A model generated the notes under the pieces. That model was not told the DNA's origin. It saw nothing but the letters and a program-made list of their open reading frames with translations, and did no database searches. 64,000 nt of DNA from Portibacter marinus (lineage in GTDB: Bacteria; Bacteroidota; Bacteroidia; Chitinophagales; Saprospiraceae): contig NZ_JAJNKB010000002.1 in assembly GCF_021533195.1 (NCBI RefSeq), forward strand, positions 744,001 through 808,000. The letters run 5' to 3'. Shown here in pieces: positions 1 through 64,000 of the stretch; within the stretch, counting starts at the first letter, position 1; each line of letters begins with the position of its first letter. A program made the position numbers and the translations under genes.

Positions 1-165
1 TGTGTGCTCATCTGCTCATTTGGACTTTCACAATCTAAAGCCTTATGCATATCATGTTGTGTTCTTTAATGACTTCTGAAGGCCAGTCGATTACATTATA
101 TTGACGATATAATTAAGGCTGAGATTTCGTTTGGCAGATTAAATAATCTCAAAAATAAAAGGCGG
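1..165. other. Non-coding stretch upstream of susC; no gene seen
   Basis: No convincing gene is visible in this stretch. On the minus strand an ATG at 50-48 opens a frame of 16 codons that runs off the left edge. It could be the start of a divergent gene, but there is too little sequence to judge. No repeats, tRNA or strong hairpins were seen. Confidence 0.4.
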
Positions 166-179
166 TGTGTACGTACACA
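166..179. promoter_or_regulatory. Candidate LacI-family operator upstream of susC
   Basis: The sequence TGTGTACGTACACA is a perfect 14-bp palindrome with a central CG, the usual design of LacI-family operators. It differs only at two symmetric positions from the palindrome TGTGTGCGCACACA at 8986-8999, beside the lacI-type gene. It lies just upstream of the -7-like element at 195-202, so it would overlap the -33 region of the susC promoter. Seen: the palindrome and its twin. Inferred: that the LacI-type regulator at 7857-8948 binds it. Confidence 0.7.
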
Positions 180-194
180 ATTCCGTTAAATTAC

Positions 195-202
195 TATATT
201 TA
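195..202 (+). promoter_or_regulatory. Possible -7 element of the susC promoter
   Basis: TATATTTA matches the Bacteroidota -7 consensus TAnnTTTG at all but the last base. It lies 84 bp before the susC ATG and 15 bp after the operator-like palindrome. No clear -33 TTTG is visible, which would fit a promoter that is weak or needs activation. Confidence 0.4.
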
Positions 203-285
203 GCAAAGAATTTTGATGAAATTGCCAATAAGTTGGTAAGAATCAAATACTTAAATATGAAACTTTCACTGAAAAAATTAATTGT

Positions 286-3200
286 ATGAACAAACGTTTA
301 TTAACCATGTGTATGGTTCTGTTTAGCTTCGTTTTTATGCAAGCTCAACAAACCGTCACTGGAACAGTAACTGGCACAGATGGCTTTCCGCTTATAGGAG
401 CAAATGTGACAGAAAAAGGTACCACCAATGGTACAGTTACCGATCTTGATGGCAATTTTTCCCTTCAAGTACAAGATGGCGCTACTATTGTAGTATCTCT
501 CATTGGTTTTGAGGCTGCTGAATACTCTGTGGCAGGTCAGACCAACTTTGATATTACATTAGAAGAAGGTGTCGCACTTGATGAAGTAGTGGTGACAGCT
601 CTGGGCATTACCAGAGATAAAAAAGCCCTGGGATACTCTGTTACAGAGGTCGATGGAGGTGATTTTACTGAGGCAAGAGAAAATAATGTCATTAATTCCC
701 TGGCTGGTAAGGTTGCGGGTGTAAATGTAACTTCTGCCGCTACCGGTCCCGGAGGAAGCTCTCGTGTAATCATTAGAGGAAACACAGCCCTTGATCCCAA
801 CGCTAACAATCAGCCTCTTTATGTTGTTGATGGTGTTCCTATCAACAATGACAATTTAGGCTCTGCAGGTATGTGGGGTGGAACCGATTTGGGAGATGGG
901 ATTTCTAATATCAACCCTGATGACATTGAGACCATGACTGTTCTTAAGGGTGCTTCTGCAACCGCTCTTTATGGTTCCAGAGGTCAGAATGGTGTAATTC
1001 TAATCACTACCAAGAAAGGATCTAAACGAAAAGGTCTGGGTGTTGAATACAATGGAAACTTTGTAGCTGAAACACCACTTGACTATTATACGGATCGTCA
1101 ATTCCAGTACGGTTCAGGTTCTAATGGGCAAATAGCTGAGACACAAGATCAGGCATTGGCTTGGACAAGATCAAGTTGGGGTAGAAGAATGGAAGGACAG
1201 CAGGTTATTCAGTTTGATGGCTCTACTGCTCCTTACAGCTCTAACAGAGATAATTTCCAAAGCATCTATAACAGTGGTGGTACATTTACCAATACTGTTG
1301 CCTTTAATGCAGGAGCCGATAATGTTTCCTTCAGAGCATCTATGTCTGATATGCGTTCCAATGGCTTATTTGAGAACGTGAGCCTGGATAGAAATACCGT
1401 AACGGCAAGAGGAAATGCAAATTTAGGTGATAAGATAACAGTGGATGTGAAGGCCAACTATATCAATCAGAGAGCCAAGAACAGACCTGCATTGTCTGAT
1501 ACACCTCACAATCCAGGACACTTGACAGCGTTAGCCTCAAGTGTGGACGTTGATTTACTTAGAAATTACATTGGGGAGAACGGAGAATACATTCCTTATA
1601 GCACCAGTGCTTTTAGAGTCAATCCATACTGGGGTGTTTACAATCAGTTTAACGGAGATACCAGAGACAGACTTATTGGTCATGTTTCGGCAACTTACCA
1701 TATTATTGATGGTCTTTCCTTACAAGCTAAATACGGAACAGATTGGTCAACAACAAGAAGACAAACCTGGGATGGAATTGGCACACCGCACCTAAGCGGA
1801 CCAGGTAGAATCAATGAAGCTGAATGGAGAATCAGGGAACAGAATCCAAGGATATTATTGAATTTCGACCGTGACATCAACAGCAACTTTTCTTTAAATT
1901 TGAATGTCGGAGGAGAGCAATGGATCAGAGACTTTGAACGACTTTCTCAGAATGGAAATGACTTTATTATTCCAGGACTAAGAACCATTGGTAATACGAA
2001 AAACCAGTCTTTAGGATATGGATTTAGTGGTAAGCAGGTGAATTCTTTGTTCGGAGCAGCATCTATTGGGTACAAAGGATTTTTATACCTGGACTTAACG
2101 GCTAGAAACGACTGGTCTTCAACGTTACCATCTGATAATAGATCTTATTTCTATCCGTCTGTTAGTACAAGTTTGATCTTGAGTGATGTGGTAGACATTG
2201 ATCCCAATATTATCTCTTTTGCGAAACTAAGGGCGTCATTTGCTGAAGTGGGAGGTGATACAGATCCTTATCGTTTAGCATTGACTTACGGAATCAATGG
2301 TCAACCGGTAGATGGAAATCCTAAAGGATCGATCGCTCAAGGGCAAATTCCTAATCAGAATCTTAAACCTACCAGTACAAATTCATATGAGTTTGGAGGA
2401 GATTTCAGATTCATCAATAATAGAGTTGGCCTTGACGTTGCTTATTATAATACCATTACTTCAAATCAAATTATTGCAGTCGGTATTTCACCTACTTCAG
2501 GGTATGGTAGTGTTGTAGTCAACGCTGGTGAGATCAGAAATAGCGGAGTAGAACTTTTATTGAACGCTGATGTGATTTCCAATTACAAAGGATTGAGATG
2601 GAACTCATCATTTAATTTCGCAAGAAACTATAATGAGGTATCAGCTTTGGATGAGGAGGGTAAACTAAATGCCATTAGATTAGGGACCTCTAGACAAAGA
2701 AATACTTTTATAGAAGCTAGGTTGGGACAACCCTATGGATCAATCGTAGGATATGCCTGGGCCAGAGATGATAGTGGCGAGAAAATACACGATGAAAATG
2801 GTCTACCTGTAGCCTCTGATACCTTAAGTATTCTCGGAAATGGGATTCCAGATTGGACGGGTGGATGGACCAACACTTTTAGTTTCAAAGGATTTTCATT
2901 AAGCACACTGATTGACATCAGATGGGGTGGTGAGATACATTCCATGACCAATCTAGCTGGATACAGTTCAGGAACCCATGTCAATACCCTTGAGGGTAGA
3001 GAAGGGTGGATCGCTTCGGAAGATGCAAGAATTGCCGCTGGAGTAGAGCCCGCAGATTGGACACCAACAGGTGGACTTGAACGCAACGGTGTATTTGTAA
3101 ACCCTGAGACCTATTTCGGAAGAATTGCTTCTGACATCAGTGAAGAGTTTATATATTCTGCTGACCAGATCAGATTGAGACAAATGACATTTACATACAC

Positions 3201-3402
3201 AGTAGGTAGAGAAGTAATGGACAGAATTCCATTCACAGGATTATCTATCAGCCTTGTAGGTAGAAACTTAGGTTTCATACACAAGAAAATACCTAATGTT
3301 GATCCTGAGTCTAATTATAACAATGGTAATGCTCAAGGATTGGAGTATTCTTCAATCCCAGTAACCAGAAGTTTTGGATTAAATGTCAATGCTAAATTTT
3401 AA
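286..3402 (+). CDS. SusC/RagA-family TonB-dependent outer-membrane receptor
   Basis: This is the TonB-dependent importer of a SusC/SusD glycan-uptake pair in the outer membrane. The 1038-residue product has a signal peptide (about 1-20, cleavage near QAQQ), a carboxypeptidase-regulatory-like domain (about 22-95) and a TonB-box-like segment DEVVVTALG (99-107). A plug domain with the hallmark YVVDGVPI (179-186) follows, then a beta-barrel to a C-terminal Phe. The length is normal for the family. susD follows after 12 bp, so the two are surely co-transcribed. A LacI-type palindrome lies upstream at 166-179. The substrate is not known from the sequence; the nagB-type gene in the neighbouring operon suggests an amino-sugar-containing glycan. 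Confidence 0.93.
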   Translation: MNKRLLTMCMVLFSFVFMQAQQTVTGTVTGTDGFPLIGANVTEKGTTNGTVTDLDGNFSLQVQDGATIVVSLIGFEAAEYSVAGQTNFDITLEEGVALDEVVVTALGITRDKKALGYSVTEVDGGDFTEARENNVINSLAGKVAGVNVTSAATGPGGSSRVIIRGNTALDPNANNQPLYVVDGVPINNDNLGSAGMWGGTDLGDGISNINPDDIETMTVLKGASATALYGSRGQNGVILITTKKGSKRKGLGVEYNGNFVAETPLDYYTDRQFQYGSGSNGQIAETQDQALAWTRSSWGRRMEGQQVIQFDGSTAPYSSNRDNFQSIYNSGGTFTNTVAFNAGADNVSFRASMSDMRSNGLFENVSLDRNTVTARGNANLGDKITVDVKANYINQRAKNRPALSDTPHNPGHLTALASSVDVDLLRNYIGENGEYIPYSTSAFRVNPYWGVYNQFNGDTRDRLIGHVSATYHIIDGLSLQAKYGTDWSTTRRQTWDGIGTPHLSGPGRINEAEWRIREQNPRILLNFDRDINSNFSLNLNVGGEQWIRDFERLSQNGNDFIIPGLRTIGNTKNQSLGYGFSGKQVNSLFGAASIGYKGFLYLDLTARNDWSSTLPSDNRSYFYPSVSTSLILSDVVDIDPNIISFAKLRASFAEVGGDTDPYRLALTYGINGQPVDGNPKGSIAQGQIPNQNLKPTSTNSYEFGGDFRFINNRVGLDVAYYNTITSNQIIAVGISPTSGYGSVVVNAGEIRNSGVELLLNADVISNYKGLRWNSSFNFARNYNEVSALDEEGKLNAIRLGTSRQRNTFIEARLGQPYGSIVGYAWARDDSGEKIHDENGLPVASDTLSILGNGIPDWTGGWTNTFSFKGFSLSTLIDIRWGGEIHSMTNLAGYSSGTHVNTLEGREGWIASEDARIAAGVEPADWTPTGGLERNGVFVNPETYFGRIASDISEEFIYSADQIRLRQMTFTYTVGREVMDRIPFTGLSISLVGRNLGFIHKKIPNVDPESNYNNGNAQGLEYSSIPVTRSFGLNVNAKF

Positions 3403-3414
3403 ACAAGAATTATA

Positions 3415-4911
3415 ATGAAAAGAATATATATAACATCAATATTATGTTTTTTGTCGATGCTCATCTTCCTCCCCGGATGTGATGATGGGTTTGATGAATT
3501 AAACATTAATCCAACTCAGGCACCTGATTTGGATCCAGCCTTCCAATTGACCTTCGTACAAATCGCTTCATCTAATAACAGATATGAATATTGGAGAGCA
3601 CAATACATTTATTGTAGTACGATTATACAGCACAATGCCAGTTCATTCAGTTATTGGGCCGGAGACAAGTATAATGAAATTGACAGTTATTCCTCAGCAA
3701 TGTGGGACAGTTCATATCCTAGAGATTTGAAGAATGTAGTGGACTTAGTCAACAGGACAGCAGAAGATCCTGCTCAGGCGAATTTCAATGCTGCAGCAAG
3801 GATTGTGAAAGTCTATCTATTCGGTCGTATCACTGACTTGTATGGTGACATTCCGTATTCCGAGGCTGGAAAAGGTTTCATAGACGAAATTTTCTTCCCC
3901 AAGTATGATACTCAGGAATCCATATACAATGACTTTTTCAGTGAGCTAGATGCTGCTGTTGCTCAATTCAGCGACAGTGCCCTTCCTTTACAAGGTGATA
4001 TCTGGTTGGATAATGACATCTCTAAATGGAAAAAATGGGCAAACAGCCTAAAATTGAGATATGGGATGAGATTGACTAAAGTGAATCCATCTTTGGCTGA
4101 ATCCATGGTTAAACAGGCACTTCAAGCCGGAGTAATGGAAAGCATTGATGATGCTCCTGTGGTCTATCATACAGAAATGGACAGAAACGGAAATACTGCC
4201 GTGATGCAAGCTGATGACAACTTTAGGTTATCAGAAGCATTTGTTTCCTACTTACAAAGTACCAATGACCCGAGATTAAGCGTTTGGGGTATGACTTATG
4301 ACACAGAAGGAAATGAGCAGCCAGATGTTTCTACATGGAAGGGGTTACCAAACGGTACAGATGGTAATTCTCCTGAATTTGAAATATTAGAGCAATTCGT
4401 TCGTCATAACAGAAGTACCATTAAATCTGTGACAGCACCTTACATCCATCAAGGTTTAGCTGAGGTTAGATTCTTACAGGCTGAAGCGGCTATCCGGGGA
4501 TGGGATTCAGGATCTGCAGCAGACTATTTTGCAGATGGACTGAGAGCGGGCATTCAACAAGCCAACCTGTATGACAATACATCCATATCAGAGGAGGAAA
4601 CGGAAGCTTTTGTTGCCGGTAATCCTTTGGATGAAAGTAGTACGGATGCAGCATTGGAACACATAGGAACAGAACAATGGGTGAGCACCTATCTGGATGC
4701 TATGGAAGCCTTTGCAAATTGGAGAAGAACGGGTTATCCGGTTTTAACTCCTGTGGACCATGAAATAGGTCAAACAGGAGGTACCATCCCGAGAAGATTA
4801 TATTATCCACCAAGTGAGCTTGGAGTAAATCCAAACTTTAAGGAAGCCATTGATCGCCAATTTAATGGCACGAATGATTTGACGGGCAGAGTCTGGTGGG
4901 ACGCCCAATAA
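3415..4911 (+). CDS. SusD/RagB-family surface glycan-binding lipoprotein
   Basis: This is the surface lipoprotein partner that caps the SusC barrel and captures the substrate. The 498-residue product begins with a lipoprotein signal peptide ending in the lipobox LPGC (Cys22). The aromatic, helix-rich body resembles the SusD-like group that carries NINPTQAP near its N-terminus (SusD-like_2 type). Length and position 12 bp after susC are typical. A strong hairpin with a T-rich tail follows at 4920-4961, so the susCD transcript probably ends there or is reduced there. Family assignment is firm; substrate is unknown. Confidence 0.92.
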   Translation: MKRIYITSILCFLSMLIFLPGCDDGFDELNINPTQAPDLDPAFQLTFVQIASSNNRYEYWRAQYIYCSTIIQHNASSFSYWAGDKYNEIDSYSSAMWDSSYPRDLKNVVDLVNRTAEDPAQANFNAAARIVKVYLFGRITDLYGDIPYSEAGKGFIDEIFFPKYDTQESIYNDFFSELDAAVAQFSDSALPLQGDIWLDNDISKWKKWANSLKLRYGMRLTKVNPSLAESMVKQALQAGVMESIDDAPVVYHTEMDRNGNTAVMQADDNFRLSEAFVSYLQSTNDPRLSVWGMTYDTEGNEQPDVSTWKGLPNGTDGNSPEFEILEQFVRHNRSTIKSVTAPYIHQGLAEVRFLQAEAAIRGWDSGSAADYFADGLRAGIQQANLYDNTSISEEETEAFVAGNPLDESSTDAALEHIGTEQWVSTYLDAMEAFANWRRTGYPVLTPVDHEIGQTGGTIPRRLYYPPSELGVNPNFKEAIDRQFNGTNDLTGRVWWDAQ

Positions 4912-4919
4912 GATTTGAT

Positions 4920-4961
4920 TTGTACAACGCCACACCAGTAATGGTGTGGTTGTACAATTTT
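4920..4961 (+). terminator. Rho-independent terminator after susD
   Basis: TTGTACAAC, a bulged G and CCACACCA pair with TGGTGTGG and TTGTACAA across a GTAA loop, giving a stem of about 16 bp. It is followed by TTTTAT. It lies 9 bp after the susD stop and separates susCD from the MORN gene, which starts 39 bp later. Confidence 0.75.
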
Positions 4962-4999
4962 ATATAACTAATGAGAAATTTTAAATCAAAAAAAGTTTG

Positions 5000-5692
5000 A
5001 TGAGAGGTGTTTGTTTAGTGGTACTAATGTCAATGTTTGCTTTTGCCTTATCTGCTCAGGACTGTGAAGTTAAAGTAGAGGCGTTATCAGGATCTTATGA
5101 AGGTAAATGTCGTAAAGGTCTTGCCCATGGCAAAGGAAAGGCGATGGGAGAAGATACCTATGAAGGCAGTTGGAAGAAAGGCTATCCAGATGGTAATGGT
5201 GTGTACACCTTTGCTAATGGAAATGTTTATGAAGGCAAATTTGACAAAGGAATGAAAGCAGGTGAAGGTGTGATGAAGTTTGCAACCGACGATTTGCCCG
5301 ATCTGGAAGGTTATTGGATCGATGATGAATATGCTGGAAAGGATAAGAAAGTTTACGACGTCATCGACAGATCCACTTCAATCAAGACGGTACGATTCAG
5401 AAGAATTAGTGGAGATATCAATCAGATCACCTTTAAATTTGCGAATCAGGGCAAGCCTGTGAAAGCTACGGACATCACCTTTGAATGTCCCAATGCAGTA
5501 TTTGTTAATGGTACTGATTTTGAAGCCGTTTATTCTATTTCGGAGTTTCCCATAAAAGGCAACGTTAGATTTAGAGCAGCAGGATTAAGAACTGCCAATG
5601 GATCTTCGGATTACGTATCCGGTCAAGCAGAATTTGAAATTACTTTTAAGGGTGACTGGGAAGTGACCATTGAAATGAACAATAACGAATAA
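5000..5692 (+). CDS. Secreted MORN-repeat protein
   Basis: The 230-residue product has a signal peptide (about 1-20, ending LSAQ before DC) and three MORN-type repeats at about 33-95 (YEGKCRKG, YEGSWKKG, YEGKFDKG). The roughly 135 C-terminal residues have no recognised domain. MORN repeats are short beta-hairpins found in surface and scaffold proteins, and the role here is unknown. A TTG at 4997 directly precedes the ATG at 5000; ATG is preferred. The gene lies between the susD terminator and the CBM9-like gene, 30 bp before its ATG, on the same strand, so it likely belongs to the same locus. Exported location is probable; function is not assigned. Confidence 0.8.
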   Translation: MRGVCLVVLMSMFAFALSAQDCEVKVEALSGSYEGKCRKGLAHGKGKAMGEDTYEGSWKKGYPDGNGVYTFANGNVYEGKFDKGMKAGEGVMKFATDDLPDLEGYWIDDEYAGKDKKVYDVIDRSTSIKTVRFRRISGDINQITFKFANQGKPVKATDITFECPNAVFVNGTDFEAVYSISEFPIKGNVRFRAAGLRTANGSSDYVSGQAEFEITFKGDWEVTIEMNNNE

Positions 5693-5722
5693 GAGTTGAA
5701 TTTTTTTCATGACAACAAATTG

Positions 5723-6742
5723 ATGAGGCGGGTCGCATGGCTCGCCTTTTCTTTTATGATGATACACAACATCGGTCTATCACAGGATTGCGATAGCCTG
5801 ATCTACCATACCCACCCGATTCCCTTTAAGCCCAGAATTTATAATGCCTCTTACATTTCTGAACCACCAATTATCGATGGCGTCATCGACGACGAAGTTT
5901 GGTTCGACGCTGACCTTTCAAGTGATTTTATAGATATAGAAGGAGAACTAAGGCCCTTACCTGACCTGAAAACCAACGTCAAAATGCTTTGGGATTCTAC
6001 TTTTCTTTACGTCGCAGCCATCCTGGAAGAATCACATGTATGGGCTACGCTTCAAAATAAGGATGACATTATTTTTCATGACGATGACTTTGAGGTTTTC
6101 ATTGATGCTGATGGTGACGGACACAATTATCACGAGATTGAAATCAATGCCTTCAATACAGTGTGGGATTTATGGATGCTTTACCCTTACTACATTGATC
6201 GAAGAAAGAACTATATTATGGAATGGGAAGCCAAACAAATGCAGACGGCTGTTCATGTGCAGGGAAGCATCAATGATGCATCTGATCTAGATGATTATTG
6301 GTCTGTGGAAATGGCCATTCCTATTGAACTGATAGGTACGCTCACAGATTATTGGAGAATAAATTTCTCAAGAGTAGATTGGGTCATGAACGTAGAAGAT
6401 GGCCAGTATGTCAAGCAGAAGAATCATCGCGAAAGAAATTGGGTTTGGTCACCCACTGGTGTTATAAACATGCATAAACCGGAAACCTGGGGCTATCTGT
6501 TTTTTACTGATGCTGAGAAGCTACCTGAAGTGGAGCACTTTAAATGGCAAATGTGGCAAATGTATCATGCGATTAAGAATTTTAAAAAAAGAACCGGTGA
6601 TTACCCAGGTACACTGCAATGCTTTCAAGGAGGAGAGCAATTTGAATATATGGCTTCACCTGTAGGCTTTGATTTGCTAGGGAAACATAAAAAAGAAACA
6701 TGGTTACTCAACGAAATGGGAAGGATTTCTCAAGTAAAATGA
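5723..6742 (+). CDS. Secreted CBM9-like carbohydrate-binding protein
   Basis: The 339-residue product carries a signal peptide (about 1-21, ending IGLSQ). Its body resembles the carbohydrate-binding family 9-like fold, with the typical opening PPIIDGVIDDEVW, then LYVAAIL and an acidic FEVFIDADGDG stretch. Such domains bind sugars, often as modules of secreted enzymes; here the domain makes up most of the protein and no catalytic domain is obvious. A TTG at 5696 would extend the frame by 9 residues, but the ATG at 5723 gives a clean signal peptide and is chosen. The next gene, a glycoside-hydrolase-like protein, starts 1 bp after the stop, so the two are probably translated together. Confidence 0.8.
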   Translation: MRRVAWLAFSFMMIHNIGLSQDCDSLIYHTHPIPFKPRIYNASYISEPPIIDGVIDDEVWFDADLSSDFIDIEGELRPLPDLKTNVKMLWDSTFLYVAAILEESHVWATLQNKDDIIFHDDDFEVFIDADGDGHNYHEIEINAFNTVWDLWMLYPYYIDRRKNYIMEWEAKQMQTAVHVQGSINDASDLDDYWSVEMAIPIELIGTLTDYWRINFSRVDWVMNVEDGQYVKQKNHRERNWVWSPTGVINMHKPETWGYLFFTDAEKLPEVEHFKWQMWQMYHAIKNFKKRTGDYPGTLQCFQGGEQFEYMASPVGFDLLGKHKKETWLLNEMGRISQVK

Positions 6743-6743
6743 T

Positions 6744-7850
6744 ATGAAGAAAAGAGACTTTTTAAAATCGGTTTCGACCATATTAGGTGGAATGAGCTTT
6801 GGTTTGCACTTTCGGTTTATTGAAAAAAAATTACCAAAGTATTGGATTTGGTTGAGGCCTGATTTCAAAACAAAGGAGGATGAATGGCATACCATCTTTG
6901 CAAAACTTAAAGCTGCTGGTATTGAAGCGGTACTTCCGCAGATTTATTCAAGCCATGAGGCCCTTTTTGAAATTGAAGGGTATACCGTAAAAGAACGATG
7001 GCTGGAGAAGATTATTCCGATTGCCCACGATCATGGCATACAGATTCACGCATGGATGTGGACAATGCCTTGCAACGATCCTCAGATTATTGAAAAACAT
7101 CCGGAATGGTATGTGGTGAATCGGAAGGGTGAGCCAGCCTATAATCAACCGGCTTATGTGCCCTACTATAAGTTCTTGTGCCCAAGAAGGAATGAGGTAA
7201 GACAGTTTGTACAGCATCGAGTGAAAACATTGGCACAAATTCCAGAACTGGATGGCATCCACCTCGATTACGTCCGGATGCCTGATGTGATATTGGCAAA
7301 AGGTCTTCAACCTAAATACAACATTATCCAAGATCAGGAGTATCCTGAATATGATTATTGCTATTGTGACTATTGTAGGTCTGAATACCAAAAGCTCAGT
7401 GGGGTAGACCCTATGGACTTAGATGATCCTCAAAATGACAAAGATTGGTATGAGTTTAGATATAAAGCGGTTAATGATATGGTGAACCAATATCTGGTAC
7501 CTGCTGCCAAGTCTGGAAATAAAGCGATCACAGCTGCAGTATTTCCTAATTGGCAAAGTGTTCGTCAACAATGGCATCAATGGAATTTAGACGGATTCCT
7601 ACCGATGCTGTACCAGGGATTCTATAATGAGGATATTCTATGGATCGGTGAAGAAGTAGCAAAAGCCAAGCAAAGACTGGGAAATGATAAGCCTGTTTTT
7701 GCCGGAATATTTCTTCCACACATGAAAGATGACGACTTGCTCCAAGCATACCAGCATGCTGTTGAAAAAGGAGCAAATGGATTTTCAATTTTTGCCTATG
7801 GTAATTTGAATCCAAAGGACTATGAACTGATAAAGAAGATGACTAAATGA
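6744..7850 (+). CDS. Family 10-like (GHL10/DUF187-type) glycoside hydrolase
   Basis: This is a probable exported TIM-barrel enzyme of the glycosyl-hydrolase-like 10 group. The N-terminus (KKRDFLKS then a hydrophobic run to about 20) looks like an export signal with a weak Tat-like motif. The core from about 33 includes GIEAVLPQIY, HAWMWTMP and GIHLDYVRMPD (171-181); the Asp/Tyr/Arg of LDYVR (174-178) sit where the family keeps conserved active-site residues. A cysteine cluster CYCDYC (206-211) could bind metal. At 368 residues it is a compact, single-domain form. The enzyme specificity is unknown. It ends the plus-strand run and faces the lacI-type gene across a 6-bp gap. Confidence 0.78.
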   Translation: MKKRDFLKSVSTILGGMSFGLHFRFIEKKLPKYWIWLRPDFKTKEDEWHTIFAKLKAAGIEAVLPQIYSSHEALFEIEGYTVKERWLEKIIPIAHDHGIQIHAWMWTMPCNDPQIIEKHPEWYVVNRKGEPAYNQPAYVPYYKFLCPRRNEVRQFVQHRVKTLAQIPELDGIHLDYVRMPDVILAKGLQPKYNIIQDQEYPEYDYCYCDYCRSEYQKLSGVDPMDLDDPQNDKDWYEFRYKAVNDMVNQYLVPAAKSGNKAITAAVFPNWQSVRQQWHQWNLDGFLPMLYQGFYNEDILWIGEEVAKAKQRLGNDKPVFAGIFLPHMKDDDLLQAYQHAVEKGANGFSIFAYGNLNPKDYELIKKMTK

Positions 7851-7856
7851 ACAGGT

Positions 7857-8948
7857 TTATAAAACGATGGGTATCTCCTCAATCTTTCGATCTGAATAAT
7901 AAGTGGCATTTTCTTTCATCACCACATCCAAGGGCAAAAACTGATGTGACACAGGGCTGATTTTTCTGATCAGGAAATTGAAAATATTAATAATTGCTAA
8001 ATATCCTTGTTTGTAAGGATTTTGATTGATCAAAAAATCAATTTTTTCGTCAATAAGCAGCTGCACATTTTCATCAATGAGGTCAAAACCTACGACTTTT
8101 AGGTCCTGTCTCTTAATTTCATCCAATGCTTTAACAACTCTAAATCCTCGAGATGTAGTTACAAATATGCCCTTGATTTCAGGGTGTTCTTCCAATTGTG
8201 CCTTAAAAAATTGACGGAGTCCGCTTTGATGATAAGGATTGGCAAAGTGGCTTGTTACTACTTCTATACTTTTAGAGGGTAAGGCACTGAAAAAATCTTT
8301 AAAACCTTGCTCTTTGTCAATCAAGTGTTGAGAATTATAGACCAATTCTTCCAGATGGGTAATCATAACTTTTTGTCCATCCTCCACTCCGAATGCAAGG
8401 AGTTTGGCCCCTAATTTTCCCGAGTGGTAGGAATCCTGACCGATGTAGCAAATTTGATGCTCGAATTCTGTATTAAGTAAGGTATTGATTTGAACGAAGG
8501 GTGTATTATTGAGCTCCAGACATTCCAAGAAAGACAAACTTTGCTCCGTAAATATTGGAGTAATAATAACCGCCTCGTATTGACCTTCCAGAATCAAATT
8601 GCATTGATGGTGGAAATCCTTTAAATCGTTTTCGTAAAATTGAAAAAAGTCCACAATGATGCCATAGTCTTTAACTGCTTTCAAAGCATTTAAGATCCCT
8701 TCTTTTGGTTGAGACCAAAATTGGTCATGATCATCTCTGGGCAGAAGTGCGGCTATTTTCCAATTCTTATTATAGGCTAGGATGCTTGCTAAAACATTTG
8801 GGCTATAGTCCAGAGATTGAAGCGCTTCTTTTACTTTGGCACGAGCTTTCGCTGAGACATTTCCCCTCTCATGCAAAACCCGATCAACCGTACCAGGAGA
8901 AACTCCAGCCTTTTGTGCAATGTCTTTTATTCTAATTCTCTGAGTCAT
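7857..8948 (-). CDS. LacI-family transcriptional regulator
   Basis: This is a sugar-responsive DNA-binding regulator. The 363-residue product has the LacI helix-turn-helix and hinge helix at about 4-60 (IKDIAQKAGVSPGTVDRV, then SPNVLASILA). A periplasmic-binding-protein-like ligand domain of the ribose/rhamnose-binding type follows to the end. A start 16 codons upstream is possible, but the ATG at 8948 places the HTH right at the N-terminus as in the family, and the -7 element at 8958-8965 lies only 10 bp before it. A perfect 14-bp palindrome lies at 8986-8999, and its near copy precedes susC. This predicts autoregulation and control of both flanking operons. The ligand cannot be told from the sequence. 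Confidence 0.9.
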   Translation of the reverse strand: MTQRIRIKDIAQKAGVSPGTVDRVLHERGNVSAKARAKVKEALQSLDYSPNVLASILAYNKNWKIAALLPRDDHDQFWSQPKEGILNALKAVKDYGIIVDFFQFYENDLKDFHHQCNLILEGQYEAVIITPIFTEQSLSFLECLELNNTPFVQINTLLNTEFEHQICYIGQDSYHSGKLGAKLLAFGVEDGQKVMITHLEELVYNSQHLIDKEQGFKDFFSALPSKSIEVVTSHFANPYHQSGLRQFFKAQLEEHPEIKGIFVTTSRGFRVVKALDEIKRQDLKVVGFDLIDENVQLLIDEKIDFLINQNPYKQGYLAIINIFNFLIRKISPVSHQFLPLDVVMKENATYYSDRKIEEIPIVL

Positions 8949-8957
8949 AGCAAAGCT

Positions 8958-8965
8958 CAAATATA
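8958..8965 (-). promoter_or_regulatory. -7 element of the lacI-type gene
   Basis: On the minus strand this reads TATATTTG, an exact match to the Bacteroidota -7 consensus TAnnTTTG. It lies 10 bp before the preferred ATG, giving a very short leader. No good -33 TTG is found at the expected spacing; the operator palindrome at 8986-8999 lies just upstream of that position. Confidence 0.55.
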
Positions 8966-8985
8966 ACTGGAAGTTACTAAAAATT

Positions 8986-8999
8986 TGTGTGCGCACACA
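8986..8999. promoter_or_regulatory. LacI-family operator in the divergent lacI / PSD1 intergenic region
   Basis: TGTGTGCGCACACA is a perfect 14-bp palindrome centred on CG. It differs from the palindrome before susC (166-179) only at the two symmetric positions next to the centre. It lies 20 bp upstream of the -7 element of the lacI-type gene and 103 bp before the divergent cytochrome-domain gene. A weaker related half-site (TGTGCG, 9054-9059) within an imperfect inverted repeat GTGCA-N4-TGCAC (9059-9072) may be a second contact. Confidence 0.75.
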
Positions 9000-9102
9000 G
9001 TATTTGGCAAATTATTCTTATTTTCGTACGGTAGCTTAATTTTACTATTTTTATGTGCGTGCAACCATGCACTGTGAAAATCAAAAAATGAAGTAATAAA
9101 CG

Positions 9103-11457
9103 ATGAAAATTCATAGGCACAATAACGTTTTTTCTCACACCACACTGTCTGAATATTGCTTCGGTACTTTGTTCATTACACTCATTTTTGCCCTATTATC
9201 AAGTTCTTGCAGTGAAGAGCGAAGTTTGAATAGAAAGGTATCTACATTTTCTGAGCGTATTCCAGACAAAATTGATTTTAATTTTCATGTGAGGCCGATA
9301 TTATCTGATCGCTGTTATACCTGCCATGGACCTGATGAAGCTAAAAGGGAAGCAGGTTTGAGACTAGATACAGAGCAAGGTGCATTAACAGCCCTTGGCA
9401 AAGAACTGAACCGATTTGCCATCGTTCCGGGATCACCTGACAGTAGTACATTGGTCCACAGAATATATGCGGAGAGTACCGATGATATCATGCCACCCCC
9501 GGAATCTAATTTGACCTTGTCTCCCATTGAAAAAGAGATTTTGAAAAAATGGATTGAACAAGGTGCAGAGTGGAAGCAACATTGGGCATTTCTACCACCA
9601 GAGAATAAGGTGCCGGTGGTTAGTGATGAATTGAATTTTGTAAGAAATGACATTGATAAGTTTGTTCTGAAAAAACTGAAAGAAAATGGTTTGAGTCCAA
9701 GTCCTAGGGCTAAAGATCACTACTTACTAAGAAGAATCGCTTTTGATCTGACAGGTTTGCCTCCTACTCTTAAAGAAGTAGAAAAGTTTGAAGGTAAAGT
9801 GGATGAATATATCACGTACACGCTGAATAAGGATGCCTATGCTGAAAGAATGGCTGCAGAGTGGTTGGACCTGGCTCGGTATTCTGACACGCATGGGTAC
9901 CAGGATGACCTGGAGCGTGTGATGTGGCCATGGCGAGATTGGGTCTTGCATGCTTATAAAAATAACATGCCTTATGATCAATTCGTTACCTGGCAGTTGG
10001 CCGGTGATCTCATGGAAAATCCGACACGCGAACAATTGGTTGCAACTGGTTTCAATCGCAACCATAAGATTACTCAGGAGGGTGGGGTAATTCCTGAGGA
10101 ATATAGAGTAGAGTACGTTTCTGACAGAACGCAAACATTTGGTACTGCGTTTTTGGGATTATCCGTGGAGTGCGCGAAATGCCATGATCACAAATACGAT
10201 CCCATATCTCAAAAGGACTACTACTCATTATATGCTTTCTTTAATTCTGTTCCTGAAAAAGGATTGATACAACCTTACGGTGCGACTCCAGAACCTTTCA
10301 TTGAAATTACAGATGAAGAAATAGAGAAGACACTGACATTTATTAACAATAGAGATACAGCTACACTTATTCAGTTGATGGTCATGGAAGATATGGAGAA
10401 GCCGAGGGAAACTTATGTTTTAAATAGAGGCGAATATGATAACCCCACTGAAAGAGTGCACCCCCGTACCCCAGAAACAGTGATGGAATTTGGTGACCGT
10501 TTCCCTAAGAATAGGTTGGGTCTGGCTCAGTGGTTATTTGATCCAGCCAATCCAGTGACCGCCAGAGTAGCGGTCAATAGGTTATGGCAAATGGTTTTCG
10601 GCGAAGGAATCGTTTCTACTTCATATGATTTTGGAAATCAGGGGGCATTGCCTTCGCATCCTGAATTATTGGATCATCTGGCGATCAAATTTAAAGACTT
10701 CGGATGGGACCAAAAGAAATTGTTGACCTACATCTTGTCCTCCGGCACTTATCAACAATCTTCGAAATTAAATGAAGATTTATTGAGAATTGATCCTGAA
10801 AACCGTCTTTTAGCGCGATCACCACGAAAGAGAATGACAGCTGAAATGTTGAGAGATAATGCACTGGCAGTCTCTGGATTGTTAAATGAAGATTTAGGAG
10901 GACCAAGTGTTAAACCATATCAACCAGAAGGTTTATGGGCTGAAAAAACCGGCGGTGGAGGTGGATCAACAGCTAAGTATGTTCAGGATAAAGGCGAGGA
11001 TGTGTATAGGAGGAGCATCTACACTTTTTGGAAGAGAACGGTGCCACCACCAAGTATGATGACTTTTGATGGAGCTTCTAGAGACTTTTGCGTTGTCAAG
11101 CGACAATCTACGACGACACCGTTGCAAGCCCTGGTCATGCTGAATGATCCTCAAATTATTGAAGCATCGAAAGTACTTGCCTTGAATTTGTATCATGAAA
11201 CTAAAGAAGTGGAGACACAGATTACCAGTGCTTTTTATAAGATTACCAGCAGAAAACCCAGTAGCGATGAATTATCTCAACTGAAGGATTTGTACTTCGA
11301 AAATCAAGAGGACTTTAAGACTGGCAATAAGACCCAGGAACTACTTTCAGTGGGCCAATTTGATATCGCCGATGATCAAGCAACTCCTGAGTTAGCAAGT
11401 CTGACCTCTGTTATATTGACTATTTTTAATCTGGATGAATCAATTAGTCTATCATGA
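9103..11457 (+). CDS. PSCyt1-DUF1549-DUF1553 cytochrome-domain lipoprotein (PSD1 type)
   Basis: The 784-residue protein has a lipoprotein-like N-terminus (lipobox SSSC, Cys36). A planctomycete-type cytochrome c domain follows with heme motif CYTCH (71-75). Next is a DUF1549 region (about 180-390) that holds a second CxxCH motif, CAKCH (357-361), and then a C-terminal DUF1553/PSD1 region (about 480-745, with RVAVNRLWQMVFGEG). The family is common in Planctomycetes, Verrucomicrobia and some Bacteroidota, nearly always beside a DUF1501 gene, as here. Biochemical function is not established; a periplasmic or surface redox role in polymer breakdown is inference. It overlaps the next gene by 4 bp (ATGA), showing translational coupling. 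Confidence 0.88.
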   Translation: MKIHRHNNVFSHTTLSEYCFGTLFITLIFALLSSSCSEERSLNRKVSTFSERIPDKIDFNFHVRPILSDRCYTCHGPDEAKREAGLRLDTEQGALTALGKELNRFAIVPGSPDSSTLVHRIYAESTDDIMPPPESNLTLSPIEKEILKKWIEQGAEWKQHWAFLPPENKVPVVSDELNFVRNDIDKFVLKKLKENGLSPSPRAKDHYLLRRIAFDLTGLPPTLKEVEKFEGKVDEYITYTLNKDAYAERMAAEWLDLARYSDTHGYQDDLERVMWPWRDWVLHAYKNNMPYDQFVTWQLAGDLMENPTREQLVATGFNRNHKITQEGGVIPEEYRVEYVSDRTQTFGTAFLGLSVECAKCHDHKYDPISQKDYYSLYAFFNSVPEKGLIQPYGATPEPFIEITDEEIEKTLTFINNRDTATLIQLMVMEDMEKPRETYVLNRGEYDNPTERVHPRTPETVMEFGDRFPKNRLGLAQWLFDPANPVTARVAVNRLWQMVFGEGIVSTSYDFGNQGALPSHPELLDHLAIKFKDFGWDQKKLLTYILSSGTYQQSSKLNEDLLRIDPENRLLARSPRKRMTAEMLRDNALAVSGLLNEDLGGPSVKPYQPEGLWAEKTGGGGGSTAKYVQDKGEDVYRRSIYTFWKRTVPPPSMMTFDGASRDFCVVKRQSTTTPLQALVMLNDPQIIEASKVLALNLYHETKEVETQITSAFYKITSRKPSSDELSQLKDLYFENQEDFKTGNKTQELLSVGQFDIADDQATPELASLTSVILTIFNLDESISLS

Positions 11458-12926
11458 GTGAAAAGAAAATCATAAGTGAAAGAGCTTATTCCATGAATAG
11501 GCGCAATTTCTTGTCAAAGACGAGCATTGGGTTAGGAGTAGCATCTTTGTCCTCATTATTGGGTATGAGTTTTTTAAAAGCCGGGGAAAATGAGGTCATC
11601 AAATCGGCGATCAATAATGGTATTCCTCACTTTGCACCAAAAGCAAAGCGAGTTATCTACTTATTTCAAAGTGGTGGTCCATCTCAATATGAATTATTTG
11701 ACCATAAGCCCTTATTACGAAAAATGCAGGGACAGGACTTACCTGAATCTGTCAGAAACGGTCAAAGACTGACGGGAATGACCGCATTTCAGGAAAGTTT
11801 TCCATTGGCAGGCTCCCAATTTGATTTCAAAAAATATGGCAAGGCGGGTATTGAAATGAGCAGTATCCTTCCCTACACTTCAAAAATTGCTGATGATATC
11901 TGTGTTATTCGATCAATGTACACAGAAGCCATCAATCATGATCCGGCCATAACCTTTTTTCAAACTGGATCTCAACAGCCGGGCCGACCCAGCATTGGAT
12001 CTTGGTTGAGTTATGGCCTTGGAAGTGAAAATGAAAACCTGCCCAATTTTGTCGTGCTACTTTCCAGAGGAACAGGAAGAGTCGCAGGACAACCCTTGTA
12101 TTCAAGGTTGTGGGGTAATGGTTTTTTACATTCTCTGCATCAAGGCGTTCAGTTCAGATCCGGTAAAGATCCTGTACTATATCTCAACGACCCTGATGGA
12201 ATGTCTCGTGAGGGGAAAAGAAGAATTTTAGACAAGCTCGCAGAACTAAATCATCAGCAATACGAAGATTTTGGAGACCCGGAGATCACCAGCAGGATCG
12301 CGCAATATGAAATGGCTTACAAAATGCAAACCTCCGTTCCCGATGTGATGAATGTTGAGAACGAGAGTGATGCGACCTATAAGATGTATGGACCTAATTC
12401 TACTGTTCCCGGAACCTTTGCAGCCAATGCATTGCTGGCTCGAAGACTCATTGAAAAAGATGTGCGCTTCGTACAGCTCTATCATATGGGTTGGGATCAA
12501 CATTTCAACTTACCTGAAGCCATAAAAAAGCAAGCTGAGGATGTGGATCAGGCTTCAGCAGCATTGGTCATGGATCTCAAGCAAAGGGGCCTTCTGGATG
12601 AAACGCTGGTCATCTGGGGTGGCGAATTTGGACGAACCAATTATTCGCAAGGTAAGATTACAGATAATTCGTATGGAAGGGATCATCATCCACGAAGTTT
12701 TTCTATTTGGATGGCAGGCGGAGGAATAAAACCAGGTATGGTTTACGGTGAGACAGATGAGTTCGGGTATAATATTATTAAAGATCCCGTTCATGTTCAT
12801 GACTTTCAGGCCACCATGCTACATCTATTAGGGATAGATCATGAGAGACTGACTTACAAATATCAGGGAAGAAGATTTAGATTGACAGATGTTCATGGAC
12901 ATGTCGTCAATGATTTATTGGCATAG
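11454..12926 (+). CDS. DUF1501 family protein (sulfatase/alkaline-phosphatase-like), Tat-exported
   Basis: The 490-residue product has a twin-arginine signal MNRRNFLSKTS that begins at residue 14, and a hydrophobic run to about 42. The body matches DUF1501, a branch of the alkaline-phosphatase/sulfatase superfamily, with conserved stretches such as LFQSGGPSQYELFDHKP, NHDPA, WGGEFGRTNYSQG, GRDHHPRSFSIW and HDFQATMLHLLG. The catalytic chemistry of the family has not been proven. The ATG at 11454 gives the ATGA overlap with the preceding PSD1 gene; the internal ATG before NRRNFL is an alternative start. The DUF1549/DUF1553 plus DUF1501 pair is the standard arrangement for both families. Confidence 0.88.
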   Translation: MSEKKIISERAYSMNRRNFLSKTSIGLGVASLSSLLGMSFLKAGENEVIKSAINNGIPHFAPKAKRVIYLFQSGGPSQYELFDHKPLLRKMQGQDLPESVRNGQRLTGMTAFQESFPLAGSQFDFKKYGKAGIEMSSILPYTSKIADDICVIRSMYTEAINHDPAITFFQTGSQQPGRPSIGSWLSYGLGSENENLPNFVVLLSRGTGRVAGQPLYSRLWGNGFLHSLHQGVQFRSGKDPVLYLNDPDGMSREGKRRILDKLAELNHQQYEDFGDPEITSRIAQYEMAYKMQTSVPDVMNVENESDATYKMYGPNSTVPGTFAANALLARRLIEKDVRFVQLYHMGWDQHFNLPEAIKKQAEDVDQASAALVMDLKQRGLLDETLVIWGGEFGRTNYSQGKITDNSYGRDHHPRSFSIWMAGGGIKPGMVYGETDEFGYNIIKDPVHVHDFQATMLHLLGIDHERLTYKYQGRRFRLTDVHGHVVNDLLA

Positions 12927-12978
12927 AAGTGAATAGAACGATAAGGTTTACGTTAACCACTTCACAATTAAATGATAA

Positions 12979-14019
12979 ATGCAACGAAGAAATTTTATTA
13001 AGACTTCAGTGGCTTACAGCGCAGGTGCTTATACACTGATGAATTCAGGATTGTTAAATGGAAAATTAGGTATGTATAAGGACATGGTACTTGGCCACGG
13101 AGATTTTCAATATAAGATAGACATGCACTGGGGCGCACTGAATGCTCAACAGGTTCCGGTGAAAAATTGTCATGAAATGGTTCAGGACAGCCAGGGGCGC
13201 ATTATTTTGCTGACGGATCACACTCAAAACAATGTCATCATATATGACAAGTCTGGTAAATTGATTGAGACCTGGGGTACGGAATATCCGGGAGCGCACG
13301 GACTTACGATCAATAATGAAGGAGGCGAGGACTTCTTATATATCTGTGATAACAATTTGCACTGCCTTATCAAAACTGATTTAAAAGGCAGGGAAATATT
13401 CAGGTTACCCTATCCGAAGGAAACGGGACTCTATGAAGACGAATCCAAATATGTTCCTACCGAATCAGCGATCGCTGCAAATGGAGATATCTATGTAACC
13501 GATGGTTATGGATCTCAGTACATTATTCAGTATGATGCGAAAGGAAATATCATCAGAACATTTGGTGGAAGAGGGGAAGGTGAAGAATATTTTGATAACT
13601 GTCATGGTATTGCTGTAGATACAAGGAATGGAAAAGAGGAGCTTATGATAACCGCTCGACAGCAAAATAAATTCAAACGATTCTCTATGGATGGAAAATT
13701 GTTGGAAGTAATTAATTTGCCGGGGGCCTTTGTTTGCAGGCCAGTCATTCATGGTGATGAACTTTATGTTGCAACCATATGGTCTGAAGACAAGCGTGCC
13801 AATTCAGGGTTCGTCAGTATACTCAATAAAGAGAATAAGTTGGTTTCTGCACCTTGTGGTTCTTTGCCTACTTACACTGACGGCAAGTTACAACCGATGA
13901 AACAGGAAAAACCGATTTTCCAGCATCCACATGATGTATGTGTAGATGATGATGAGAACATTTATGTAGCTCAATGGAATTCTGGCAACGTTTATCCCAT
14001 AAAATTACTTAGGGTCTAG
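12979..14019 (+). CDS. Tat-exported beta-propeller (NHL-like) protein
   Basis: The 346-residue product opens with a Tat-type signal (MQRRNFIKTS plus a hydrophobic run). It then shows repeated propeller blades of NHL / 6-bladed type: GRIILLTDHTQNNVIIYD, GDIYVTDGYGSQYIIQYD and ENIYVAQWNSGNVYPIK. Conserved His residues occur in PGAHGLT, NCHGIAVD and FQHPHDVCVD, as in propellers of the peptidyl-alpha-hydroxyglycine lyase type, so a lyase or a sugar-binding role are both possible. It sits 52 bp after the DUF1501 gene and 2 bp before the membrane cytochrome gene, inside the same operon. Confidence 0.8.
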   Translation: MQRRNFIKTSVAYSAGAYTLMNSGLLNGKLGMYKDMVLGHGDFQYKIDMHWGALNAQQVPVKNCHEMVQDSQGRIILLTDHTQNNVIIYDKSGKLIETWGTEYPGAHGLTINNEGGEDFLYICDNNLHCLIKTDLKGREIFRLPYPKETGLYEDESKYVPTESAIAANGDIYVTDGYGSQYIIQYDAKGNIIRTFGGRGEGEEYFDNCHGIAVDTRNGKEELMITARQQNKFKRFSMDGKLLEVINLPGAFVCRPVIHGDELYVATIWSEDKRANSGFVSILNKENKLVSAPCGSLPTYTDGKLQPMKQEKPIFQHPHDVCVDDDENIYVAQWNSGNVYPIKLLRV

Positions 14020-14021
14020 TA

Positions 14022-16037
14022 ATGATTGAACTTTTAGGTAGACTTCATCCTCTTGTACTGCATTTACCTATTGGAATACTTGCACTGGCCTATATATTAG
14101 AAGTCTATGCACGTTTTTCGAAGGATTCAATCCATAAAGTACAGTCCGTCATCTTACTATTCTCAGGGATATCTGCAACTGTTGCCATCCTTACAGGATT
14201 ATTATTGATTCGGAGTGGTGACTACAGTGGAGCATTAGTAAATAATCACAAGTGGGTAGCTATTGCCCTGGGAGTAGTGACCTGGACCCTATACTTTCTA
14301 CAACTTTCATCTCTGAAACACACTTACCACTTCATGATGGTAAGTTCTGCTGTATTGCTTGGTGTGACTGGTCATCTGGGAGGAACAATCACCCATGGAG
14401 AAGATTTCTTGTTTAAAAAAAGTGGGCCCGAGGTAAGACCAGACATAGAAGCAGCAGTTTTATATAAAGATATCATTCACCCTATTTTTGAAGACAAATG
14501 TATTTCATGTCATAATCCGTCTAAACTAAAGGGAGAATTGGACATGAGTGAAGTGACTGCGCTATTAATGGGGGGTGAAGATGGAAAAGTTATTTTACCA
14601 GAGAACCCACTTGAAAGCCCGCTATGGAAACACATTAATTTACCGCTCTCTGACGATGAGCACATGCCTCCAGATGGTAAAGATCAATTAACGCAAGAAG
14701 ACCTTGAACTGATTCATTGGTGGTTAAAATCAGGCGCTAAATTTGATCGTTTGGCCAAAGAAACAGAGGGTTTTGCAAACTATGAATCTCAATTAGAAAA
14801 GTATCTGGCACCACCAGAGGTCGATATTTTTGCAAAGGTAGAACAGCCGGACTCTAGTGCACTGCTAAAACTACAGAGTAAGGGGTACTCACTATACCCG
14901 ACTCATAACGGAAGTTCCGCTGTTTATGTCAATTTATCAGGTAAAGATGACCTTACCAAAAGAGATATAAAGGCTTTTTACAAAATAAAACAGAATGTCG
15001 CTCACCTCAATCTTGCAAATTCGGGCATAAACAATGAAATGTTGAATTTGCTGAGTAAGTTTAAGCATATTCGTAAGCTTGAGTTACAAAATACATCGAT
15101 CGGTACAGAAGGGCTGAAAAAATTAAAGGACTTTAAGTATCTGGAGATCCTTAATTTATATAATACGAAGGTTGATTCCGGAGCTATAGATAAGTTGACT
15201 CATTTTCCTCAACTTAGAACGGTTTATGTGGGAAAAACAGACATGAATCCAGAACAGCTGGACCAATTGTACCATTTGTTGCCCAGACTAGAAGTAATCG
15301 GGGATGTAGGCACAGACCTCTTTAAAGATGCCGCTCTTCGATCACCGGTGATCGAAGCTGATAGCGAAATATTTCAGGATAGCGTGGAAATTTCACTTGT
15401 ACTTAATTTTAAGGATGTCGACATCAAGTATATCATCAATGACGGGGACACTGTGGATTATACGGGCCCCTTTGTTATTTATGAAACTTCTGAGATCAAA
15501 ACATTGGCACAAAAAGAAGGCTGGAAAAGCAGCGAAGTCAATTCAAAGAATTTTATTAAAAAGGGTTTGGATATTGCGAATATCAACCTAAAAAATAGGC
15601 CACACGAACGATATAGTTCATTCGCAAAGAAGGTTTTAATTGATGAGAAAGTGGGAAGTGATTTATTTAGTGATGGGGCATGGGTCGGCTATGAAGGAGA
15701 ACATGCCAGCATGGTTCTTGAACTGCAAGAAGCTACTGAGGTTTCCAATGTTACTGTAGGCGTATTGGAAGCAACCGGCAGTTATATTTTCTATCCCAAG
15801 GCCTATGAAATAAGCATTTCTGAGGATGGAAAGAATTTCAAGAAAATGGTCTCGCAAGATTATGCAATCGCGAAAGGACCTTCGCAAGCAGGGAGAAAAA
15901 ATATGACCTTTAATTTTGCTCCTTCTAAGGCCAAAAGTATAAGGCTGGACATAAAATCACATTTGGTCAATCCCGAATGGCATGCTGCACCAGGAGCAAA
16001 GAACTGGATATTTATAGATGAAATAATAATAAACTAA
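14022..16037 (+). CDS. Multi-domain membrane protein: DUF2231-like, cytochrome c, LRR, C-terminal sugar-binding-like domains
   Basis: The 671-residue protein starts with four predicted membrane helices of DUF2231 type (about 7-125, with RLHPLVLHLPIGILAL). A planctomycete-type cytochrome c domain with heme motif CISCH (160-164) and a HMPPDGKDQL segment follows. Then come several leucine-rich repeats (about 310-420), a chitobiase/FN3-associated-like segment (about 450-515, VDIKYIINDGDTVDYTGPF) and a C-terminal F5/8-type discoidin-like domain (about 545-671, with SIRLDIKS and WIFIDEI). The order suggests a membrane-held electron-transfer unit with an extracytoplasmic ligand-binding arm. It lies 2 bp after the propeller gene and 5 bp before nagB. 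Individual domain calls in the C-terminal half are from pattern only. Confidence 0.75.
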   Translation: MIELLGRLHPLVLHLPIGILALAYILEVYARFSKDSIHKVQSVILLFSGISATVAILTGLLLIRSGDYSGALVNNHKWVAIALGVVTWTLYFLQLSSLKHTYHFMMVSSAVLLGVTGHLGGTITHGEDFLFKKSGPEVRPDIEAAVLYKDIIHPIFEDKCISCHNPSKLKGELDMSEVTALLMGGEDGKVILPENPLESPLWKHINLPLSDDEHMPPDGKDQLTQEDLELIHWWLKSGAKFDRLAKETEGFANYESQLEKYLAPPEVDIFAKVEQPDSSALLKLQSKGYSLYPTHNGSSAVYVNLSGKDDLTKRDIKAFYKIKQNVAHLNLANSGINNEMLNLLSKFKHIRKLELQNTSIGTEGLKKLKDFKYLEILNLYNTKVDSGAIDKLTHFPQLRTVYVGKTDMNPEQLDQLYHLLPRLEVIGDVGTDLFKDAALRSPVIEADSEIFQDSVEISLVLNFKDVDIKYIINDGDTVDYTGPFVIYETSEIKTLAQKEGWKSSEVNSKNFIKKGLDIANINLKNRPHERYSSFAKKVLIDEKVGSDLFSDGAWVGYEGEHASMVLELQEATEVSNVTVGVLEATGSYIFYPKAYEISISEDGKNFKKMVSQDYAIAKGPSQAGRKNMTFNFAPSKAKSIRLDIKSHLVNPEWHAAPGAKNWIFIDEIIIN

Positions 16038-16042
16038 ACTTG

Positions 16043-17959
16043 ATGAAAGTAAACGAAAAAATGCTCAAAAGGAATGAAAATATTCCGACCAGGATTTTTG
16101 ATAGTGCTAGCGAGGCATCGCGAAAAGTCGCTGAAGAAATCGGTGAGCTGATCAAAGCAAAACAAGCTAAGAACGAAAATTGTGTTTTGGGGCTTGCAAC
16201 CGGTTCTACGCCCGTCGGTGTGTATAATGAACTAATTAATTTACATCAGGAAGAGGGATTAAGTTTTAAAAACGTCATCACTTTTAACCTGGATGAATAT
16301 TATCCCATGAATCCCGACGAGCTACAAAGTTACGTGCTTTTCATGGACGAGCACCTTTTTAACCATATTGACATCCCGCGTGACCAGATCAATGTACCAG
16401 ATGGGACCATACCTCGAGAAGAGGTTTATGAGTATTGTGTTGCCTATGAAAAGAAAATACAAGATGCAGGTGGTTTAGATCTTCAGATTTTAGGGATCGG
16501 GCGAACAGGACATATAGGATTTAATGAGCCGGGATCAGGTGAAGAATCAGAGACCAGACTCATCACCCTGGACCATATGACGATCATGGATGCAGCGAGT
16601 GATTTCTTCGGTGAAGAAAATGTTCCTACTAAAGCCATCACGATGGGAGTTGGAACTATAATGAAGGCAGATAGGGTGGTACTTATGGCATGGGGTGAGG
16701 GTAAAGCGCCTATTATTAAAAAAGCTTTGGAGGGGCAGGTTACGGATAAGATTCCAGCCACTTATCTTCAGAACCATCCCAATGCGGAATTTATTTTAGA
16801 TGAAGGTTCTAGTGCTGAACTAACCAGGGTGAAGACACCATGGTTGGTAAGTTTTATCGATTGGAATGATGAAGATGAAATCAAACGAGCGGTTTGCTGG
16901 CTGAGTCAGAAGTTGAAGAAACCCATCCTGAAATTGACCAACAGAGACTATTCAGACAATGGAATGGCAGATTTAATCACTACTTACGACTCCTCCTATA
17001 ATATAAACATCAAAATTTTCAATGCACTTCAAAATACCATTACTGGTTGGCCGGGAGGTAAGCCAAATGCTGATGATTCCAGACGACCTGAGCGTCGAGA
17101 ACCTGCTCGTAAAAGGGTGATTTTATTTAGTCCGCATCCTGATGATGATGTCATTTCTATGGGAGGAACCTTTTCAAGGCTTGCTGAACAAGGTCATGAT
17201 GTTCACGTAGCCTACCAGACATCAGGGAACATAGCAGTTTTCGATGATGATGTGGTACGTTTTGCAGACTTCGTCAATGACTTCCACTCCTTTTTTGATA
17301 TGCCACAACAAGAGGTACAGCAGTTGTTCGATGGTGTAAGAGAGGATATTCAAAATAAGAAGCCAGGTATACCTGATTCAGAGCGAGTAAAAAAGATCAA
17401 AGGTCTGATCAGAAGAGGAGAAGCTAAAGCTGGAGCGCGTTATGTGGGAATCCCGGATTCAAATATACATTTTCTGGACATGCCATTTTATGAAACCGGT
17501 ACTGTCAAGAAGAAAGATCTGTCTAAAGAGGATATCGACATTATCAAGGAGTTGTTTAGGAATATTAGACCTCACCAGGTTTTTGCCGCTGGAGACTTAT
17601 CAGATCCACATGGAACGCATCGAACTTGTCTGAATGCTATTTTACAAGCGGTTGATGAGTGCAAGGGGGAACCTTGTCTGAGCGATATGTATCTATGGCT
17701 GTACAGAGGCGCATGGCAGGAATGGGAGATTCACGATATAGATATGGCCGTACCATTAAGCCCTGATGAATTATTGAAAAAAAGAAGGGCTATTTTCAAA
17801 CATCAGTCTCAGAAAGACAGAGCGATGTTTCCCGGAAATGATGCGAGAGAATTCTGGCAAAGGTCTGAAGATAGAAACAAGAATACGGCAAGAATTTACG
17901 ACGAATTGGGTTTGGCAGAATACGAGGCTATCGAAGCCTTCAAAAGATATTATTATTGA
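16043..17959 (+). CDS. nagB: Glucosamine-6-phosphate deaminase fused to a LmbE/PIG-L deacetylase
   Basis: The N-terminal NagB domain (about 15-285) should convert glucosamine-6-phosphate to fructose-6-phosphate and ammonia. It retains NLDEYYP (82-88, catalytic Asp/Glu region) and GHIGFNEPGS (156-165, catalytic His and Glu). After a linker ending GWPGGKPNAD, the C-terminal half is a LmbE/PIG-L domain with metal-binding SPHPDDD (363-369) and DPHGTHR. It may be an N-acetyl-sugar deacetylase. Long NagB proteins of about 640-670 residues with this tail are known in Bacteroidota. A TTG at 16040 immediately precedes the preferred ATG at 16043. The gene closes the operon begun at 9103, the only clear sugar-catabolism gene in it. 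Its last 20 bp overlap the convergent gene downstream. Confidence 0.9.
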   Translation: MKVNEKMLKRNENIPTRIFDSASEASRKVAEEIGELIKAKQAKNENCVLGLATGSTPVGVYNELINLHQEEGLSFKNVITFNLDEYYPMNPDELQSYVLFMDEHLFNHIDIPRDQINVPDGTIPREEVYEYCVAYEKKIQDAGGLDLQILGIGRTGHIGFNEPGSGEESETRLITLDHMTIMDAASDFFGEENVPTKAITMGVGTIMKADRVVLMAWGEGKAPIIKKALEGQVTDKIPATYLQNHPNAEFILDEGSSAELTRVKTPWLVSFIDWNDEDEIKRAVCWLSQKLKKPILKLTNRDYSDNGMADLITTYDSSYNINIKIFNALQNTITGWPGGKPNADDSRRPERREPARKRVILFSPHPDDDVISMGGTFSRLAEQGHDVHVAYQTSGNIAVFDDDVVRFADFVNDFHSFFDMPQQEVQQLFDGVREDIQNKKPGIPDSERVKKIKGLIRRGEAKAGARYVGIPDSNIHFLDMPFYETGTVKKKDLSKEDIDIIKELFRNIRPHQVFAAGDLSDPHGTHRTCLNAILQAVDECKGEPCLSDMYLWLYRGAWQEWEIHDIDMAVPLSPDELLKKRRAIFKHQSQKDRAMFPGNDAREFWQRSEDRNKNTARIYDELGLAEYEAIEAFKRYYY

Positions 17960-18692
17960 TCATTGAAGCCATTTGGTCTCGCTTTCTTTCCTGATGAGAA
18001 ATATAGTAACCTATACCCAAGTGAAAACTTCGAAACATGTGCAGGGTATCGGCAAATAGTTTAGAATTCATCTGATCATTTAGTGGAATAGCTGGGTCTT
18101 CGTGAGTGGCATATATTTGATTGATGCTTAGCGCCTCAAATGGCATTTTGATGGTAGCGATAATCCTGTTATTAATGTTGTAGGTAAATCTAGGTATAAT
18201 GTTCATGGCCATTTCATAACTGGTGAAGTAAGCCGGATGCCTGTCTATTTCAGTGGGAGTATAGCGGTTCCAGGTATATCTTGGATCCAGCGAACCAGCA
18301 ATGCCCAATAATAATTTAGGATGGTTAGGGACCTTCCAGTCTCTTCCGTACTCTAACCTGAAATGGAAATCACCTTGTCTTAGTAGATATGGAACGGGCA
18401 TTCGATCTACCAATCCTAAGTAAGTACTTCTGGGAATACCGTTAAAATGTTTAAAAGCTATCATGATCTCAAACGATTTCCCTTTTTCGTTTTCACTTCT
18501 ATAGGTCAATCCTATCTGAGGCGATTTTGGAGCGATTAATTGTACGCTTGGATCTGTCGGAAGGTCAAAGATCTTGTGGAAGGCGTAATTATTATTGGAT
18601 TCTGTTATATTAAAAAGGACTGCTTGATTTTTTTGAGCTTGGGTCGTCAAGATGCCCATTAGCAAACAAGTGATGAAATAGATTTTCTGCAT
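17940..18692 (-). CDS. Exported protein of unknown function, possible outer-membrane beta-barrel
   Basis: The gene was not recognised. The 250-residue product has a signal peptide (about 1-19, ending TTQAQ). A body rich in alternating polar and aromatic strands (FEIMIAFKHF, DFHFRLEYGRDW, IIPRFTYNIN) fits a small outer-membrane barrel, but no family motif was seen. Its 3' end overlaps the 3' end of nagB by 20 bp tail to tail. The start ATG at 18692 is the only one that keeps the signal peptide. Confidence 0.6.
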   Translation of the reverse strand: MQKIYFITCLLMGILTTQAQKNQAVLFNITESNNNYAFHKIFDLPTDPSVQLIAPKSPQIGLTYRSENEKGKSFEIMIAFKHFNGIPRSTYLGLVDRMPVPYLLRQGDFHFRLEYGRDWKVPNHPKLLLGIAGSLDPRYTWNRYTPTEIDRHPAYFTSYEMAMNIIPRFTYNINNRIIATIKMPFEALSINQIYATHEDPAIPLNDQMNSKLFADTLHMFRSFHLGIGYYISHQERKRDQMASMINNNIF

Positions 18693-18775
18693 GTTTTTCG
18701 TCGGATATAAAAATAAAACGCCTTGAAACTGTGGTTATTACACAACTGGTTTAATTATTGCTTTTTTTTAAAGAG

Positions 18776-19831
18776 ATGAGAGGGAATAAACCATCCAAGA
18801 AGAAAGTTGCATTTCCGGTATCCAAACAGTTTGATACCTATCTTAAAAGTTACAATCGATTTTTAAAGTTGCCTATACAATATGATGATATGGATAGGTC
18901 TATAGGAGGCTTTGAACTTATGGATATGGATGGCAATGACACCCTATGGAAGACACTTATATATGATGAAGCAGAGCGCCAGGAATTACATGATCATCTG
19001 TGTGAAATATACGCTTTGCTCAAAACGGATGGGGACTTAAAAGTCATAGAACACCTCAAGGTCGATCGCATTGATTTTTGTATTTTCGGTAATACACATC
19101 CCTATAGAGTGCGTATAATCAACAGATTGAATGATAATTATGATCATTTTTATATCAAGAAAATAGACGCTTCCAGGATTTATGGATTAGAATTAGAGGA
19201 CCTGCTATCACCCAATAGGATTAGTTTTTTATATGATCGAGATACCTTGATTGAGGAGCATATCGCGGGAATTCCGGGCGACGACTTTATGAAGCGGAAT
19301 ACCAAAGTGAGCAACTTTGATCAGATCAGAATTGCTAAGGAATTTATTAAGTTCAATGAACGATGCTTTGTCAGATTACTAGGAGACATGCGTTCCTATA
19401 ACTATATTGTAGATATTACTCCGGATATTGATGGGAATCAATATCGGATCAGAGCCATTGATTTTGATCAACAATCATATGAAGGGAGAAAAAACTTCTA
19501 CTTACCTCAATATTTCAAGGAGAATAATGCGATTATAAAACTGGGACTCAATCATTTAGGTACAGAAACGGTCACCCAATATCAGTTTGAAGAACGATCG
19601 CTTATTACAAGGAGGGCTAAAACCTCAAGTGTAAGACTGAATAAGCTATTAAAATGTATGATCGCTGACAAACTGTCTTTTGACTATAAAATAGACCAGC
19701 TCAAATTCGAGCTGGCCTCGCATCATAAGACGCATATTTTTGATCACTGCGATTCCATGGGGGAATTGGTTCTGGCAAACCTGAAGTTGGTCCTTCAGAA
19801 AGAATTCAAGCAGAGTATCTTAAAGTTGTGA
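18776..19831 (+). CDS. Unrecognised cytosolic protein with kinase-like (PKL/APH-fold) motifs
   Basis: The gene was not recognised by family, but its 351 residues show the ordered landmarks of a protein-kinase-like fold. These are FYIKKI (125-130, candidate beta-3 Lys), a following acidic helix, LIEEHIAGIPG (158-168, resembling the hinge of aminoglycoside kinases), GDMRSYNYIV (203-212, resembling the catalytic-loop D-x4-N pattern) and IDFDQ (228-232, resembling the metal-binding Asp motif). The usual His before the catalytic Asp is Gly. No signal peptide. The ORF could begin at a TTG at 18758, but the ATG at 18776 is preferred. Substrate is unknown, and a non-catalytic role is possible. Its stop abuts the convergent DUF937 gene. 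Confidence 0.6.
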   Translation: MRGNKPSKKKVAFPVSKQFDTYLKSYNRFLKLPIQYDDMDRSIGGFELMDMDGNDTLWKTLIYDEAERQELHDHLCEIYALLKTDGDLKVIEHLKVDRIDFCIFGNTHPYRVRIINRLNDNYDHFYIKKIDASRIYGLELEDLLSPNRISFLYDRDTLIEEHIAGIPGDDFMKRNTKVSNFDQIRIAKEFIKFNERCFVRLLGDMRSYNYIVDITPDIDGNQYRIRAIDFDQQSYEGRKNFYLPQYFKENNAIIKLGLNHLGTETVTQYQFEERSLITRRAKTSSVRLNKLLKCMIADKLSFDYKIDQLKFELASHHKTHIFDHCDSMGELVLANLKLVLQKEFKQSILKL

Positions 19832-20449
19832 CTATCTTCTATTTTTTAGAAAACCACCAAGCATCTTCATGCCCATTCCCGCTACATCATCCATGACACT
19901 TCCGTCACCATCTGCATCCAGGACTTGTTGAAAAATACTTAATTCCTCTCTTTGTGGCTTTGCTTCCTGAACGGACCGATTTAAAAAGTCAAAAATATTG
20001 TTTTGATTAACCTCGTTTTGTGATCGCGCTTTTCCCAGACTTCCCATTACTATAGGTGCCAACATTTTCAATAGCGTAGCTGATTTTAAAAAGTCTAATC
20101 CAGATCCTTTGCTTAGTGCTGCCACGATTCCGTTCGTATTATTTCCGAGTAGGTGGTCTAAAATACCCAGGCCATTGACTGTTCTAGAATTTGTAGGTTG
20201 TGAACGACCTACCACCAATCCGAGGACATCGTTAAGAATACTTCCGTCATGATCCCTGTCAAGTGCTCCTAGCAAACTAGAGGCTTGAGATTCATTTTTA
20301 GTGTTTTTAGAGAGTGCTCCCACGATGGCTGATACAGCTCCTTGCGCTGCGGCGGCGGTAGTGTCTTCATCAGCCCTGATTTGCTTGCTAAGTGCAGAGA
20401 TTACTTCAGGAGTCATTTGTTTCTGAATGATGTTAAAAAGATTATCCAT
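19832..20449 (-). CDS. DUF937 (YidB-like) family protein
   Basis: The 205-residue product matches the DUF937 pattern: an N-terminal helical part (FNIIQKQMTPEVISALSKQI), alanine-rich helices, a glycine-rich GILDHLLGNNTNGIV and KMLAPIVMGSLGK. Two acidic calcium-loop-like motifs, DRDHDGS and DADGDGS, follow the helical units, in the manner reported for this family in Bacteroidota. Function is unknown. There is no signal peptide. The gene ends directly against the stop codon of the kinase-like gene on the other strand. Confidence 0.8.
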   Translation of the reverse strand: MDNLFNIIQKQMTPEVISALSKQIRADEDTTAAAAQGAVSAIVGALSKNTKNESQASSLLGALDRDHDGSILNDVLGLVVGRSQPTNSRTVNGLGILDHLLGNNTNGIVAALSKGSGLDFLKSATLLKMLAPIVMGSLGKARSQNEVNQNNIFDFLNRSVQEAKPQREELSIFQQVLDADGDGSVMDDVAGMGMKMLGGFLKNRR

Positions 20450-20623
20450 GTTTGTAATTATTTGTTAAATGTACAGTTCATTTTGAAAAAACATATTGTC
20501 AAACTGTAATTTCGATATATTATTTGTTAAAATAGGTAGCGAAAAGTATAAAACTGATTTTTTTTACAAATTCAATGTTAACTTCTACATAAAAACATTG
20601 ACATAAATAAAAAACAAAGAGCA

Positions 20624-21472
20624 ATGAGATTTACTTACACACTAATTATGATTTTTTCAATTCAAATTTTAATGGGTCAAACAGACCCTGTGGGAAAAGT
20701 CATTCGCAAAGCAGAACGAAAAGTTGCGGACAGGATCGTAGAGAAGACCGCTGAAGGCATTTTTAATAAAATTTTTGGATCAGATAGCACAAAAACCACG
20801 AAAGACAAATCGGTCAAGACTGATTCTACGGTTACTGCTGATAGTGAACCCTTCGGTGGGCTGTTTTCGGCCAAGAAAGTGGATAGAGAATATCATTTTG
20901 ACCTTACTTTGGATATGGTCATTAAAACAGAAGACAAAAAAGGAAAAGGAGATCCTATTAATATGAAGATGCATTATAGTCAGGACAGTGCCTATATAGG
21001 CACAGAAATGGAGTCTGCTATAAATATTATGGATTTTACGAACATGAAAAATTACACGATTGTGGGTGGAAATGTCACTTCACTTGATTTACAGAAGGTC
21101 ATGGATAAGGCTAATCGACAACAAGACAAGAAAGAGGAGGAGGTAGATTACACTTTCGAAAAAACAGGAAGGAAGGAAAATATAGCAGGCTATCTTTGTG
21201 AGGAATACAAAGTGGAATCAGATGATATGATTGGTAATTATTGGTTAGCGAACGATGTTGGTATTGATGTGGAAACCTATCAAAAGTCTTTTGCAACGAA
21301 CCCTAATATCAATTTCCCTAGTGACGCCAGGGGAGTCATTCTTAAAATGAGAATGGAGGATAAAAAAGACAAGACAGTAACTACCATGGAAACCAATGAA
21401 GTGATAAAACAGGAAATCATTTACGATTTAAGTAAGTATAAAGTCACTGACCTTTCGCGATTTGGATTTTAG
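20624..21472 (+). CDS. Exported DUF4412-like protein
   Basis: The 282-residue product has a signal peptide (about 1-18, ending ILMGQ). A basic/acidic helical segment (about 25-70) precedes a C-terminal domain with the pattern GRKENIAGYLCEEYKVESDD, typical of DUF4412 proteins of Bacteroidota. The family is exported and has no known activity. It stands alone, 174 bp after the divergent DUF937 gene and 93 bp before the DUF2911 gene. Confidence 0.72.
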   Translation: MRFTYTLIMIFSIQILMGQTDPVGKVIRKAERKVADRIVEKTAEGIFNKIFGSDSTKTTKDKSVKTDSTVTADSEPFGGLFSAKKVDREYHFDLTLDMVIKTEDKKGKGDPINMKMHYSQDSAYIGTEMESAINIMDFTNMKNYTIVGGNVTSLDLQKVMDKANRQQDKKEEEVDYTFEKTGRKENIAGYLCEEYKVESDDMIGNYWLANDVGIDVETYQKSFATNPNINFPSDARGVILKMRMEDKKDKTVTTMETNEVIKQEIIYDLSKYKVTDLSRFGF

Positions 21473-21565
21473 TAGTAGTTGTCATGTGAAGAACGATTTA
21501 AGTTTACTTGTTTTTAGTATTTTCACAGAGAGAAACTAATTTTTAAATCTTAATAACTATTAAAT

Positions 21566-22657
21566 ATGAGATCAATAGGGACGATAGTAAGTTTGCTTAT
21601 CGTACTGACCACTGCCTATGCACAGGACAGTAAATGGCCTAGTCTGGATGCCAGCACAATGGATGCAGAGTATTACCCGGCAGAAGTAGCCTGGAGAAAC
21701 TACTTGTCTGAGGACAAACGAAACATTACACCGAAAATGAAGGTGGTCTATTCCAGGCCAATGATGAAGGATAGAAAGATCTTTGGGAACCTGGTTCCTT
21801 ATGGGGAAGAATGGAGACTAGGTGCAAATGAAGCTACTATGATTACCTTTTACCAACCTGTCGATTTTGGTGGCCAAACGGTAAATCAGGGTACTTATTC
21901 TCTTTTTGTAGTTCCAGAAGCAGGTCAATGGACTTTTCATTTGAGTTCTGAAATGGGCATTTGGGGCAGCGCAAATCGTGACAAATCCAAAACTGTAGCT
22001 TCAGCCACTGTGAAAACGGAGGACGTTGAAGAGCCCAGGGAAGCGCTTGCCATGGCCTTTCAGGAAGTAGATGACCTCACTGCCAACCTTATTGTAGAAT
22101 GGGAGAAAACCAGAGCTGTATTACCGATTGCGTTTAATCCGGTCATCCTGCAAGGAATAGATGCCAGTCCTATGGATATGGCACATTACCCAAGAAATAG
22201 TGCTTTTAACAACTATGCTGAGAGCGAAGATAAAAAGGCCGATCCGATCATTCAGGTCATCTACAGCAGACCACAGAAGAATGATCGGGATATATTTGGT
22301 GGTTTGTTGAAGGAAGGTGAAGTTTGGAGAATCGGTGCTAATGAGGCCACGGAAGTTGTTTTCTACAAAGATGTGAAGATAGGAGAAAAGGAACTGAGAA
22401 GGGGAAGATACGCTATGTTTGCTGAACTGAATGGTGACACATGGGATGTGATTTTTAGCAAAGACTATCCTATATGGGGAGCAGCAAACAGGGATGAAAG
22501 TAAAGATGTGGCATCCGTTACAGTACCGGTATATCAAGAAGATGAAGTGGTGGAAGCTTTAGCGATCATATTTGAAGAAAAAAGCGAAACTTCAGCTGAT
22601 ATGATTATTGGTTGGGATAAAACCAGGGCAACAGTACCTGTTTCCTGGGAGAAATAA
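21566..22657 (+). CDS. Exported protein with two tandem DUF2911 domains
   Basis: The 363-residue product has a signal peptide (about 1-19, ending TAYAQ) and two copies of DUF2911. The copies (about 25-195 and 200-363) share VYSRPMMKDRKIFG / IYSRPQKNDRDIFG, EEWRLGANEAT / EVWRIGANEAT and WGSANRDKSK / WGAANRDESK. Single-domain versions are common in Bacteroidota; here an internal duplication has given a double-length protein. Function is unknown. A terminator follows at 22686-22721. Confidence 0.85.
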   Translation: MRSIGTIVSLLIVLTTAYAQDSKWPSLDASTMDAEYYPAEVAWRNYLSEDKRNITPKMKVVYSRPMMKDRKIFGNLVPYGEEWRLGANEATMITFYQPVDFGGQTVNQGTYSLFVVPEAGQWTFHLSSEMGIWGSANRDKSKTVASATVKTEDVEEPREALAMAFQEVDDLTANLIVEWEKTRAVLPIAFNPVILQGIDASPMDMAHYPRNSAFNNYAESEDKKADPIIQVIYSRPQKNDRDIFGGLLKEGEVWRIGANEATEVVFYKDVKIGEKELRRGRYAMFAELNGDTWDVIFSKDYPIWGAANRDESKDVASVTVPVYQEDEVVEALAIIFEEKSETSADMIIGWDKTRATVPVSWEK

Positions 22658-22685
22658 GGAATTGAATTACTGTAAAGTAAGGTAG

Positions 22686-22721
22686 GCCTTGACATCTCGT
22701 GTGTTGAGGCTTATTTTTTTT
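22686..22721 (+). terminator. Rho-independent terminator after the DUF2911 gene
   Basis: GCCTTGACA pairs with TGTTGAGGC (two wobble pairs as RNA) across a 7-base loop, followed by TTATTTTTTTT. It lies 29 bp after the stop and isolates the transketolase gene downstream. Confidence 0.75.
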
Positions 22722-22743
22722 AGCCTTTGATTCATTAAAGTTA

Positions 22744-22771
22744 TTGTAACTGATTGGAATCTTTATTTTTG
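22744..22771 (+). promoter_or_regulatory. Promoter of the transketolase gene
   Basis: A -33-like TTG (22744-22746) and an exact -7 element TATTTTTG (22764-22771, consensus TAnnTTTG) are spaced by 17 bp. The likely start of transcription lies about 10 bp before the ATG at 22789. Confidence 0.6.
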
Positions 22772-22788
22772 CATAAAAACTAGAACCA

Positions 22789-24822
22789 ATGAGCGAGAAG
22801 TCAATATCAATGAAAGCGGCAGATAATATTAGAATTTTATCTGCGGCAATGGTGGAGCAGGCCGATTCCGGACATCCTGGTGGTCCCATGGGTGGTGCGG
22901 ATTTTATGCATGTCTTGTTCAGTGAATTCTTGCAATTTGATCCGAGTGACATGACCTGGTTCGGCAGAGACAGATTCTATTTGGATGCCGGACACATGTC
23001 TGCAATGCTATACTCCACAATGGCCCTGTTTGGTAAGTACTCCATGGACGATTTGAAGGATTTTCGTCAATGGAAGAGCGTAACACCGGGACATCCTGAG
23101 GTAGATTTTGAAAGAGGTATTGAAAATACTTCCGGACCATTAGGCTTAGGTCATGCCTTCGGTATAGGTTCTGCAGTTGCTGAAAGGTTTTTAGCTGAAC
23201 GTTTCGGTGAAATCGTAGAGCACAAAACCTACATATATATTTCTGATGGTGGTGTTCAGGAGGAAATATCTCAGGGTGCAGGTCGAATCGCAGGGTTTCT
23301 GGGATTGGGGAATATCATTATGTTTTACGATGCGAATGAGATCCAACTTTCCACTGAGGTTGATGAAGTGACTAAGGAAGATACTGCAAAGAAATATGAA
23401 GCATGGGGCTGGCACGTGCTGACGATAGACGGAAATGATCACGATCAAATCAGAAAAGCATTAAGGGAGTGTAACGATGAAACCGGCAAGCCCAGTTTAA
23501 TCATTGGTCAGACCACCATGGGCAAGGGAGTGAGGTCAGAGGATGGAGAATTATACGAAGGCGAGGTAGAACTACATGGTAAGCCTTTAGGAAAATCAAA
23601 GGCTTCCTATCAAAAAACGATTGAGGGTTTAGGAGGAGATGTCAATGATCCATTTACCATTTTTGAAGATGTAGCAAATCATTATGATCAAGTATCTCAA
23701 TCCCTGAAAGAGAAGGCTGACCAAAAAAAGAGAGCCAACAAGAACTGGGCTTCGGACAATCCGGATCTTTACCAGAAATTAGAACGATTTATTAATAGGA
23801 GTCTTCCTGATATAGATTGGCGTAATATTGAGCAGAAATCCAATATTGCGACTCGAAATGCTTCGTCTGCAGTCTTATCTTACTTTGCTGACCACATTGA
23901 AAATATGATCGTTGCTTCAGCAGATTTATCAAATAGTGATAAAACCGACGGATTTTTAAAGAAAACTACTGCTTTCAAGAAAGGCGATTTTTCCGGTGCT
24001 TTTCTTCAAGCAGGTGTTTCTGAATTATCCATGGCAGCACTTGCGACCGGCATGGCTTTGCATGGTGGTGTTATACCAGTATGTGCAACGTTTTTTGCTT
24101 TTTCAGACTATATGAAACCGGCCATTAGGGTTGCTGCTTTAATGGAACAACCGGTCCATTTTATTTGGACACACGATGCCTTTAGAGTGGGGGAAGATGG
24201 ACCTACTCATCAGCCTATTGAACAAGAAGCACAAATAAGGCTATTGGAAAAATTAAAAAATCATTCAGGTAACAATGCATTTGTAGCATTGCGACCAGCT
24301 GATGCTGTGGAAACAACTGTGTGTTGGAAGATTGCTCTTGAGACAACGAATGCTCCTTCTGGGCTGATTCTTTCACGACAGGATATTCAGGATCTGCCAG
24401 GTGAAAATAGATTTGATGAAGCATTGGGTGCTGAAAAGGGGGCTTACATCGTGGAGGACTGTGAAGTTACGCCCGATGTAATTCTGTTGGCCAATGGTTC
24501 AGAGGTTTCTACTTTGTTTGAAGGTGCGCAGTTGCTCAGAGATAGAAAAGAACTGAACGTAAAAATCGTAAGTGTTCCAAGTGAAGGTATTTTTAGGAAT
24601 CAGTCTAAGGAATACAGGGAAAAAGTCTTGAATCCAGGTGTTCCAAAATTTGGAATGACCGCCGGACTTGCTGTTAATCTTGAGGGTTTGGTAGGAGATT
24701 CTGGTAAAGTATGGGGGCTTGAGCACTTTGGGTATTCTGCGCCATATACCGTCCTTGATGAAAAGTTTGGATATACTGGAGAGAACGTTTTTAAATGCGT
24801 TACCGAGTTATTAGATATCTAG
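22789..24822 (+). CDS. tkt: Transketolase
   Basis: This is a cytosolic thiamine-diphosphate enzyme of the non-oxidative pentose phosphate pathway that moves two-carbon units between sugar phosphates. The 677-residue length is full for the family. Visible hallmarks are SGHPGGPMGGADF near the N-terminus, TSGPLGLGHAFGIGSAVAER, the TPP region beginning ISDGGVQEE, and HDAFRVGEDGPTHQPIEQ in the pyrimidine-binding half. The C-terminal domain (about 540-677) is present. It is transcribed alone from its own promoter; two AT-rich hairpins follow. Confidence 0.95.
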   Translation: MSEKSISMKAADNIRILSAAMVEQADSGHPGGPMGGADFMHVLFSEFLQFDPSDMTWFGRDRFYLDAGHMSAMLYSTMALFGKYSMDDLKDFRQWKSVTPGHPEVDFERGIENTSGPLGLGHAFGIGSAVAERFLAERFGEIVEHKTYIYISDGGVQEEISQGAGRIAGFLGLGNIIMFYDANEIQLSTEVDEVTKEDTAKKYEAWGWHVLTIDGNDHDQIRKALRECNDETGKPSLIIGQTTMGKGVRSEDGELYEGEVELHGKPLGKSKASYQKTIEGLGGDVNDPFTIFEDVANHYDQVSQSLKEKADQKKRANKNWASDNPDLYQKLERFINRSLPDIDWRNIEQKSNIATRNASSAVLSYFADHIENMIVASADLSNSDKTDGFLKKTTAFKKGDFSGAFLQAGVSELSMAALATGMALHGGVIPVCATFFAFSDYMKPAIRVAALMEQPVHFIWTHDAFRVGEDGPTHQPIEQEAQIRLLEKLKNHSGNNAFVALRPADAVETTVCWKIALETTNAPSGLILSRQDIQDLPGENRFDEALGAEKGAYIVEDCEVTPDVILLANGSEVSTLFEGAQLLRDRKELNVKIVSVPSEGIFRNQSKEYREKVLNPGVPKFGMTAGLAVNLEGLVGDSGKVWGLEHFGYSAPYTVLDEKFGYTGENVFKCVTELLDI

Positions 24823-24869
24823 TATCACCTTTGCTGATTTGCTTTTGAGCTAGTCTTTTGCAATACAGA

Positions 24870-24919
24870 AGACATACAGTCACTATGTCTATTATTATCA
24901 TTATTAATTTTGATAATAA
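24870..24919 (+). terminator. Two AT-rich hairpins after tkt, possible terminator
   Basis: AGACATA and TATGTCT (24870-24890) form a 7-bp hairpin. It is followed directly by TTATTATCA and TGATAATAA (24892-24919), a 9-bp hairpin. Neither has a clean T tract, so termination here is tentative. The rest of the 285-bp gap is AT-rich, with a TATATTTG -7 match at 24956-24963 about 145 bp before the next ATG. Confidence 0.35.
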
Positions 24920-24955
24920 CTTTCACATATATGAATATTTCTTATATTACTTATC

Positions 24956-24963
24956 TATATTTG
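24956..24963 (+). promoter_or_regulatory. Possible -7 element for the repeat-protein gene
   Basis: TATATTTG matches TAnnTTTG exactly but has no clear -33 partner. It would leave a 5' leader of about 140 nt before the ATG at 25108. Confidence 0.35.
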
Positions 24964-25107
24964 TAAATATAGAGCTCTCACGCTTTTAGGTACATGTCTT
25001 TGCACATACTTTATTGCAAAATAGCAAGAAAGTGTAAACAATTCGTGATACGTCTGTGATGGCTAATATTTACTTTTAATCAAAGCATTAACATTTAAAT
25101 CAATAAT

Positions 25108-28100
25108 ATGAATAAACTATTACCAATTTATTTACTCTTGACCATGTTCTTTACGTTGCCACTAACACTGGTAGCGGATGATGCTTTTGATGGCGGAGTA
25201 ATTTCACTCATGAACGGAACTACAGAAACAGAAATTTGCGTAGGAGATGGCATTGCAGACCCAATTATGGTGATGCTAATGGATGCAGAAGGGCCATATA
25301 TGACGTGGGTTGTGACAGATACCACCGGCAAAATTGTTGCCATTCAAGAAAGCAATACATTTGATTTCGAAGGTGCCGGCGCAGGAACCTGTGTCATTTG
25401 GCATATGAGCTACAAAGACATCGTTGGAGATTTCAAGGTCGGCATGAACAAGGATAATGTCCAAGGATGGCTTGACTATTCAAATCCAATTACAGTTGTT
25501 AGACGGCCTATTGCAGCGGCAACGATATCAGTAAATGGAACTGATCAAATAGATATTTGCATAGATGGTATACCTGATCCATTTGAAGTTACTTACACCG
25601 GAGGAGTGGGTAGGTACAGTAAATATCTGGTTACCGATGAAGACTTAAACATTCTTGCCATCACCTCTGACAATGAATTTGACCTGGAAGGTGCTGGAGA
25701 AGGTGTGTGTCTGATATGGCGACTCACCTTCAATAATATCTTTGGAAATGTGGTAGGCCTCAATGCAGGAAACTTGGGTGGATGTTTTATGTTATCAAAT
25801 CCCATAACCGTTACCCGTACTGCTGTAGAAGGTGGAACACTGGAATTGGAAGATGGTGGAACTGAATTGGCCATTTGTGCTGGAGACGGAGTTGAGAATC
25901 CGTTTACTCCAATACTTACTGAAGGAAGCGGTGACAGCAGTGCCTGGATCATCACGGATCAAAATTTGAATATATTAGGTGTCCCAGGTGGTCCTACCTT
26001 CGATCTTGAGGGAGCGGGAGATGGCGTTTGTCTTCTTTGGAATGTTTCTTACAATGGAGATATCGATGGCCTGACTGTGGGTGCCAATGCTGCTGATATT
26101 TCTGGTTGTTATGCCTTATCTAATGCCATTACTGTAACCAGAGATGGTGTTTCAGGAGGTACCATCTCTTTAATAGAAGGAGGAGATTCTTTGACCATTT
26201 GTACCGGAGATGGTACGGTGGACTTATTTACTTTGGAAATTTCGGATGCCACCGGAGAAAACCAGAGTTGGGTAATTACCGATGAAGATTTAAACATTTT
26301 GGGCTTACCAAATGGGCCGACATTTAACCTTGAAGATGCTGGTGCAGGCGTTTGTCTGGTATGGAATTTATCATTCAACGGTGATATTGAGGGAGCAGAG
26401 GTAGGCATGAATGCGGGAAATCTTCAGGGTTGTTTTAGTTTATCAAATCCCGTCACAGTGGTTAGAAATGCAGTTGCACCTGCAAGTATTCAGACCACAT
26501 TGGGACTTACAGAGTTTTCCATTTGTGCAGGTGATGGAGCTGCAGATATCTTTACAGTAGAAATTTCGGGTGGTGAAGGAGAAAGTAGCGCATGGATCAT
26601 CACAGATCAGGATTTAAATATATTGGGTACCCCTCAAGGTCCTACTTTTAACCTGGAGGATGCAGGAAATGGAACTTGCTTGCTATGGTATGCCACTTTT
26701 TCGGGTATGTTATCTGGTGTCGAGGTAGGATCCAATGCTGCAGATATTTCAGGATGTTATGTACTTTCTAACCCGATTACGATAGAAAGAGAAGGTGTGG
26801 AAGCTGGCACAATTTCCCTTGAAGATGGAGGAGATGAAATTGAGATCTGCGCAGGAGATGGCGTGTCAGATGCTTTCACTATTAGTTTAGAAGGAGCTAC
26901 AGGTGAAAACAGTGCCTGGGTAATCACAGATGAAAATTTGAATATATTAGGAGTTCAGGACAGTGATACATTCGATTTGGAAGGTGCAGGAGAAGGCGTC
27001 TGTTTGATATGGAATGTCTCATTCAATGGAGATCTGGAGGGTGCAGAGACAGGTCAAAATGCAGGTGATCTTAGTGGTTGCCTGGCCTTATCCAATTCCA
27101 TCCGGGTGGTAAGAAATGCAGTGTCATCAGCTTCAATATCACTTGAGGGTGGCGATACAGAATTAACCATTTGTGCAGGCGATGGGAATGCAGACCCTTT
27201 TACTCCAGTTGTTGAAGGAGGAAATGGTAATAAGGCGGCTTGGGTGATCACGGATGAAGAGTTAAATATTCTTGGCATACCGGATGGCCCAGCAATCGAT
27301 CTGGAAGGAGCTGGTGCTGGTACTTGCCTGGTTTGGTATGTAACTTATAATGATACGATATCTGGATTGGAAATGGGTTCGAATGCTGCTGAACTTTCAG
27401 GATGTTTTGCACTTTCAAATGCCATAACTGTAGTCAGAAATGCTGTTGAGGGCTCAGTGATTGAAATAGAAGGAGGCGGTGACTCATTAACCATCTGTGC
27501 TGGTGATGGAATTTCAGATGCATTTTCTGCAACAGTTGAAGGAGGCTCAGGAGAATCCTCAGCATGGGTCATAACAGATGGGGACTTAAATATACTGGGA
27601 TTGCCTGCTGGACCAACTTTTGATCTTGAAGATGCAGGTGATGGTGTATGTCTGTTATGGCATATTAATATCAATGGAGAATTGATCGGTGCTGAAGTCG
27701 GAATGAATGTAGCTAATTTAGAAGGTTGCTTTGCTCTTTCGAATCCTATTACAGTGATAAGAGAGGGAGTGGCACCGGCGAATATTATGATCGAAGGTGG
27801 CGGAGAAGAAATTTCTATCTGTGCCGGAGATGGCATCTCAGATATGTTTACCGCTGTTGTAGAGGGAGGAGAAGGTGAACTTACAGCGTGGATCATCACT
27901 GATGAGAACCTGGATATACTGGCACTTCCTGAAGGACCATCTTTTGATCTGGATGGAGCTGGAGAAGGTACTTGTCTGGTTTGGTATCTCAACTATAATG
28001 GAGAGATTAGTGGCCTAGAAGTAGATGGTAATGCCGCAAACCTCAGTGGTTGTTTTGCACTTTCCAATTCCATTACAGTTGATAGAAGTGGGGTTGAACC

Positions 28101-29664
28101 TGCTTCCATTTCACTTGAAGATGGTGGAACAGAACTGGAGATTTGTGCTGGTGATGGAAATTCAGATGAATTTACACCCATTTTAGAAGGAGCAACTGGT
28201 ATGAACAGTCAATGGATCATCACGGATGCTGACCTTAATATATTAGCACTACCAGAAGGTCCAAGTTTTGACTTAGAAGGTGCAGGTTCTGGCGTCTGTG
28301 TGCTTTGGTACTTGAGCTTTAATGGTGAAGTAAGTGGTTTAGAGGTAGACAGTAATGCTGCAGATATTGCTGGTTGTTTTGCGCTTTCCAATGGAATAAC
28401 GATCACAAGAAATACCGTGGAAGCTTCAACTATAAATTCAGATCTAGGGACAGACTTTTCGATCTGTGCTGGTGATGGCGTTGCCGATCCTTTTACCGTT
28501 ACAGTAGAAGGTGGTGATGGTGCCTTTACCGGATGGATCATTACGGATACTTCAGGAAATATTCTTGGACTGCCTGAAGGTCCAACTTTCAATCTCGAAG
28601 GAGCAGGAAGTGGAGTTTGTCAGGTATGGTTTTATAATGCTGTTGATGAGTTTGACGATATAGAAACAGGGGATAATGTATCAGATATTGAAGTTTGCTT
28701 TTCACTTTCTAACCCCATTACGGTGACTCGACAGGGCGTTGAAGCGCCTATATTGACTCTGGACGACGGAGTTGATTCTACTGAAATCTGTGTGGGAGAC
28801 GGAATTCCGGATTTAATAATCCCTAATGTGGATGGCGGTGAAGGCGAAAGCTTTACCTGGATCATTACTTCTTCGGATACCACAGTTTTAGGTATGCCTA
28901 TGGCTCCTCCATTTAATTTGGAAGCAGCAGGCCCTGGAACATGTTTGGTATGGTATCTTGCCTACAACGGTGAAAGACCGACGATCACCATAGGTTCCAA
29001 AGTTGGAGCTTTGGAAGGATGTGCAGCACTTTCTAATCCAGTAAGGGTGATCAGAAAGGAAATTCAGGCCGGTACGATTGCTATCGCGTCGGATGGTACT
29101 GATTCTTTGACCATATGCGCTGGTGATGATGTTTCTGACGCTTTTGATGTAACTCTTGACGGAAATGTGGGTGAAAACAGTGCCTGGGTCATTACAGATC
29201 AAGATCTGAACATTCTTGGCCTCCCTGATGCGCCACCTTTCGATCTCGATGGAGCAGGAGCTGGTGTTTGCTTAGTCTGGCACTTATCCTTTAATGGCGA
29301 AATTGAAGGAGCTGTCGTAGATAGTAATGCAGCAAATTTAGTGGGTTGTTATGAATTGTCAAATCCGATTACGGTAACCAGAGTGACTGAAGGCGATCCA
29401 TGTAATGATGGACAATTGGCACCAGAGGATGTAGACATTTTCCCTAACCCTTCTGCGGGTAGTATTACGATCAAATTGAACGTGGTCATGCACGAAGAGC
29501 TTAATGTCCAAGTATTTGATGCTTATGGTCAGTTGGTCATGAGTAAATTTGATATGAGAAAAGACGATATGTCAATGGACCTTCAAAACTTGGACGCGGG
29601 TGTTTACTACTTTAGAATTCAACACGGTGAAGATGCCATGGTAAAGGAGTTTATCAAATTATAA
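25108..29664 (+). CDS. Large secreted repeat protein with a type IX secretion sorting domain
   Basis: The 1518-residue product has a signal peptide (about 1-23). It then has 13 tandem copies of a roughly 108-residue unit (about 27-1428) and a C-terminal domain of about 85 residues of the T9SS sorting type, with DIFPNPSAGSITIKL, YGQLVMSK, LDAGVYYFRI and a final VKEFIKL. Each unit follows the order ICAGDG, then SAWIITDxxLNILG, FDLEGAG, GVCLVW and GCFALSNPITV. Most units carry three Cys. The T9SS tail predicts export across the outer membrane and anchoring or release at the surface. A role as an adhesin or surface-layer component is inference; no enzyme motif was seen. It is monocistronic, with a terminator at 29698-29731. 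Confidence 0.85.
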   Translation: MNKLLPIYLLLTMFFTLPLTLVADDAFDGGVISLMNGTTETEICVGDGIADPIMVMLMDAEGPYMTWVVTDTTGKIVAIQESNTFDFEGAGAGTCVIWHMSYKDIVGDFKVGMNKDNVQGWLDYSNPITVVRRPIAAATISVNGTDQIDICIDGIPDPFEVTYTGGVGRYSKYLVTDEDLNILAITSDNEFDLEGAGEGVCLIWRLTFNNIFGNVVGLNAGNLGGCFMLSNPITVTRTAVEGGTLELEDGGTELAICAGDGVENPFTPILTEGSGDSSAWIITDQNLNILGVPGGPTFDLEGAGDGVCLLWNVSYNGDIDGLTVGANAADISGCYALSNAITVTRDGVSGGTISLIEGGDSLTICTGDGTVDLFTLEISDATGENQSWVITDEDLNILGLPNGPTFNLEDAGAGVCLVWNLSFNGDIEGAEVGMNAGNLQGCFSLSNPVTVVRNAVAPASIQTTLGLTEFSICAGDGAADIFTVEISGGEGESSAWIITDQDLNILGTPQGPTFNLEDAGNGTCLLWYATFSGMLSGVEVGSNAADISGCYVLSNPITIEREGVEAGTISLEDGGDEIEICAGDGVSDAFTISLEGATGENSAWVITDENLNILGVQDSDTFDLEGAGEGVCLIWNVSFNGDLEGAETGQNAGDLSGCLALSNSIRVVRNAVSSASISLEGGDTELTICAGDGNADPFTPVVEGGNGNKAAWVITDEELNILGIPDGPAIDLEGAGAGTCLVWYVTYNDTISGLEMGSNAAELSGCFALSNAITVVRNAVEGSVIEIEGGGDSLTICAGDGISDAFSATVEGGSGESSAWVITDGDLNILGLPAGPTFDLEDAGDGVCLLWHININGELIGAEVGMNVANLEGCFALSNPITVIREGVAPANIMIEGGGEEISICAGDGISDMFTAVVEGGEGELTAWIITDENLDILALPEGPSFDLDGAGEGTCLVWYLNYNGEISGLEVDGNAANLSGCFALSNSITVDRSGVEPASISLEDGGTELEICAGDGNSDEFTPILEGATGMNSQWIITDADLNILALPEGPSFDLEGAGSGVCVLWYLSFNGEVSGLEVDSNAADIAGCFALSNGITITRNTVEASTINSDLGTDFSICAGDGVADPFTVTVEGGDGAFTGWIITDTSGNILGLPEGPTFNLEGAGSGVCQVWFYNAVDEFDDIETGDNVSDIEVCFSLSNPITVTRQGVEAPILTLDDGVDSTEICVGDGIPDLIIPNVDGGEGESFTWIITSSDTTVLGMPMAPPFNLEAAGPGTCLVWYLAYNGERPTITIGSKVGALEGCAALSNPVRVIRKEIQAGTIAIASDGTDSLTICAGDDVSDAFDVTLDGNVGENSAWVITDQDLNILGLPDAPPFDLDGAGAGVCLVWHLSFNGEIEGAVVDSNAANLVGCYELSNPITVTRVTEGDPCNDGQLAPEDVDIFPNPSAGSITIKLNVVMHEELNVQVFDAYGQLVMSKFDMRKDDMSMDLQNLDAGVYYFRIQHGEDAMVKEFIKL
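25186..29391 (+). repeat. 13 tandem coding repeats of about 324 bp
   Basis: Thirteen consecutive units of about 105-109 codons lie inside the gene at 25108-29664. The middle units (3-10) are closest to one another. Units 1, 2, 11, 12 and 13 are more diverged: unit 1 lacks the third Cys and unit 2 has ICIDG in place of ICAGDG. This pattern fits growth by internal duplication with older edges. Confidence 0.85.
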
Positions 29665-29697
29665 AGACGAATTTTTAACAACAATAATCAATAATGT

Positions 29698-29731
29698 AAA
29701 AAGCCTGTAGCTGTCTAGTTGCAGGCTTTTT
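29698..29731 (+). terminator. Rho-independent terminator after the repeat-protein gene
   Basis: AAAAAGCCTG pairs with CAGGCTTTTT across a 14-base loop; the T run makes it an intrinsic terminator on the plus strand. The A run on the other arm could also end minus-strand transcripts from rluF. Confidence 0.75.
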
Positions 29732-29804
29732 ACTTTCAGACCGATTGTATGTAGTTGGGATTGACAAGTAATCTTTTCTCGCTTTAAATCTGGTGTGAAC
29801 AGAT

Positions 29805-30530
29805 CTAGGCGGTTTTAGAAGAATGGCTTAGGAGTTGTCGAATTTTTTGTATTTCTGAACTGTTTAGTGCTCTCCATTTTCCAATCGGTAAGTTTCCGAG
29901 CTTTACATTCATAATCCTGATTCTTTTCAAACTTGCGACTTTATAGCCTAGAAACTCGCACATTCTTCGTATTTGTCTGTTTAGACCTTGCGTCAGAATG
30001 ATCCTGAATGTATTATCATTAATGGCAGAAACCTTACATTTCTTTGTTTTCGTACCCAGAATGGGCAGTCCACCGGACATCCTACGAATAAAATCTGTGT
30101 CAATGGGCTTATTGACAGTGACAATATATTCTTTCTCATGTTCATTTCCGGCCCTTAATATCTTATTGACGATATCCCCATCATTGGTAAGGAATATGAG
30201 GCCTTGAGAAGCCTTATCCAATCTGCCAATGGGAAATAGTCTTTCTTTGTGCTTGATTTGGGATACTATATTATTGGGTTCTTTCTGATCTGTGGTGCAG
30301 ACTATACCCACCGGTTTATTGTAGGCTATCAACAAGTTATTTTTCTTGCGCTCTACATAACCGCCATCAACAATGACCTCATCACCCGGCGATACTCGAT
30401 TCCCTTTTCGTGCTTTTACTCCGTTCAGTAAAACCCTGCCTTGCTCTATTAATTTATCGGCCTCCCTTCTGGAACACCTACCTGTAGAACTAATATATTT
30501 ATTAAGAGATATGGAATCATCACTAGGCAT
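29805..30530 (-). CDS. rluF: RluF-type rRNA pseudouridine synthase
   Basis: The 241-residue enzyme has an N-terminal S4 RNA-binding domain (about 8-55, LNKYISSTGRCSRREADKLI). The RsuA/RluB/E/F-type catalytic domain carries GRLDKASQGLIFLTNDGD, whose Asp is the catalytic nucleophile, and the family motif GLNRQIRRMCEFLGY. The strong match to the E. coli RluF pattern around the Asp supports modification of 23S rRNA at the 2604 region (and possibly tRNA-Tyr). The ATG at 30530 overlaps the end of purC by 8 bp, so the two are translationally coupled. Confidence 0.88.
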   Translation of the reverse strand: MPSDDSISLNKYISSTGRCSRREADKLIEQGRVLLNGVKARKGNRVSPGDEVIVDGGYVERKKNNLLIAYNKPVGIVCTTDQKEPNNIVSQIKHKERLFPIGRLDKASQGLIFLTNDGDIVNKILRAGNEHEKEYIVTVNKPIDTDFIRRMSGGLPILGTKTKKCKVSAINDNTFRIILTQGLNRQIRRMCEFLGYKVASLKRIRIMNVKLGNLPIGKWRALNSSEIQKIRQLLSHSSKTA

Positions 30531-31467
30531 GTTCAGAAAGGTATCGATGAATGGACTCCTCGATCTCAGTCATCAGATTATCGCTTGAATGCTTAACAAA
30601 GGTTTGTCCAGTAATTTTTTCATAAAGTTCTATGTACCTGTCAGATACTGTTTGGACAAAGTCATCGGGCATATCTGGCATGTTTTGACCTTCAAGACCT
30701 TGAAATCCATGCTCCATTAACCATTCCCTCACAAATTCTTTAGAAAGCTGGGATTGCTTTTTTCCAGAACGTTGACGCTCTTCATATCCATCTTTAATGT
30801 AGTATCTGGAACTATCAGGTGTGTGTATTTCATCCATTAAAAGTACTTGGCCATTGTGTATTCCAAACTCGTATTTTGTATCTACTAAAATAAGTCCGCG
30901 CTGGGCAGCCATTTCAGTACCCAATTTGAAAAGCTTTTGGGTATAATCACAAAGCAAGTTCCAGGTTCCCTCGTCTACGATCCCCTGAGCTAAAATTTCA
31001 TCTGCAGAGATGTCCTCATCATGGCCTTCTTCTGCTTTGGTTGCTGGAGTGATGATCGGTTGGGGAAAAGCATCACCTTCTTTTAGGCCCTCAGGCAAAA
31101 GAACACCACACAGCATTCTTCTCCCGCCACTATAAACCCTGGCAGCATGCCCGGCTAAATAGCCTCGGATAACCATTTCCAGCATGATCGGTTTGCAAGC
31201 TTTGCCTATCGCCACGTTAGGATGAGGAATGGCCTCCAGCCAATTTGGCACCAGATCCTTTGAGGCATGCAGAAAGTGAGCTGCTATGTTATTCAGTACC
31301 TGACCTTTAAAAGGAATGGGTTTAGGAAGGATGTGATCAAAAGCCGAAATTCGATCGGTGGCTACCATTGCAATCTTATCTTCAAATTTGTAAACCTCTC
31401 TGACCTTACCTCTATAGAAAGAAACCTGACCTGGAAAAACAAAATTTGTATTACCAACTGTGGACAT
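30523..31467 (-). CDS. purC: Phosphoribosylaminoimidazole-succinocarboxamide synthase
   Basis: SAICAR synthase joins CAIR and aspartate using ATP in purine biosynthesis. The 314-residue product has YRGKVREVY (ATP-binding N-lobe), ATDRISAFDHILP, MLEMVIRGYLAGHAARVY, LVDTKYEFGI and DEIHTPDSSRYY, all family hallmarks. This is the longer form of the enzyme. The frame can be extended 19 codons upstream to 31524, but that region reaches the T tract of a terminator (31524-31556), and the ATG at 31467 places the conserved N-terminus correctly. It overlaps rluF by 8 bp. Confidence 0.94.
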   Translation of the reverse strand: MSTVGNTNFVFPGQVSFYRGKVREVYKFEDKIAMVATDRISAFDHILPKPIPFKGQVLNNIAAHFLHASKDLVPNWLEAIPHPNVAIGKACKPIMLEMVIRGYLAGHAARVYSGGRRMLCGVLLPEGLKEGDAFPQPIITPATKAEEGHDEDISADEILAQGIVDEGTWNLLCDYTQKLFKLGTEMAAQRGLILVDTKYEFGIHNGQVLLMDEIHTPDSSRYYIKDGYEERQRSGKKQSQLSKEFVREWLMEHGFQGLEGQNMPDMPDDFVQTVSDRYIELYEKITGQTFVKHSSDNLMTEIEESIHRYLSEHA

Positions 31468-31523
31468 GAGCAACTGATTTATGTAAAAATACGAAGAGAG
31501 CACCGAAACAGAGACAAGACCCA

Positions 31524-31556
31524 TAAAAAAAAGTGATCGAAATCTGCTCGATCACT
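31524..31556 (-). terminator. Rho-independent terminator after the Nudix-like gene
   Basis: On the minus strand AGTGATCGA pairs with TCGATCACT across a 7-base loop and is followed by eight T. It lies 28 bp after the Nudix-like gene and before purC. Confidence 0.85.
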
Positions 31557-31583
31557 AAATTATAATCTTTGAATGAGTGCAAA

Positions 31584-32018
31584 TTAGAGATTCCTAAGAA
31601 TGTTTCTTTCCACTATAATATCTTTAAGTTCTTTGAGCGCAGAGTACTCATTGGGCAACACTTTCTTAAATGCTTCTTTGAGTGCAAAAAATGTCCCCTT
31701 TTCTGAATCGGGTAAGATTTCTTTCACTTTAGATTTTACCAATTTTATATCGTGCTTAATCATTCCTCGAATGGAGGGAATATCATGCCAGTCGCCTTCT
31801 ATAGCATAGGCTCTTCTTACATTTCCGAATTCATCTTCAAAGGGATCCAGTTCTATAATGTTTTCGGAGCTAGCATTCATGTTTTTGCCTACTAAATCGC
31901 CTTTGGGAATGTTCCAAATGTCAGGATCATTTTCAAGATCAGAATTTACCAAGAAAATTTCCAGGCCTTTCTCGTGACATCTGTAGATGATAAATCTTAC
32001 TTGGTCAAGTGTACTCAT
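31584..32018 (-). CDS. Nudix-fold-like protein lacking the Nudix box
   Basis: The N-terminal 45 residues (VRFIIYRCHEKGLEIFLVN, then WNIPKGDLVG) read like the first strands of a Nudix hydrolase up to the PKG motif. The catalytic Nudix box with its RE-x-x-EE helix, expected just after this, is missing. In its place is an acidic segment (ENIIELDPFEDEFGNVRRAY). The 144-residue protein ends in a charged helical tail. A non-catalytic or remodelled Nudix-fold role is inference. It is monocistronic, with a strong terminator downstream. Confidence 0.6.
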   Translation of the reverse strand: MSTLDQVRFIIYRCHEKGLEIFLVNSDLENDPDIWNIPKGDLVGKNMNASSENIIELDPFEDEFGNVRRAYAIEGDWHDIPSIRGMIKHDIKLVKSKVKEILPDSEKGTFFALKEAFKKVLPNEYSALKELKDIIVERNILRNL

Positions 32019-32100
32019 ATCGTATGTATAAACCTCATGGCTAGCAAATTGTTTTGTAGCCTGTACAAATAAAAGGAAAATATATACAGCATCCCAAGAA

Positions 32101-32721
32101 TTACTTTAGTTTCTTCTCTTCTTTAGTTCTATCTACGATGGTGTAAATAGCAAGAGCCAAAGTAATTAGAAAATCCGGATGGGACATTTTCGAAGATATA
32201 TACTCAAATGCTCTGGGATTAAATTTATCGTGATCAAGTGGATCCAGTACAGCAGCTACTTCCTTGTCACCGATAATGATCGGTTTCACTATTCTGTTAT
32301 AGTCGTTGATTCTGGCAATTAACCTTCTTTTGTTTTTACCATAAATCAGTCCATCATCATTCATTGTTCCCAGAAAGTGTTGATCTACAAAGATTTGCAC
32401 CCCAGTATCTTTAATGATGTAGAAAAATTCATGATGGTTGGAAGCGGAGTAAATTACCGCTTTCTTTTTACGAGATGAAAAGCTACGATAGGCATAAGCA
32501 ATCATGTGCTCATGGTAAATCGAATCTATAATACCCGAAACGCTATTAGAAAATCGTTTGGAAAAATTTCGTTCTACCTGATTAAGAGAAAGTAAATCCA
32601 ATTCAGACTCTTCCCAGTTGATAATTTTTGCTCTCAGATCAGCAATTTCTGTTCTGAGTTCCAAAATTTCCTTTTTAGGATCGAAGCCTCCGTTTAAAAT
32701 TAAATCAAGTAATCTTAACAT
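32101..32721 (-). CDS. Conserved-looking protein of unknown function with N-terminal coiled coil
   Basis: The gene was not recognised. The 206-residue product has a probable coiled-coil helix (about 13-40, KKEILELRTEIADLRAKI) followed by an alpha/beta region with FFYIIKDTGVQIFVDQHFLG and a hydrophobic segment near the C-terminus (DFLITLALAIYTIVD). No signal peptide. The ORF could begin one codon earlier at TTG; the ATG at 32721 is chosen. It lies between the Nudix-like gene and rpoD on the same strand, with gaps of 82 and 137 bp. Confidence 0.6.
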   Translation of the reverse strand: MLRLLDLILNGGFDPKKEILELRTEIADLRAKIINWEESELDLLSLNQVERNFSKRFSNSVSGIIDSIYHEHMIAYAYRSFSSRKKKAVIYSASNHHEFFYIIKDTGVQIFVDQHFLGTMNDDGLIYGKNKRRLIARINDYNRIVKPIIIGDKEVAAVLDPLDHDKFNPRAFEYISSKMSHPDFLITLALAIYTIVDRTKEEKKLK

Positions 32722-32858
32722 CAACGAATTAAATTAAAGCACACAATGTAAGCATTAATGTATGAATCTTAAAAATGACATCTGTGAGATGTAAAAATAG
32801 GAAATCGACAAGTGGCAAGATATAATCAATATCCCACTGTATTATAATCGATTATGTT

Positions 32859-33725
32859 TTAGCCAAGATAAGACTTCAAGGCATTTTTGTTGACCGATTT
32901 TCTCAACCGTCTTAAGGCACGTTCTTTAATTTGTCGAACGCGTTCTCTGGTTAATCCATACATATCACCAATTTCCTCTAATGTTTTACCCTTTTCACTT
33001 TTCAAGCCGTAGTAAGCACACAAAACATCCACCTCCCTGGGTGAAAGAGTGGTCAATCCATGGTTAACTTCATCCTTGAGGGATTGTTCCATCAATTTGA
33101 GGTCGGGGCTGATATTATCGCCGTCTTCAAACAAATCCAGCATGGTTGATTCTCCTTCCTCACCACCCAATGGGGCATCAAAAGAAATATGTCTTCCCTT
33201 ACCATTGAGCATAGTAGTGACTTCTTTGGTAGAGATGTCCAGAATCTCAGCCAACTCTTCGTGAGTAGGTTCTCTTTCGTATTTCTGAACAAAGTTGAGA
33301 AAGGCTTCATTTATCTTATTATAAGAACCCACTTTGTTGAGAGGAAGCCGTACAATTCTGGAGTATTCTACAATGGCTTGCAGTATTGATTGTCTGATCC
33401 ACCAAACAGCGTATGAAATAAACTTAAACCCTTTGGTTTCGTCAAATCTTTTAGCAGCTTTCATCAGTCCTACATTTCCTTCATTGATAAGATCTGATAA
33501 CGAAAGTCCTTGATTTTGGTACTGCTTGGCGACGGAAACGACGAATCTAAGATTGGCCTTGGTAAGTTCTTCTAATGCATCTTTATCACCAGCTCTGATT
33601 CGCTTGGCAAGTCTAGCTTCATCCTCTGCCGTCAAGAGTGAAATCTTACCAATATCATTCAGATATTTGTCAAGAGCAACACTCTCCCTCGCGGTGATTT
33701 TATTCGTAATTCTTAGTTGTCTCAT
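32859..33725 (-). CDS. rpoD: Primary RNA polymerase sigma factor RpoD/SigA
   Basis: This is the housekeeping sigma factor that directs RNA polymerase to TAnnTTTG-type promoters. The 288-residue length without region 1.1 is normal for Bacteroidota. Region 1.2 (LDKYLNDIGKISLLTAEDE), region 2 (NLRFVVSVAKQYQNQGLSLSDLINEGNVGLMKAAKRFD, shown here only in part by its ends), regions 2.3-2.4 (FKFISYAVWWIRQSI), region 3 and the region 4 HTH (LTRERVRQIKERALRRLR) are all intact. It is transcribed on the minus strand with no clear terminator after it. Confidence 0.96.
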   Translation of the reverse strand: MRQLRITNKITARESVALDKYLNDIGKISLLTAEDEARLAKRIRAGDKDALEELTKANLRFVVSVAKQYQNQGLSLSDLINEGNVGLMKAAKRFDETKGFKFISYAVWWIRQSILQAIVEYSRIVRLPLNKVGSYNKINEAFLNFVQKYEREPTHEELAEILDISTKEVTTMLNGKGRHISFDAPLGGEEGESTMLDLFEDGDNISPDLKLMEQSLKDEVNHGLTTLSPREVDVLCAYYGLKSEKGKTLEEIGDMYGLTRERVRQIKERALRRLRKSVNKNALKSYLG

Positions 33726-33966
33726 TGATTATTGATGGGTTAAATCTCTAAATCCTGAACACGATTTCAAATGTCAATTAGTCAATCTATAACTAAACTT
33801 ATTAACAGCTTGAGGAAAATAATTCTAGCTCAGATTAATATATCTGGGTCAATAATAGCTTTACAAAAAGTCTTCCCCATGCATTGAAACCAAAACTATC
33901 ATCTTGTCTTCAATAGATTTACTACAATATAATCTTTAAAAAGGTTTCTTATAGAGAACTTTAAAT
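33726..33966. other. AT-rich intergenic stretch upstream of rpoD
   Basis: This is part of the 310-bp gap between rpoD and pnp. It should hold the rpoD promoter on the minus strand, but no sequence there matches both TTTG and TAnnTTTG at proper spacing. No ORF, repeat or structured RNA was recognised; the pnp terminator begins at 33967. Confidence 0.5.
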
Positions 33967-34000
33967 AAAAAAACCTGAGTGATCCACGACCACCCAGGTT
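33967..34000 (-). terminator. Rho-independent terminator of pnp
   Basis: On the minus strand AACCTGGGTG pairs with CACTCAGGTT (one G-U pair) and is followed by seven T. The mismatch would be A-C on the plus strand, so the hairpin is oriented for pnp, whose stop lies 36 bp upstream. Confidence 0.85.
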
Positions 34001-34035
34001 TATTCTTTAACGATTAGTATTTTCTAATCCTATTT

Positions 34036-36183
34036 CTACTGATTGTTATCCTTTCGCTCAGGTTTAGGCATCAGTGCTTTTCTGGATAATTTGATCTTGC
34101 CTGATCTTTTATCAATATCCAAAATCTTGACTTTTACTTTATCGCCTTCCTTGAAAACATCTTCCACTTTGTCAATTCTAGAATGAGATATTTCAGAAAT
34201 GTGTAATAAGCCGCTCTTTCCTGCAAAATCCACAAAAACGCCATACGGCATCAATGATCTGGCCACACCTTCATAAACATTTCCAACTTCAGGAACATGA
34301 GAAATTCTCATGATGGCCTCTTTAGCCTCTTCAAGAGCCTTCTTGTCATTACTGGCAATGCTTACATGTCCTTTTCCATCAATTTCCTCAATATTGATAA
34401 TGGCTCCAGTCTTAGCTTGTAACTCTTGAATAACTTTACCTCCAGGACCAATCACAGCACCGATAAAGTCTTTATCGATGATGATGTTTTCTATTCTAGG
34501 AGCATGTGGTTTGTAATCTTCTCTAGGCTCTGCAATACCATCCTTCATTTCATTTAGGATATGCAATCTGCCTTCTCTTGCTTGCATAAGTGCTTTCTCT
34601 AGCGTTTCATAAGGAAGACCGTCGATCTTGATATCCATCTGACATGCTGTGATCCCTTTTTCAGTTCCTGTTACTTTGAAATCCATATCACCTAATGCAT
34701 CTTCATCACCCAATATATCAGAAAGCACGGCAGTTTTGCCCCCTTCTGCAACCATTCCCATAGCGATTCCAGAAACTGCAGCCTTTATAGGAACTCCAGC
34801 ATCCATTAGAGCCATTGACCCGGCACATACTGTTGCCATTGATGAGGATCCATTTGACTCTAAAATATCAGAGACAATTCTGATCGTATAGGGACTATCT
34901 TCTGGTAAAACCTGTCTTAGAGACCGGCCTGCAAGGTTCGCATGTCCAACTTCACGTCGTCCGGGTCCCCTCATAGGTTTGATTTCTCCCACGGAAAGTG
35001 CGGGGAAATTATAATGCAATATGAAATTATCATATCCAGAATCCAGGGCAGTATCCACCATGATTTGGTCTGTCTTGCTACCCAGCGTCAACGATGTCAA
35101 TGATTGCGTTTCACCTCTATTAAAGATTGCTGAACCATGTGCAGAAGGAAGATAATCTACTTCTACCCAGATTGGTCTGACTTCATCGAAAGCACGTCCG
35201 TCTAATCTGGTATTTTCGTCGAGCATCATGTCACGAATGGTCTGTTTCTTCAGTTTGTCAAAATACTCGGATACATAGTGCTCATTTTCCTCCATGTATT
35301 CTTCACCAAACTTCTCCAGCAAGTGTTCTTCAGTAGCTGTTTTAACTTCTTTAAAGCCTTCTTTTCTGGCAACCTTATCCAATTTGCCTCTGGCTACTTT
35401 TAGGATTCCTTCTTTTGCAAATGATTCGACCTCTGATTTGATTTCGTCATTCTCTTCTGCAGGTACCAATTCTCTTTTTACTGTTGCTTTTTCTCCTACC
35501 TTCTCTGCAAGTGCCAATTGTGCATCACATTGCACTCTTATGGCATCATGTGCGGCTTTGATGGCTTCAATGATCTCAGATTCTGAACACTCCTTCGCTT
35601 CTCCCTCTACCATCATCACATTCTCTTTGGTTGCCGCTACTATGAGTTCTAGCGTTGCTTTTTCTAAAGCGGTTCTTGATGGATTAATCACATAATTACC
35701 ATCTATCTTTGCAACTCTGACTTCTGAAAGCGGTCCATCAAAATTGATATCAGAAACTGCAAGTGCCGCTGAAGCTGCTAATGCTGCATATGCATCCGGC
35801 AGTGTATCTTCATCAGCAGAAATCAAATTAATAATGACTTGAGTTTCATTCATATATCCATCCGGAAACAAAGGTCTGATCGCCCTGTCTACCAATCTTG
35901 AAGTTAGAATTTCATATTCTGAAAGTCTGGCCTCTCTTCTAAAGAAGTTACCTGGAATACGGCCTATTGAAGCAAATTTTTCCTGATAGTCTACTGACAG
36001 AGGAAAGAAACTTTGACCTGGTTTTGGTTCTGTTGCAGAAACTACTGAACAGAAAAGCATTGTCTTACCCACTTTTACAACCACAGATCCGTGTGCCTGA
36101 GTAGCTAACTTTCCTGTTTCTATGATCACTTCCTGTCCATCAGGAAGATTAAATGAGATTGTTGTTGGAATTTTATTTCCCAT
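34036..36183 (-). CDS. pnp: Polyribonucleotide nucleotidyltransferase (PNPase)
   Basis: PNPase is a phosphorolytic 3'-5' exoribonuclease of RNA decay. The 715-residue protein has two RNase PH-like domains separated by a helical domain, seen in FFPLSVDYQEKFASIGRIPG, GHANLAGRSLRQVLP and DILGDEDALGDMDFKVTG. A KH domain (about 555-615, with IGPGGKVIQELQ) and an S1 domain (about 620-690, GVARSLMPYGVFVDF) follow. It lies downstream of rpsO on the same strand, the widespread rpsO-pnp arrangement, with a hairpin terminator between them at 36242-36280. Confidence 0.97.
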   Translation of the reverse strand: MGNKIPTTISFNLPDGQEVIIETGKLATQAHGSVVVKVGKTMLFCSVVSATEPKPGQSFFPLSVDYQEKFASIGRIPGNFFRREARLSEYEILTSRLVDRAIRPLFPDGYMNETQVIINLISADEDTLPDAYAALAASAALAVSDINFDGPLSEVRVAKIDGNYVINPSRTALEKATLELIVAATKENVMMVEGEAKECSESEIIEAIKAAHDAIRVQCDAQLALAEKVGEKATVKRELVPAEENDEIKSEVESFAKEGILKVARGKLDKVARKEGFKEVKTATEEHLLEKFGEEYMEENEHYVSEYFDKLKKQTIRDMMLDENTRLDGRAFDEVRPIWVEVDYLPSAHGSAIFNRGETQSLTSLTLGSKTDQIMVDTALDSGYDNFILHYNFPALSVGEIKPMRGPGRREVGHANLAGRSLRQVLPEDSPYTIRIVSDILESNGSSSMATVCAGSMALMDAGVPIKAAVSGIAMGMVAEGGKTAVLSDILGDEDALGDMDFKVTGTEKGITACQMDIKIDGLPYETLEKALMQAREGRLHILNEMKDGIAEPREDYKPHAPRIENIIIDKDFIGAVIGPGGKVIQELQAKTGAIINIEEIDGKGHVSIASNDKKALEEAKEAIMRISHVPEVGNVYEGVARSLMPYGVFVDFAGKSGLLHISEISHSRIDKVEDVFKEGDKVKVKILDIDKRSGKIKLSRKALMPKPERKDNNQ

Positions 36184-36241
36184 AAATTACTATTCGTTAT
36201 ACGTTAAAGAAAGGTAGTATTCTTCTTTAGAGAAGGAAGCC

Positions 36242-36280
36242 AAAAAAGCAAAGTACCATCGCGTGATGGCGATGGTACTT
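36242..36280 (-). terminator. Hairpin terminator or attenuator between rpsO and pnp
   Basis: AAGTACCATCGC and GCGATGGTACTT form a perfect 12-bp stem with a 6-base loop. On the minus strand it is followed by TGCTTTTTT. It lies 10 bp after the rpsO stop and 59 bp before the pnp start, so it likely allows partial read-through into pnp. Confidence 0.8.
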
Positions 36281-36289
36281 TAAATAAAT

Positions 36290-36565
36290 TTATTTTCTGA
36301 TGCCTAATTTATCAATTAGCTCTCTATACTTGAGGATATCTTTTTTCGCGATATACCTTAAGAGTTTTCTTCTTTTACCTACCAGCGAAAGAAGTGCCCG
36401 TCTGCAACTGTGGTCTTTTTTATTGACCTCAAGGTGTTCTGCCAGGCTTTTGATTCTGTACGTAAAAAGAGCAACTTGCCCTTCTGCGGAACCTGTATTG
36501 TTCTCGTCTCCACCGTACTCCTTAAAAATTTCTTTTTTCTTTTCTTCAGTTAAATATACTGCCAT
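36290..36565 (-). CDS. rpsO: 30S ribosomal protein S15
   Basis: S15 binds the central domain of 16S rRNA early in small-subunit assembly. The 91-residue length is normal. The family core is clear: NTGSAEGQVALFTYRIKSL, HLEVNKKDHSCRRALL, VGKRRKLLRYI and the terminal YRELIDKLGIRK. It is preceded by a good -7 element (36617-36624) and followed by a hairpin and pnp. Confidence 0.97.
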   Translation of the reverse strand: MAVYLTEEKKKEIFKEYGGDENNTGSAEGQVALFTYRIKSLAEHLEVNKKDHSCRRALLSLVGKRRKLLRYIAKKDILKYRELIDKLGIRK

Positions 36566-36616
36566 TTTATTTTAAATTTTTACCATTAGTGATTGCTAAA
36601 ATCAGTTATAGCGCCG

Positions 36617-36624
36617 CAAAGATA
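36617..36624 (-). promoter_or_regulatory. -7 element of the rpsO promoter
   Basis: The minus strand reads TATCTTTG, an exact TAnnTTTG match, followed by CGGCGC. A T-rich stretch sits at the -33 position. The leader to the rpsO ATG is about 45 nt. Confidence 0.65.
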
Positions 36625-36799
36625 AGCTTTTATGCTTAATAAAAAATAGATGGACAATTAAAGTTGTAAGAAGTCGTGTCTGTTTAAGTTTATTACAAGT
36701 AGAATCTTAGGATAACTTATAGAAAGGAAAGCGCATATTAGCAAATTGATTGACAACCCATAGCGTTAAGGTGAAAAAGCGGAGAGTTATCAAATGTAA
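36625..36799. other. Intergenic stretch between rpsO and the VTT gene
   Basis: No ORF or known RNA was recognised in this part of the 316-bp gap. It may carry the promoter and leader of the plus-strand VTT gene; a GC-paired hairpin follows at 36800-36854. Confidence 0.4.
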
Positions 36800-36854
36800 G
36801 GCGGACATCAAATGTTTTCTGGCTCCGTTGAACATAGATCCGCCATTTTTTATT
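36800..36854 (+). other. Terminator-like hairpin in the leader of the VTT gene
   Basis: GGCG, ATC and ATGTT (36800-36816) pair with AACAT, GAT and CGCC (36831-36844) around a 14-base loop, and ATTTTTTATT follows. The shape is that of an intrinsic terminator, yet no plus-strand gene lies upstream. It may end a short RNA or act as an attenuator 28 bp before the VTT start. No known riboswitch class was recognised. Confidence 0.4.
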
Positions 36855-36881
36855 CGATAGCTGAATTCAGAAAAAATAGGT

Positions 36882-37601
36882 TTGGAAAAGCAACGAAGTA
36901 ATGTTCCTGAAGAGGAAAAGCAACAAAGTAAGATACCGATTTATGTGACGATATTACTGATTGCGGCATTAATCGCTGGTTACTTTATTTGGGCTCCTTT
37001 TAAAAATTTTGTAAACGAGGCTTATCAAGTATTGACGAGCAATAATGAACAACGGATTTCAGAGTGGGTCGGCAGGTTTGACTTTTGGGGGCCATTTTTA
37101 ATCATCTTTCTAATGATTGTGCAAATGTTTCTGTTTGTGATTCCCAGTGCTTTGGTGATGATTGTATGCATTCTTGCCTATGGTCCCATTTGGGGAAGTT
37201 TGCTCACCATACTGGGGGTATTTGTTGCTTCTTCCCTTGGGTATGCAATCGGAGCGTATTTGGGTCCGGTCACCGTTTATAAACTAATTGGCAAGAAAAC
37301 CGAAGAGAAGATAGAAGATTACATAGATAGTTATGGCTTTTGGACGGTCATTATTGCCCGAATTTCTCCGATTCTTTCCAACGATGCCACTAGTTTTGTA
37401 GGAGGCTTACTAAGAATGGGTTATTGGAAGTTTATGGGTGCTACGTTGATTGGAATAATTCCGCTTACCCTTGCCATTGCTTATCTGGGAGAAAATTTTG
37501 AAAGATTAAAGTCGGGGTTGATATGGATTTCAGCCATCAGTTTTGCAATACTTATAGGATATATTATTTATGATAAAGTTTTAAAATCAGATGATCAATA
37601 A
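36882..37601 (+). CDS. VTT-domain (TVP38/DedA-type) membrane protein
   Basis: The 239-residue inner-membrane protein has a charged N-terminus, an initial membrane helix (about 20-38, IYVTILLIAALIAGYFIW) and the VTT domain (about 70-205). Hallmarks include IPSALVMIVCILAYGPIWGS, GVFVASSLGYAIGAYLG and RISPILSNDATSFVGGLLRM. Family members are implicated in lipid transport or membrane homeostasis. The start is a TTG at 36882 because no ATG is available in frame before the first helix. Downstream is a convergent gene 41 bp away. Confidence 0.82.
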   Translation: MEKQRSNVPEEEKQQSKIPIYVTILLIAALIAGYFIWAPFKNFVNEAYQVLTSNNEQRISEWVGRFDFWGPFLIIFLMIVQMFLFVIPSALVMIVCILAYGPIWGSLLTILGVFVASSLGYAIGAYLGPVTVYKLIGKKTEEKIEDYIDSYGFWTVIIARISPILSNDATSFVGGLLRMGYWKFMGATLIGIIPLTLAIAYLGENFERLKSGLIWISAISFAILIGYIIYDKVLKSDDQ

Positions 37602-37642
37602 CTTTGTTGGCTTTGAAAGTTGGTTTATGTCAATGGTATCGT

Positions 37643-38071
37643 TTACTTCTTAATGACTGATCTTAAACCTATCATCAAATTGAGAAGGAAGAGAAACTGA
37701 CCGGAAATAAAAATTAATAATCCTATGATCGAAATTAACCTCTGCGGTTCCATTCTGGCAGAATAGAAGTCGATATATGAACTATTAGTATAATGGCACA
37801 GCCCGATCAGCAGTAGGGATAGAAGGGTTAAAACAAGATGCAGTTTGACCAAAATTTCATTCAATCTGATGTTTCGGGCAAACCAGTAGATTAAGCCAAT
37901 CATCAAAAAAATCAATGCAACAAACAGCCCGATATGCGTGTACGCCATAACATAATAAGTATCGTGAAATTGAAGATCAAGGGCTTGATCATCAAAAAAT
38001 AAAGAAATTAGAATAGCTGAAGGGCATAGGAGCCAAAAGAAAAGATAAGGTTTTGAAAAGATGCTATTCAT
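37643..38071 (-). CDS. Small membrane protein derived from cytochrome oxidase subunit I (helix X-XI region)
   Basis: The 142-residue protein has four predicted membrane helices. From residue 31, LDLQFHDTYYVMAYTHIG, then LIYWFARNIRLNE and LVKLHLVLTLL, follow the helix X-XI part of heme-copper oxidase subunit I (pattern HDTYYVVAHFHYV, YYW, LNE-x-L-x-K-x-H). Of the two His of the AHFH heme-ligand motif, the first is Tyr and the second is kept, so a complete binuclear centre is impossible. The role is unknown; heme binding by the remaining His is possible. Its start overlaps the end of a 57-residue ORF by 8 bp, so the pair is probably an operon. Confidence 0.65.
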   Translation of the reverse strand: MNSIFSKPYLFFWLLCPSAILISLFFDDQALDLQFHDTYYVMAYTHIGLFVALIFLMIGLIYWFARNIRLNEILVKLHLVLTLLSLLLIGLCHYTNSSYIDFYSARMEPQRLISIIGLLIFISGQFLFLLNLMIGLRSVIKK

Positions 38072-38237
38072 GGACGGCAGGAACTTTAGTTTTAAATTGA
38101 ATCATTGCAACGACAAATTGGACGTTATCCACATCAAGATTTTTTAGTTCAAAGTCGAAATCTTCCCTATACAACGTTTGAAGACGTTTGAAGTGTCCCC
38201 ACAAAGTGGAACCGTTTTCTGTGATTTTCATATTCAT
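38064..38237 (-). CDS. Small ORF (57 residues) coupled to the COX1-like gene
   Basis: An ATG at 38237 opens a 57-codon frame ending in TAG at 38064-38066. The product starts MNMKITENGSTLWGHFKRL and contains FDFELKNLDVDNVQFVV; it has no signal peptide or membrane helix. The last codons (CAT GAA TAG) overlap the ATG of the next gene within ATGAATAG, the arrangement of translationally coupled genes. No family was recognised. Codon use looks normal and the overlap makes it likely to be real. Confidence 0.55.
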   Translation of the reverse strand: MNMKITENGSTLWGHFKRLQTLYREDFDFELKNLDVDNVQFVVAMIQFKTKVPAVHE

Positions 38238-38350
38238 AATTACAAAAATTATTTTATAATTACTCTCTGATGATATCGGGGGCTTTTACAAGCACTTATT
38301 ATCTTATCTTTTGAAGGTGATGGCAAAAATTATTTAAGCACAATTAAAAT

Positions 38351-39235
38351 TTATAAAAACTCACGTGGCTCTACTCTCGCCCACTTTACCACCCAGTTAT
38401 TGTCCTTTTCAGTGGCAAAAAACAAATATTTATTGTTTGGTGTTACATAAGGATTACCTTGACCATTGGTATTAATTTTCTTATTCAATGCTTCTGCTTG
38501 AGTCCACTTATCATTATTATCTTTATAGGAAATCATTAAATTTAATGATTTATTGACGGAAGCATAAATAAGAAAGGAACCATCAGCAGACACATACGGT
38601 GTCGTTCTACCCAAGTTCGCTGAATCTAATAAGGCTACTTTCTGAGCAGGTTGAAATTTCCCATCCACTTGCTTTGAATAGTAAATATCCATCTCAGAAT
38701 AATCTAAATTACTGGAATGATAATAAAGCGTTCCATCCTTTGTAATACTTGGATGCGAAGTCAATTTTTGACGCAGATTGGGAATATCGACATAACTGGG
38801 CTTTATCCAGGTTCCGTTTTGTTTTTCCGTCTTCCAAAGGTGCCAGGTTTGTTCAACATTAGTATTCTCAACTGGTCGAGTTGAACTAAAATAAATAGTA
38901 TTTCCGTCGGGTGAAAAACTCATTCCGTGGTCATTGTAATCGCTATTAAATGAAGCTTTTTGAGGCTCTGACCATTTACTCTCTACTCTCTCAATAAAGT
39001 AAATATCAAAATGACTGAAATCTCTGCTGGAAAGTGTAAAATAATAAGCATCCAACTCTGGGGTCACTATCCCACGATGTATGAGTTTCCCTTTAGGTAC
39101 CAGTTCACTCTTAAAAGGAATAGGTTCCTCATTTGGCAGAGAATTAACGCCTAAAAGCGACCTATAATTTGAGGTTTCATAGGAACATTGAATAAGTAAA
39201 ATTAAAGCTATGAACAAAGACCATTTTAGTTTCAT
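38351..39235 (-). CDS. PD40-type beta-propeller lipoprotein
   Basis: The 294-residue product starts with a lipoprotein signal (lipobox LIQC, Cys17). It then carries WD40-like PD40 repeats: GMSFSPDGNTIYFSSTRP, SHPSITKDGTLYYHSS and PYVSADGSFLIYAS. Such proteins form propellers of TolB type; the role is unknown. A 10-codon upstream extension to 39265 is possible, but the ATG at 39235 gives the clean signal peptide. Two further lipoproteins of the same general kind lie at 45256 and 46157. Confidence 0.78.
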   Translation of the reverse strand: MKLKWSLFIALILLIQCSYETSNYRSLLGVNSLPNEEPIPFKSELVPKGKLIHRGIVTPELDAYYFTLSSRDFSHFDIYFIERVESKWSEPQKASFNSDYNDHGMSFSPDGNTIYFSSTRPVENTNVEQTWHLWKTEKQNGTWIKPSYVDIPNLRQKLTSHPSITKDGTLYYHSSNLDYSEMDIYYSKQVDGKFQPAQKVALLDSANLGRTTPYVSADGSFLIYASVNKSLNLMISYKDNNDKWTQAEALNKKINTNGQGNPYVTPNNKYLFFATEKDNNWVVKWARVEPREFL

Positions 39236-39326
39236 TAAAAAGTAGGGAAGTAAATTTTTCCACAAAAAAAGAAAAGTTTTGTGATTTTTTCAAGTCATAT
39301 TGCTCTAACAAGGTGGAAAATAATAT

Positions 39327-39811
39327 ATGCCAGACGAAAACCAATTCATAAAGGCGATTAAAGACAACGAAGCCGTCCTATATAAAGCAACGAGGCTTTA
39401 TACGGATAACCCGACCGACCAAAAAGACCTGTACCAAGAAATTGTCTTTAATCTCTGGAAAGGTTTTGATTCGTTCCGTGGCGATGCCCAACTGAGTACT
39501 TGGATATATCGCATTGCCCTGAATACGGCCATCCTTTTTCTTAAAAACAAAAAGCGAAGAGGGCACATTGTACCATTGGACACTATTGTTCTTGTCGAAG
39601 AAAAATATGACCCTGTCCTTGAAGAACGGTTAAAAATCCTCTATGATAAAATCAAGGAATTGAAGGAGGTGGACAAAGCAATCATTTTCTCTATTTAGAA
39701 GGAAAGAAATATGAAGGAATCGGTGAAATCACAGGGCTATCAACAAGCAATGTGGGTACCCGAATGGCTAGAATAAAAGAAAAACTGAACAAAAGGATTA
39801 TCAAAAAATAA
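39327..39811 (+). pseudogene. ECF-type RNA polymerase sigma factor, frameshifted near the 3' end
   Basis: The frame from the ATG at 39327 encodes sigma region 2 (YQEIVFNLWKGFDSFRGDAQLSTWIYRIALNTAI) up to an early TAG at 39696-39698 after 123 residues. The other frame continues from 39689 as LYLEGKKYEGIGEITGLS, then NVGTRMARIKEKL to a stop at 39811, which is the region 4 helix-turn-helix. One missing T in the run at 39685-39688 would restore a full sigma factor of about 160 residues. As written the protein lacks its -35-binding part. It is either a recent pseudogene or a base-calling error. The partner-like membrane gene starts 4 bp later. Confidence 0.75.
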
Positions 39812-39815
39812 GATT

Positions 39816-40427
39816 ATGGAACTACAAGAAATGCAAGCCACTTGGACGCAGATGAGCCAAGAACTTGAAAAACAAAAGACACTTACAAACGAACTAATTA
39901 TTGAAATGACACACCAACGTTATCGAAACAAAATAGGAATACTTTCAAATTATGAAGGCCTGTGCGCAATTATATGTTTTATTGACGCGCTTTTGCTGAT
40001 ACCGCAATTACAAAAAATGGATACTTGGTACTTATTGGCCTCTGGAATTTTTACTGTGGGCTATCTGGTCATTTTACCTGCTATTGTTTTGTATTCTATC
40101 TATAAGCTAAAAACGATTGACGTGCTAAAGAACTCGTACCGTGAACTTTTAGTTGTTTACGCGAAAAGAAAGAAACGGTTTTTGCAGATTCAGCAAATAG
40201 GTATCGGTATCAATTTTATATTTCTTGCCGTTAGTTTGCCAGTAGTACTCAAAGTCTTCAAAGACAAAGATTTGTTTATGGACGACAGCAACATTCTACT
40301 TTGGTATGTGCCAATTATGGCTATTTTTCTATTTCTTTTTTCAAGATGGGGCTACGGAAAGTATAAGAACGTAGTTGCTTCGGCCAATTCCATATTGGAA
40401 GAGCTGGAAGAGAAGGAAAGGTTTTAA
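39816..40427 (+). CDS. Membrane protein encoded with the ECF sigma factor
   Basis: The 203-residue product has an N-terminal soluble helix (about 1-45, LQEMQATWTQMSQELEKQK) and four probable membrane helices. It starts 4 bp after the end of the sigma-factor reading frame, the position usual for a regulator of the sigma factor or a product co-expressed with it. The N-terminal helix could contact the sigma factor, as anti-sigma proteins do, but no zinc-binding anti-sigma motif is seen. Function is inferred from position only. Confidence 0.65.
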   Translation: MELQEMQATWTQMSQELEKQKTLTNELIIEMTHQRYRNKIGILSNYEGLCAIICFIDALLLIPQLQKMDTWYLLASGIFTVGYLVILPAIVLYSIYKLKTIDVLKNSYRELLVVYAKRKKRFLQIQQIGIGINFIFLAVSLPVVLKVFKDKDLFMDDSNILLWYVPIMAIFLFLFSRWGYGKYKNVVASANSILEELEEKERF

Positions 40428-40505
40428 CACCAGCTTAAACTCAAATTTCAAACTCAAACCCATTCTAGCAAGAGATGCCTTGCTCAATATTAAAACTAAA
40501 AAATA

Positions 40506-41904
40506 ATGAAAAAATATATTATAACTCTAACATTCTTATTGTCCGGTCTTTTATCAATAGCACAAGATATAAGTGGAAATTGGGGTGGTCACATTACGCT
40601 TCCTAACGAGAAGAAAATCCAGTTCATTTTCAACATAGAAGAAAATCAAGGTAATTACAAAACGGTAGTTGACATCCGCACACAACGCGTGAACAACATT
40701 ACGGCAATGAAGACGACTTTGAAAAACGATAGCCTTATCGTTGACTTTTCCAACGTCGGTATGAAATATTTTGGAAAGTTGAATGTTTCCCTTTCTGAAA
40801 TCAACGGAAAGGTTGTTGAAGGTATCAATGCTTTTCCGCTAACGCTAAGCAGGAAGAGCATTGAAAAATCATCTGGAAAGGCGAGACCACAAGAGCCTAA
40901 AAAACCCTATCCCTACTTGGCTGAACCCGTAAGTTTTCAGAATAAAGACGATGGGATTACACTTGCTGGAACTTTCACTCGTCCTAAAGCCAAAGGGAAA
41001 TATCCTGTTGCCATATTAATTAGTGGTAGCGGACCACAGGACAGAGATGAAACCTTATCGGGGCATAAACCGTTTTTGGTTTTGGCAGACCATCTCACCC
41101 GAAAGGGCATTGCCGTATTACGCTATGATGATAGAGGATTTGGTGAATCAACTGGCGTACATTCCGAAGCAACAACATACGATTTCGCCACTGATGCCAT
41201 CAGTGCATTAGAATATCTAAAGACCAGAAAAGATGTAGATAAAAGAAATATAGGTATTATCGGCCATAGCGAGGGCGGGATTATTGCCCCATTGGTAGCC
41301 AACAGAACCAAAGAGGTGGACTTCTTCGTTTCTTTGGCAGGCACGGGTATTTCAGGCACTGAACTTTCCGTGATGCAATCCAAAGAAATGCGTCCTTTTC
41401 CCGTGCCAGATGAAGCTGCTTATGAGAAAGCCATTCGTACCGCTATAAAAATTGCCCAACAGGACAAGGATGTTTTTGAAATAAAAACAGAGCTTACCGA
41501 GGATTACAATACTACCATCGCACCCATACTCAAAAACTTGGGTGTGGCAGAAACCAAAATCAAGGAAGTTGTAACTGGTTTGGTAGATATGCGCACCACA
41601 AAATGGATACGGTATTTCTATGGTTACAATCCCGCAACGGAATATGAAAAAGTATCCTGCCCTGTACTTTCTTTAAATGGCAATTTGGACACCCAGGTAG
41701 AAGCTAAAATCAATCAGGATGGTCTGTGTGATGCATTGACAAAAGGAAACAATAACGACTTTAAGATAATTGAACTGGAAGGAATCAACCATGTGTTCCA
41801 AAATGCAAAAAACAGGGAAAATGGATGAATATCAAAACATCAAAGAAACGTTTTCACCAAAAGCGCTTGAGATTATTTCAGATTGGATTTTAGAGCGTAT
41901 CTAA
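40506..41904 (+). pseudogene. Exported alpha/beta hydrolase, C-terminus frameshifted
   Basis: This is a secreted serine hydrolase with signal peptide (about 1-19), an N-terminal beta domain (about 20-115) and an alpha/beta hydrolase domain (about 145-440). Its nucleophile elbow is GHSEGG (Ser255) and the catalytic-type His sits in GINHVF (His429). The frame stops at 41828. Removing one A from the run of six at 41807-41812 gives KTGKMDEYQNI, then KETFSPKALEIISDWILERI to a TAA at 41904, the expected family C-terminus. The catalytic residues precede the shift, so a product with an altered tail may still work. It is either an early pseudogene or a homopolymer read error. Confidence 0.75.
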
Positions 41905-41962
41905 TATTTTTAATCAACATTCTAAGATTGATAAATGAAGATTTGATATAATTTACAAAACG

Positions 41963-42004
41963 AAATGTCTAATATTTTATACAAAATGTAAAATATTTTA
42001 TACA
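41963..42004. repeat. Two tandem 21-bp repeats, probable operator, upstream of the DUF2975/HTH operon
   Basis: AAATGTCTAATATTTTATACA (41963-41983) is followed without a gap by a copy with two changes (41984-42004). The second copy is also part of an inverted repeat AAATGTA-N10-TACATTT (41984-42007). A period of 21 bp is two helical turns, so two protein dimers could bind the same DNA face. The repeats end at the -7 element and lie 21 bp before the first gene, fitting autoregulation by the HTH protein at 42510. Confidence 0.6.
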
Positions 42005-42008
42005 TTTG
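42001..42008 (+). promoter_or_regulatory. -7 element of the DUF2975/HTH operon
   Basis: TACATTTG matches TAnnTTTG exactly, 17 bp before the ATG at 42025. It overlaps the second operator-like repeat, so a bound regulator would block polymerase. Confidence 0.55.
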
Positions 42009-42024
42009 GCGCAAATATACTGCT

Positions 42025-42507
42025 ATGAAATTATTATTTAATCACAAATACAAAACGATTTCCGGATGGATTTTTTATTTGACTATACCCATCGCTTTGT
42101 ATGCGTTCATTACTAGCAAGTTTGACGACTTTCTTGTAGTTAAAGTCTATCCCCTGTTTTCATTTAGGAAAACAATTAGCACTGCGGGAACAGAGAATGT
42201 AATAGGTTCTGACGGATTTCAATGGATAGGAAACGGATTGGTCAATGAGATTTTAATTTCGGTCATTATCATTGCCGGTATAATCAACTCATTTTCCAAA
42301 GAGCGCTATGAAGATGAACTTATTGGCAAACTAAGCACGGAAAGTTTGACACTTTCCCTCTATGTAAACTATGGGATATTATTGCTTGCCAATTTTTTGA
42401 TTTATGAACTCACATTTATCTATGTTCTGGTTTTCAACCTGATTGGTATCCTCTTGTTTTTCAATTTGATATTCAAATACAGATTATATAAACACTATAA
42501 AGGATAA
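42025..42507 (+). CDS. DUF2975-like membrane protein paired with an HTH regulator
   Basis: The 160-residue protein has about four membrane helices, with a conserved-looking middle IIIAGIINSFSKERYEDELIGKLSTESL. It is followed after 2 bp by a small HTH regulator. Pairs of a DUF2975-type membrane protein and a YozG-like HTH protein are a known bacterial arrangement in which the membrane partner is thought to sense or sequester. Assignment to DUF2975 rests on this pairing and general shape, not on a clear motif. Confidence 0.6.
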   Translation: MKLLFNHKYKTISGWIFYLTIPIALYAFITSKFDDFLVVKVYPLFSFRKTISTAGTENVIGSDGFQWIGNGLVNEILISVIIIAGIINSFSKERYEDELIGKLSTESLTLSLYVNYGILLLANFLIYELTFIYVLVFNLIGILLFFNLIFKYRLYKHYKG

Positions 42508-42509
42508 TC

Positions 42510-42701
42510 GTGAAGAACAATCTAAAACTCTATCGGGTAAAATTTGGCTATACACAAGATGATATTGCCAAAAAACTGGAAGCTTCTAGGCAAACGATTA
42601 ATGCCATCGAAAACAACAAATATTTCCCCTCATTAGAATTAGGTTTAAAACTGGCCAAAATTTTTGAATGTAAAGTGGATGACCTTTTTAGTCTTGATTA
42701 A
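42510..42701 (+). CDS. Small XRE-family (YozG-like) helix-turn-helix regulator
   Basis: The 63-residue protein is almost only an HTH domain: LKLYRVKFGYTQDDIAKKLE, ASRQTINAIENNKYFPSLEL, then LAKIFECKVDDLFSLD. It is a typical YozG/XRE type that acts as a dimeric DNA-binding regulator. The start is GTG at 42510, 2 bp after the membrane-protein gene. The tandem repeats at 41963-42004 are its most likely binding sites. Confidence 0.85.
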   Translation: MKNNLKLYRVKFGYTQDDIAKKLEASRQTINAIENNKYFPSLELGLKLAKIFECKVDDLFSLD

Positions 42702-42718
42702 TTTATAAAATGTAAAAA

Positions 42719-43297
42719 ATGAAATTATTGAAAAATACACTAATCGTATTTGTAGTTCTGTTTGGACTTTTCGCTTGTAAGGACAACAAGACTAAGGGTG
42801 CAAACGAAATAAATAATGACTCATATACGATTGAAAATATAGAAATGGCTTATGTGCCAGATTCGACCTATACAGTTACCACAAAAAATGACAGCAGCAT
42901 ATATTTTGAAAAATCATCAAATAGTTCAAGGACAACAATAAGTGTCCGAACATTCGAAGGCCAAAACTTTAATGATGATGAGAAATTTTTTCTTTATGCA
43001 GAAAACTACGTTCAAGATAAAATGAAACCTTTTGAAATGAAGAGTCTTCACTTGGACGCTTTGGGATTTAAAAGAACCCCTTGTTTAAAGTTTGGCGGAA
43101 CGTTTAGGGACGCAATTGCCCGAGACAAAAACAGAGCTTTTATAGCCCAAGACGGGCATTTATGCCGGGTGCCAAATACTAAATCAGAAATTGCTGAAAT
43201 CAAGGTGATGCACTATTCGGCTGAACAGCTAATGCCTAAAGACGTGATATACGAATATCAATCCTTCATTGAACGATTGAAGTTCGTTAAAAATTAA
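42719..43297 (+). CDS. Lipoprotein of unknown function
   Basis: The gene was not recognised. The 192-residue product has a lipoprotein signal with lipobox LFAC (Cys20). A body of alternating strands (SSRTTISVRTFEGQNF, DALGFKRTPCLKFGGTF) resembles small exported proteins of the PsbP/LpqN-like size class, but no motif is decisive. It starts 18 bp after the HTH gene and may be co-transcribed with it. Confidence 0.6.
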   Translation: MKLLKNTLIVFVVLFGLFACKDNKTKGANEINNDSYTIENIEMAYVPDSTYTVTTKNDSSIYFEKSSNSSRTTISVRTFEGQNFNDDEKFFLYAENYVQDKMKPFEMKSLHLDALGFKRTPCLKFGGTFRDAIARDKNRAFIAQDGHLCRVPNTKSEIAEIKVMHYSAEQLMPKDVIYEYQSFIERLKFVKN

Positions 43298-43362
43298 TCA
43301 ATAGTACAAATGAAAGTTTATGGCTTTCTCCATTTGGATTAAAATAATAGAATACTTCTAAA

Positions 43363-45117
43363 ATGAATATAAAAAAAATACTATACACCTTGATCTTACT
43401 TATCGTACTGCAAGTTTGCAAGAACAATATAGATTCTTTGGTCCTTGCTGAGCAAGAGGCAAAAATGACTACGGTTGCACAAAATATTGACAACTATCTG
43501 AAGTATATGGAATCTTTGGGATTTTCAGGGGCCATTGTGGTTGGTCACAATAATGAGCAAATTTTAAGTAAAGGTTTTGGGTTTGCAGACCGAGAAGGTG
43601 GAATAGCATTCACACCCCAAACGGTACAATCGAACGGGTCAAACACAAAGCAATTTACAGGCGCGGCCATTTTATTATTAGAAAGCCAAAACAAACTTTA
43701 CTTGAAAGATAGCTTACCAATCTATTTTGACAATGTGCCAAAGGATAAAGAACAAATTACCATTCATCATTTGTTAACACACTCATCAGGATTGATTCAG
43801 GGTGTAGGCCGTGATGACGAACCTACTGGTTTTGAGCTATTCTTTGAGAAATTAATGTCAGAGCCTTTACGTTTCGAATCTGGCACTACCTATAATTATT
43901 CAAATGCTGGATATTCCATCTTGGGTAGAATTGTCGAGAAAGTTTCTGGTAAAAACTACGAAACCTTTTTACGTGACAACCTCCTTGAACCATCGGGTAT
44001 GATGAACACCGGCTACGTCCTTCCGAATTGGGAATCGGAAGATTTGGCCGTCGGGTATAGCAAGGGTGAAAAATGGGGCAAGGTGTACAAAAGGGGTTGG
44101 ATAGATGACGGCCCAAACTGGCATCTGCGAGCCAATGGCGGGCTGCATACCACGACCGAAGATATGTACAAATGGTTCAAAAATGTACAAGGAAAAGGCG
44201 TGCTGAATGAAGATGCTGTTAACAAGTGGACGACAGGTTATATGACCGAAAATAACGGCCATTCCAAGTACGGCTATGGCTTGGTGACCTATGAAGATAA
44301 AAAATGGGGCAAAGTAATAAGCCATAGCGGCAGTAACACGTATTTTACTTCACATTTTTTCTGGTTGCCAGAAAGAAATTTCTTTTTCTACATCCACGGG
44401 AATAACTACAATTTCCCAACCTATAATCTAGAAACGAAAATTTTAGAAGCTGCTTTTGATAAAGACTTCAATTTTCCGCCACAAATTAAGGCCGCTATTT
44501 CAAATAACATGAATGAGGTGAAAGAAAAAGAAGGAACTTATTTTTCTGAGGAAGACAAAATTGAATTGATGGCTGATGGACCCAGATTTATTGCCAAATT
44601 CTCTGGTCAAGAGGCCTTAAATCTAATTTACAACCCTAGCGAGACTGAAAAGAGAACACTATCAGATTTAACCAGTGCCACAAAAATGATTATGGACAAG
44701 ATTGAAAATGGCGAAAAAGATGCCTTTAGGAATTATGTGCGGGGGGATAAAGACTCAAAAGAAGTAACCCAAGCATTCCATAAAGGTATTAAACAAGTGA
44801 GAAGACCTTTGGAATCAATTAACGTTATTGGAACGTTTGAAAACGCACCAGATTCTCGATTATATGCGCAAGGTGTCTATACCACGTTTGTGCACGCAAG
44901 GTTTGAAAACTGGAACCGATACTGGAATGTCGTATGGGATGAGGATGGCAAATATGTGGGCAATTTTAGTGGTCCTTGGCCCGAAATTACTCTAATGCCT
45001 TTGAGTAATGACCAATATAAAGGCTTAAGGGCAACGCCACCGTGGATTACGGTAGATGTAAACTTTGATAAGGGCCGTCTGATAGTTGAAAACGAAGTAT
45101 TTGCAATAAATCAATAA
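43363..45117 (+). CDS. Serine hydrolase of the beta-lactamase / class C type
   Basis: The 584-residue exported enzyme has a hydrophobic N-terminus (about 1-19) and a penicillin-binding-protein/beta-lactamase fold domain (about 40-360). It carries SNTK (93-96, the SxxK nucleophile motif), YSN (179-181) and HSGSNTYF (the KTG-equivalent box). The C-terminal 200 residues form a beta domain often found in this group. Proteins of this type act as D-aminopeptidases, esterases or cell-wall peptidases; the substrate is unknown. It is intact, unlike several neighbours. Confidence 0.82.
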   Translation: MNIKKILYTLILLIVLQVCKNNIDSLVLAEQEAKMTTVAQNIDNYLKYMESLGFSGAIVVGHNNEQILSKGFGFADREGGIAFTPQTVQSNGSNTKQFTGAAILLLESQNKLYLKDSLPIYFDNVPKDKEQITIHHLLTHSSGLIQGVGRDDEPTGFELFFEKLMSEPLRFESGTTYNYSNAGYSILGRIVEKVSGKNYETFLRDNLLEPSGMMNTGYVLPNWESEDLAVGYSKGEKWGKVYKRGWIDDGPNWHLRANGGLHTTTEDMYKWFKNVQGKGVLNEDAVNKWTTGYMTENNGHSKYGYGLVTYEDKKWGKVISHSGSNTYFTSHFFWLPERNFFFYIHGNNYNFPTYNLETKILEAAFDKDFNFPPQIKAAISNNMNEVKEKEGTYFSEEDKIELMADGPRFIAKFSGQEALNLIYNPSETEKRTLSDLTSATKMIMDKIENGEKDAFRNYVRGDKDSKEVTQAFHKGIKQVRRPLESINVIGTFENAPDSRLYAQGVYTTFVHARFENWNRYWNVVWDEDGKYVGNFSGPWPEITLMPLSNDQYKGLRATPPWITVDVNFDKGRLIVENEVFAINQ

Positions 45118-45255
45118 AAATGATTTCTAGCCTAAGCTTTGGAAAGCGAATAAATGTTGTTTAAAGCTATTTAAGGGTCGTTTAATGATAATAGTGAAAC
45201 GTTCATCAATTAAAATTTTCGCGCATTATTAATTTGATAATATTTGAAAATCAAG

Positions 45256-46164
45256 ATGTATACAATGAGAGCACTTACTTATCTAAATTTAATACTTATA
45301 TCAGTCCTCTTTTTAAACTCTTGCAACTCTAAAAAAGAGAAACCAGAAGATAGTGATTCACCAGTAAAAAAAAACACTTATCTCGGTCAGATTCTACCTG
45401 GTTTAACACCTCAGCCTTTCGCCCCTGGTGTGGTGACCACTGACGGATGGGAATATGGGAGCACGTTCTCACCCGACCTCAAAGAATTTTATTTTATTCG
45501 GGAAAGTGAGGATAAGGAAACACAACAATTTGTCGTCTTTCAAAAGAAAGATAGTATATGGCTCAATTCTGTCATTTCCCAAAGAGTGGGTCAACCCATC
45601 ATTTCACCAGATGGTAAAAGGATGCATTTAGGTAGGCGTTATAAGAAACGAACTAAAGATGGATGGTCAGAGGTGAAAATGCTTGATGCGCCCTTCGGTG
45701 ATTTGCTAATAATGCGCCTGTCAGCTTCTGCCAACGGCACCTATTACTTTGACACTTATGATGAAAACAGAGAAGATTTTCCTATTCGATATTCTCGACT
45801 AGTTGATGGACAATATGAAGAACCGGAAGCATTGCCCAAAGAAATCAATACGGGAACTTTTCTCAACCACCCGTTTATTGCTCCAGATGAGTCGTATCTG
45901 ATTTGGGATGCCGTTAGGGAAGGTGGCTATGGTGACTCAGACCTTTATATCAGCTTCAAACAAAAAGATGAATCTTGGGGTGAGGCTATCAATTTAGGTG
46001 AAAAAATAAATACAGAAGCAGAGGAAATCGCAGCCAGTGTAACACCAGATGGAAAATACCTTTTCTTCAATCGGAATGTAGGTTCAGACGAATATGAAAA
46101 TATAGATATTTTCTGGGTAGATGCTCAGATTATTGAAAAACTGAGACCTAAGCGTAATGAATAA
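45256..46164 (+). CDS. PD40-type lipoprotein, first of a tandem pair
   Basis: The 302-residue product has a lipoprotein signal (lipobox LNSC, Cys23) and propeller repeats including TFSPDLKEFYFIRE, PIISPDGKRMHLG, HPFIAPDESYLIWDA and ASVTPDGKYLFFNRN. It shares long similarity with the next protein, for example TYLGQILPGLTPQPFAPG against TFLGQKPQGLTPELFAPG. The open frame begins at a TTG at 45244; ATG codons at 45256 or 45265 are better starts. It overlaps the next gene by 8 bp. Function unknown. Confidence 0.75.
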   Translation: MYTMRALTYLNLILISVLFLNSCNSKKEKPEDSDSPVKKNTYLGQILPGLTPQPFAPGVVTTDGWEYGSTFSPDLKEFYFIRESEDKETQQFVVFQKKDSIWLNSVISQRVGQPIISPDGKRMHLGRRYKKRTKDGWSEVKMLDAPFGDLLIMRLSASANGTYYFDTYDENREDFPIRYSRLVDGQYEEPEALPKEINTGTFLNHPFIAPDESYLIWDAVREGGYGDSDLYISFKQKDESWGEAINLGEKINTEAEEIAASVTPDGKYLFFNRNVGSDEYENIDIFWVDAQIIEKLRPKRNE

Positions 46165-47041
46165 TTCATCTTCCATCATATTGATTTTTATATGCATAGC
46201 TTTTCTGAATGCCTGTAATACCCAAAAAGAGAAAAACAAGGCTATTGACAAGCAAATTAAAGAAGAAACCTTCCTTGGTCAAAAGCCACAAGGTCTGACA
46301 CCTGAATTATTTGCGCCAGGCATCGTATCTACAGATAACCTCGAAATCGCAGGGACATACGACCCGACCAGCAACGAATTCTATTTTTTAAGGCAAGTGA
46401 AAGGTCAACCCCCAAAAACCTATGTCATTCAAAATAAAACTGGGCAATGGCAAGAGCCCATAATTGAGGGCCGTATGGACGGATTTATATCCAAAGATGG
46501 CAAAACACTATATGAGGCAAACATTTTTAGAACGAGAACGGACTCAGGCTGGTCAGATGAAAAAAGCTTAGGGACAGACTACGAAAACTTACCCATTATG
46601 CGGCTTACCGTTTCTAATGAAGGAAAATACGTTTTTGATGAAAGGGATATCATTGGTACCATTAGGTATTCAAAGGTAATTGACGGCCAACGTGAAGCAC
46701 CAAAAGCATTCGGGCAAAACATCAATACGGGAAAATGGACCGCCCATCCCTTTATCGCAGCCGATGAAAGCTATCTCATTTGGGACAGTGAGCGTGAAGG
46801 CGGTTTTGGTGAAACAGATTTGTACATCAGTTTTCGTCAGAAAGATGGATCTTGGGGACCTGCCATTAATATGGGAAAAGATATCAACACTCCCTTTGAA
46901 GATAGTGGTGGTCGTGTTATCGGGGATGGGAAGTATTTCTTCTACAACACTATACACTTAGGCCAAAGTTTTGAGGAAAGTGATGCCAATATTTATTGGG
47001 TGGATGCTAGGTTCATTGAAAGTCCGAGGAAAAAAGAATAA
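46157..47041 (+). CDS. PD40-type lipoprotein, second of a tandem pair
   Basis: This 294-residue product is a paralogue of the preceding protein. It has lipobox LNAC (Cys20) and the same blade motifs, such as HPFIAADESYLIWDSEREGG and ETDLYISFRQKDGSWG. Its start lies inside the end of the first gene (8-bp overlap), so the pair arose by local duplication and is co-translated. The function is unknown. Confidence 0.75.
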   Translation: MNNSSSIILIFICIAFLNACNTQKEKNKAIDKQIKEETFLGQKPQGLTPELFAPGIVSTDNLEIAGTYDPTSNEFYFLRQVKGQPPKTYVIQNKTGQWQEPIIEGRMDGFISKDGKTLYEANIFRTRTDSGWSDEKSLGTDYENLPIMRLTVSNEGKYVFDERDIIGTIRYSKVIDGQREAPKAFGQNINTGKWTAHPFIAADESYLIWDSEREGGFGETDLYISFRQKDGSWGPAINMGKDINTPFEDSGGRVIGDGKYFFYNTIHLGQSFEESDANIYWVDARFIESPRKKE

Positions 47042-47120
47042 ATGTAATGGACAGAAAAACAATTGTTTTGAAAATTCAACAAATCTCATAAAACATATTG
47101 GAAGATTAAAAACTCTAACT

Positions 47121-47744
47121 ATGACAGATATTACTAAAATAAAAGACCCTATTCGAGTTTTACGGTTTTTTGATGTGTTTTTTAACTACGTGAAACTACT
47201 CGTGGACATCCCAGAAAAGGATAAAGAATATTGCAGACAGATTTTCAATTGCTATAGTATAAAAAAAGGAACAATGCTGGAATCGGAAGGAACTCTGCAC
47301 GAATACCATAATTTCATTGTTTCTGGTCATATGCGAAATTTTTACCGTGATGATGAGGGTCAAGAAGTGACAACCGATATTAATGCCGGACCGCGATTTT
47401 TTACTTCATATTATCACTTTATAAATGGAACAATTGCGAATGAAAATTTGCAATGTATTACAGATTGTGAAATTCTTCGTATACATCGTAAAGACGTTGA
47501 AAATGCAAAAGAGATTGGTTTAACGTCTCAAGAGTATACAGAAAAAGTACTTCAGTTCTATCTAGAATCTGCCAAGCAGCGTGTAAATGATTTTGCGACG
47601 CTCACGGGTAAAGAGCGATATCTTAAACTAATCAACCATCAACCTTCCATTGTGAAAAATGTACCATTGATTTATGTGGCTTCGTACATAGGTATAAATG
47701 CTGGTAGTTTGAGTAGGATACGACAAGAATTGCAGAGGTCATAA
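47121..47744 (+). CDS. Crp/Fnr-family transcriptional regulator
   Basis: The 207-residue protein has an N-terminal cyclic-nucleotide-binding-like domain (about 30-125, with FNCYSIKKGTMLESEGT and FIVSGHMRNFYRDDEG) and a C-terminal winged HTH (VPLIYVASYIGINAGSLSRI). The Arg and Glu needed for cAMP binding are not obvious, as in most Bacteroidota members. The open frame runs back into the preceding gene, but the ATG at 47121 fits the family length. A perfect 16-bp palindrome lies 3 bp after its stop, at 47748-47763, and may be its operator on the following gene. Confidence 0.85.
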   Translation: MTDITKIKDPIRVLRFFDVFFNYVKLLVDIPEKDKEYCRQIFNCYSIKKGTMLESEGTLHEYHNFIVSGHMRNFYRDDEGQEVTTDINAGPRFFTSYYHFINGTIANENLQCITDCEILRIHRKDVENAKEIGLTSQEYTEKVLQFYLESAKQRVNDFATLTGKERYLKLINHQPSIVKNVPLIYVASYIGINAGSLSRIRQELQRS

Positions 47745-47747
47745 TTT

Positions 47748-47763
47748 CTTCACATATGTGAAG
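47748..47763. promoter_or_regulatory. Perfect 16-bp palindrome, candidate Crp/Fnr-type operator
   Basis: CTTCACATATGTGAAG reads the same on both strands. It lies between the Crp/Fnr-type gene (stop at 47744) and the membrane-protein gene at 47813. Its half-site TTCACA is the inverse of the E. coli CRP order. The position suggests control of the downstream gene by the adjacent regulator. Confidence 0.55.
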
Positions 47764-47812
47764 TGAAAATTTCTTCTAAAAGTTGCATTTTGAAATCAAA
47801 AATAGATTGTAC

Positions 47813-48274
47813 ATGAATCAAATAAAAAAGTTATTCTTGCCCTCTGCAAAATATAAAGGCATTTGGCCTATAAAAGTGTATGTGCTTAAACTTTTCTTTT
47901 TGCTAATGTTTCTTTTCGTAGCGAAAGACGCATGGGCAAAGTTGTTCGAACATCATGGTAGTTGGAATCCAGAAGTCGCAATTGCTTGGTGTGCAATGGC
48001 TGCGTATACTACACTTTCTGGTTTTGGGGTTTTTCACACTCTCAGATGGCTACCAATAATGCTTTTTATGCTGTTGTACAAAGGGTTTTGGTTGGCTTTT
48101 GTTGCCTATCCTTTATGGCGAGCTGGGACACTGACGGGGAGTGAAGCGGAAGGTTGGTCTCAGATTTTTGTTTTGATTATAATTCCATTGGTCTTTATGC
48201 CTTGGAAATACTTCTTTAAAACATTTGTGTTAGGAAGGGATTATACCACTGTTCAAAATCAACGTAATAATTAG
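47813..48274 (+). CDS. Small membrane protein downstream of the Crp/Fnr-type regulator
   Basis: The gene was not recognised. The 153-residue product has a basic N-terminus and four likely membrane helices (for example YVLKLFFLLMFLFVAKDAW, VAIAWCAMAAYTTLSGFG and FVLIIIPLVFMPWKYFF). A TTG at 47783 could extend it by ten residues, but that would start beside the palindrome; the ATG at 47813 is chosen. Position after the palindrome suggests it is the target of the adjacent regulator. Confidence 0.65.
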   Translation: MNQIKKLFLPSAKYKGIWPIKVYVLKLFFLLMFLFVAKDAWAKLFEHHGSWNPEVAIAWCAMAAYTTLSGFGVFHTLRWLPIMLFMLLYKGFWLAFVAYPLWRAGTLTGSEAEGWSQIFVLIIIPLVFMPWKYFFKTFVLGRDYTTVQNQRNN

Positions 48275-48288
48275 TATCAGCTTTTAAA

Positions 48289-49188
48289 ATGACAAGTAAT
48301 ACAAACATTATCCGTAAAGTCAATAAGAAAGCTCATAGACTATTATTTATGTTTGCAGTGATTTCGTTCAATACCGTTTTCACCCAAAGCAGCACCTCAC
48401 ACAATAGCATTTCAGCTGCAAAAAACTCAAACTTGGAATTACCTAACATACAGGTCATTCCAATAACAGATTCAAATACAAATAGAAAATACGAACTCTA
48501 TATAAAAGTTCCTGAAGAATACTCAGATAGTACAAAAACCAAATACCCTGTGCTTTATTTTACAGATGCCCTATGGCACATCGAAATCTTATCGGGTTCA
48601 ACGGAGTATCTCTTGGATAACTTGATTTTGGTCGGGATTTCATGGCAAAAAGGTGAAAATCCAGGTATTAGCCGCTATCGTGATTTTACACTTCTAAAGA
48701 ACATAAACCCCAAATATCAAAGTGGTGATGCGGAAAATCATCTGAAATTTATCCAAAATGATGTCTTTAAATATGTAGAAGAGAACTACAGAACACAACC
48801 TGAAAACCGGTCCTATTTTGGGTATTCTTTAGGTGGAACTTTTGGCACATATATTTTGCTGACACAACCTAAAACCTTCAATAATTACATTCTTGGCAGC
48901 CCCGAGACCTTATTGGACGACTCATTCATTCATCAACACTATTCCAGCTCCAACGATATACTGAAATATAAAAACGCCAATGTTTTTATCTCAACAGGCG
49001 AATTAGAACGAAGCGATTTAATGGAACAATCAAAAGGGATTCGTACAATGTTGAAAAGCTATGACAATCTATAATTGAAGTTTTTGACCATTCAATCCGC
49101 TGACCATAGCAGTGCGTTTCCAATGGCAACGGTAAAAAGTATGTACTGGCTATCAGACTTGATAAGAGATAACGATAGAAAATATTAA
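48289..49188 (+). pseudogene. Exported esterase (IroE/BES1-like alpha/beta hydrolase) with premature stop
   Basis: The product follows the secreted esterase pattern: signal region (about 1-33), strands around YPVLYFTDALWHIEI, and nucleophile elbow GYSLGG (Ser180). An in-frame TAA at 49072-49074 ends it after 261 residues. The same frame continues as LKFLTIQSADHSSAFPMATV, then SMYWLSDLIRDNDRKY to a TAA at 49186-49188. The His of ADHSS is the expected catalytic His, so the stop removes part of the triad. A single base change (GAA to TAA is one option) would explain it. The stop is a substitution rather than a homopolymer change, which favours a true pseudogene. Confidence 0.8.
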
Positions 49189-49240
49189 ATGGTTTCAATC
49201 TCTTTGGACACAAGCAGAAAACAATAAAAATACAATAAGA

Positions 49241-50410
49241 ATGAAGAATATTTTCTCAGTGATAGCAATAGGAATTTTAATGATTTCTTGTAATAACAAA
49301 GCCAAACAAATTAGCGACCAGATAAAGGTTGGTACCACCATTGATTTATCGGACTACGATTTACTAAGCGTGAACGGCAAACAAATACAAGGCGATAAAT
49401 TGATACTCATTGACTTCTGGGCAACGTGGTGCGGCCCTTGTATAGCTTCCTTTCCCCATTTAGAGAAAGTTCAAGATAGCTACGGAAACACTTTGCAAAT
49501 CATTGCTGTGAGTGATGAAAAGGTAGAAACAGTAGAAGGTTTTCTGAAAAAACGCGATTTTGATTTGACGTTTATGAGCGATCCTGAAAAAAGCCTGCAC
49601 AAGAAATTTGATATAAAAAGCATACCTATAAGTTGCCTACTCTCTGAAAATGGAAAATTTCTATGGGCTGGTAGTTCTGAAAACCTAGAGTACGTCTTAA
49701 AAAAATACTGGGAATCAGGTAACATATCGGATTTTGATCTTACAGAATTAAATCGACCTTATTACGATGCGAAAACCATTGAAAAAATAGAAAAAGCGAG
49801 TAATCATAAATTCTTGATACAGGAAGCAGAAAATCCTGAACGCTATATTGTTAGAAACCAAAAACTGGATAGTGAGCCAGTCAATATCGAATATATATCA
49901 GCAACCCTAACTGAAATAATTGTTGATTTCTTTAATGTCGACCGCAAGTATATTGTTAATAATCGCCCGGAATTAGACACTTTGTTATTGGATATAAAAG
50001 CTAAGAATGAAAATATATCCTATGGCCAGGCGAAAGAGAATATTTTGAATACGATTATGAAAAGCTATGATTTTGAAATACAAGAAAAAACTAAGCAGGC
50101 GGATATCTATGTTCTACAGGTAATTGATGAAGCAAAACTAAAAAAGTACATTGAGACCGTGGAAGGCGGTGGACAAGCTCAAGTAAAGGATGAAACTATT
50201 GAAATCACCAGGCTCAGCTTAGAGCAATTGGCAAGTTATTTTCAGAAGAAGTTAGACCCCTATATTCAATACAAGGGGACTGATAATTCAAAATTTAACT
50301 TTACAATACAGTATTTTGAAACCATAAGTGACTTAGAATCAAGCTTAAAAGAGATTGGTCTTTCTTTGGAAAAAACAGAAGGTGTAGTAGAAATTATAAC
50401 GATTAAATAA
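49241..50410 (+). CDS. TlpA-like thioredoxin lipoprotein with a C-terminal DUF3738-like domain
   Basis: The 389-residue product has a lipoprotein signal (lipobox MISC, Cys17) and a TlpA/ResA-type thioredoxin domain (about 28-165). Its active site is WCGPC (63-67) in DFWATWCGPC. A C-terminal region (about 200-389) has the pattern of DUF3738/TIGR03435 proteins (RLSLEQLASYFQKKL, KFNFTIQY). The enzyme would act as a periplasmic thiol-disulfide reductase. The fusion of the two domains is seen in some Bacteroidota. It is monocistronic and intact. Confidence 0.78.
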   Translation: MKNIFSVIAIGILMISCNNKAKQISDQIKVGTTIDLSDYDLLSVNGKQIQGDKLILIDFWATWCGPCIASFPHLEKVQDSYGNTLQIIAVSDEKVETVEGFLKKRDFDLTFMSDPEKSLHKKFDIKSIPISCLLSENGKFLWAGSSENLEYVLKKYWESGNISDFDLTELNRPYYDAKTIEKIEKASNHKFLIQEAENPERYIVRNQKLDSEPVNIEYISATLTEIIVDFFNVDRKYIVNNRPELDTLLLDIKAKNENISYGQAKENILNTIMKSYDFEIQEKTKQADIYVLQVIDEAKLKKYIETVEGGGQAQVKDETIEITRLSLEQLASYFQKKLDPYIQYKGTDNSKFNFTIQYFETISDLESSLKEIGLSLEKTEGVVEIITIK

Positions 50411-50506
50411 CCACGGCGAAACAACTATTAATTTGAAAATATAAAGTATGAACGCCGAGTGTTTCAAAAGATCTCAGCTTTCGTCGAAAAACAAAATCAA
50501 CATCAA

Positions 50507-50925
50507 ATGAATTTAAAAGAAACAACCAACCGCAGAAAAATGATTTTATCCACACTTTGGATATTCGTTACACTCAATTACCTCTATTGTGATGTGTTAT
50601 CGTTGATGTCGGCTGAACTATTAAATGCACTCTTAACTGGTACAGTTGGTAGCATTGAATGAATGAAGTGACACTGTTAGTTGTAAGCATCATAATGGAA
50701 ATTTCCATTGCAATGGTATTGTTTTCAAGAGTGCTAAAATACAAGGCAAACCGTGTAGCCAACATCATCGCGGGTTCTATTAAAACCCTTATTATGGTCG
50801 GAACACTGCTCATGGGTGCTAGCTATCACTACATATTTTTCGCCATTATTGAAATTTCAACAACATTATTCATTGTTTGGTATGCCTGGACGTGGAAAAG
50901 CTCATCTTTAGTACAAACAACCTAA
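50507..50925 (+). pseudogene. DUF6326-like membrane protein split by a frameshift
   Basis: Two consecutive frames make one family-like protein. MNLKETTNRRKMILSTLW (50507) and VTLNYLYCDVLSLMSAELLN run to a TGA at 50660-50662. The next frame (ATG at 50659) gives MNEVTLLVVSIIMEISIAMV, SRVLKYKANRVANIIAG and EISTTLFIVWYAWTWKSS to 50925. Adding one A at 50658-50659 would join them as GSIE-MNEVT in a 140-residue, four-helix protein. The frames overlap as ATGA, so coupled translation of two fragments is also possible. Either a recent pseudogene, a split gene or a read error. Confidence 0.65.
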
Positions 50926-50956
50926 AATTGGTTTTATATAAATACTCTGACGTTTA

Positions 50957-51406
50957 ATGAAAGAACTTAAAATTAGAAAAGCTACAAGAGATGATGTTCT
51001 AGTACTGTTCGACTTAATTATGGCTATTGCCATACATCACAATCAAGAAAAATTTGTCCTAACAGATAAAAAAGAACTTTTAAAGGCTGCCTTCGGCAAA
51101 GATCCAAAATTTGAAGTACTCTTAGCTGAATTCAAAGAAGAAATCGCCGGTTACCTATCCTATACCTGGAACTATTCCATCTGGAAGGGTAAAAACTATA
51201 TGAACTTAGATGACTTGTTTGTCAAAGAAAAGTTCAGGGGATTAAAAATCGGACTCGAGTTAATGCAAAAAGCAAAATCCATCAGCGAGAATGAAAGTAG
51301 CGGATTGATCCGTTGGGAAGTAGAAAAGAATAATCACAAAGCCATTGAATTTTACGAACGCTTAGGTACAAAAATGGTTGAGAAAGGAATTTTTAAATGG
51401 GTGTAG
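50957..51406 (+). CDS. GNAT-family N-acetyltransferase
   Basis: The 149-residue product has the GNAT fold: KIRKATRDDVLVLFDLIM, strand FEVLLAEFKEEIAGYLSY, LDDLFVKEKFRGLKIGLELM (motif A, acetyl-CoA loop) and NHKAIEFYERLGTKMVEKG (motif B). It resembles the SpeG/diamine-acetyltransferase-like branch in size and end motif, but the acceptor is not known. It is followed 4 bp later by a second, unrelated GNAT gene. Confidence 0.83.
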   Translation: MKELKIRKATRDDVLVLFDLIMAIAIHHNQEKFVLTDKKELLKAAFGKDPKFEVLLAEFKEEIAGYLSYTWNYSIWKGKNYMNLDDLFVKEKFRGLKIGLELMQKAKSISENESSGLIRWEVEKNNHKAIEFYERLGTKMVEKGIFKWV

Positions 51407-51410
51407 GTCT

Positions 51411-51905
51411 ATGCTAGGATTAGAAACTGAAAGACTAATATTTAGACAATGGGATATTTCGGACTTCGAACCGTTCTCTAAATTCTTTTCTGATGAAAAA
51501 AATGCCAGATTTGTAGGCGGTGTTAAAAATATGGAAGAAGCTTATCGACTAATGGCTACGTACATTGGTCACTATAAACTGAATGGCTATTCCTATTTGG
51601 CAGTGACCGAAAAGGCTACAAAAAATCTTATAGGAACTGTTGGGCTTTGGAATTCACAGCCTTGGCCGGAACCAGAATTAGGTTATTGGATACTACCTGA
51701 GCACCAAGGCAAAGGTTTTGCCACTGAAGCTGGACTTGCAGTCAAAAAGTTTGCTTTAGAAACTCTAAAATTGGAATCATTGGTAAGTTATATTGCCCCG
51801 TCTAATATTGCCTCCATAAAACTTGCATCAAGATTGGGAGCTTATTACACTTCAAACATCAATTTACTTAATTTTGGACTGCATTTTGTTTACAGGTACA
51901 AATAA
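51411..51905 (+). CDS. GNAT-family N-acetyltransferase (RimJ/RimL type)
   Basis: The 164-residue product begins MLGLETERLIFRQWDISDFE, the classic opening of RimJ/RimL-type acetyltransferases. It has ELGYWILPEHQGKGFATEA (acetyl-CoA loop) and APSNIASIKLASRLGAYY at the C-terminal end. The acceptor is unknown. The open frame runs back into the preceding GNAT gene, but the ATG at 51411 gives the proper N-terminus. Confidence 0.85.
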   Translation: MLGLETERLIFRQWDISDFEPFSKFFSDEKNARFVGGVKNMEEAYRLMATYIGHYKLNGYSYLAVTEKATKNLIGTVGLWNSQPWPEPELGYWILPEHQGKGFATEAGLAVKKFALETLKLESLVSYIAPSNIASIKLASRLGAYYTSNINLLNFGLHFVYRYK

Positions 51906-52042
51906 ATAAAGCGTCCACAATTTCTCAATTGTAAAGCTACTTAAAAATTTAGTTTTGATAAATAAAGAGTATGTAGAGCTTATTGAAACATGCAGTAACC
52001 TATTGATTCATATAACCTCTGTTCTATTGTGATAGCAACAAT

Positions 52043-52074
52043 AATTAAAAAGGCTTTCGAGAAATCGAAAGCCT
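52043..52074 (-). terminator. Rho-independent terminator of the initiator tRNA gene
   Basis: On the minus strand AGGCTTTCGA pairs with TCGAAAGCCT (10 bp, TTTC loop), followed by TTTTAATT. It lies 9 bp after the tRNA 3' end. Confidence 0.8.
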
Positions 52075-52082
52075 TCCTTTAG

Positions 52083-52155
<73 letters not shown>

Positions 52156-52186
52156 ATATTTCTTTTCCTTACTTATTAAGGGATGG

Positions 52187-52217
52187 CAAATATAAAACTA
52201 TTAAATGAATCTGCAAG
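52187..52217 (-). promoter_or_regulatory. Promoter of the initiator tRNA gene
   Basis: On the minus strand CTTG (52217-52214) is followed after 19 bp by TATATTTG (52194-52187), an exact TAnnTTTG -7 element at the Bacteroidota spacing. The tRNA 5' end lies 31 bp further on. Confidence 0.7.
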
Positions 52218-52298
52218 AATTCCTAAGGATATTTATCAATTCCTCAAACATTGATATTTCTCTCTCGTAATCTACCAAAATTGTTTTAAATTGCTCGA

Positions 52299-53654
52299 AT
52301 GGATATTGAAGGTAAATTGAATGTCGATCAATTAAAGCAAGCTATTGAAAAAGGCCAAATCGAAACAGTCATTTTTGGATTTATCGATCATTATGGACGT
52401 TTACTGGGAAAAAGGTTTGATGCTGATTTTTTTATTGAAAGTGGACTTGAAGAGGGAACCCATTGCTGTGATTACTTATTGACCACTGATATGGAAATGG
52501 AACCTGTTCAAGGTTTCGAATCTGCGAATTGGGAATTGGGATATGGAGATTTTCATTTGCATCCTGATTTAAACACCATAAGAGTAGCTACATGGCTAGA
52601 GAAAACAGTAATTGTGATCGGCGATTTAGACGAAGCCATCGCACCAAGGACAATATTGAAAAGACAAGTGGAAACAGCAGGTGATTTGGGTTTTAGGTCA
52701 ATGGGAGCATCAGAATTAGAACATTATTTGTACCTCAATTCGTATTCTGATTTTGATTCATTGAAGTTTGATCAAATGACAGCAGCGTCTCAATACCTGG
52801 AGGACTACCATATATTGCAAGGTAGTCGTCGAGAATCCTATACAGGAACGGTAAGAAAACATCTGAAAAAGTCCGGAATACCTGTCGAAAATTCCAAGGG
52901 AGAGTGGGGTAGAGGTCAACACGAAATCAATGTAAGGTACGCTGAAATTTTAGAGATGGCTGACCGGCATGTAGTCTTCAAACAATGTCTTAAGGAGATA
53001 GCTGATCAAATGGGTTGCGCTGTGACCTTTATGGCAAAGGTCGATGAAAATCAAGCGGGATCAAGTTGCCATATTCATCTAAGCCTTTGGAAGGATGGCA
53101 AGAATGCTTTCGTAGGTGATAAAGAATTGGGCCCTGTCAAGTGTTCAAATATATTCAAATGGTTTTTAGGAGGCTGGATCAAATATGTTCCAGACGTGAT
53201 GCCTTTTTATGCACCTACGGTCAATTCGTATAAGCGTTACCGTGATGGGTCCTGGGCCCCAACGAGATTGGCATGGAGTTATGATAATCGTACTGCAGGT
53301 TTCAGAGTTGTGGGCGAAGGTGAAAGTCTGCGAATCGAATGTAGAATTCCGGGTGCAGATTGTAATCCGTATCTTGCTTTTGCAGCATCATTAGCATGTG
53401 GGCTTCATGGGGTTCAGGAAGAGATAGCACCACCAGATATTTTTGAAGGCGACATTTACGCGGCCAACGAATTGCCTAGAGTACCTTACACACTAAAAGA
53501 GGCGAATGAGAGCTTTAGGAAAAGTGACTTTGCCCAATCAGTATTTGGAAAGGATGTAGTTGCTCACTATGCACATCATTTTGACATGGAAGTAAAGGCA
53601 TTTGAAAAAGCTGTGACGGATTGGGAGAGAAGACGATATTTTGAGAGAATTTGA
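52299..53654 (+). CDS. Glutamine-synthetase-like gamma-glutamyl-amine ligase
   Basis: This is an ATP-dependent ligase of the glutamine synthetase superfamily, predicted to attach gamma-glutamate to an amine. The 451-residue protein has the GS beta-grasp and catalytic domains: FIDHYGRLLGKRFDADFF, ASELEHYLY (metal-binding Glu pair), GRGQHEINVRY, SSCHIHLSL (catalytic-site His), NSYKRY and ECRIPGADCNPYLAFA. In true GlnA the last motif reads RFPDP; this form is typical of PuuA/GlnA4-like ligases. It opens an operon with dehydrogenases, a class I amidotransferase and an ethanolamine-permease-like transporter, so ethanolamine is the favoured amine. Putrescine or another amine remains possible. Confidence 0.85.
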   Translation: MDIEGKLNVDQLKQAIEKGQIETVIFGFIDHYGRLLGKRFDADFFIESGLEEGTHCCDYLLTTDMEMEPVQGFESANWELGYGDFHLHPDLNTIRVATWLEKTVIVIGDLDEAIAPRTILKRQVETAGDLGFRSMGASELEHYLYLNSYSDFDSLKFDQMTAASQYLEDYHILQGSRRESYTGTVRKHLKKSGIPVENSKGEWGRGQHEINVRYAEILEMADRHVVFKQCLKEIADQMGCAVTFMAKVDENQAGSSCHIHLSLWKDGKNAFVGDKELGPVKCSNIFKWFLGGWIKYVPDVMPFYAPTVNSYKRYRDGSWAPTRLAWSYDNRTAGFRVVGEGESLRIECRIPGADCNPYLAFAASLACGLHGVQEEIAPPDIFEGDIYAANELPRVPYTLKEANESFRKSDFAQSVFGKDVVAHYAHHFDMEVKAFEKAVTDWERRRYFERI

Positions 53655-53754
53655 GAACGAAGAAATTTTATGACCATGGAACTTTCAAATTCCATTTACC
53701 AAAAGGAATTTGCTGCTTTACTAACAATAATAATAAAACGACAACCAAAGCATA

Positions 53755-54528
53755 ATGAGACTTAAAAACAAGGTGGCGCTAATCACTGGCGGAGCTAGCG
53801 GAATTGGAAAAGAAAGTGCAATCTTATTTGCACAAGAAGGTGCACGGGTGACGGTGGTAGATGTCAATGAAGATGGTGGTAAGGAAACAGTTGAAATGAT
53901 TAGATCCATTGATGGGAAGGCCATTTTTCATAAAGCAGATGTATCACAAGAGAATGAGTGCAAACGTATGATTGAAATAATGGATAAAGAATACGGGGCA
54001 CTTCATATTTTATTCAACAATGCTGGCATCATGCACTCCGAAGATGGTGATAGCCAATCCACTGATGAACAGGTTTGGGATCTCACCATGAATGTCAATG
54101 TCAAAAGTGTATTTTTCGGATGTAAGTACGGTATCCCTTTGATACAAAAATCAGGTGGTGGATCTATAGTCAATACCGCTTCATTTGTTGCTCATTTGGG
54201 AGCTGCTACTCCACAAATTGCTTATACCGCGAGTAAAGGTGCCGTATTGGCAATGACACGCGAATTGGCAATCATCCACGCTCGTGAAAACATTAGGGTC
54301 AATGCGCTTTGTCCCGGGCCTTTGCGAACTGACTTACTAATGAATTTCCTAAATACAGAAGAGAAGAAGAATAGAAGATTAGTACATGTTCCTATGGGTC
54401 GATTTGGAGAGGCAAAAGAAATGGCAAAAGCTGCCTTATTTTTGGCCTCTGACGATTCTTCTTACATGACAGGAACAGAATTTCTTGTAGATGGAGGAAT
54501 CACTGCAGCATATGTGACTCCGGAGTAG
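53755..54528 (+). CDS. Short-chain dehydrogenase/reductase
   Basis: The 257-residue classical SDR has the cofactor motif TGGASGIG (11-18), NNAG (88-91) and the catalytic Ser143, Tyr157 and Lys161 (YTASK). Asp at the end of strand 2 (VVDVN) favours NAD(H). Within this operon it fits the oxidation of gamma-glutamylethanolamide, an alcohol, to its aldehyde. SDRs act on alcohols and not on amines, which argues for an amino alcohol rather than putrescine as the pathway substrate. It lies 100 bp after the ligase gene. Confidence 0.87.
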   Translation: MRLKNKVALITGGASGIGKESAILFAQEGARVTVVDVNEDGGKETVEMIRSIDGKAIFHKADVSQENECKRMIEIMDKEYGALHILFNNAGIMHSEDGDSQSTDEQVWDLTMNVNVKSVFFGCKYGIPLIQKSGGGSIVNTASFVAHLGAATPQIAYTASKGAVLAMTRELAIIHARENIRVNALCPGPLRTDLLMNFLNTEEKKNRRLVHVPMGRFGEAKEMAKAALFLASDDSSYMTGTEFLVDGGITAAYVTPE

Positions 54529-54566
54529 ATAGAATTTAGCAAAAAGTGTGAAAAGTCTTACGCTCA

Positions 54567-55934
54567 ATGAATAATAGTTTTAAAGTGATCAGTCCCATTG
54601 ACTTAACGATCTATCTTGAAAGAGCTTACGCTGGACCAAAGCAGATAGAAAATGTGCTATCTGCTGCTGCAAATGCTCAAAAAGAATGGCAAAAGAAATC
54701 CATAACAGATCGTGCTCTATTGTGCCAGAAAGCCGTAGACCTACTTGTTGCCAGGGCTGACCAAATTGGTGAAGAAATCACAATGCAAATGGGCCGTCCC
54801 ATTCGATATACTCCCAATGAAATAAGATCGGGTCTCAAAGAAAGAGCTGAATACATGATTCATATTGCTGAATCTGCTCTATCACCCATTGACATAGACA
54901 GCAAAAGAAAGATAAAAAGAGAGCCTATGGGTACAGTCATGGTGCTAGCTCCGTGGAATTATCCTTATCTAACCTCTATTAATGCGATCATTCCTGCTTT
55001 AATGGCAGGAAATACGGTCATTCTTAAGCATTCAGACCAAACGCCCCTCACTTCGGAAAGATACCAGGAAGCCTTTGACGAAGTCGGTCTGCCTGAGGGT
55101 GTTTTTCAATTTTTACACCTGAACCATGATCAAGTTGCGCAAGTCATCCAGGATTTTAGAATTAATCACGTGGCCTTCACAGGTTCAGTTGAGGGTGGAC
55201 ATGCCATACAGAAGGCCCTGTCCGGAAAGTTTATCACTTCCGGCCTGGAACTCGGAGGAAAGGATGCCGCCTACGTGACGGCTGATGCTGATGTTCAGAA
55301 GTCTGTAGAAAATCTGGTAGATGGTGCTTTTTTTAATTCAGGTCAGTCTTGTTGTGGCATTGAGAGAATTTATGTCCACGAATCTATTTATGAGTCATTT
55401 GTTCAATCATACGTATCATTGACTAAAAAATACGTAATGGGTAATCCTCTCCTGTCAGAAACAGAAATTGGGCCAATGGTTAAACCAGCAGCAGCCAGGT
55501 ATGTGATGGATGAGATCGACAAAGCTGTGGATCAAGGTGCACAAAAGCAAATTAAACAAGACCATCTCCATTCAAATGCGTATCTCTATCCAGAGGTCTT
55601 GACAAAAGTCAATCATTCCATGTCCATAATGACAAAGGAAACTTTTGGGCCAGTAGTTGGAATAATGTCCGTCCATAGTGATGAAGAGGCGATCAGATTG
55701 GTAAACGATAGTCCATATGGATTGACGGCATCTATTTGGAGTCAAGACAAAGCGCTAGCCTGGCACATTGGTGATCAATTAGAGGTAGGGACTGTGTTTA
55801 TGAATAGATGCGATTACCTCGATCCTGAACTTGCCTGGACCGGAGTGAAAAAAAGCGGTAAAGGATGTACCTTATCCAGCATTGGTTATGAACAGTTGAC
55901 CAGACCCAAATCATTTCATTTCAGAACGCTATGA
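54567..55934 (+). CDS. NAD(P)-dependent aldehyde dehydrogenase
   Basis: The 455-residue ALDH has PWNYP (129-133, Asn131), the cofactor Lys in ILKHSD (154), LELGGKD (general base Glu228) and the catalytic Cys in GQSCCG (Cys262). Length is slightly short at the N-terminus, as in the succinate-semialdehyde-like branch. The predicted role is to oxidise gamma-glutamyl-aminoacetaldehyde to gamma-glutamylglycine. It overlaps the amidotransferase gene by 4 bp (ATGA), showing co-translation. Confidence 0.87.
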   Translation: MNNSFKVISPIDLTIYLERAYAGPKQIENVLSAAANAQKEWQKKSITDRALLCQKAVDLLVARADQIGEEITMQMGRPIRYTPNEIRSGLKERAEYMIHIAESALSPIDIDSKRKIKREPMGTVMVLAPWNYPYLTSINAIIPALMAGNTVILKHSDQTPLTSERYQEAFDEVGLPEGVFQFLHLNHDQVAQVIQDFRINHVAFTGSVEGGHAIQKALSGKFITSGLELGGKDAAYVTADADVQKSVENLVDGAFFNSGQSCCGIERIYVHESIYESFVQSYVSLTKKYVMGNPLLSETEIGPMVKPAAARYVMDEIDKAVDQGAQKQIKQDHLHSNAYLYPEVLTKVNHSMSIMTKETFGPVVGIMSVHSDEEAIRLVNDSPYGLTASIWSQDKALAWHIGDQLEVGTVFMNRCDYLDPELAWTGVKKSGKGCTLSSIGYEQLTRPKSFHFRTL

Positions 55935-56596
55935 AAGTAGGACTCATTCTCTGCGACCATGTGCATCCTGATTACGTCAAGCAATTCGGGAATTATCCCA
56001 CCATGTTCTCTGATCTTTTTCCAGATTACCATTTAAAAATTTACGATGTGACGAAGCTGGAATTTCCTAATGATATTGATGAGTGTGACGCCTATATGGG
56101 TACTGGGTCCAAATTCTCCGTGTATGACAGCCATGAATGGATTACTGAAACACTAAAATTTGTTCGTCAATTATACCAAGCTAAGAAATGCTTTGTAGGT
56201 GTATGTTTCAGTCACCAATTGATAGGTCAGGCTTTGGGTGGAGAGGTAACCAGAAATGAGCTGGGATGGAGTGTGGGCGTTCATAGATTTGATCCTTTAG
56301 GGTTTAATTTACTGATGATGTGCCAGGATCACATCAGTAGCTGTCCCCCTCAAACTAAAGTCATTGCCTCAACTCCTAAGTGTCCCAATGCAATGATTCA
56401 AGTAGGTGAGCATTTTTTAGGAGTTCAGGCACATCCGGAGTTTACGAAAGCATATGATCGGGTGCTGATGGAAAATAGAGTGGATAGGATGGGTCAACTT
56501 ACGGTCGAACAGGGCATTCAAAGTCTTGATATACCTGTTCATCGCGAAGAAATAAAAGCATACATATCAGCATTTATCCTTAATAACCAGCGATGA
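55931..56596 (+). CDS. Class I glutamine amidotransferase-like gamma-glutamyl hydrolase
   Basis: The 221-residue product has the class I amidotransferase catalytic triad: Cys92 in GVCFSHQ, His168 and Glu170 in GVQAHPEF. It has no fused synthase domain, so it acts as a free hydrolase. In this operon the expected reaction is the release of glutamate from gamma-glutamylglycine (or a similar gamma-glutamyl product), the role that PuuD has in the putrescine pathway. It overlaps both neighbours by 4 bp. Confidence 0.82.
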   Translation: MKVGLILCDHVHPDYVKQFGNYPTMFSDLFPDYHLKIYDVTKLEFPNDIDECDAYMGTGSKFSVYDSHEWITETLKFVRQLYQAKKCFVGVCFSHQLIGQALGGEVTRNELGWSVGVHRFDPLGFNLLMMCQDHISSCPPQTKVIASTPKCPNAMIQVGEHFLGVQAHPEFTKAYDRVLMENRVDRMGQLTVEQGIQSLDIPVHREEIKAYISAFILNNQR

Positions 56597-57900
56597 CGAA
56601 CCAATTAAAGAAAACATTGGGGCCAGTAATGCTTTGGGGACTTGGTGTCGGATATGTCATTTCAGGAATGTATTTCGGGTGGAACTTAGGGTTGGAAAAG
56701 GGTGGTACCTTAGGCTTGGCGGTCGCTACAGGCTTTATTATTCTGATGTATCTCAGTTTTACATTTAGCTATACTGAATTGGCATGTGCCATTCCGAAAG
56801 CCGGAGGTGCATTTGATTACGCCATTCGCGCTCTCGGACCAAAGTGGGGTTTCATTGGAGGGATGGCACAAAATATTGAATTTATCTTTGCTCCGCCAGC
56901 CATTGCCTTTGCCATCGGCGCTTATATTAATCTATTCTTGCCTTCAATTCCCATCATATGGATTGCCATCGTAATCTATCTGATTTTCACCTTCATTAAT
57001 ATAAGGGGAGTCAAGTTTGCTGCTTCATTTGAGTTGATCATTACCATCATTGCAGTCATTGAATTACTGATCTTTGCCGGAGCCGCGGCACCCTCATTTG
57101 AATGGGAAAATATGACTCAGAATGCTTTACCTCATGGCTGGGGAGGAGCATTTGCAGCCATTCCATTTGCCATTTGGTTTTTCTTGGCCATAGAGGGCGT
57201 AGCCAATGTTGCAGAAGAAACCATCAATCCTCAACGTAACATATTGATAGGATTCGGTTCTGCAATACTCACTCTGGTCGTTTTATGTTTGTTGACTTTT
57301 TCTACTTCTGTGGGAGTGGCAGGGTGGGAAGCCATTGTGTACGAAACACCCGGGGCAGCTGCATCTGATTCACCTTTGCCACTGGCCTTGAAACGTATTT
57401 ACGGGGAGAGTCATTTGCTTTTTAAACTGGTGACCTCCATTGGTATCTTTGGACTGGTTGCATCTTTTCATGGTATTATCCTTGCTGCAGGTCGGGCCAC
57501 ATTTGAATTTGGACGAGTAGGTTTTGCTCCTAAAGCGATCGGTCGTGTTCATTCAAAATATCGTACTCCGGCCAATGCATTAATGGTCAATACCCTGATT
57601 GGTATTATAGCTTTGTTTACTGGAAAAACAGGAGACATCATTACCATTGCTTGTTTCGGAGCATTGGGCCTATACATCATTTCTATGGTTTCTATGATCA
57701 TCTTAAGAAGGAAAGAACCTCACTTAGAAAGGCCCTTCAAAGTGCCATTTTATCCATGGACACCGATACTTGCGCTTGTTATTGCCAGCATTTCGTTAAT
57801 TGCGATTACCATATATAATCCTTATCATGCGCTTGTTTTCGCAGGCATTATGATTGCTGGATATCTCGTATTTATGGGAACAAAAAGAGGTTCGATTTAA
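56593..57900 (+). CDS. APC-family permease, ethanolamine-permease-like
   Basis: The 435-residue transporter has about 12 membrane helices of the amino acid-polyamine-organocation family. Its N-terminal half (LGVGYVISGMYFGWNLGL, YTELACAIPKAGGAFDYA) and the LAIEGVANVAEETINPQRN segment match ethanolamine permeases (EutP/Eat type) better than amino acid permeases. It is the last gene of the operon and overlaps the hydrolase gene by 4 bp. The predicted substrate is ethanolamine; a related amino alcohol cannot be excluded. Confidence 0.85.
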   Translation: MTNQLKKTLGPVMLWGLGVGYVISGMYFGWNLGLEKGGTLGLAVATGFIILMYLSFTFSYTELACAIPKAGGAFDYAIRALGPKWGFIGGMAQNIEFIFAPPAIAFAIGAYINLFLPSIPIIWIAIVIYLIFTFINIRGVKFAASFELIITIIAVIELLIFAGAAAPSFEWENMTQNALPHGWGGAFAAIPFAIWFFLAIEGVANVAEETINPQRNILIGFGSAILTLVVLCLLTFSTSVGVAGWEAIVYETPGAAASDSPLPLALKRIYGESHLLFKLVTSIGIFGLVASFHGIILAAGRATFEFGRVGFAPKAIGRVHSKYRTPANALMVNTLIGIIALFTGKTGDIITIACFGALGLYIISMVSMIILRRKEPHLERPFKVPFYPWTPILALVIASISLIAITIYNPYHALVFAGIMIAGYLVFMGTKRGSI

Positions 57901-57921
57901 TTAATATACTGTAGAAATTAA

Positions 57922-60090
57922 ATGATGATGAATAGGAATATAGTATGGGTTCTTTTCTTTGCTTTTGGTTTGATGTCAACGAGCTTTGCACAAGATGCCC
58001 TTTCAGCAAAGGATTACGAACAGGCAGAAAGTATGTTGAGCTGGAATGTTAGAAAGCTCGTAGATTGCATGAATGTTGATCCCAATTGGGTCGATGATGA
58101 AACATTTTGGTACAAGAATCTCATTCCCAATGGTGTTGAGTACGTAATGTATCACATTGGCCAGGAAAGAAAGCAGGTATTGAAAGATAATAGTGAGTTG
58201 CCAGATGGAAAACCGCAGCCCATTTACGATAGGAGAAAGGAGGTGGTCTCACCGGACGGTAAGAAAGTGGTGTACATAGATGATTGGAATTTATGGATGC
58301 GCCACCTGGAAACCGGTCAAGAAACCCAACTAACTACCGACGGGTTTGAAAACTTTGGTTACGCGACTGATAATGCCGGATGGAGACAAGGTCCCGGACC
58401 CATTGTACTTTGGTCTCCCGATTCAAAAAAAATTGCCACTTACAGACAAGATCAAAGGCACGTTTCCGATATGTACTTGGTCAAAACGACCGTTGGGGCT
58501 CCAGAATTAATGCAATGGAAATATCCTCTTCCTATGGATGAAAAGATCATACAGATTCATAGGGTGATCATTGACACTGAATCTGGAGAAATTGTCAAAC
58601 TGAATATAGATCCTGACCCAAGAAGAGGCACACTCTGCGATGATATTTCGTGTAGTGGTGCATTCGATGACAATGAATGGAGTCCCGATAGCAAAAAACT
58701 GGCTTTCGTTTCATCTTCCCGAGATCATAAAGTGGCACAACTACGCATCGCGGATGCAGCCACCGGTGAGGTAAGGGATGTTTACAAAGAAGTTTCTCCG
58801 ACGCAATATGAATCAGGTCGTAGGGCTATCAACTGGCGGTATTTGCCTTTAACTGAGGAGTTTATCTGGTACTCAGAGAAGGATAATTGGGGTCATTTAT
58901 ATTTACATGATTTGCAAACAGGAAAGGTTAAGAATCAAATCACAGAAGGAGAGTGGATCGTCAATAAAATAAGACATATTGATAGAGAAGCTAGGAAAAT
59001 CTATTTTGAAGCTCAAGGGCGTGAAGAAGGAAGAGACCCTTACTTCAATCATTTTTATTCTATTGATTTTTCTGGAGAGAATCTCAAACTCTTAACACCG
59101 GAAAATGGAAATCATAGTATAGAATTATCTCCCAATCATCAGTACTTTATTGACAACTATTCTCAACCTGATGTTCCGCCGGTTTCCGTTTTGAGATCAA
59201 TCAATGGAGATCTGCTAGATACACTTGAGGAAGCCAATATTTCCAGATTGTTGGCATCAGGTTGGCAACCACCTAAACCGATCAAGGTTAAATCGGATGA
59301 TGGAAAATATGATTTATACGGATTGATGTATACCCCCACTGATCTGGATCAAAACAAGAAATATCCGATCGTCAATTACGTTTATCCGGGACCTCAGGGA
59401 GGCGGGGTCGGAACGAGATCTTTTAGTCCGGGTAGACGTGATCATCAGGCGTTGGCAGAACTGGGATTTGTAGTAGTAGTGGTAGACGGTACTTGTAATC
59501 CGGGAAGGTCGAAGGCCTTTCATGATGAATGTTATGGTGATATGTCAGTCAACACGCTTCCTGACCAGATTTCGGCTTTAAGGCAATTGGCGAAAGATCA
59601 TCCCTATATGGATCTGGAAAGGGTAGGAATATGGGGGCACTCAGGAGGTGGATTTGCTACGGCAGCTGCGCTTTTTGATTATCCCGATTTTTATGATGTT
59701 GGGATTTCTGAATCTGGTAATCACGATAACAGGAACTATGAAGATGATTGGGGTGAGCGATATGTCGGGTTGGAAGTTGGAGACAACTATGAAAAACAGG
59801 CCAATCAATTGAAGGCGAAAAATCTGAAGGGAAAGCTATTGCTTGCTCATGGCATGATGGATGACAATGTGCCTCACTATAATACGAACCTGGTGGTGGA
59901 TGCATTGATAAAAGCCAACAAGGATTTTGACCTCATCATGTTTCCGAATGCTAGACATGGTTATGGCGCGGACACCTTTTACATGACCCGTAAGAGATGG
60001 GATTACTTCGTGAAACACCTACTAGGAAAGGAGCCTCCGAAAGAGTATAAGATAGAATATCAGCAGGATACAAGAGTCAGCAGAGCCTAA
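57922..60090 (+). CDS. Dipeptidyl-peptidase-IV-like S9 serine peptidase
   Basis: The 722-residue exported enzyme has a signal peptide (about 1-23, ending TSFAQ), an N-terminal propeller (about 60-470) and an S9 catalytic domain with GHSGGG (nucleophile Ser). The Asp in GMMDDNVP and His in ARHGYG complete the triad. It would cut dipeptides after Pro or Ala from peptides in the periplasm or outside. It starts 21 bp after the permease gene, so read-through from the amine operon is possible, but a functional link is not evident. Confidence 0.87.
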   Translation: MMMNRNIVWVLFFAFGLMSTSFAQDALSAKDYEQAESMLSWNVRKLVDCMNVDPNWVDDETFWYKNLIPNGVEYVMYHIGQERKQVLKDNSELPDGKPQPIYDRRKEVVSPDGKKVVYIDDWNLWMRHLETGQETQLTTDGFENFGYATDNAGWRQGPGPIVLWSPDSKKIATYRQDQRHVSDMYLVKTTVGAPELMQWKYPLPMDEKIIQIHRVIIDTESGEIVKLNIDPDPRRGTLCDDISCSGAFDDNEWSPDSKKLAFVSSSRDHKVAQLRIADAATGEVRDVYKEVSPTQYESGRRAINWRYLPLTEEFIWYSEKDNWGHLYLHDLQTGKVKNQITEGEWIVNKIRHIDREARKIYFEAQGREEGRDPYFNHFYSIDFSGENLKLLTPENGNHSIELSPNHQYFIDNYSQPDVPPVSVLRSINGDLLDTLEEANISRLLASGWQPPKPIKVKSDDGKYDLYGLMYTPTDLDQNKKYPIVNYVYPGPQGGGVGTRSFSPGRRDHQALAELGFVVVVVDGTCNPGRSKAFHDECYGDMSVNTLPDQISALRQLAKDHPYMDLERVGIWGHSGGGFATAAALFDYPDFYDVGISESGNHDNRNYEDDWGERYVGLEVGDNYEKQANQLKAKNLKGKLLLAHGMMDDNVPHYNTNLVVDALIKANKDFDLIMFPNARHGYGADTFYMTRKRWDYFVKHLLGKEPPKEYKIEYQQDTRVSRA

Positions 60091-60190
60091 GTATTGGTCA
60101 TTTCAAGACATTTGATAGCTGGTTATTTTGTTGCCAACAACGCAAAAAGTCATTAGGAAGTGTATGATCACGAAATTCAATCAATCCTCT

Positions 60191-62482
60191 TTACTTTTGA
60201 TTTTGAGCGTGTATGGCAGCAATCCCAACCATGTCTACAATCTGTCTTACACTTGCCCCTAATTGCAGGACGTGAATCGATTTCTTGAGCCCCAATAATA
60301 TCGGGCCTATAATGTCCGTGTCTGAGATGCTTCCCAACATGTTGTAGGCGATATTCGCAGAAGAAAGATTGGGGAATATCAATGTATTGGCTCTTAAGTC
60401 CTTTAATTTTGAAAACGGGTAGAAAGACTTTCTTATTTCCGGATTCAGTGCCATATGTGCCTGCATTTCACCGTCCAGCATCCAGTCCGGATGCTTTTCA
60501 TGCAAAATACGAGTAGCCTCACGCATCAACACAGCAGACTCACCATTGGGCACTGACCCAAAATTAGAATAGGTGATTAAGGCGATTCTTGGTTCAATAT
60601 CAAATCGTCTTACTTCTGCGGCAACCAATTCGGTAATATTGGAAATATCATGTGCGTTGAGGTGGTGATTAATCGTGGTATCTGCTATAAATACAGGACC
60701 ATTTTTAGTCATCAGAATATGCATGCCTGCCACCTTCTTCACATCAGGTCGAGCTCCGACAATCTGTAATGCCGGCCTAACTGTAGTCGGAAATTTTTTG
60801 GTCAATCCACCAATCATCCCATCCGCATCACCATTTTCTATCATCAAAGCCCCGTAATGACTGCGATATCTGACATGATCCAAACATTCCTCATGGGTCA
60901 GTCCTTTTCTCATTCGTTTACGATACAAGATTTTACCGTATTCTTCTATTTTAGCTTCCTCCTTTTTGCCATCTGGCTGTTTGGGATCAATGATAGGAAC
61001 ACCGGGGAGGTTGATGTTATAGTCCTTCATCATCTGTTGGATGATTGGCTTTTTGCCCAGCAAAATGGGAAGCGCTATTTTTTCCTCTACGATGACCTGA
61101 ACCGCTTTTAGTAATGACACATTTTCAGCATCGGCAAATACAATTCTTTTCAAGTCCTGCTTGGCCTTGTTTTCGATCACTTTTGACAGAGAATGCCCTG
61201 TTCCAAGTCTCATATCCAGCTCGGCAGTATATTGATCCCAATCTTTAATAGGATTTTTGGCTACTCCAGAATCCATTGCAGCTTTGGCGACGGCGGGAGC
61301 CAGTGTGGTAATCAGACGTGGGTCGACTGGCTTGGGTATGAAATAGTCTCTTCCAAATCTAAGGTCAATATCATTATATGCCATATTGACCAGATCAGGA
61401 ACAGGCTTTTTAGCCAGTTCTGCCAGTGCATAGGCCGCGCCCAATTTCATTTCTTCATTGATTTCAGTGGCGCGGACATCCAATGCGCCCCGGAAAATAT
61501 AAGGGAAGCCTAAAACATTGTTAACCTGGTTCGGGTAGTCTGAACGACCAGTGGCCACAAGGCAGTCAGGCCTCGCAGAACGTGCATCGTTGTAACTGAT
61601 TTCTGGGGTTGGATTAGCAAGTGCAAAAACGATTGGATCTTTGGCCATCGACCGTACCATATCTTTAGAAATGATATTTCCGGCAGAAAGTCCCAGGAAA
61701 ACATCTGCACCTGTCATAGCTTCACTGATGTTGCTATACATAGGTTGATTGGCAAATTCTTTTTGATAGGGACTCAGGTCATTCCGATCTGTGGAGATCT
61801 GGCCTGCAATATCAAACATGATGATATTTTCTTTTCTGACTCCTATTTTTAGCCACATACGAATACATGAAATGGCCGCTGCTCCGGCACCGGAAACGAT
61901 CACCCGGACATCAGAGATTTCTTTCTTTACGATTTCCAGAGCATTCAATAGTGCAGCAGCAGAGATAATGGCCGTTCCATGCTGATCATCGTGCATGACC
62001 GGAATATTTAATTCTTGCTTCAATCGTTCTTCGATCGTAAAACAATGTGGGGCTGCGATATCTTCCAGATTGACTCCTCCGAATGTAGGCTCTAAAAGCT
62101 TGACAGTTCTGACGAACTCGTCCACATCCGTCGTATTCAGTTCCAGATCGAAGCAATCAATGTCCGCATAGATCTTGAACAGCAAGCCTTTTCCTTCCAT
62201 GACAGGTTTGCTTGCAGCCGGTCCGATATTGCCCAGGCCTAATACAGCTGTTCCATTGGTAATAACTGCTACCAGATTGCCTTTGGTCGTGTACCTATAG
62301 GCGTCCTCAATATTTTTTGCGATTTGTAAGCAAGGCTCTGCAACCCCTGGAGAATATGCCAACGAGAGGTCCCTTTGATTGGCAGTTTCTTTCGTGGGGA
62401 TAACTTCTATCTTACCGGGTCTGCCAGCTTCATGGTACTCTAAAGCTGCCTTTTTCAAGGAGTTTTGTTTCGTTTCTTTCAT
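60191..62482 (-). CDS. maeB: NADP-dependent malic enzyme with phosphotransacetylase-like domain
   Basis: The 763-residue MaeB-type enzyme converts malate to pyruvate, CO2 and NADPH. The malic domain (about 20-155, with [15 protein letters not shown] and [20 protein letters not shown]), the NAD(P)-binding domain (about 160-410) and a C-terminal phosphotransacetylase-like domain (about 430-755) are all present. The C-terminal domain is regulatory in this family. It is encoded 10 bp after the CvfB-like gene and shares its transcript. Confidence 0.95.
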
Positions 62483-62492
62483 ATCAATTTGC

Positions 62493-63308
62493 TCAATTCA
62501 CTAAACGGATTCCGTCTTTTTCGATGGTAATTTGTCGATTTTTATACAAACCTCCGATGGCCTTTTTAAATAACTTTTTGCTGATACCAAATTCTTTTCT
62601 GATGGCTGTAGCGTCGGATTTATCATTGTAAGGTAAGAATCCATCCGGAGTTGACTTTAGGATAGACCATATTTTTTCTGCATTGGGTTCTATACTTTTG
62701 TGTCCAATGGGAAGCAAGCTAATGTCAATTTTGCCGTCTTCTCGGATAGGTTTAATATAACCTTTTAATGCTTCACCGTGCCTGAGAATCCTACCATGTG
62801 TTTCACTTTCGTATATCAATCCATCATATTTTTGGTTAATCACTGCCATGTATCCCAGTTGGGTTTCGCTATAGATCAGCAAATCAACCTTTTGTCCAAA
62901 TTTTATGTCCTCGTCTGCTGTGGCTTGAAGAAATGGCTTAAGTTTGGCGGTACCAACCAATCTATTGGTAAGTTCATCCAAGTACATGTGTACCACGTAT
63001 TTTCGGTTGGGAATCATATCCTTCGTCTGGTTGCGATAGGGAATGAACAAATCCTTTTCAATACCCATATCACAAAAAGCACCGATCATGTTAATTTCAG
63101 TCACCGTTAAAGTTTCAAATTTCCCTTTAGTGATGTAAGGTTTCTTAAGCGTCCCCTCGATTTCGTCTCCATCATTATAAACGAAAACTTCGAGTTCATC
63201 GCCAGTATTAACTTCAGTCCCTTCTAATTCTATTCCGTGTTCCAGTTTGATTGTGTTTCCATCGACACTAAGAACTTTCAATTTTTGTATTTCTCCGACT
63301 TTCAGCAT
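62493..63308 (-). CDS. CvfB-like S1-domain RNA-binding protein
   Basis: The 271-residue protein has S1-like beta-barrel domains (about 1-65, 65-140 and 145-215, seen in GAFCDMGIEKDLFIPYRNQ and KGYIKPIREDGKIDISLL). A C-terminal winged-helix domain follows (AIRKEFGISKKLFKKAIGGL). This order is that of CvfB/YitL proteins, which bind RNA and are conserved in Firmicutes and Bacteroidota. It is followed by maeB after 10 bp, and its start lies 24 bp from the divergent SRPBCC gene at 63333. Confidence 0.85.
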   Translation of the reverse strand: MLKVGEIQKLKVLSVDGNTIKLEHGIELEGTEVNTGDELEVFVYNDGDEIEGTLKKPYITKGKFETLTVTEINMIGAFCDMGIEKDLFIPYRNQTKDMIPNRKYVVHMYLDELTNRLVGTAKLKPFLQATADEDIKFGQKVDLLIYSETQLGYMAVINQKYDGLIYESETHGRILRHGEALKGYIKPIREDGKIDISLLPIGHKSIEPNAEKIWSILKSTPDGFLPYNDKSDATAIRKEFGISKKLFKKAIGGLYKNRQITIEKDGIRLVN

Positions 63309-63332
63309 TTTGCAAAATTACTATATTCCGAT

Positions 63333-63770
63333 ATGAAAAATAATTCCTATAACCTTTATCATGACTTTGTTATTAAGTCCTCTCCATCTAAAGTATTCGA
63401 TTCAATTGTAAAACCTGAAAACTTGATCAATTGGTGGCCTCAAAAATGCAATGGTGAGCCCAAACATGGAGCCATTTACCGCTTGTATTTTTCTTCACAG
63501 TACGATTGGCTCGCAGAAGTGGTCGGTTTTGAACTGAAAAAGTCTTTTTACCTTAAAATGATCAAAGCAGACACAGATTGGATGCCTACCACTTTTGGTT
63601 TTGATCTAAAGGAAGAAAATGGCAATACCTTGGTACAGTTTTTCCATAAGGGTTGGCCTAAGCTCAACCATCATTTTCGTAAAGCGAATTGGCATTGGGC
63701 TCTTTTGTTAAAAGCATTGAAGGACTATGTAGAGGAAGAAACCATCATTCCTTTTGAACACAGAGCCTAG
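63333..63770 (+). CDS. SRPBCC (AHSA1/START-like) domain protein
   Basis: The 145-residue product is a single SRPBCC fold domain: FVIKSSPSKVFDSIVKPENL, INWWPQKCNGEPKHG, LQ-type strands and a long C-terminal helix (NWHWALLLKALKDYVEEE). Family members bind hydrophobic ligands or act in stress response; the ligand is unknown. The open frame reaches back to 63237 inside cvfB, but the ATG at 63333 is the proper start. It overlaps the last 26 bp of the convergent gene at the window edge. Confidence 0.82.
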   Translation: MKNNSYNLYHDFVIKSSPSKVFDSIVKPENLINWWPQKCNGEPKHGAIYRLYFSSQYDWLAEVVGFELKKSFYLKMIKADTDWMPTTFGFDLKEENGNTLVQFFHKGWPKLNHHFRKANWHWALLLKALKDYVEEETIIPFEHRA

Positions 63771-64000
63771 CGAACCATTCAACAAGATTGCGTTCATCAA
63801 CCAAATCCCATGAACTCTTTGTATTTCTGGGTAACTTTGACTGTACCAATATCGCTTTGTCACTGCCCAATAATCGCAATTGATTGATAAAATTTGCCAT
63901 GTCATAAGCATTTCCTCCATGCTGTATACTGGTCCAATCCGTGTTTTCATCAACGTAGGCTCTGATATATAGGTCCAGAAAATAACCTGCATTTCCTCCG
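63745..64000 (-). CDS. 3' end of an unrecognised gene running off the window
   Basis: The minus strand is open from the window edge to a TGA at 63745-63747, giving at least 84 C-terminal residues with no start in the window. The product includes GGNAGYFLDLYIRAYVDE, MANFINQLRLLGSDKAILVQ and SSWDLVDERNLVEWF. The last stretch resembles the C-terminal end of some alpha/beta hydrolase-like proteins, but too little is present to assign a family. It overlaps the end of the SRPBCC gene tail to tail by 26 bp. Confidence 0.65.
   Translation of the reverse strand, partial: GGNAGYFLDLYIRAYVDENTDWTSIQHGGNAYDMANFINQLRLLGSDKAILVQSKLPRNTKSSWDLVDERNLVEWFARLCVQKE

Follow-up and report, generated by a model that had tools for sequence, protein, structure and literature searches.

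An operon of five genes in Portibacter marinus, at positions 52299..57900 of the 64,000-nucleotide stretch that we analysed (the window), probably encodes a cobalamin-independent route of ethanolamine use by gamma-glutamylation. In the pathway that we predict from sequence, a permease would import ethanolamine and a GS-like ligase would couple it, using ATP, to the gamma-carboxyl of glutamate. A short-chain dehydrogenase (SDR) would then turn the hydroxyl of gamma-glutamylethanolamide into an aldehyde, an aldehyde dehydrogenase (ALDH) would convert this to gamma-glutamylglycine, and a hydrolase of the class I GATase fold would cleave the product into glycine and glutamate, the latter being recycled. 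The glutamate tag would shield the amine and stop the amino-aldehyde from reacting. The gene set does not fix the order of the steps, because in the Ipu pathway the tag is removed before alcohol oxidation (PMC6776027).

The genome encodes GcvP, for glycine. By the initial annotation's account the route has no need for EutBC, and we found no match to EutB or EutC anywhere in the genome (the E. coli control was positive).

Layout and conservation of the operon

The five open reading frames are intact, all on the forward strand, and tightly packed, as seen from their coordinates and the printed sequence (Table 1). The ligase and SDR genes are separated by 100 bases and the SDR and ALDH genes by 38 bases, and the ALDH/hydrolase and hydrolase/permease junctions are each a 4-base ATGA overlap. 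Pfam and NCBIfam matches and motifs bear out the five co-directed gene families named in the initial annotation. The motifs, which we take to be the catalytic motifs of their families, are TGGASGIG at residue 11, NNAG at 88 and YTASK at 157 in the SDR; LELGGKD at 227 and GQSC at 259 in the ALDH; and GVCFSHQ at 90 and AHPE at 167 in the hydrolase. Candidate genes for oxidising an alcohol and an aldehyde and for hydrolysing a gamma-glutamyl product all adjoin the ligase gene, and the families, the hydrolase's best PDB match (gamma-glutamyl peptidase 1, GGP1; 9k7i_A, E = 2.8e-16) and the conserved neighbours all point to the roles that had been proposed.

Table 1. Genes of the proposed ethanolamine operon, in window coordinates.
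Gene product	Proposed role	Coordinates	Strand	Length	Family match
GS-like gamma-glutamyl-amine ligase	gamma-glutamylethanolamide synthetase	52299..53654	+	451 aa	PF00120, 323.6 bits
Short-chain dehydrogenase (classical SDR)	gamma-glutamylethanolamide dehydrogenase	53755..54528	+	257 aa	PF13561/PF00106
Aldehyde dehydrogenase (Aldedh)	gamma-glutamyl-aminoacetaldehyde dehydrogenase	54567..55934	+	455 aa	PF00171, 405 bits
Class I GATase-fold hydrolase	gamma-glutamylglycine hydrolase	55931..56596	+	221 aa	PF00117 only
APC-family permease	ethanolamine uptake	56593..57900	+	435 aa	TIGR00908, 440.3 bits

The gene set is conserved within the genus and in other phyla. One genome of the same genus has counterparts of all five genes in this order (locus L012). 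We also counted neighbours by tblastn at 84 related loci whose ligases are 57-70% identical to the window's. An SDR at least 55% identical lies within 7 kb of the ligase at 67 of the 84, an ALDH is nearby at 46, a candidate hydrolase at 36 and a permease homologue at 21, with all five parts together at 10. Because these neighbours recur at related loci, the association is not due to chance. The recurrent SDR also supports the initial annotation's argument that an SDR in place of a PuuB-type oxidase points to an alcohol group on the substrate. Many loci have incomplete sets–among the 49 with 5 kb on each side of the ligase, the SDR is missing nearby at 8, the ALDH at 20 and the hydrolase at 28, and the full set of five is present at only 6.

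None of the flanking genes tested is a regulator, and we found no clear promoter for the operon. Scans for sigma-70 promoters and terminators gave no excess, and the Bacteroidota promoter pattern occurs 3 times in the window (2.9 expected) and not at all near the operon.

The ligase and its relation to known systems

All the glutamine synthetase and PuuA models in NCBIfam that match the ligase give scores under their cut-offs. The highest is TIGR00653 (GlnA), at 235.5 bits where the cut-off is 429.15, and the gamma-glutamylputrescine synthetase model NF045547 (GGputSyn) gives 185 bits against 650. Its PDB matches are 11zs_A (468.5 bits) and 5dm3_A (407 bits), the next being at 165. In an alignment, twelve metal, glutamate and phosphate positions are kept, and the ligase has W319 instead of E. 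coli E327 (328 counting Met), the ammonium-site acid of glutamine synthetase. Tryptophan occupies this position in 84 of 86 alignment rows (among which L050 is a duplicate and L063b a second ligase), and the other two have F and Y. W319 is in keeping with F331 of GlnA4 (PMC6529630).

In the ligase tree, which carries long-branch warnings for GlnA, PuuA, L158 and L154, the ligase falls within clade A, which is strongly supported (separate at 100/100) and has members from Bacteroidota, Chloroflexota, Planctomycetota, Deinococcota and others. Clade A groups with the Eto clade (82/89) and L154 with moderate support (92/86). The ligase falls neither in the Eto clade nor with glutamine synthetase, PuuA or IpuC (37% identical). 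It is also excluded from an actinobacterial GlnA4-like clade (100/98), represented by stand-ins picked by their neighbouring genes (L126, L129, L132 and L155), SCO1613 itself being outside the tree. The description of the route as GlnA4-based thus has to be corrected, the ligase's clade being nearer to Eto and separate from the presumed GlnA4-like one. In one genome (G186) a clade-A ligase is isolated; its neighbour is an acyl-CoA ligase-like gene, and the permease lies on a different contig.

The type of pathway is already known, from GlnA4 in Streptomyces and Eto in Phaeobacter and Chromohalobacter. The initial annotation cited Streptomyces correctly, but the precedent is wider: gamma-glutamylation of ethanolamine is also described in Chromohalobacter, Agrobacterium and Phaeobacter (PMC10132767). 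The Eto operon (Phaeobacter sp. MED193, Chromohalobacter salexigens, Agrobacterium tumefaciens C58) carries out the same four chemical steps as we propose here. The ligase clade nearest to clade A contains operons of Eto layout, and the ALDH is of the same type–47-54% identical to Eto-clade ALDHs (L127, L157, L131), compared with 28-32% to GlnA4-like ALDHs. The other parts differ: where the window has an APC permease, Eto has a TRAP transporter; its dehydrogenase is an Fe-ADH rather than an SDR, and its hydrolase belongs to the N-formylglutamate amidohydrolase family rather than being GGP1-like. For Phaeobacter itself, the dehydrogenase and hydrolase families are probably those of its annotated relatives Ruegeria and Paracoccus, whose operons, in the clade adjoining clade A, consist of RpiR, N-formylglutamate amidohydrolase, TRAP, GS, ALDH and Fe-ADH genes; the Phaeobacter operon, which is raised on phosphorylethanolamine, has the same layout (PMC10132767). 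Of the proteins tested in and around the operon, none is a TRAP transporter EtoVWX, an Fe-ADH or an N-formylglutamate amidohydrolase, and among the 84 related loci Fe-ADH occurs at 2 and N-formylglutamate amidohydrolase at none.

The GlnA4 cluster of Streptomyces coelicolor (SCO1610-1615) shares with the operon the roles of SDR, ALDH, GS-like ligase and glutamine amidotransferase, and in other streptomycetes also a transporter (PMC6529630); the paper's discussion gives SCO1615 as formylglutamate amidohydrolase family. The window's SDR is of the same family if Embleya L126 is allowed to represent the cluster (48% identity), and is 48-53% identical to the SDRs of all four stand-in loci. The stand-ins differ in ligase clade, in ALDH type (about 30% identical) and in hydrolase, which is a C26 homologue, and the regulator EpuRI adjoins glnA4, whereas the window's flanking genes tested include none. 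The Ipu (isopropylamine) and Puu (putrescine) pathways have gamma-glutamylation, oxidation and deglutamylation in common with our proposal, but the tagged amine is acted on by a P450 in Ipu and by the amine oxidase PuuB in Puu, and their ligases are in other clades. The short Eut route (EutBC with the Eat permease) shares its permease family with the window, but EutBC is cobalamin-dependent and yields acetaldehyde and ammonia, and this genome lacks it. What is new is a third assembly, which by sequence combines an SDR like those of GlnA4-like clusters, an Eto-like ALDH and a GGP1-like hydrolase. In agreement with the initial annotation, which knew of no description in Bacteroidota, we found no account of a gamma-glutamylation route for ethanolamine in this phylum among the matches listed from open-licence papers.

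The ethanolamine-permease family of Bacteroidota and its catabolic partners

The permease scores above the 381.75-bit cut-off of the TIGR00908 'ethanolamine permease' model (440.3 bits). In a sample of 395 Bacteroidota genomes we found this permease family in 19, each of which has exactly one of four catabolic sets, and none has two: EutB in 8; a second ligase (clade B) with an Fe-ADH and a C26 hydrolase in 7; a clade-A ligase in 3; and an Eto-type ligase in 1, where it is not beside the permease. The partner is directly beside the permease for EutB in 7 genomes, for the Fe-ADH/C26 set in 7 and for the window's set in 2, and is elsewhere in 3, so that cobalamin-free glutamylation adjoins the permease 9 times and EutBC 7 times. 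The converse fails, the permease family being missing from 4 of 12 EutB genomes, 4 of 7 clade-A genomes and 3 of 4 Eto-type genomes.

On TIGR00908, the permeases of the seven genomes without EutB or a clade-A or Eto-type ligase score like the window's, and we set aside the view of this label as weak evidence once their neighbourhoods showed the second glutamylation cassette. Clade-B ligases occur in 40 genomes, 6 of which also have EutB. The permease-linked cassette nevertheless has no overlap with EutB, because the other 33 genomes carry a different trio (the ligase, a protein without a Pfam match and a HAD hydrolase) with no Fe-ADH homologue within the stretch examined around the ligase. Chance figures for the pairing of permease and module are 5e-25, or 7e-17 leaving out clade B, but both ignore genome relatedness and the former is partly circular, the clade-B cassette having been found by looking beside the permease; we rely on neither.

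We lean towards a broader reading in which one ethanolamine-permease lineage is coupled to three unrelated modules (EutBC; clade-B ligase, Fe-ADH and C26 hydrolase; clade-A ligase, SDR and GGP1-like hydrolase) that are swapped genome by genome. Because the modules replace one another in this way, cobalamin-free glutamylation would be at least as common a partner of the permease in the phylum as EutBC, and the GGP1-type peptidase would be a previously unassigned gamma-glutamylglycine hydrolase.

Alternative substrates and significance

The same chemistry could act on another primary amino alcohol, yielding alanine from alaninol (2-amino-1-propanol), beta-alanine from 3-amino-1-propanol or serine from serinol, but we consider this unlikely. 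Ethanolamine is far commoner in nature than any of these. In a midpoint-rooted tree the sister group of the window's permease clade consists of the Bacteroidota permeases adjacent to EutB, which favours ethanolamine, yet the glutamylation-linked permeases make up a subclade of their own, and with only 42-50% identity between the window's permease and the EutB-adjacent ones, specificity could have shifted. In Paenarthrobacter aurescens TC1, the isopropylamine cluster combines IpuC with an SDR, a C26 hydrolase and a P450, and its pathway goes via gamma-glutamyl-L-alaninol (PMC6776027). However, IpuC is outside both clade A and the Eto clade, and the flanking proteins tested include no P450; the operon thus has neither the P450 system nor the IpuC-clade ligase of that pathway.

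A Puu-type route in which the ligase tags a diamine or polyamine is very improbable. It would share the general scheme of PuuA-PuuC-PuuD, and a Rhizobium relative of the ligase (47%) clusters with an aminotransferase, with no alcohol dehydrogenase annotated there. Against it, the operon and flanking proteins tested include no amine oxidase, PuuB-type included, and no aminotransferase, the GGputSyn score is low, PuuA is distant in the tree, and a close SDR accompanies most related ligases. It is scarcely credible that the ligase is instead a genuine glutamine synthetase whose neighbours belong to another pathway: GlnA is its best NCBIfam score, but one far under the cut-off, the ammonium-site acid is replaced, the linkage to SDR, ALDH and hydrolase is conserved, and the genome encodes a separate short glutamine synthetase (334 aa). 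We therefore set aside a genuine glutamine synthetase and the Puu, Ipu and Eut pathways, on the grounds of scores, ligase clade, missing partner genes and the absence of EutB and EutC. Ethanolamine is the best choice of substrate, with independent support from the distribution of permease and modules, and near analogues such as alaninol and aminopropanol are possible but less likely. The initial annotation was thus largely right in predicting an amino-alcohol route by gamma-glutamylation, with ethanolamine as the most likely substrate.

Membrane lipids yield ethanolamine as one of their major breakdown products, and Bacteroidota are prominent among the degraders of organic matter. Searches aimed at eutBC or at the TRAP protein EtoX would have missed a cobalamin-free route in this phylum; of ocean etoX matches, about 94% are from Alphaproteobacteria (PMC10132767). 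A permease with exchangeable modules would make it simple to test genomes for ethanolamine use, and the modules themselves would be a clean set of enzymes for side-by-side assay.

Layout and surroundings of the operon

ORF calls and family searches in the window found five intact genes in one shared direction, encoding a GS-like ligase, an SDR, an ALDH, a class I GATase-fold hydrolase and an APC permease, which confirms the gene set that the initial annotation described as a complete gamma-glutamylation operon for ethanolamine or an amino alcohol. The last three genes are joined by ATGA overlaps and so look like one transcript; the intergenic distance is 100 bases before the SDR gene and 38 bases before the ALDH gene. 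Motifs that we take to be catalytic are present in the SDR, the ALDH and the GATase. The identical five genes occur in identical order in a second genome of the genus (G154).

The flanks of the operon are ordinary genes; none of the neighbouring proteins tested is a regulator, and no promoter stood out clearly. The S9/DPP IV-type peptidase gene probably lies outside the operon, because at the same-genus locus L012 such a gene is about 1.9 kb downstream. The putative esterase ORF may end early, since its Pfam match covers only the first 159 of 251 positions.

The operon and its flanking features
Feature	Coordinates	Strand	Remarks
Putative esterase ORF	48289-49074	+	upstream; 261 aa, PF00756
Thioredoxin-like domain fused to DUF3738	49241-50410	+	upstream
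Two overlapping GNAT acetyltransferase genes	50957-51905	+	upstream; PF00583 and PF13302
tRNA-Met			upstream
Five-gene operon	52299-57900		
S9/DPP IV-type peptidase gene	57922-60090	+	downstream; starts 21 bases past permease stop
Malic enzyme-phosphotransacetylase			downstream

A separate ligase clade with partners of mixed affinity

By curated standards the ligase is neither GlnA nor a gamma-glutamylputrescine synthetase, because its profile scores (235.5 and 185 bits, respectively) are below the cut-offs of both models (429 and 650). Among solved structures, 11zs_A scores highest (468.5 bits), followed by 5dm3_A (407 bits) and, far behind, a third at 165. In a tree of 51 ligases it falls inside clade A (23 rows, 100/100), with members from Bacteroidota, Chloroflexota, Planctomycetota, Deinococcota, Actinomycetota and Myxococcota. 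This clade groups at 92/86 with a single long-branch Rhodococcus sequence (L154) and the clade of the marine ethanolamine (Eto) operons (82/89), which includes the operons of Ruegeria and Paracoccus and both PDB chains; actinobacterial GlnA4-like ligases, IpuC, PuuA and GlnA lie outside this grouping. The initial annotation likened the route to the GlnA4-based one of Streptomyces. A route of that general kind is supported, but the link to GlnA4 should be widened because the ligase forms its own clade, closer to the Eto operons.

Twelve positions are identical in all 86 ligase rows counted, and were matched by motif and spacing to the published list of metal-, glutamate- and phosphate-binding residues of GlnA4 (PMC6529630), the GlnA4 sequence itself being outside the alignment. 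The ammonium-site E327 of glutamine synthetase corresponds to W319 in the window's ligase and to F331 in GlnA4 (PMC6529630). Ligases at E <= 1e-100 were found in 11 of 395 Bacteroidota genomes: seven of clade A and four of Eto type, the latter assigned by identity (45-50%), with three also placed in the Eto clade of the tree.

We compared 84 loci with ligases 57-70% identical to the window's (two duplicates removed; only some are in the tree), which are the best of more, the survey having retained the best 80 of 591 related stretches. Among these best loci, 67 carry an SDR of at least 55% identity no more than 7 kb from the ligase, 46 an ALDH, 36 a homologue of a PF00117 or C26 hydrolase, 21 one of the permease and 10 all five parts; Fe-ADH occurs in two and EutB in none of the 84. 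The 49 best loci with 5 kb on either side gave 41, 29, 21, 9 and 6, respectively. By these counts the core is ligase plus SDR, and the remaining parts vary or sit elsewhere. At L014:10626-12305 in genome G186 the clade-A ligase adjoins an acyl-CoA ligase-like gene, with no SDR, ALDH or hydrolase homologue nearby.

Judged from sequence identities, the operon looks like a mosaic. Its SDR shares 48-53% identity with the SDRs of Embleya (L126), Nonomuraea (L129) and Arthrobacter (L132 and L155), loci classed as GlnA4-like from gene content, and its ALDH shares 47-54% identity with the ALDHs of three Eto-clade loci and 28-32% with those of the GlnA4-like loci. The hydrolase has PF00117 as its sole Pfam match, unlike the N-formylglutamate amidohydrolase-family enzyme (PF05013) of the Ruegeria Eto locus, the C26 peptidase (PF07722) of the clade-B (a more distant ligase group) and Ipu loci tested, and the C26 homologue of L126. 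Among solved structures it comes closest to gamma-glutamyl peptidase 1 (E 2.8e-16), a plant enzyme.

Apart from the seven permease-linked cassettes described below, all 33 clade-B ligases (L161-L193, 33 Bacteroidota genomes) belong to a conserved gene trio, the other members being a ~345-aa protein that matched no Pfam family (tested in L167) and a HAD hydrolase (PF13344/PF13242, tested in L168), and some of these trios adjoin a GSII-like gene; by its genes this trio would not be one for amino-alcohol oxidation. A Rhizobium plasmid (L131:4005-10778) has an Eto-like ligase, an ALDH, an N-formylglutamate amidohydrolase and an APC permease, and an aminotransferase in the place expected for an alcohol dehydrogenase suggests a diamine substrate. 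Streptomyces plasmids (L152, L153 and L158) carry an amino acid permease and GS-like pair near biosynthetic-type genes, which in L152 are FxLD lanthipeptide genes.

One permease, several modules

The permease model TIGR00908 exceeded its cut-off in 19 of the 395 Bacteroidota genomes, which include 8 of the 12 with EutB. The permease adjoins EutB in seven genomes, in one of which a 124-aa ORF separates the two, and EutC is adjacent or a short distance away; EutB and EutC were named by family in L142 and by similarity elsewhere. In seven others it opens a cassette of clade-B ligase, Fe-ADH, C26 hydrolase and ALDH (the last two fused in L135), and in two, the window's and G154, it accompanies the window's own set. 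The partner is on another contig in G367 (EutB), G186 (clade-A ligase) and G215 (Eto-type ligase). Every one of the 19 has exactly one catabolic module, and none has two. The converse fails: the permease is missing from four EutB, four clade-A and three Eto-type genomes. In a midpoint-rooted permease tree, an EutB-side clade (8 rows including G367, 95/90) and a glutamylation-side clade (20 rows including G186, 100/100) are sisters.

The clade-B cassettes (L133-L139), whose leading permeases are 58-69% identical to the window's and whose ligases are 32-35% identical, look from their genes like a further cobalamin-free amino-alcohol route.

An SDR followed by an ALDH suits a tagged amine that carries a primary alcohol, and the permease is the best evidence on which amino alcohol this is. 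The permease results are most simply accounted for by ethanolamine as the common ancestral substrate, though permeases of the glutamylation-linked subclade may have shifted to a near analogue. Ethanolamine, as initially proposed, is probable.

Pathway and precedents

In the proposed pathway, oxidation would precede hydrolysis of the glutamate tag, because untagging an imported amino alcohol first would merely reverse the ligase step; in the isopropylamine (Ipu) pathway, by contrast, glutamate is removed first and the alcohol oxidized afterwards (PMC6776027). EutB and EutC are absent from the 5.19-Mb genome in a search whose E. coli control worked, in agreement with the proposal of a route with no need for EutBC. 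A 334-aa glutamine synthetase encoded elsewhere (PF00120 and PF03951), which we take from its length to be of GSII type, can make glutamine, leaving the window's ligase free for catabolism, and GcvP is present, so glycine has a use.

The pathway type is already known from work on GlnA4 and Phaeobacter (both reviewed in PMC9397018). GlnA4 of S. coelicolor is a gamma-glutamylethanolamide synthetase required for growth on ethanolamine, and its cluster contains SDR, ALDH, transporter and amidotransferase genes, with the later steps described as predicted only (PMC6529630). In Phaeobacter, an operon covering the same roles is raised on phosphorylethanolamine (PMC10132767, which cites Vetting et al. 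for precedents in Chromohalobacter and Agrobacterium). Among the open-licence papers listed, none describes the pathway in Bacteroidota. The gamma-glutamylation assignment is supported by the gene families, their conserved linkage and the ligase clade. The operon is a variant assembly of an already known pathway, new in its make-up, and the most useful addition is that one permease is paired with interchangeable modules.
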